Below are positions 1 through 13,749 of a DNA stretch of 13,749 bases, one piece after another. The stretch lies in NCBI RefSeq assembly GCF_000313135.1, contig NW_004457263.1, forward strand, positions 64,782-78,530, read 5' to 3'. The position numbers were made by a program, and so were the translations under genes. The stretch comes from Acanthamoeba castellanii str. Neff (lineage: Eukaryota; Discosea; Longamoebia; Acanthamoebidae). Positions within the stretch are counted from its first letter, which is position 1. The number at the start of each line of letters is the position of its first letter. Under the pieces are notes generated by a model. That model was not told where the DNA came from. It made no database searches and saw only the letters and a program-made list of their open reading frames with translations.

Positions 1-65
1 GAAACAAGACGTCATGCCTCCGTCGCTCCGCGAGTGAAACGCCGAGGCCCTCGGTACGATTTAAT

Positions 66-941
66 TTAATGGTTGAGCTTGCCCTCCTTGAAGGCCTTGA
101 TCTCGTTGCCGTCCTGGGCGATCATGCAGCACGGGCAGCAGAGCGCGCTCAGGAAATCGTAGATCGGACGCTCCTGCACACCACCGCGTCAGTCAGTCAG
201 CGCACAGCCTGATCAGATGAAGCGGCTGCAGCGTACCCGGTAGCCCAGCGCCTTCCGGAACTCGACTCTGGTCCACCAGCGGAGGAAAGTCTGACGCGTT
301 GTACCCACCAACACGAGTCAGCCAAAAAAAAACGGTAAAAAAATAAAAATAAAATAAAAATAAACAAACAATAAAGAAAAGGGGGACGAGAGGTATGGTA
401 CCGAGGAGAGGAAGAAGAACCACATGTCGGCAAACGAGATGGTCAGGAAGTAGACGCAGCACCAGATGAGGAAGCTGCTGCTCGTGTCCCTCTCGTTCTG
501 TGCACGCACCACCAAGAGAATATAATTTAATAAAACAAATAAAACGCACAGGAAGTAGAAAGTAGAGAGAGAGAGCGCACGTGGGGGTTGAGCCTCTCCC
601 AGTTCTGGCCGAACTGGATGCAGGGGCAGCACCACGAGCAGATGCCTAGTCATAATTTGAGGGTTTGGTTGAGATTGTCATCGTGAGCTCACGTAGATTG
701 CATCTCTTTGGAATTCCAAAGAGATCAAATGGAGAAGCTTCGCCATGCAATTCATCGATCAATCATTTTTGGGAAACGTACAAACGTCGCAATTGGAGAA
801 GCAGGAGCACAGGCCATGTTCGAAATCGTTCTGACCGAACGCACCAGCACCTCCAGGCGTCTGGTTCGAGGCGGCGGGCTTGTCCTCCTCGTGGTCGCTG
901 TGGTGCTTTCCACCATGGTCATCGCTGTCATCCAGACCCAT
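66..941 (-). CDS. PLAC8-family cysteine-rich small membrane protein (5 exons)
   Basis: Inferred exons on the minus strand: 941-782, 645-581, 497-402, 290-237 and 173-66, giving 160 residues and ending in TAA. All introns are GT-AG and the phases join without a break. Residues 1-40 are polar and His/Asp-rich. Residues 43-66 hold the first cysteine cluster (GLCSCFSNCDVC followed by CSWCCPCIQFGQNW). Residues 84-107 form a hydrophobic aromatic segment. The C-terminal exon carries the second cluster, CCPCCMIAQDGNEIKAF, before a basic tail. Two CCxPC-type clusters around a hydrophobic stretch define the PLAC8 family (placenta-specific 8, cornifelin, plant cadmium resistance and fruit-weight proteins), and 160 residues is a normal length. 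Family members are membrane-associated and linked to metal handling or cell-size control; the role here is unknown. I chose the ATG at 941 for its purine-rich context; in-frame ATGs at 1007 and 1016 are alternatives. Confidence 0.82.
702..725. repeat. 24-bp perfect palindrome inside PLAC8 intron 1
   Basis: Positions 702-725 read identically on both strands, with 12-bp arms and no spacer, centred on GGAATTCC. A second perfect palindrome, CGTGAGCTCACG, lies at 682-693. Both are inside the 136-nt first intron of the PLAC8-like gene (646-781). Function is unknown. Confidence 0.9.
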
Positions 942-1153
942 CTTCCTCCTCTCTCTTTGTACTCTGCGGTTGCTGAGTGCTTCGCACGAAATTGGCTCTC
1001 TTTTCATTTCCGACATAACATCTGGTCGACATAATTTCTTTGTTTATTTGGCGAAGAAAAAGAAAGAGAAATCACACCGCCGAGGTCAGGGCAGCTGCAA
1101 GCAACCGAACGAACGCCTTGTTTTTACTTTCGTGTTGTTATGGCAGCAACCTG
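942..1153. other. Intergenic region between the PLAC8 gene and the LSD1-like gene
   Basis: This is 212 bp between two genes transcribed in the same (minus) direction. It must hold the 3' end of the LSD1-like gene and the promoter of the PLAC8-like gene. The only recognisable element is a minus-strand AATAAA. No convincing open frame or RNA gene was seen. Confidence 0.6.
1043..1048 (-). terminator. Candidate polyadenylation signal of the LSD1-like gene
   Basis: AATAAA on the minus strand, about 105 nt downstream of the TAG at 1154-1156 and upstream of the PLAC8 start. Position and strand fit a cleavage/polyadenylation signal, but the hexamer is short and in AT-rich sequence. Confidence 0.45.
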
Positions 1154-2921
1154 CTACATCTTGAGAGACTTGGCCTCATAGACTCCCGGCAGCTTGTCCA
1201 TGTACTCATCCACGAACGAGATCAGCTTGTCCTTCACCTTCTCGTTCCATTTCAGCTCAGCTGCTCGACACCAACCGACCACACACCACACAAACTGCAC
1301 GTCAGTCGACTGTCGTGTCGTTGGTCGTGTCGTGTCGTGTGTCGGCGGGTGTGACTGTACCGCTGCGTCCCTTCTTGCTGCTGGCCTTCTTCACCAGCAT
1401 GCGCCTCTGCTCCTTCTCCACGATCAGGTGCGTGAGCTTCCGCGCCAGATGCTTGAAATCGTCCTTGCTCTTCACCTTGCCCTGCAGCCACGTGCACACG
1501 GTCGTTGGTGAGTGAAAAGAGATCGCGCGCAGAGCCCCGCAAAGCCGGGGAAGGAGGGTAGTGGGGGGGGGGGAACCATACCTCGTCCAAGTACTTCTTG
1601 AGGTATTTGACGACGTAGGTGCCCACCGTCTTGCGGAACTTCTTCTCGCTCGAGACCGCCTTGTCCTTGCTCCCGGCGCTGGCCGCCACGGGGATCTTGG
1701 CCTTCTCCTTCTCCTTCGTTCTCCTCGCCTCGTCCCGCTCCTTCTGCTCCTTCCTCTCGTTCCGGCCCTGCCCCTGGGGCACCTCCACGCCAGAGGTAAG
1801 GCCGGTGCTGATACTACCGCCGCCGCTGCCGCTGCCGCCGCCGTGGCCATTGGTACGCGCCGGCGGGTTGTTGCCGACGAGGCCGCCCATGGCCATGGTC
1901 ATGGCGGCCTGTTGGGGCGTCGGCATGAACGGCTGGGCGCCGCCGCCCATCGCGGCAAACTGGTGGAGGCCCGCCGGCATCTGCTGCTGCTGCTGCTGTG
2001 CGGGTAGTGCTGTTGCTGGTGGTGGTGGAGCGGCGGCGGCGTCATGTGGAGGGGAGGCCGGTTGGCCAGGTGCGTGGGGAAGGCCGGGTTGTAGGCGCCG
2101 GCGAGCGCGGGCGGCATGATGCCCTGCGGCTGCGGCTGCGGCTGGCCGCTGTTGATGAGATAGGGCGGCGGCGTGGGGAGGCCCATGACTCGTGGCGGTG
2201 CCGAGGCGATGAGTGGCGGACGGGGCTGGAAGGGCAGCTGGCCCACGGGCGCGGGCAGCGCCGACTGAGACGACCCCGACGTCGCAGACGACGGCGGGAA
2301 GGCGTCCTCCCAGCGGTACTTCTTCTGCTGCGACGGCGGCGACGACGATCGTGGCGGCGTTTTCCGCTTCTCGTTCTCCCGCCGGTCCCACCCATCACTT
2401 CGTCGGTCCCGGTCTCGGTCGCGGTCGCGGTCTCGGTCCCTATCGCCGTCGCGGTCCCGTTCTCGGTCTCTGTCGCGGTCGTAGTCCGCATCACGGTCGC
2501 GGTCTCGGTCTCTGTCGCGGTCCCGTCTGTCCCGGTCGTCTCGGTCGCGACGTCGGTCCCGGTCGTCGTCGCGGTCATAGCGATCCCTGTCGCGGTCGCG
2601 GTCGCGGTCGCGATCATCGTGCCCGTTGCCGGAGCTGCTGGCCTTCTTTTTGAAGCGCGGCATGGCACCGAGGCTCTGCGTCGCGCTCTTGCGGCTCTTG
2701 GACTCGCTCGCGGCGGACCTGCGCTTGCCGGTGGTGGCCCGCGCGACGAGCTCCTCCGACTCCAACGGTCCGCTCCACGCCCGGTCGATGCGGCCGGCCT
2801 CGCGCAAGCCGCTGAGGTAGGCGCCGGCCACCGTCGCGGGATGTTCGCGCTGCGTGGCCTCGCCCGCGAAGAAGAGGCGGAGCGAAACGGGACGCGCCAG
2901 CATGTCGTAGTCGTCACCTAT

Positions 2922-2952
<31 letters not shown>

Positions 2953-5042
2953 GCAATGTTGTCAGGTCTGTCGATAAGAAATGAAGAAGAAATACCTGAG
3001 GCATCGACGGACACGTAGGAGTAGGAGCCCCGGGCGAACGGGTCGCTGTACCACCGGGTGATGACGTGGTTGATGGGATCGGGGCAGCCCGGGTAGACCT
3101 GCCGCAGCTTGCGCATGGCCCTGGCCACGATCTCCTCGTCGCTCCGCTCCTCGTGCGTGTAGGCCGCACCGCCAGCCACCAGCGCCAGAAGGATCGGCTT
3201 CTTCATGCAGCGGTGCATGTTGTTGTAGATGAAGCACTCGCCCCTGAGCCGCAGCACGTGTGAGTGTTCGCCAACACAATCAGAAGCGCGACGTGTGAGG
3301 GACCCAGGTGTACCGTTGGGCGATCTCGTCGTCGCACACGCCAAAGTAATCCTTGGTGTCGTCCCAGAACACGCTAGGGAAGAGGAGGCCCACCTTGTTC
3401 AGGTTGCCGAACCCCATCCGGTTGATGACGTCCACCTTCCAGCCCGGCAGGGGAGGCTCGAAGCTCACCGCCCTGTCGGAGGGGGAAACGCGTTGAGTCA
3501 AACAACGACATTCCACGGCGCGCGATCGACGCACCCCTGCTTCAAAACGCCGAGCGGGAGCGTGACGAGAACGATGTCGCCCTCGAATGTGTCGCCGTTC
3601 GAGGTGGTCACCCGGACGCCGTCGTCGTCGTAGTGGAGCGACTCCACGGGGTGGCCGTAGCGGATGTCCAGCCCGTCGGCCAGCTTTTGCAGGACCGTGC
3701 CGTAGCCCCTCTGCAGAAGGCAGTGGTGGCCCTCGAAATCGTATTGATCGTCCTTGGGTCCAACAACAAAGAGAGGGAAAACGAGTGCGATGAGGGTACA
3801 CGAATTGGCAGGCGGGCGTTCGTATTAGTAGTGGTAGTGGGTACCTGATCCCAGTGACGGAGCGAGATGTCGGCCAGCTCAGCCGCACATGCGTACTCCA
3901 GGTTGGCCACGTGCCAATCAAATGTCGATCGTTCAAGCGGCGTGTACTCGGGATAGAGATTCTGCACACATCGCGTGTTGTGTGGTAGGTGGGTGGGTGG
4001 GTGGTTAGGAGGAGAAACCAAAGTTGCGGGCGAGTAGCGGCGTACCTGCTCCTGGAGCACATGATCGATTGCACGGCCCAGCGATGTACGGTCGGTAATC
4101 TTCTCGGAGGAGCTGGGGAGGGACAGCGCCGCGGCCAGCGACACCACTCGCTTCCTGGGCGGAGGCGAGGCCTTGGTGGTCGTGGCTCCTCCCTTCTCGC
4201 TGGGTTCCTCTTCCTTGACTGTGCGCAGTCCTCACAGTGAGTAGGAGTCAGCGTGACCGAAGGATAGTGCGAAGTGAGTAGAGGTTACCGCTGGCCCCGG
4301 GCTGGCCGGCGTCTTCGCCCATGAGCTCGGCGTAGAAGGTGGCCAGAGCCTCGGCCTTCTGTTCCTCGGTCTCCTGCTTCACCTCCGTTGTGGCCTCCTG
4401 CTTCACCTCTGTCGTGGTCTCCTGCTTCACCTCCGGCGCGACGGAGTCTTCGACGCTGGCGGGCTGCTCGAACGGTTCGGACTTGGCGGCCTCGTCACCC
4501 TGTCGCTGCTGCTGCTGGGCCTCGGTATCGGGCTTGGCCTCGGCCTCGGCCTCGATGTCCTCCTCCATCGAGGGCACCTGGATCGAGTCCTCCTCCCCCT
4601 TTTTCTCCTCCTCCTCTTCTTTCTTCACGCGGGGCGTCTCCGCCTTCTTGGCGCCTTGCTCCTCCTCGCGGGGGGCGGGCACCACCAGCTTTTTCTCCTC
4701 CTTGACGTACGCCGCTTTGCCGAACACTACCGCCGTGTTCTTCTCCTCGCGCATCAGGTCCCAGTACTGGACCTGCACACGCACACACACACACACGCAC
4801 ACGCACACACGGTGTGTCAGCCGAGCACGGGAGTGAGCCAATGCAATGAGCGGATGGACGTTGCTTACCTTGTTGGTGAGCCGGAGCACGTCGTTGAAGT
4901 CCTTCTCCACCTTTTCGTCGAGGTCCGCCGGCGGAGGAATGCCAGCGGCGGTGTACAGCGGGCAGTCGCTCTCGAGTATGTGCACCTCCTCGCGCACCTG
5001 CTTGATGAGGTTGAACACCGGATTACCAATCGTACCTGTAGG

Positions 5043-5085
<43 letters not shown>

Positions 5086-6149
5086 TTATTTCACAATCCT
5101 AACTTGCGACTTGCGGCGACAAAGCGAGGCAGGACCGCGTACCGGTCACGACCATGGCGCCCAGGTCGATCTCGCCGCCCAACGAGCTGTTTGTGTTGAC
5201 TCGCCCGCCGACCCGATCTCGCGCCTCCAACACTGTCACCCTAGTGTGCGAAGAAAAAGAGCGAAGAGAGAGGGAGGGGTGACGCAATGTTTTTAGGGGA
5301 GGTGTTGCGCCCATGATAGTAGATCGAGCTGAGGGAGTACTGATAGCCGAGGTGGTGAAGGTGCTTGGCCGCCGCGAGACCGGACGCGCCCGCGCCGAGT
5401 ACGATGACCTTCTCCTTGTTCCATTCCTTCCGCGGATTATCGAACACGCCGGTGTTGATGTAGCCGTAGCGCGTCAGGAAGTCGTGCGCCAGCTTCGCCG
5501 TCGGCGCGTGCTTCGCCTGCCCAGAAACAAGTAACATCATCAACGTCGTCTTCCTCCTCCTCGAGAGCGCAGAGAGGGGCTAAGACGAAGAAGACGAAGA
5601 AGAAGTAGAGATGAAGTACCCGCAGGCCCTTGATGGCTTCGGCGCGGGTGAGGTACTCGTGGGGGTTCTTGAGCCACTTGCAAAGCACCGAGTTCCTGAC
5701 CACCACGTAGGCCTCGGAATCGGCCGCGGCGGTGGCTGGCAGCTCGCGCTTCTCGCGCCACGACAGCATGCTGGGCGGAAGCCCCACCTGGGCCGCCGCA
5801 TCTGCACAAAGAAGGCCAAACGTGAGGTCAGTGGAGAGAGAGAGAGAGAGAGTTCGAGCAGACTTCCGCACTGGATGGGTGCACACCGTGTTCTTTGTTG
5901 TACTCCTCCCTCGCCACGCGCTCTTCGTCAAAGTCGTCAAGGCCCAGCCCGTCCAGCTCGCGCTGCACCTTCTTGGCCTGACGATTGCGCAGCCGCCGTT
6001 GGTAGGAAAGGCCCTTGTCCTTCTTGTCGCGGGCGTAGCCCTCCCGCGGACCGTACTCGGAAACATCTGTGATGATGATGAAGGGAAACACATGCGTTCA
6101 TTTGAACTGTCAATCAATGGGTCGGGAAAAACGTACATTCGGTGTCCAT
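1154..6149 (-). CDS. LSD1/KDM1-type flavin histone demethylase fused to a C-terminal SRI domain (15 exons)
   Basis: Inferred exons: 6149-6137, 6066-5887, 5801-5620, 5516-5341, 5240-5143, 5035-4869, 4772-4289, 4218-4046, 3961-3845, 3752-3535, 3472-3314, 3243-2996, 2917-1582, 1481-1361 and 1260-1154, about 1259 residues. Every junction keeps frame; one break lies inside exon 13 near 2002. Residues 65-153 resemble a SWIRM domain. GAGASG at 166-171, then LEARDRVGGRV, is the FAD Rossmann signature. HWDQDD, TLPLGVLKQ, RMGFGNLNK (Lys629, aligning with catalytic Lys661 of human LSD1), RGSYSYV and LFFAGE...LSGLREAGRI follow in LSD1 order. Known members oxidatively remove methyl groups from H3K4me1/2 in the nucleus. 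The Tower position (about 273-490) holds acidic low-complexity sequence. The C-terminal extension has an Arg-Asp tract, a Pro/Gln/Gly-rich stretch and an SRI domain at about 1162-1250. Demethylase assignment is strong; the target residue is inferred. Confidence 0.88.
1165..1648 (-). other. SRI (Set2 Rpb1-interacting) domain coding region
   Basis: This covers the end of exon 13 plus exons 14 and 15. The peptide starts with KKFRKTVGTYVVKYLKKYLD, continues with SKDDFKHLARKLTHLIVEKE, and ends with WNEKVKDKLISFVDEYMDKL. The middle block closely matches the DFKHLARKLT segment of the SETD2 SRI domain, and the last block matches its third helix. In Set2/SETD2 this domain binds the Ser2/Ser5-phosphorylated CTD of RNA polymerase II. 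Splice phases place it in one transcript with the demethylase, apart from the upstream frame break. Confidence 0.85.
1999..2010 (-). other. Reading-frame break next to a (CAG)6 run in exon 13
   Basis: From 2917 down to about 2010 the frame encodes the demethylase end, the Arg-Asp tract and a Pro-rich stretch. That frame runs to a stop near 1899 through uncharacteristic sequence. The frame shifted by one base is open from the CAG run (1981-1998) into the SRI domain. No GT donor lies within about 150 nt upstream. One base missing in the short C run just before the CAG repeat would reconcile both halves, and total exon length is one short of a multiple of three. A weak-donor intron starting near 2188 is the alternative. 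Confidence 0.7.
2403..2618 (-). repeat. Arg-Asp dipeptide repeat in the demethylase C-terminal extension
   Basis: About 72 residues (roughly 839-910) consist almost only of alternating Arg and Asp, with rare Tyr, Glu, Ala or Gly. At DNA level it is a degenerate six-base repeat (GACCGN on the coding strand). Similar RD/RE mixed-charge tracts occur in U1-70K and other RNA-processing or nuclear-speckle proteins. The peptide is in frame with the demethylase core. Confidence 0.92.
2922..2948. repeat. (CA)n microsatellite in demethylase intron 12
   Basis: An uninterrupted 27-nt CA run. On the coding strand it is a GT run that ends one base before the TAG acceptor at 2920-2918, where a polypyrimidine tract would be expected. 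Confidence 0.95.
4289..4772 (-). other. Acidic low-complexity insertion at the LSD1 Tower position (exon 7)
   Basis: Exon 7 (residues about 273-433) starts with VQYWDLMREEKN and then becomes Glu/Lys-rich with Gln and Thr. It includes three tandem EVKQE(T/A)T repeats encoded by a 24-bp unit at about 4371-4438. In animal LSD1 this place is occupied by a two-helix antiparallel coiled coil, the Tower, that binds CoREST. Here the Glu/Lys-rich part has no clear heptad pattern. Exon 8 continues with a basic PPPRKRVV motif before the conserved core resumes in exon 9. Confidence 0.75.
4776..4810. repeat. CA/CG-rich microsatellite in demethylase intron 6
   Basis: A 35-nt run of alternating CA with scattered CG steps, directly next to the 3' splice site of the 96-nt intron 4773-4868. 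On the coding strand it reads as a GT-rich tract. Confidence 0.9.
5045..5084. repeat. (TG)20 microsatellite in demethylase intron 5
   Basis: Forty nucleotides of uninterrupted TG on the plus strand, which is CA on the coding strand. It lies about 7 nt from the acceptor of intron 5 (5036-5142). It is the longest simple repeat in the window and probably length-variable. Confidence 0.95.
5833..5852. repeat. (GA)10 simple repeat in demethylase intron 2
   Basis: Twenty nucleotides of alternating G and A within intron 5802-5886. On the coding strand it is a CT repeat, which can act as a pyrimidine tract. Confidence 0.85.
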
Positions 6150-6409
6150 ATGCGCAGCACTGCCGGTTATCAAACAGGTCAGCCGACTGTCCACGGGAAT
6201 GGGAGGGAGGCGAAGCACTCGGCGTGCGGATGAATGGAATCTAACGGCACCAGTGTTTGTCCCTTTTCCGCAACAATTTCTTTTATTTTCGAAACACTTT
6301 TTTCTCTTCATAATCGGAATTCCTTGAATTCTGGCCGTTGACAAAATGGGGGGAAAGTGGCTGGAGGCAAAACGTGAGCAGCGACCACGGCCAACGCGAA
6401 AGGAAAAAG
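6150..6409. promoter_or_regulatory. Bidirectional promoter region between the demethylase and LRR-SAP genes
   Basis: 260 bp separate two head-to-head start codons (6149 minus, 6410 plus). The middle part (about 6250-6335) is AT-rich with T-runs, unlike the GC-rich flanks. It contains a GGAATTCC palindrome at 6316-6323 followed by GAATTC at 6326-6331. No canonical TATA box is evident. The role is inferred from gene arrangement only. Confidence 0.6.
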
Positions 6410-8698
6410 ATGAGCACCAGCGTCGTGGCGCGGTCCAAGAAGAGAAAGCGAACCGCAAATCAACAGCTCCAAACCAGACTCGATGGAGGCTACTGGAGGA
6501 GAAAAGCGGCGATGGATGGACTCACCACGTCGTCGAAGGCTGCGACGTCCAAGAGAACGCGAAAGGTCAAGGTCACCATCGTTACTTCGGAGGTAATTCA
6601 TCTGTGTTCACCCTTTTGCGATATTTTATTATTTATTTATTGGATTAATGGTCGAGACTGCATCGTGCAGGACGAAGATGAAGGTGAGGAGGCTCATGAA
6701 TTTAAAGAGCAAGACTGGGTACCGAAGGCGAAGCAAAATCCGACGGCCAGCCCTAGAAAATCAAAGACACGAGCACCATCCTTGAGTCCAATGAAGGGCC
6801 GGCAGTGTCGGCCCACCCTTGTGCTCGACTTGACCGCCGACGATCTGCCGCTTCCCATCTCACCCAATCGGTGGCCGAGCATCCATCAGTCCTGCCCTGC
6901 TGCTCCCAGCACCACCCTGTCCTCGCCTCACGCCACTGACAGCTCGACCGCTACTCTACCACCACCGCCCAAGCCGAGCGCTGGCGGTGATGATGATGGT
7001 GGTGAGCTCATGCACACGCTTGGACCCTACCTCCTCGAGAACCAACGCAACGAAACGCGACAGCGCAACCAACGCCACTTCCGCGAGGTGTCCCTCTTTG
7101 CGCTGTGCGTGGACGTCGTTGCTGGCATCGAGTGGACGACGTCGTCGCCGGTCATGCCGGGTCCGAGGGTCGCTAGGCCTGGTCACCAGTCGCCCGTGGC
7201 CAGGACCCCTCAGTCCCACTCCTCGCCCTTTGGCTCGCCGGTGCATTGGCTGCCCTCGGCGGCGTCGCCTTTGGCATCCCCGCCACACGCGCTGTCTCTG
7301 CGATCCGAGATCGTCAGCCTTCCGCTGCCGCCGCAAGCGAAGCGGGTGGTGTTCGACGACGCGACGGTGAAGCGAATCGTCGAGCGCTGTCGGAAGACGC
7401 GGGCCAGCATGCAACCCTTCGTCGGCTTCTTCGACGCCGCTGCTCTCCCCTGCCTCGACTTGAGCGAGTGCAGGCTTGGCCGGGGCACCGTGATTCCCTT
7501 CCACGGTATATGTACACACCACCGCACAACGCACAACGCACGGCACACACGACACGACACACGCACGACACACAGTCACATGCACGCACCACTGACCGGT
7601 TGAGCTTTGGCAGAGTTCAGTTCGCTGACGGAGCTCAACCTGGCGTCCACTGATCTTGGGATGAGTACACTCAAACTTGTCGGATGTACGCCACAAAGAA
7701 TTCGCTCCTCGGTTCATCGTCGCACGCATCTGGCGCCATCTCTGACGATAGACACGCACAACCGCACACGCACACGCACAACCGCACACGCACACGCACA
7801 TACGTCGCGGGGGTTGGTGGTGGTTTAGGTCTGCCGGGTCTGGTGAAACTCAACCTGAGCAACATGCATCTCAACGACGAGCATCTGGTGCACGTTGCAA
7901 GTACACATCTCGTCTCGGCGGGCCGACCCCTGCCCATCTTGCTGTCTATCTCTCCCACTCAGCACTCATTCCGTTTCTCTCCGGGTGGTGCGCGCAGAGC
8001 TCGCCCGACTGAGAGAGCTGAAGGTCGCCCGCAACGTCGACATCACGAACATTGGCGCCAACGACAGCATCGCCAGTACGAATCCCCAACAAGAGGACCG
8101 AAACTTGAACATCTTATTTATTTATTTATTGGCTCATCACGATCCCGTGCCTGCCATCAGAGCTGAGCCGATTGGAGGTGCTCGATGTCCAGGGAACATC
8201 GATCTTCATCACCGCTCTGTGCCGCCTAGTTGGTACACATCATCGGCTCTTCTCTTTATTCTTCGTTAGCCGTTGCGCTGAATGATGGTCGCGCGTGCAT
8301 GAACGTCTGGCGTCACGCACGCACACTTGTCACGTCGCAGCGCGACTGCCCGACCTCCGCTTCCTGCGGGTGGCCGAGCGTACGGAGGAGTATCTGCGCA
8401 ACCAGGCCGAGGTCTACGCCTGCCCCGATCTCATTACGTGCAAGGAGGAGGCCCAGCTCCTCTCCCTTGCGGAGCTGCGAAGGTACGCACACGCACACAC
8501 GTACCACCGCACACGCACACGCACCGGCGCACAACAAACGACGAACGTCTACGTAGGCAGCTGCAAATCCTGGAGACGACGGGCGCAGGAGGGAAGAAGG
8601 CCGAGCTGCTGGCCCGGCTCGAGAAGCTGCTCGACAAGCGAAAAGAGGAGGAACCACTCATCTGCATCGTGATGGCCCGGCAAGACACTATTGTGTAG
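6410..8698 (+). CDS. Leucine-rich repeat protein with SUMO-interacting motif and C-terminal SAP domain (8 exons)
   Basis: Inferred exons: 6410-6592, 6671-7505, 7614-7685, 7829-7900, 7998-8075, 8161-8232, 8341-8482 and 8557-8698, giving 531 residues and a TAG stop. Residues 9-14 are basic (SKKRKR, probable nuclear signal). Residues 62-300 are Pro/Ser-rich and probably disordered. LVLDLTADD at 111-119 fits a SUMO-interacting motif. From about residue 327 come LRRs of the LxxLxxLxL type (LPCLDLSEC, SSLTELNLAS, PGLVKLNLSN, ARLRELKVAR, SRLEVLDVQG, PDLRFLRVAE). Residues 478-507 (LSLAELRRQL, then GGKKAELLARL) match the SAP helix-extension-helix motif, which binds AT-rich or scaffold DNA. SAP plus SIM occurs in PIAS SUMO ligases, but no SP-RING is present. 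A chromatin or nuclear-matrix role is inferred. Intron 1 (78 nt) has no in-frame stop, so retention would keep the frame. Confidence 0.8.
6818..6844 (+). other. Candidate SUMO-interacting motif
   Basis: It encodes LVLDLTADD: four hydrophobic or aspartate-interrupted positions followed by acidic residues, as in the VIDLT-type motif of PIAS proteins. It sits in a Pro/Ser-rich, probably disordered region, where such motifs work. It is short and could be chance. Confidence 0.5.
7761..7800. repeat. Two perfect 20-bp tandem repeats in an LRR-gene intron
   Basis: The 20-mer ACCGCACACGCACACGCACA occurs at 7761-7780 and again at 7781-7800, inside intron 7686-7828. Nineteen bases of the same unit recur at 8506-8524 in intron 8483-8556 of the same gene. 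Introns 2, 3 and 7 of this gene are CA/CG-rich. Confidence 0.9.
8557..8698 (+). other. C-terminal exon with most of the SAP domain
   Basis: The SAP motif begins at the end of exon 7 (LSLAELRR) and continues here as QLQILETTGAGGKKAELLARLEKLL in two helices. The conserved GGKKAEL turn is clear. The protein then ends with a short tail after KRKEEE. Confidence 0.72.
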
Positions 8699-8951
8699 CC
8701 ATGCGTGACGACGAATGTACAAACGGCTTAGATCGGGGACTCCACATACAGCCCGGGCTTTTTTCTTTTCAACTCCTAAGCATGGTGGCTACGAGGGAGA
8801 GCACCCGGCCGACACGAATTCTTAGGGAGGAGAAGTAGCGAGAAAACAGGTCGGGGTGGGGCTGAAGAGCCCCTGCTGTTTGAAATGTTGTTGTCATTGC
8901 AAAGAGATAATCATGATGTTTGTTATCATATATCAGTAAACAGCAACTTAA
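8699..8951. other. Intergenic region between convergent genes
   Basis: 253 bp where the plus-strand LRR-SAP gene and the minus-strand coiled-coil gene meet tail to tail. It contains the palindrome AGCCCGGGCT followed by six T (8750-8764) and a hairpin at 8858-8873. No AATAAA was found for either gene, so their 3' ends are not located. No coding frame or RNA gene is supported. Confidence 0.6.
8858..8873. repeat. Short perfect hairpin in the convergent intergenic region
   Basis: GGGGCT and AGCCCC form a 6-bp GC-rich stem closed by a four-base GAAG loop. Position between two converging genes suggests a possible 3'-end structure, but this is inference. Confidence 0.55.
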
Positions 8952-11149
8952 TCAGCCCGGCCGGGCGCAGACCTGCGGACGGTAGTGGGTGTTCGAGCTG
9001 GCCGCTTCCATCTCCCTGCGCAGGGCGGCATTGGTGTTGTCGAGCTTGTCTTGCGTGCGGCGCCACTGCTCGCGCGGCTCTGCCCTGCGGTGCTCCACGA
9101 CCTTGGCTTGCTTGCTCAGCTGTAACTGAACGGTCTCCAGCTGTCGCTGCAGTTCATCGCGTCGGCGCTTGTTGGCCTGATGCTCGCTCTCCAGCCGCTC
9201 CTGCTCCCTCTGCGCCCGCCTGACCTTCTCCCTTTGCGAGCTAATCTCGAGCTGACAGGCGTTGATCTCGCGGGTCACCTTCGCCAAGTCGGCGGTCGCA
9301 GCCTGCAGGTCGGCGCTGGCCTTGTCTAGCCCAAGCCGCGTCTGTTCGACGGCGGCCTTGGCCGCGTCGTGGCCCTCCTGTGCCCGCCGGTGCGCGGCCT
9401 GGGCTTCCCGGTGCTGCTGGGCCAGGTCGGCCCGGATCGCCCTGCGCTCGTCGCGCCTGAGCTTGGCCTCGACCAGCGCCTCCTTTAGCTTCTGGTCGTA
9501 CACTGCCGCTGCCTTGCTGTCGGCCTCGAGCCGCGAATGCGCGTCGACTGTTCTCGTCTCGTTCTGTCGCGCGACGTTGCGCCTGGCCTTGGCGCTCTCC
9601 ATGGAGCCCTCAGCCCCTCGTCGGAGGGTAGTCTTGGCGCTCACGAGTTCGACCGCCTGCTGGAGACCCTTTCGGGCCACATCGGTGGCGGCCGAGGCGG
9701 CCGAGGCCGCGTCAGCGCACTCCGCCTCCTTGGCCTTGGCCTGGCCGACGCGCTCCTGCGCCGCGCTGACGTCAGCTTCGGCGGCCTTCAGCTCGGCCTC
9801 GGCCTGGGCCTTGAGCTGGGCCGTCACGGCACTGAAGACAGCGATCGCGGCCGCGACTGCCACACCAACGGGGCCGCCGGCCATCGCGACTGGAGCCAGC
9901 GTGGCGGCCGTCTGGGATCCATCCGCAGGCGCAGCGCTCGGGGCCGCCTCCTTGCGGTGCTTGTCCTCGGCCTTCCACGCGGCCTGCTTGACATAGGTGT
10001 CGCCGAGGCCCTGTACGGCGGGCACAAGGCTGCACACGAGGCCGAGCTCGGCCGCCTTGGACTTTGCGGCTTCGAGCCGCTGCTGAGCGGATGCCAGCGC
10101 GGCGAGGGCCTGGGCCGCCTCCTGCTCGGCTGCCCTCTGGCGCTCCTCGGCGGCGCGCTGGTCGGCCTCGACCTTGGCCAGCTCGAGCTTCGCCTTGGCC
10201 TCTTCTGCCTACGAATCCCCGTTAGCCATCGTCACCGTCGCACCTCAAGTAACGAAGGAGAAGGCGCGTGTGCGCGTACTCGGGCGGCTTCTTCGGCTGC
10301 CTCGGCGGCTTTCAGATCCTCCTTGGCAGCGATCAGCTCTTCTTCCCTTCGCGCTGCCTCGTCCTGCGCGCGCTTCATCACGTCGGCCGCTTCGGCCCGC
10401 TTGGCCTCCACTTCCTCGATCTGCGCACATCAGCCGCCACTTCCTAATCGTGAACGGGAGGAAGCACGGTACCACTTTCTGGGACTCGTAGCACTTGATC
10501 TCCTGCAGCCGCACCCTCTCCTCGAGCGCCGCCAGCTGGAGCTCGGCCTGCTGCAGCTCGCGCTCGACCGCAGCGAGCTCCGCGGCCAGTTTTCTCTCCT
10601 GCTCCGCCGCGGCCTCGAGCTCGCGCCGTGCCTGGTCCAGGGCAGCACACGCCGCCTGGTACTGTGCCTCGGCCTCCTTCTTCTGGGCCTGCAGCTCGCC
10701 CTCGGCCTCCTCGAGCTGCTTCTTCTTCTCCTGCAGCTCTTCGAGCTTCTTCTGCTCCTCCTCAGCCTTGTCTTCGGCCGCGATGGTCTCCTCCTCCAGC
10801 TCGGCCAGCCGCCTACATGCAGCACCGCCCCCCCCCCAAGCTGACGTCAGCTGAGGCTTCAGTGAAGAAATGTAAAGATTCGAATAAAGATGAGAGGGGA
10901 GAGGACCGCTCCTGGGCTCTGATCTCCTTCTGGAGAAGGTCGATGAGCTGGACGAGGTCGCTTTGGGCCTTCTCGAGTAGTTCCAGGTCGCGCCGCGGTG
11001 GCCAACTGATCCTTCTGCCACTGGGCTTGGGCCGACTGCCGCAGCACCTGCTGGAGGGCGGTCACCTCCACTCGCAGCCGTACCTGCTTCTGGGTGAGGC
11101 GTGCCAGGCCAGAAGCGGTGCTTGCCTCTTCACTAGTGGGTCTGTCCAT
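8952..11149 (-). CDS. Long coiled-coil protein with a central hydrophobic segment (4 exons)
   Basis: Inferred exons: 11149-10907, 10812-10473, 10420-10280 and 10208-8952, about 659 residues, ending in TGA. Residues about 10-297 are Glu/Ala/Lys/Gln-rich with heptad patterning (for example ELEEETIAAEDKAEEEQKKL). A break at 299-345 leads into a hydrophobic Ala/Gly/Val stretch (346-369, AMAGGPVGVAVAAAIAVF). A second coiled coil fills about 370-645, and the tail is Pro/Arg-containing. No enzymatic motif is visible. It resembles filament, tether or scaffold proteins only by composition, so I do not assign a function. Exon 1 needs one base removed near 10993 to keep a coiled-coil frame, and the first intron has a weak GTCCTC donor. 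The region upstream carries the TTCGGCCGAACG palindrome also found before the next coiled-coil gene. Confidence 0.72.
9825..9896 (-). other. Hydrophobic Ala/Gly/Val segment within the coiled-coil protein
   Basis: About 24 residues without charge, rich in Ala, Gly, Val and Ile, between two long coiled coils. It is long enough for one membrane span or a membrane-inserting helix, but Ala-rich helices can also be soluble. Confidence 0.55.
10988..10998 (-). other. Reading-frame break in exon 1 of the first coiled-coil gene
   Basis: The ATG frame gives a helical sequence up to QWQKDQLATA, then turns into Pro/Arg-rich sequence. The frame one base further gives RDLELLEKAQSDLVQLIDLL and runs to a splice site whose phase fits exon 2. 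No plausible intron bridges the two. One extra G in the GCGGCGCG run would explain it. Exon length becomes phase-consistent only after removing one base. Confidence 0.65.
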
Positions 11150-11211
11150 GTGCGGTTGTAGTTTCGTGTGGTTATGAATAAAACTGAAAAAACCAACAAA
11201 ACCAAAACCAC

Positions 11212-11223
11212 TTCGGCCGAACG
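11212..11223. promoter_or_regulatory. TTCGGCCGAACG palindromic element, copy 1
   Basis: TTCGGCCGAA is a perfect 10-bp palindrome, followed by CG. It lies 63 bp upstream of the minus-strand start at 11149. Two more exact copies of the 12-mer lie upstream of the neighbouring coiled-coil gene. A candidate transcription-factor site, inferred from repetition and placement. Confidence 0.6.
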
Positions 11224-11283
11224 AGGAGAATCGAAAAAATGCCAGAAATGCGATGACATTTGATGTGATAATTTTTGTAATTT

Positions 11284-11289
11284 TTTATT
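11284..11289 (-). terminator. Candidate polyadenylation signal of the second coiled-coil gene
   Basis: AATAAA on the minus strand about 70 nt after the TAG stop at 11359-11361, in AT-rich sequence. Strand and distance are right for a poly(A) signal. Confidence 0.55.
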
Positions 11290-11358
11290 GAGCGGCTCCA
11301 TTTTTCTGCGGGTGACAGGGGCACTCGTTGTTTGTTTGAGAACGCAACACCGCATTCT

Positions 11359-13294
11359 CTAACCACTCCTCTGGGCGCCCACAGGAACGATGGCGGGCCT
11401 TGTGCGTTGGTAGTACGCTTCGGCGCCGCGCTTGGCGTCCTGCATGGTCTTGAGCAGCTGGTCGAGCTGCTCCTTCTTCCGCAGCGCCGTGGCGCGCGCA
11501 GCGGTGGCCACGTTGAGCAGGTCCTTCTGTTGCTGCAGCTGGCGCTCGGCCGAGCGCTGATCCTCCTGCAGGCGTGCGAGCTGGCTCACCACGCCGTCCT
11601 TCTGGCGCCTAATGAGGGCCGTCTTGGCCTTCTTCTCGCGGATCTCGCGCTCCTTGTCCTTCACCTCGGCCGCGAGCGCATCGCAGTTGGCCGTGGCGTC
11701 TTCGAGCTGAACGGTGATGGCCTGCAGCTTGCGGCCCAGCTGGTCCCGCTGGTTGCTATTGGCGTTGGCCTCCTCGGTCATGGCCCGGATGCGCAGCTGG
11801 ACTTCGGCGTGGTCCTCTTCGAGCGACGCCTGCGCCGTGATGGTGCGCTCGCGCTCGTGCTTGGTGGCGCTCAGCTTCTGCTTGAGCTCGACGAGCTGCT
11901 GGCTGACCGACCTGTGCTTGCCCTGCGCCGTGTTGAGCTTCTGCTTGGCGCGGCCGGTCTTGCTCTGGAGCTCGTTCATGCGGTTGAGCTCGCGCCTCGC
12001 GATGTTGCGGGCCTCGCGCGCCTTCTCCGTCATGCTGTCGGCTCGCTGGCGGTGTTCGTTGCGCTGCGAGGTTAGCTGGTTGTGACGCTGTCGGTTCTTG
12101 TTGATGGCATCGCGGATCTGCTGTCTCTCGCCCTCGCGGGACACCGTCACCGTGCGCTTGGGGCAGCGGCCCTCGGTGCGAGTGTAGTCCTGGGTGCTGT
12201 GGAGCTTTTGCTGCAGCTGGGCTTCCTCCGCGTCGAGCTGCGCCATCTCCTGCTCGCACCGCTGCGCGGCTGCCCTTTGCTATACGGAATGTCGTGAGTA
12301 CCACTCATGCAATTGCATGTAGTCAACGGAGCCAAATTGCTATCGTGAGGTTTCGAACCTGGGCGGCCTCTTGATCTAGGCGAGCAGCTTCGGCCTCCTG
12401 GTGTGTCTTCTCCTCGCTGGCCTCGCGGTAGCTGCTCTCCAGCTCGTTGATGAGGTCTTCGGCGTTCTCGATGGCCTGCTCGAGCTCCTTCTGCTCGGCC
12501 GAGGCCTCGCGCGTCTCCTCGCTCACCGAACGGAGCCTGTCCTCGAGACGACGCAGCGCATCGGCAAGCCGCTTGCTCTCCGCCTGTGCGCAGCCACGCG
12601 CCATGTGAGCCACGGGCCGCCATCATGGGCGAACCACCACCACCCGTTGTTTGCGCACCTTGATCTTCTCTGCAGTGAAGTTCTCTTGACGGAGGCGGTC
12701 CTGAAGGTCGGCGATGGTGGCTGCGAGGGTGTCCTCCTCGCGCTTGATGTCGTCCATCTCCTGCTTGAGCCGCTCGGCCGTGCGCTTGAGCTCGCTCAGC
12801 TTGCCGGCGACGAGCGCGTGCTCCTCCTGCTTGCTGCGCTGGTCCTCCAATGCCGCCTCGATCTCGCGATCGACGGCCTCCATCTGGGCCTGCTGCTGGG
12901 CGAGCTGCTCCTCGAGGGCCCGCGCCTTGTCCTGTGCCTCGTTGAGGGTGGCCTGTATCTGATTGATCTTGTCCGAGTGTTCTCTGACCTGAGCGCTGGC
13001 CAGGCGTGCATCGGCCCTCGCCTGGTCGCTCTCTCGCTTGGTGTCCTCGATGCGTTCGTCCACGTCCTTTAGGCCCCGCTCCACTTCCTGGGCGCTTACC
13101 TGTAGGAAGTAGCGCGAAAGGCTTCATTCATTAATTCGTTCGATTTCACGCCAAAACAAATCGAGAATCGTTGTGCGTACGTCGTAGTGAGCCAGGCGCT
13201 CCTGCATGTCCAGCTCACCCTGCAGCGGCCTCGAATCGAAGTTGAATGCTTCGGGGTTACGCGTCCTGCGCTGATCTTTCGCTGCATTATCCAT
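11359..13294 (-). CDS. Coiled-coil protein, 566 residues (4 exons)
   Basis: Inferred exons: 13294-13181, 13099-12659, 12583-12359 and 12279-11359. All three introns are phase 0 and the frame stays intact to a TAG stop. The first 38 residues (MDNAAKDQRRTRNPEAFNFD onward) are a non-coiled head. From about residue 39 nearly the whole protein is charged and Ala/Gln/Glu-rich with heptad-like leucines (RLKQEMDDIKREEDTLAATI). A short break around residues 288-305 (RCPKRTVTVSREG) separates two coiled regions, and the end is Pro/Val-rich (RPAIVPVGAQRSG). No catalytic or membrane motif is visible. It is followed in tandem by another coiled-coil gene on the same strand, and both have the same palindromic element upstream. 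A structural or scaffolding role is plausible, but the family is not recognised. Confidence 0.8.
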
Positions 13295-13429
13295 CCTTCA
13301 GCAGGGGTGATTGGTTTCGATGTTATAGATTGAACACCTGCACGGTGGCTGACGGTCAGTAAGGAGGTTGGTGAGTGCAGGTTGGTTTGAGGACTGAAGC
13401 GGGTCCGCTTCTCTGGTACCCTCCGTCAG

Positions 13430-13441
13430 TTCGGCCGAACG
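13430..13441. promoter_or_regulatory. TTCGGCCGAACG palindromic element, copy 2
   Basis: Within GTTCGGCCGAAC, a perfect 12-bp palindrome, 136 bp upstream of the coiled-coil gene start at 13294. Same 12-mer as at 11212. Confidence 0.6.
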
Positions 13442-13489
13442 CCCCCCCCCCATTAATTTTCTATCACTTCGGTGAACCACCAGCACCAG

Positions 13490-13501
13490 TTCGGCCGAAC
13501 G
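13490..13501. promoter_or_regulatory. TTCGGCCGAACG palindromic element, copy 3
   Basis: An exact 15-bp repeat of copy 2 and its flank, 60 bp further from the coiled-coil gene and about 113 bp before the plus-strand start at 13614. It could serve either divergent gene. Confidence 0.6.
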
Positions 13502-13613
13502 CGCCACACTCGACCCTAACTTCCTCCCTTGCTGTAGAACCACCAAGCAATCAAGCTCGCAGATCAACCCACCAGCCGGTAGCGTCCGTACCTTCGCTAA
13601 GACATCTCACGCG

Positions 13614-13749
13614 ATGGATAGCCCCCACGATGATCAAGATGATCCGCGAACGATGGCCCTGCGAGCCGTCACCGCCCTCGTCGTGCGAACCCGGATCAGC
13701 GCCGACCCTGCAGCACAGAACCGAATGGCCACCGATCTGCTGCAGATTA
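13614..13749 (+). CDS. Start of an unidentified gene, cut by the window end
   Basis: ATG at 13614 opens a frame of 45 residues to the window edge with no stop. It begins MDSPHDDQDDPRTMALRAVT and continues with an amphipathic-looking segment. Base composition is coding-like and the ATG follows a CACGCG context. No family can be recognised from this fragment. The direction is divergent from the coiled-coil gene, which fits a shared promoter region. Confidence 0.5.
   Translation, partial: MDSPHDDQDDPRTMALRAVTALVVRTRISADPAAQNRMATDLLQI

Follow-up and report, generated by a model that had tools for sequence, protein, structure and literature searches.

The locus described here quite probably encodes one protein, in which the SWIRM and amine oxidase domains of an LSD1-type demethylase are followed by an SRI domain; this protein is predicted to dock on RNA polymerase II (Pol II) at its phosphorylated tail and would demethylate H3K4 during transcription. 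The window, the whole stretch of DNA that was analysed, comprises 13,749 nt of Acanthamoeba castellanii str. Neff (NW_004457263.1, 64,782 to 78,530), and all coordinates are positions in it (Table 1).

Table 1. Features of the LSD1-SRI locus in the window
Feature	Position	Strand	Details
LSD1-SRI gene	6149..1154	minus	15 exons, 14 GT-AG introns of 62-107 nt
Exons 1-5	6149-6137, 6066-5887, 5801-5620, 5516-5341, 5240-5143	minus	
Exons 6-10	5035-4869, 4772-4289, 4218-4046, 3961-3845, 3752-3535	minus	
Exons 11-15	3472-3314, 3243-2996, 2917-1582, 1481-1361, 1260-1154	minus	
SWIRM domain, exons 3-4	5454..5760	minus	PF04433, 1e-11, residues 79-146
Flavin amine oxidase domain, exons 4-13	2787..5411	minus	PF01593, 1.2e-87
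283-aa insert at the animal tower position, exons 6-9	3920..5018	minus	alignment with Lynx and Blattella LSD1
Lysine codon in GFGNLNK	3394..3396	minus	counterpart of the animal LSD1 LNK lysine by alignment
Arg-Asp repeat linker, then Pro/Gln/Ser-rich stretch	2403..2618	minus	direct reading
Frame break at CAG run, exon 13	1995..2003	minus	codon-usage change point; range of all positions no more than 3 bits below the optimum
SRI domain, end of exon 13 and exons 14, 15	1178..1635	minus	PF08236, 3.9e-18; SETD2 SRI 2a7o, 6.3e-10
DDFKHLARKLTH, F/K/R/H of the CTD-binding face	1428..1463	minus	SETD2 F2505, K2506, R2510, H2514

The LSD1-type part

The reading frame was open throughout exons 1-12, and the product of exons 1-13 (piece A, 1077 aa) scored 45.3 bits for SWIRM and 295.5 bits for Amino_oxidase, against Pfam cut-offs of 28.6 and 19.8, respectively. 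When aligned with LSD1 of Lynx and Blattella, it kept the flavin-binding glycine motif GAGASG and the LNK lysine, which we take to correspond to human LSD1 K661. These two domains and two motifs place the protein in the LSD1/KDM1 family and bear out the LSD1-type demethylase of the original prediction, which had been made from the DNA sequence of this locus.

Animal LSD1 (KDM1A) shares with the window gene the SWIRM domain (precomputed Pfam), the oxidase, the flavin motif and the LNK lysine, but it has a tower coiled coil. The insert at the tower position in the window gene is acidic and of low complexity, and no tower coiled coil of LSD1 proper was recognised in it by alignment, composition or eye. 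Since there is no recognisable LSD1 tower, the predicted protein probably makes no animal-style use of the CoREST partner. Among the matches listed (the best 120 of 137 and the best 120 of 363), no protein named as animal LSD1 had an SRI domain, and human LSD2 was absent from the named matches. According to excerpts of PMC10690457, mammalian LSD1 family proteins lack SRI, and binding to the elongation machinery is reported for human LSD2, a homologue of LDL3.

A frame break in exon 13

The LSD1 frame, which also encodes the RD tract, runs into a stop at 1901..1899, and SRI is reached through a second frame of exon 13, open from 2394, and then through exons 14 and 15, whose splice sites are in phase with the SRI frame. 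The two parts had been predicted to lie in the same splice-phase-consistent gene; in the assembly exon 13 shifts the frame, and LSD1 and SRI share no open frame. The break was placed with a change-point model trained on the codon usage of exons 1-12 (738 codons). The coding signal followed one frame up to ~2000 and the other from ~2000, with no gap between them, and was strong in the SRI frame, with a GC3 of 0.82-0.97 from ~2017 onward. Without a spacer between them, the coding signals leave no space in which one gene could end and a promoter follow.

Exon 13 was searched for an intron that would join the two frames, GT-AG candidates being counted only where the open frame continues into exon 14. 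None of the 85 frame-joining GT-AG pairs (35-399 nt) resembled the gene's own 14 introns; the best pair scored 5.5 bits against 11.8-19.9 bits for these introns, on a splice matrix trained on the same 14 introns and biased in their favour. Because all 85 pairs scored low, such an intron was rejected, within a search of GT-AG pairs only. The best 120 of 137 and best 120 of 363 matches included no protein of the same genus, or similarly close, able to settle the break. CAG runs are presumably a typical site of consensus errors, and the break probably reflects a fault in the assembly or a minor allele rather than a gene end.

We consider it unlikely that the break is real in the strain, with an SRI-less LSD1 of 1077 aa as the product of the single gene and the SRI part as a decaying remnant. 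The assembly as given does contain both the break and the stop at 1901, and no GT-AG intron repairs them, but the break lies at what is presumably an error-prone site, the strong coding signal persists beyond it, exons 14-15 are in phase, and the SRI domain is full, with its five interface residues in place. Decay would have erased some of these features, and the intact SRI part speaks against it.

The SRI domain and predicted CTD binding

Returning to the reading of one SRI-bearing protein, we found that a profile search at the C-terminal end gave the SRI match that had been anticipated (E = 3.9e-18), scoring 61.8 bits in the 208-aa C-terminal piece and 66.0 bits in the last 94 aa (Pfam cut-off, 23.5). 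The domain ends 7 residues before the C-terminus of the protein at the locus, and the DDFKHLARKLTHLIVEKE block and the Arg-Asp tract, both named in the original prediction, are present within the gene. The solved structures nearest to the SRI piece were SETD2 chains (6.3e-10 and 2.3e-8), followed by RECQL5 (0.0085), and the human Set2/SETD2 SRI is identical to that of the window at 33 of 83 aligned positions.

The CTD-interface residues of SETD2 (V, F, K, R and H) are all identical in the window SRI (5/5), and the same five are found in Balamuthia, Planoprotostelium and a JGI protein. In excerpts of PMC8294582, F2505 and H2514 of SETD2 are described as influencing Pol II binding and R2510 and K2506 as also serving tubulin binding, and R2510H still pulled down Pol II in one study; for this last reason the kept R is weaker evidence than F, K and H. 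The SRI of RECQL5 requires CTD phosphorylation, as stated in excerpts of PMC12440807. CTD binding, which had been taken from the family, is a reasonable expectation for a domain with these five residues. The genome encodes a long YSPxSPx heptad tail (PF05001, 1.2e-24) with YSPSSPS repeats, and the sequence ahead of it was recognised by eye as Rpb1.

It is very unlikely that the SRI-like end has some acidic partner in place of Pol II and that the protein therefore does not act as a demethylase during transcription. The SETD2 SRI also binds tubulin, and the tubulin-binding R2510 and K2506 are both kept in the window SRI, but F2505 and H2514 are kept too (excerpts of PMC8294582), and Arabidopsis LDL3 binds phosphorylated Pol II via its SRI (excerpts of PMC10690457).

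Set2/SETD2 is a methyltransferase with no oxidase, and the pieces of the window gene gave no match to a SET domain at E up to 0.1 (Pfam). The genome holds another SRI besides that of the window gene, and there was none beside its SETD2-like methyltransferase in the 9.9 kb examined. The view that a demethylase here takes a role that others give to a methyltransferase is not apt, as the parallel lies in recruitment only.

The same architecture in other amoebae

SWIRM, oxidase and SRI were found in one protein and in the order seen in the window in Balamuthia mandrillaris (P0001) and Planoprotostelium fungivorum (P0003), both annotated as lysine-specific histone demethylases, and also in the JGI protein (P0002; 1260 aa, on a 3984-nt contig). 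SRI was the last domain in all three, 0-14 residues from the end. An SRI profile built from SETD2 and the genome's other SRI, without any LSD1, matched P0001 (6.3e-16), P0002 (6e-16) and P0003 (5.4e-9), and it gave no match at E up to 0.01 among 940 sequences whose C-termini had been shuffled. A search for more relatives that used only the SRI end of P0001 returned one of 220 candidates, P0001 itself; with E-values scaled to 5.8 billion sequences, a query of 111 residues is probably not long enough. The RD repeat of the window linker was absent by eye from the three relatives, and P0003 is without the long acidic insert (86 aa versus 283 aa in the window).

The architecture, which the original prediction had suggested looking for in other amoebozoan genomes, is present in two named amoebozoans and the JGI protein, and it spans two amoebozoan phyla. 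The LSD1-SRI fusion stands as a biological entity, a single protein in relatives, and falls as one open frame in the assembly. The gapless coding signal across the two frames and the single SWIRM-oxidase-SRI protein of the relatives make one gene much likelier than two. Two adjacent genes, one for an LSD1 that stops at 1901 without an SRI and one for a small SRI protein from the ATG at 1980, are most improbable and were rejected: the open frames are separate and this ATG opens the SRI frame, but the coding signals meet at 1995-2003 without a spacer, so the genes would overlap, and the parts form one protein in three relatives.

Comparison with plant LDL3

The original prediction knew of no described LSD1 with an SRI domain, yet Arabidopsis LDL3 already is one. 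Excerpts of PMC10690457 report that LDL3 without its SRI fails to bind phosphorylated Pol II as full-length LDL3 does, that LDL3 lowers H3K4me2 on active genes, and that SRI-bearing LDL3 orthologues occur in rice, poplar, Selaginella and Physcomitrella. LDL3 and SRI have no occurrences in PMC3424641. Plant and algal LDL3-like proteins (P0080, P0074; profile matches) have SWIRM, amine oxidase and a C-terminal SRI like the window gene, but the plant SRI is far diverged, with 19 of 79 aligned positions identical between the window and Panicum. The SETD2 interface residues are kept at 2/5 positions in Panicum and 1/5 in Chlorella sorokiniana, versus 5/5 in the window.

In a hand-picked tree, made without rows named as plant LDL1, LDL2, FLD or animal LSD2, the green LDL3 rows formed a branch of their own (support 100/100) with the window outside, and SRI was present in 22 of the 24 rows of this branch. 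Because the window is separated from these rows, it is architecture, and not demonstrated orthology, that underlies the transfer of function from LDL3. One clade of amoebozoan-type and green rows was 1.27 log units lower and was not rejected (p-AU 0.44). The best tree did not join Planoprotostelium to the window, Balamuthia and P0002; a clade of these four was not rejected either (p-AU 0.456).

Proposed role

Removal of H3K4me1/2 is chemistry open to FAD-dependent demethylases, and the predicted protein would most likely demethylate H3K4 in the wake of elongating Pol II. The SRI would bind the Ser2/Ser5-phosphorylated CTD, the long low-complexity linker may act as a flexible tether from polymerase to nucleosome, and the oxidase would remove H3K4me1/2. 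Active genes would then carry little H3K4me2, as they do in Arabidopsis through LDL3.

Novelty and evolution

The kind of protein is known from LDL3, and the present analysis adds the spread of LSD1-SRI over two amoebozoan phyla and 22 of 24 green LDL3 rows. We found no report of an SRI-domain demethylase with Dictyostelium in the open PMC literature; papers there on Acanthamoeba, LSD1 and histone demethylase each mention Acanthamoeba once and LSD1 once or twice, and the phrase Set2 Rpb1 interacting had no occurrences in the top-ranked open PMC literature on LSD1 and domain architecture. Protist LSD1 proteins may already feature in the SRI-family study of Rebehmed et al. 2014, and the amoebozoan case is for this reason not claimed as unpublished.

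We suggest only tentatively, as a possibility that we consider somewhat doubtful, that a single LSD1-SRI fusion arose before Amoebozoa and the green lineage parted and is ancestral to most eukaryotes, cotranscriptional H3K4 erasure being an old circuit lost in animals; here, SRI would sit on the demethylase, with the SETD2-like methyltransferase lacking it. The amoebozoan SRI is much closer to that of SETD2 than the plant version is. With the LSD1-SRI architecture in two amoebozoan phyla, and with a C-terminal SRI in LDL3-like proteins of green algae, it becomes testable whether the polymerase-riding demethylase is an old device lost in animals or one built more than once.

Domain organization of the LSD1-SRI gene

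The genes of the window are GC-rich and intron-dense. Pfam searches of the first 1077 residues of the LSD1-SRI gene (exons 1-13, frame A) identified SWIRM (1e-11) and Amino_oxidase (1.2e-87), in agreement with the original prediction of a SWIRM plus amine oxidase protein. The 208-residue piece of frame B (the SRI frame of exon 13, then exons 14 and 15), read from the ATG at 1980, matched SRI at 7.7e-17, and its last 94 residues alone did so at 3.9e-18; the domain is encoded by the 3' end of exon 13 together with exons 14 and 15. Among solved structures, the SRI piece best matched the SETD2 SRI domain (2a7o, 6.3e-10), followed by SETD2 in 9egz (2.3e-8) and RECQL5 (0.0085). The predicted C-terminal SRI domain was confirmed by profile matches and by matches to solved structures, and the domains of the locus are genuine. 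Pfam matches were not found for the three neighbouring genes, for each of which two pieces were tried.

Features of the window, other loci of the source genome (G000) and related proteins
Feature	Location or organism	Strand	Description
LSD1-SRI gene	window 6149 to 1154	minus	15 exons; 14 GT-AG introns, 62-107 nt each
Small Cys-rich gene	window 66-1000	minus	multi-exon; directly 3' of LSD1-SRI gene
Gene divergent from LSD1-SRI	window 6400-8700	plus	leucine-rich stretches by eye
Long coiled-coil-like protein (by eye)	window 8950-13100	minus	Ala/Glu/Arg-rich; several exons
Other SRI match	G000:C245:7225-7484 (L010, about 5726-5985)		22.2 bits best, cut-off 23.5
SETD2-like AWS-SET gene	G000:C59:72328-73105 (L011, L041)
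Other SWIRM gene	G000:C28:154415-154851 (L012)		SANT-like stretch after SWIRM, by eye
P0001	Balamuthia mandrillaris		1274 aa; SWIRM, oxidase, SRI
P0002	JGI protein		1260 aa, on 3984-nt contig; SWIRM, oxidase, SRI
P0003	Planoprotostelium fungivorum		910 aa; SWIRM, oxidase, SRI

A frame break in exon 13

The domains had been predicted to lie in one continuous frame, which the assembly contradicts. Frame A runs through an RD tract and a Pro/Gln-rich linker to a stop at 1901, and the SRI domain lies in the other frame, open from 2394 in exon 13 as well. Of 85 GT-AG pairs in exon 13 that would join the frames, not one resembled the gene's own introns: the best scored 5.5 bits (donor plus acceptor sums), versus 11.8-19.9 bits for the true introns, on which the splice matrix was itself trained. 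The break was left as in the assembly, and the two pieces were searched separately. A codon-usage model learned on exons 1-12 (738 codons, GC3 0.86) preferred frame A down to ~2000 and frame B from ~2000 onward, indicating that coding is continuous but the frame is not. The change point was best placed at 2000-1998, with every position within 3 bits falling inside 2003-1995, a CAG run. Since the break lies at a short repeat and the domain behind it is fully kept, an assembly error or an allele is the more likely explanation, ahead of two genes and of decay.

Relatives in Amoebozoa, plants and algae

The top three matches to frame A among 5.8 billion proteins each combined all three domains, SWIRM, oxidase and SRI. 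The architecture, which the original prediction proposed to seek in other amoebozoan genomes, was recovered as a single protein in both Balamuthia (Discosea) and Planoprotostelium (Evosea). The remaining protein of the three, P0002, occupies most of its contig without introns and may thus come from a transcript. Among the matches listed, no protein was similar enough to belong to the window's own genus, the top identity over the oxidase being 63% (42 compared).

An LSD1 with an SRI domain had been thought undescribed; however, Arabidopsis LDL3 was already known to carry one (PMC10690457). That paper also reports SRI-containing LDL3 from rice, poplar, Selaginella and Physcomitrella, describes FLD, LDL2 and mammalian LSD1 proteins as without SRI, and states that SRI-less LDL3 lacks the binding to phosphorylated Pol II shown by full-length LDL3. 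The finding is real in substance, and wrong as to the continuous frame and the novelty of the kind.

An SRI profile of eight domains, five of them from proteins within the searched set, matched 36 of the 188 proteins among the matches listed at an E-value limit of 0.01; of 940 copies whose C-termini had been shuffled, it matched none. The 36 comprised P0001-P0003, P0103 (weak, split) and 32 LDL3-like proteins, whose organism-named members all came from green plants or algae. The nine weakest of the 36 (P0106 down) had E values of 1.4e-6 to 8.7e-4. Among the same listed matches, removing the two plant rows from the profile left 13/188 and removing every LSD1 left 6/188, indicating that many plant SRI ends go undetected unless the profile includes plant examples. 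Precomputed Pfam marks placed SRI on 10 of these 188, and a Pfam scan of the fern protein P0074 gave 23.6 bits, barely above the 23.5-bit cut-off. No animal-named LSD1 among the matches listed matched the SRI profile.

Origin of the fusion

A tree was built from 43 rows (the window and 42 hand-picked from the 188; 535 columns), without rows named LDL1, LDL2, FLD or LSD2. The window grouped with P0002 (99/95) and next with Balamuthia (100/100). Green LDL3 formed one side of a 100/100 branch with 24 rows, 22 of which matched the SRI profile; P0107 and P0116 had no match, and P0068 and P0080 are themselves in the profile. The LSD1-like proteins P0103 (1434 aa) and P0010 (939 aa) paired at 99/97 off the unsettled fork of Planoprotostelium; the SRI-profile match was weak and split in the former and absent in the latter. 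Deep in the tree, the branching order among Planoprotostelium, the three further amoebozoan-type rows, animals and green rows is not fixed, and constraining the four amoebozoan-type and green rows together was 1.27 log units worse (p-AU 0.44). The tree is compatible both with a single ancient fusion later lost in animals and with two independent gains.

Predicted polymerase-binding residues and genome setting

According to PMC8294582, the Pol II face of SETD2 comprises V2483, F2505, K2506, R2510 and H2514, as determined by NMR and mutagenesis, and R2510H still pulled down whole Pol II in one study. In our alignment the window, Balamuthia, Planoprotostelium and P0002 share all five residues with SETD2. 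The SRI domain of the window was identical to that of human SETD2 at 33/83 positions versus 19/79 for Panicum LDL3; this nearness to SETD2 would be consistent with slow divergence in this lineage and with a second capture alike.

Heptad repeats gave 15 matches over several contigs of the genome. The run on contig C234 comes after stretches that by eye look like Rpb1, and it matches the Rpb1 repeat family at 1.2e-24. A domain scan of the assembly (38.4 Mb, 250 contigs), done exon by exon and so giving lower bounds, detected SRI at two loci, the LSD1-SRI gene and, with a match below the cut-off, an Arg/Ser-rich gene on C245. Beyond SRI, Pfam found nothing in the portions of the C245 gene that were covered, which do not extend to its 5' part. 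SWIRM is present at one other locus, on C28; with a SANT-like stretch behind its SWIRM, this gene looks by eye like a SWI3-type subunit of a remodeller. The SET fragment on C59 best matched SETD2 (2.4e-17), with an NSD-type match second (3.4e-14). The SRI-profile scan covered 2 of 22 SET places, this gene and 3.3 kb around one other, and detected no SRI in 9.9 kb around the C59 gene.

Proposed function

In the alignment the oxidase keeps its flavin motif as well as the LNK lysine, suggesting that it likely oxidizes methyl-lysine; FAD chemistry restricts demethylation to mono- and dimethyl-lysine. Whereas animal LSD1 has a tower, the locus has an acidic low-complexity insert in its place, which makes a CoREST-type partner unlikely. 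We infer that the SRI domain would anchor the enzyme on Ser2/Ser5-phosphorylated polymerase, that the linker would give it reach to nucleosomes behind the polymerase, and that its demethylase activity, by analogy with LDL3, may hold H3K4me2 low over active genes. By its architecture, the protein would extend the plant LDL3 mechanism to Amoebozoa.
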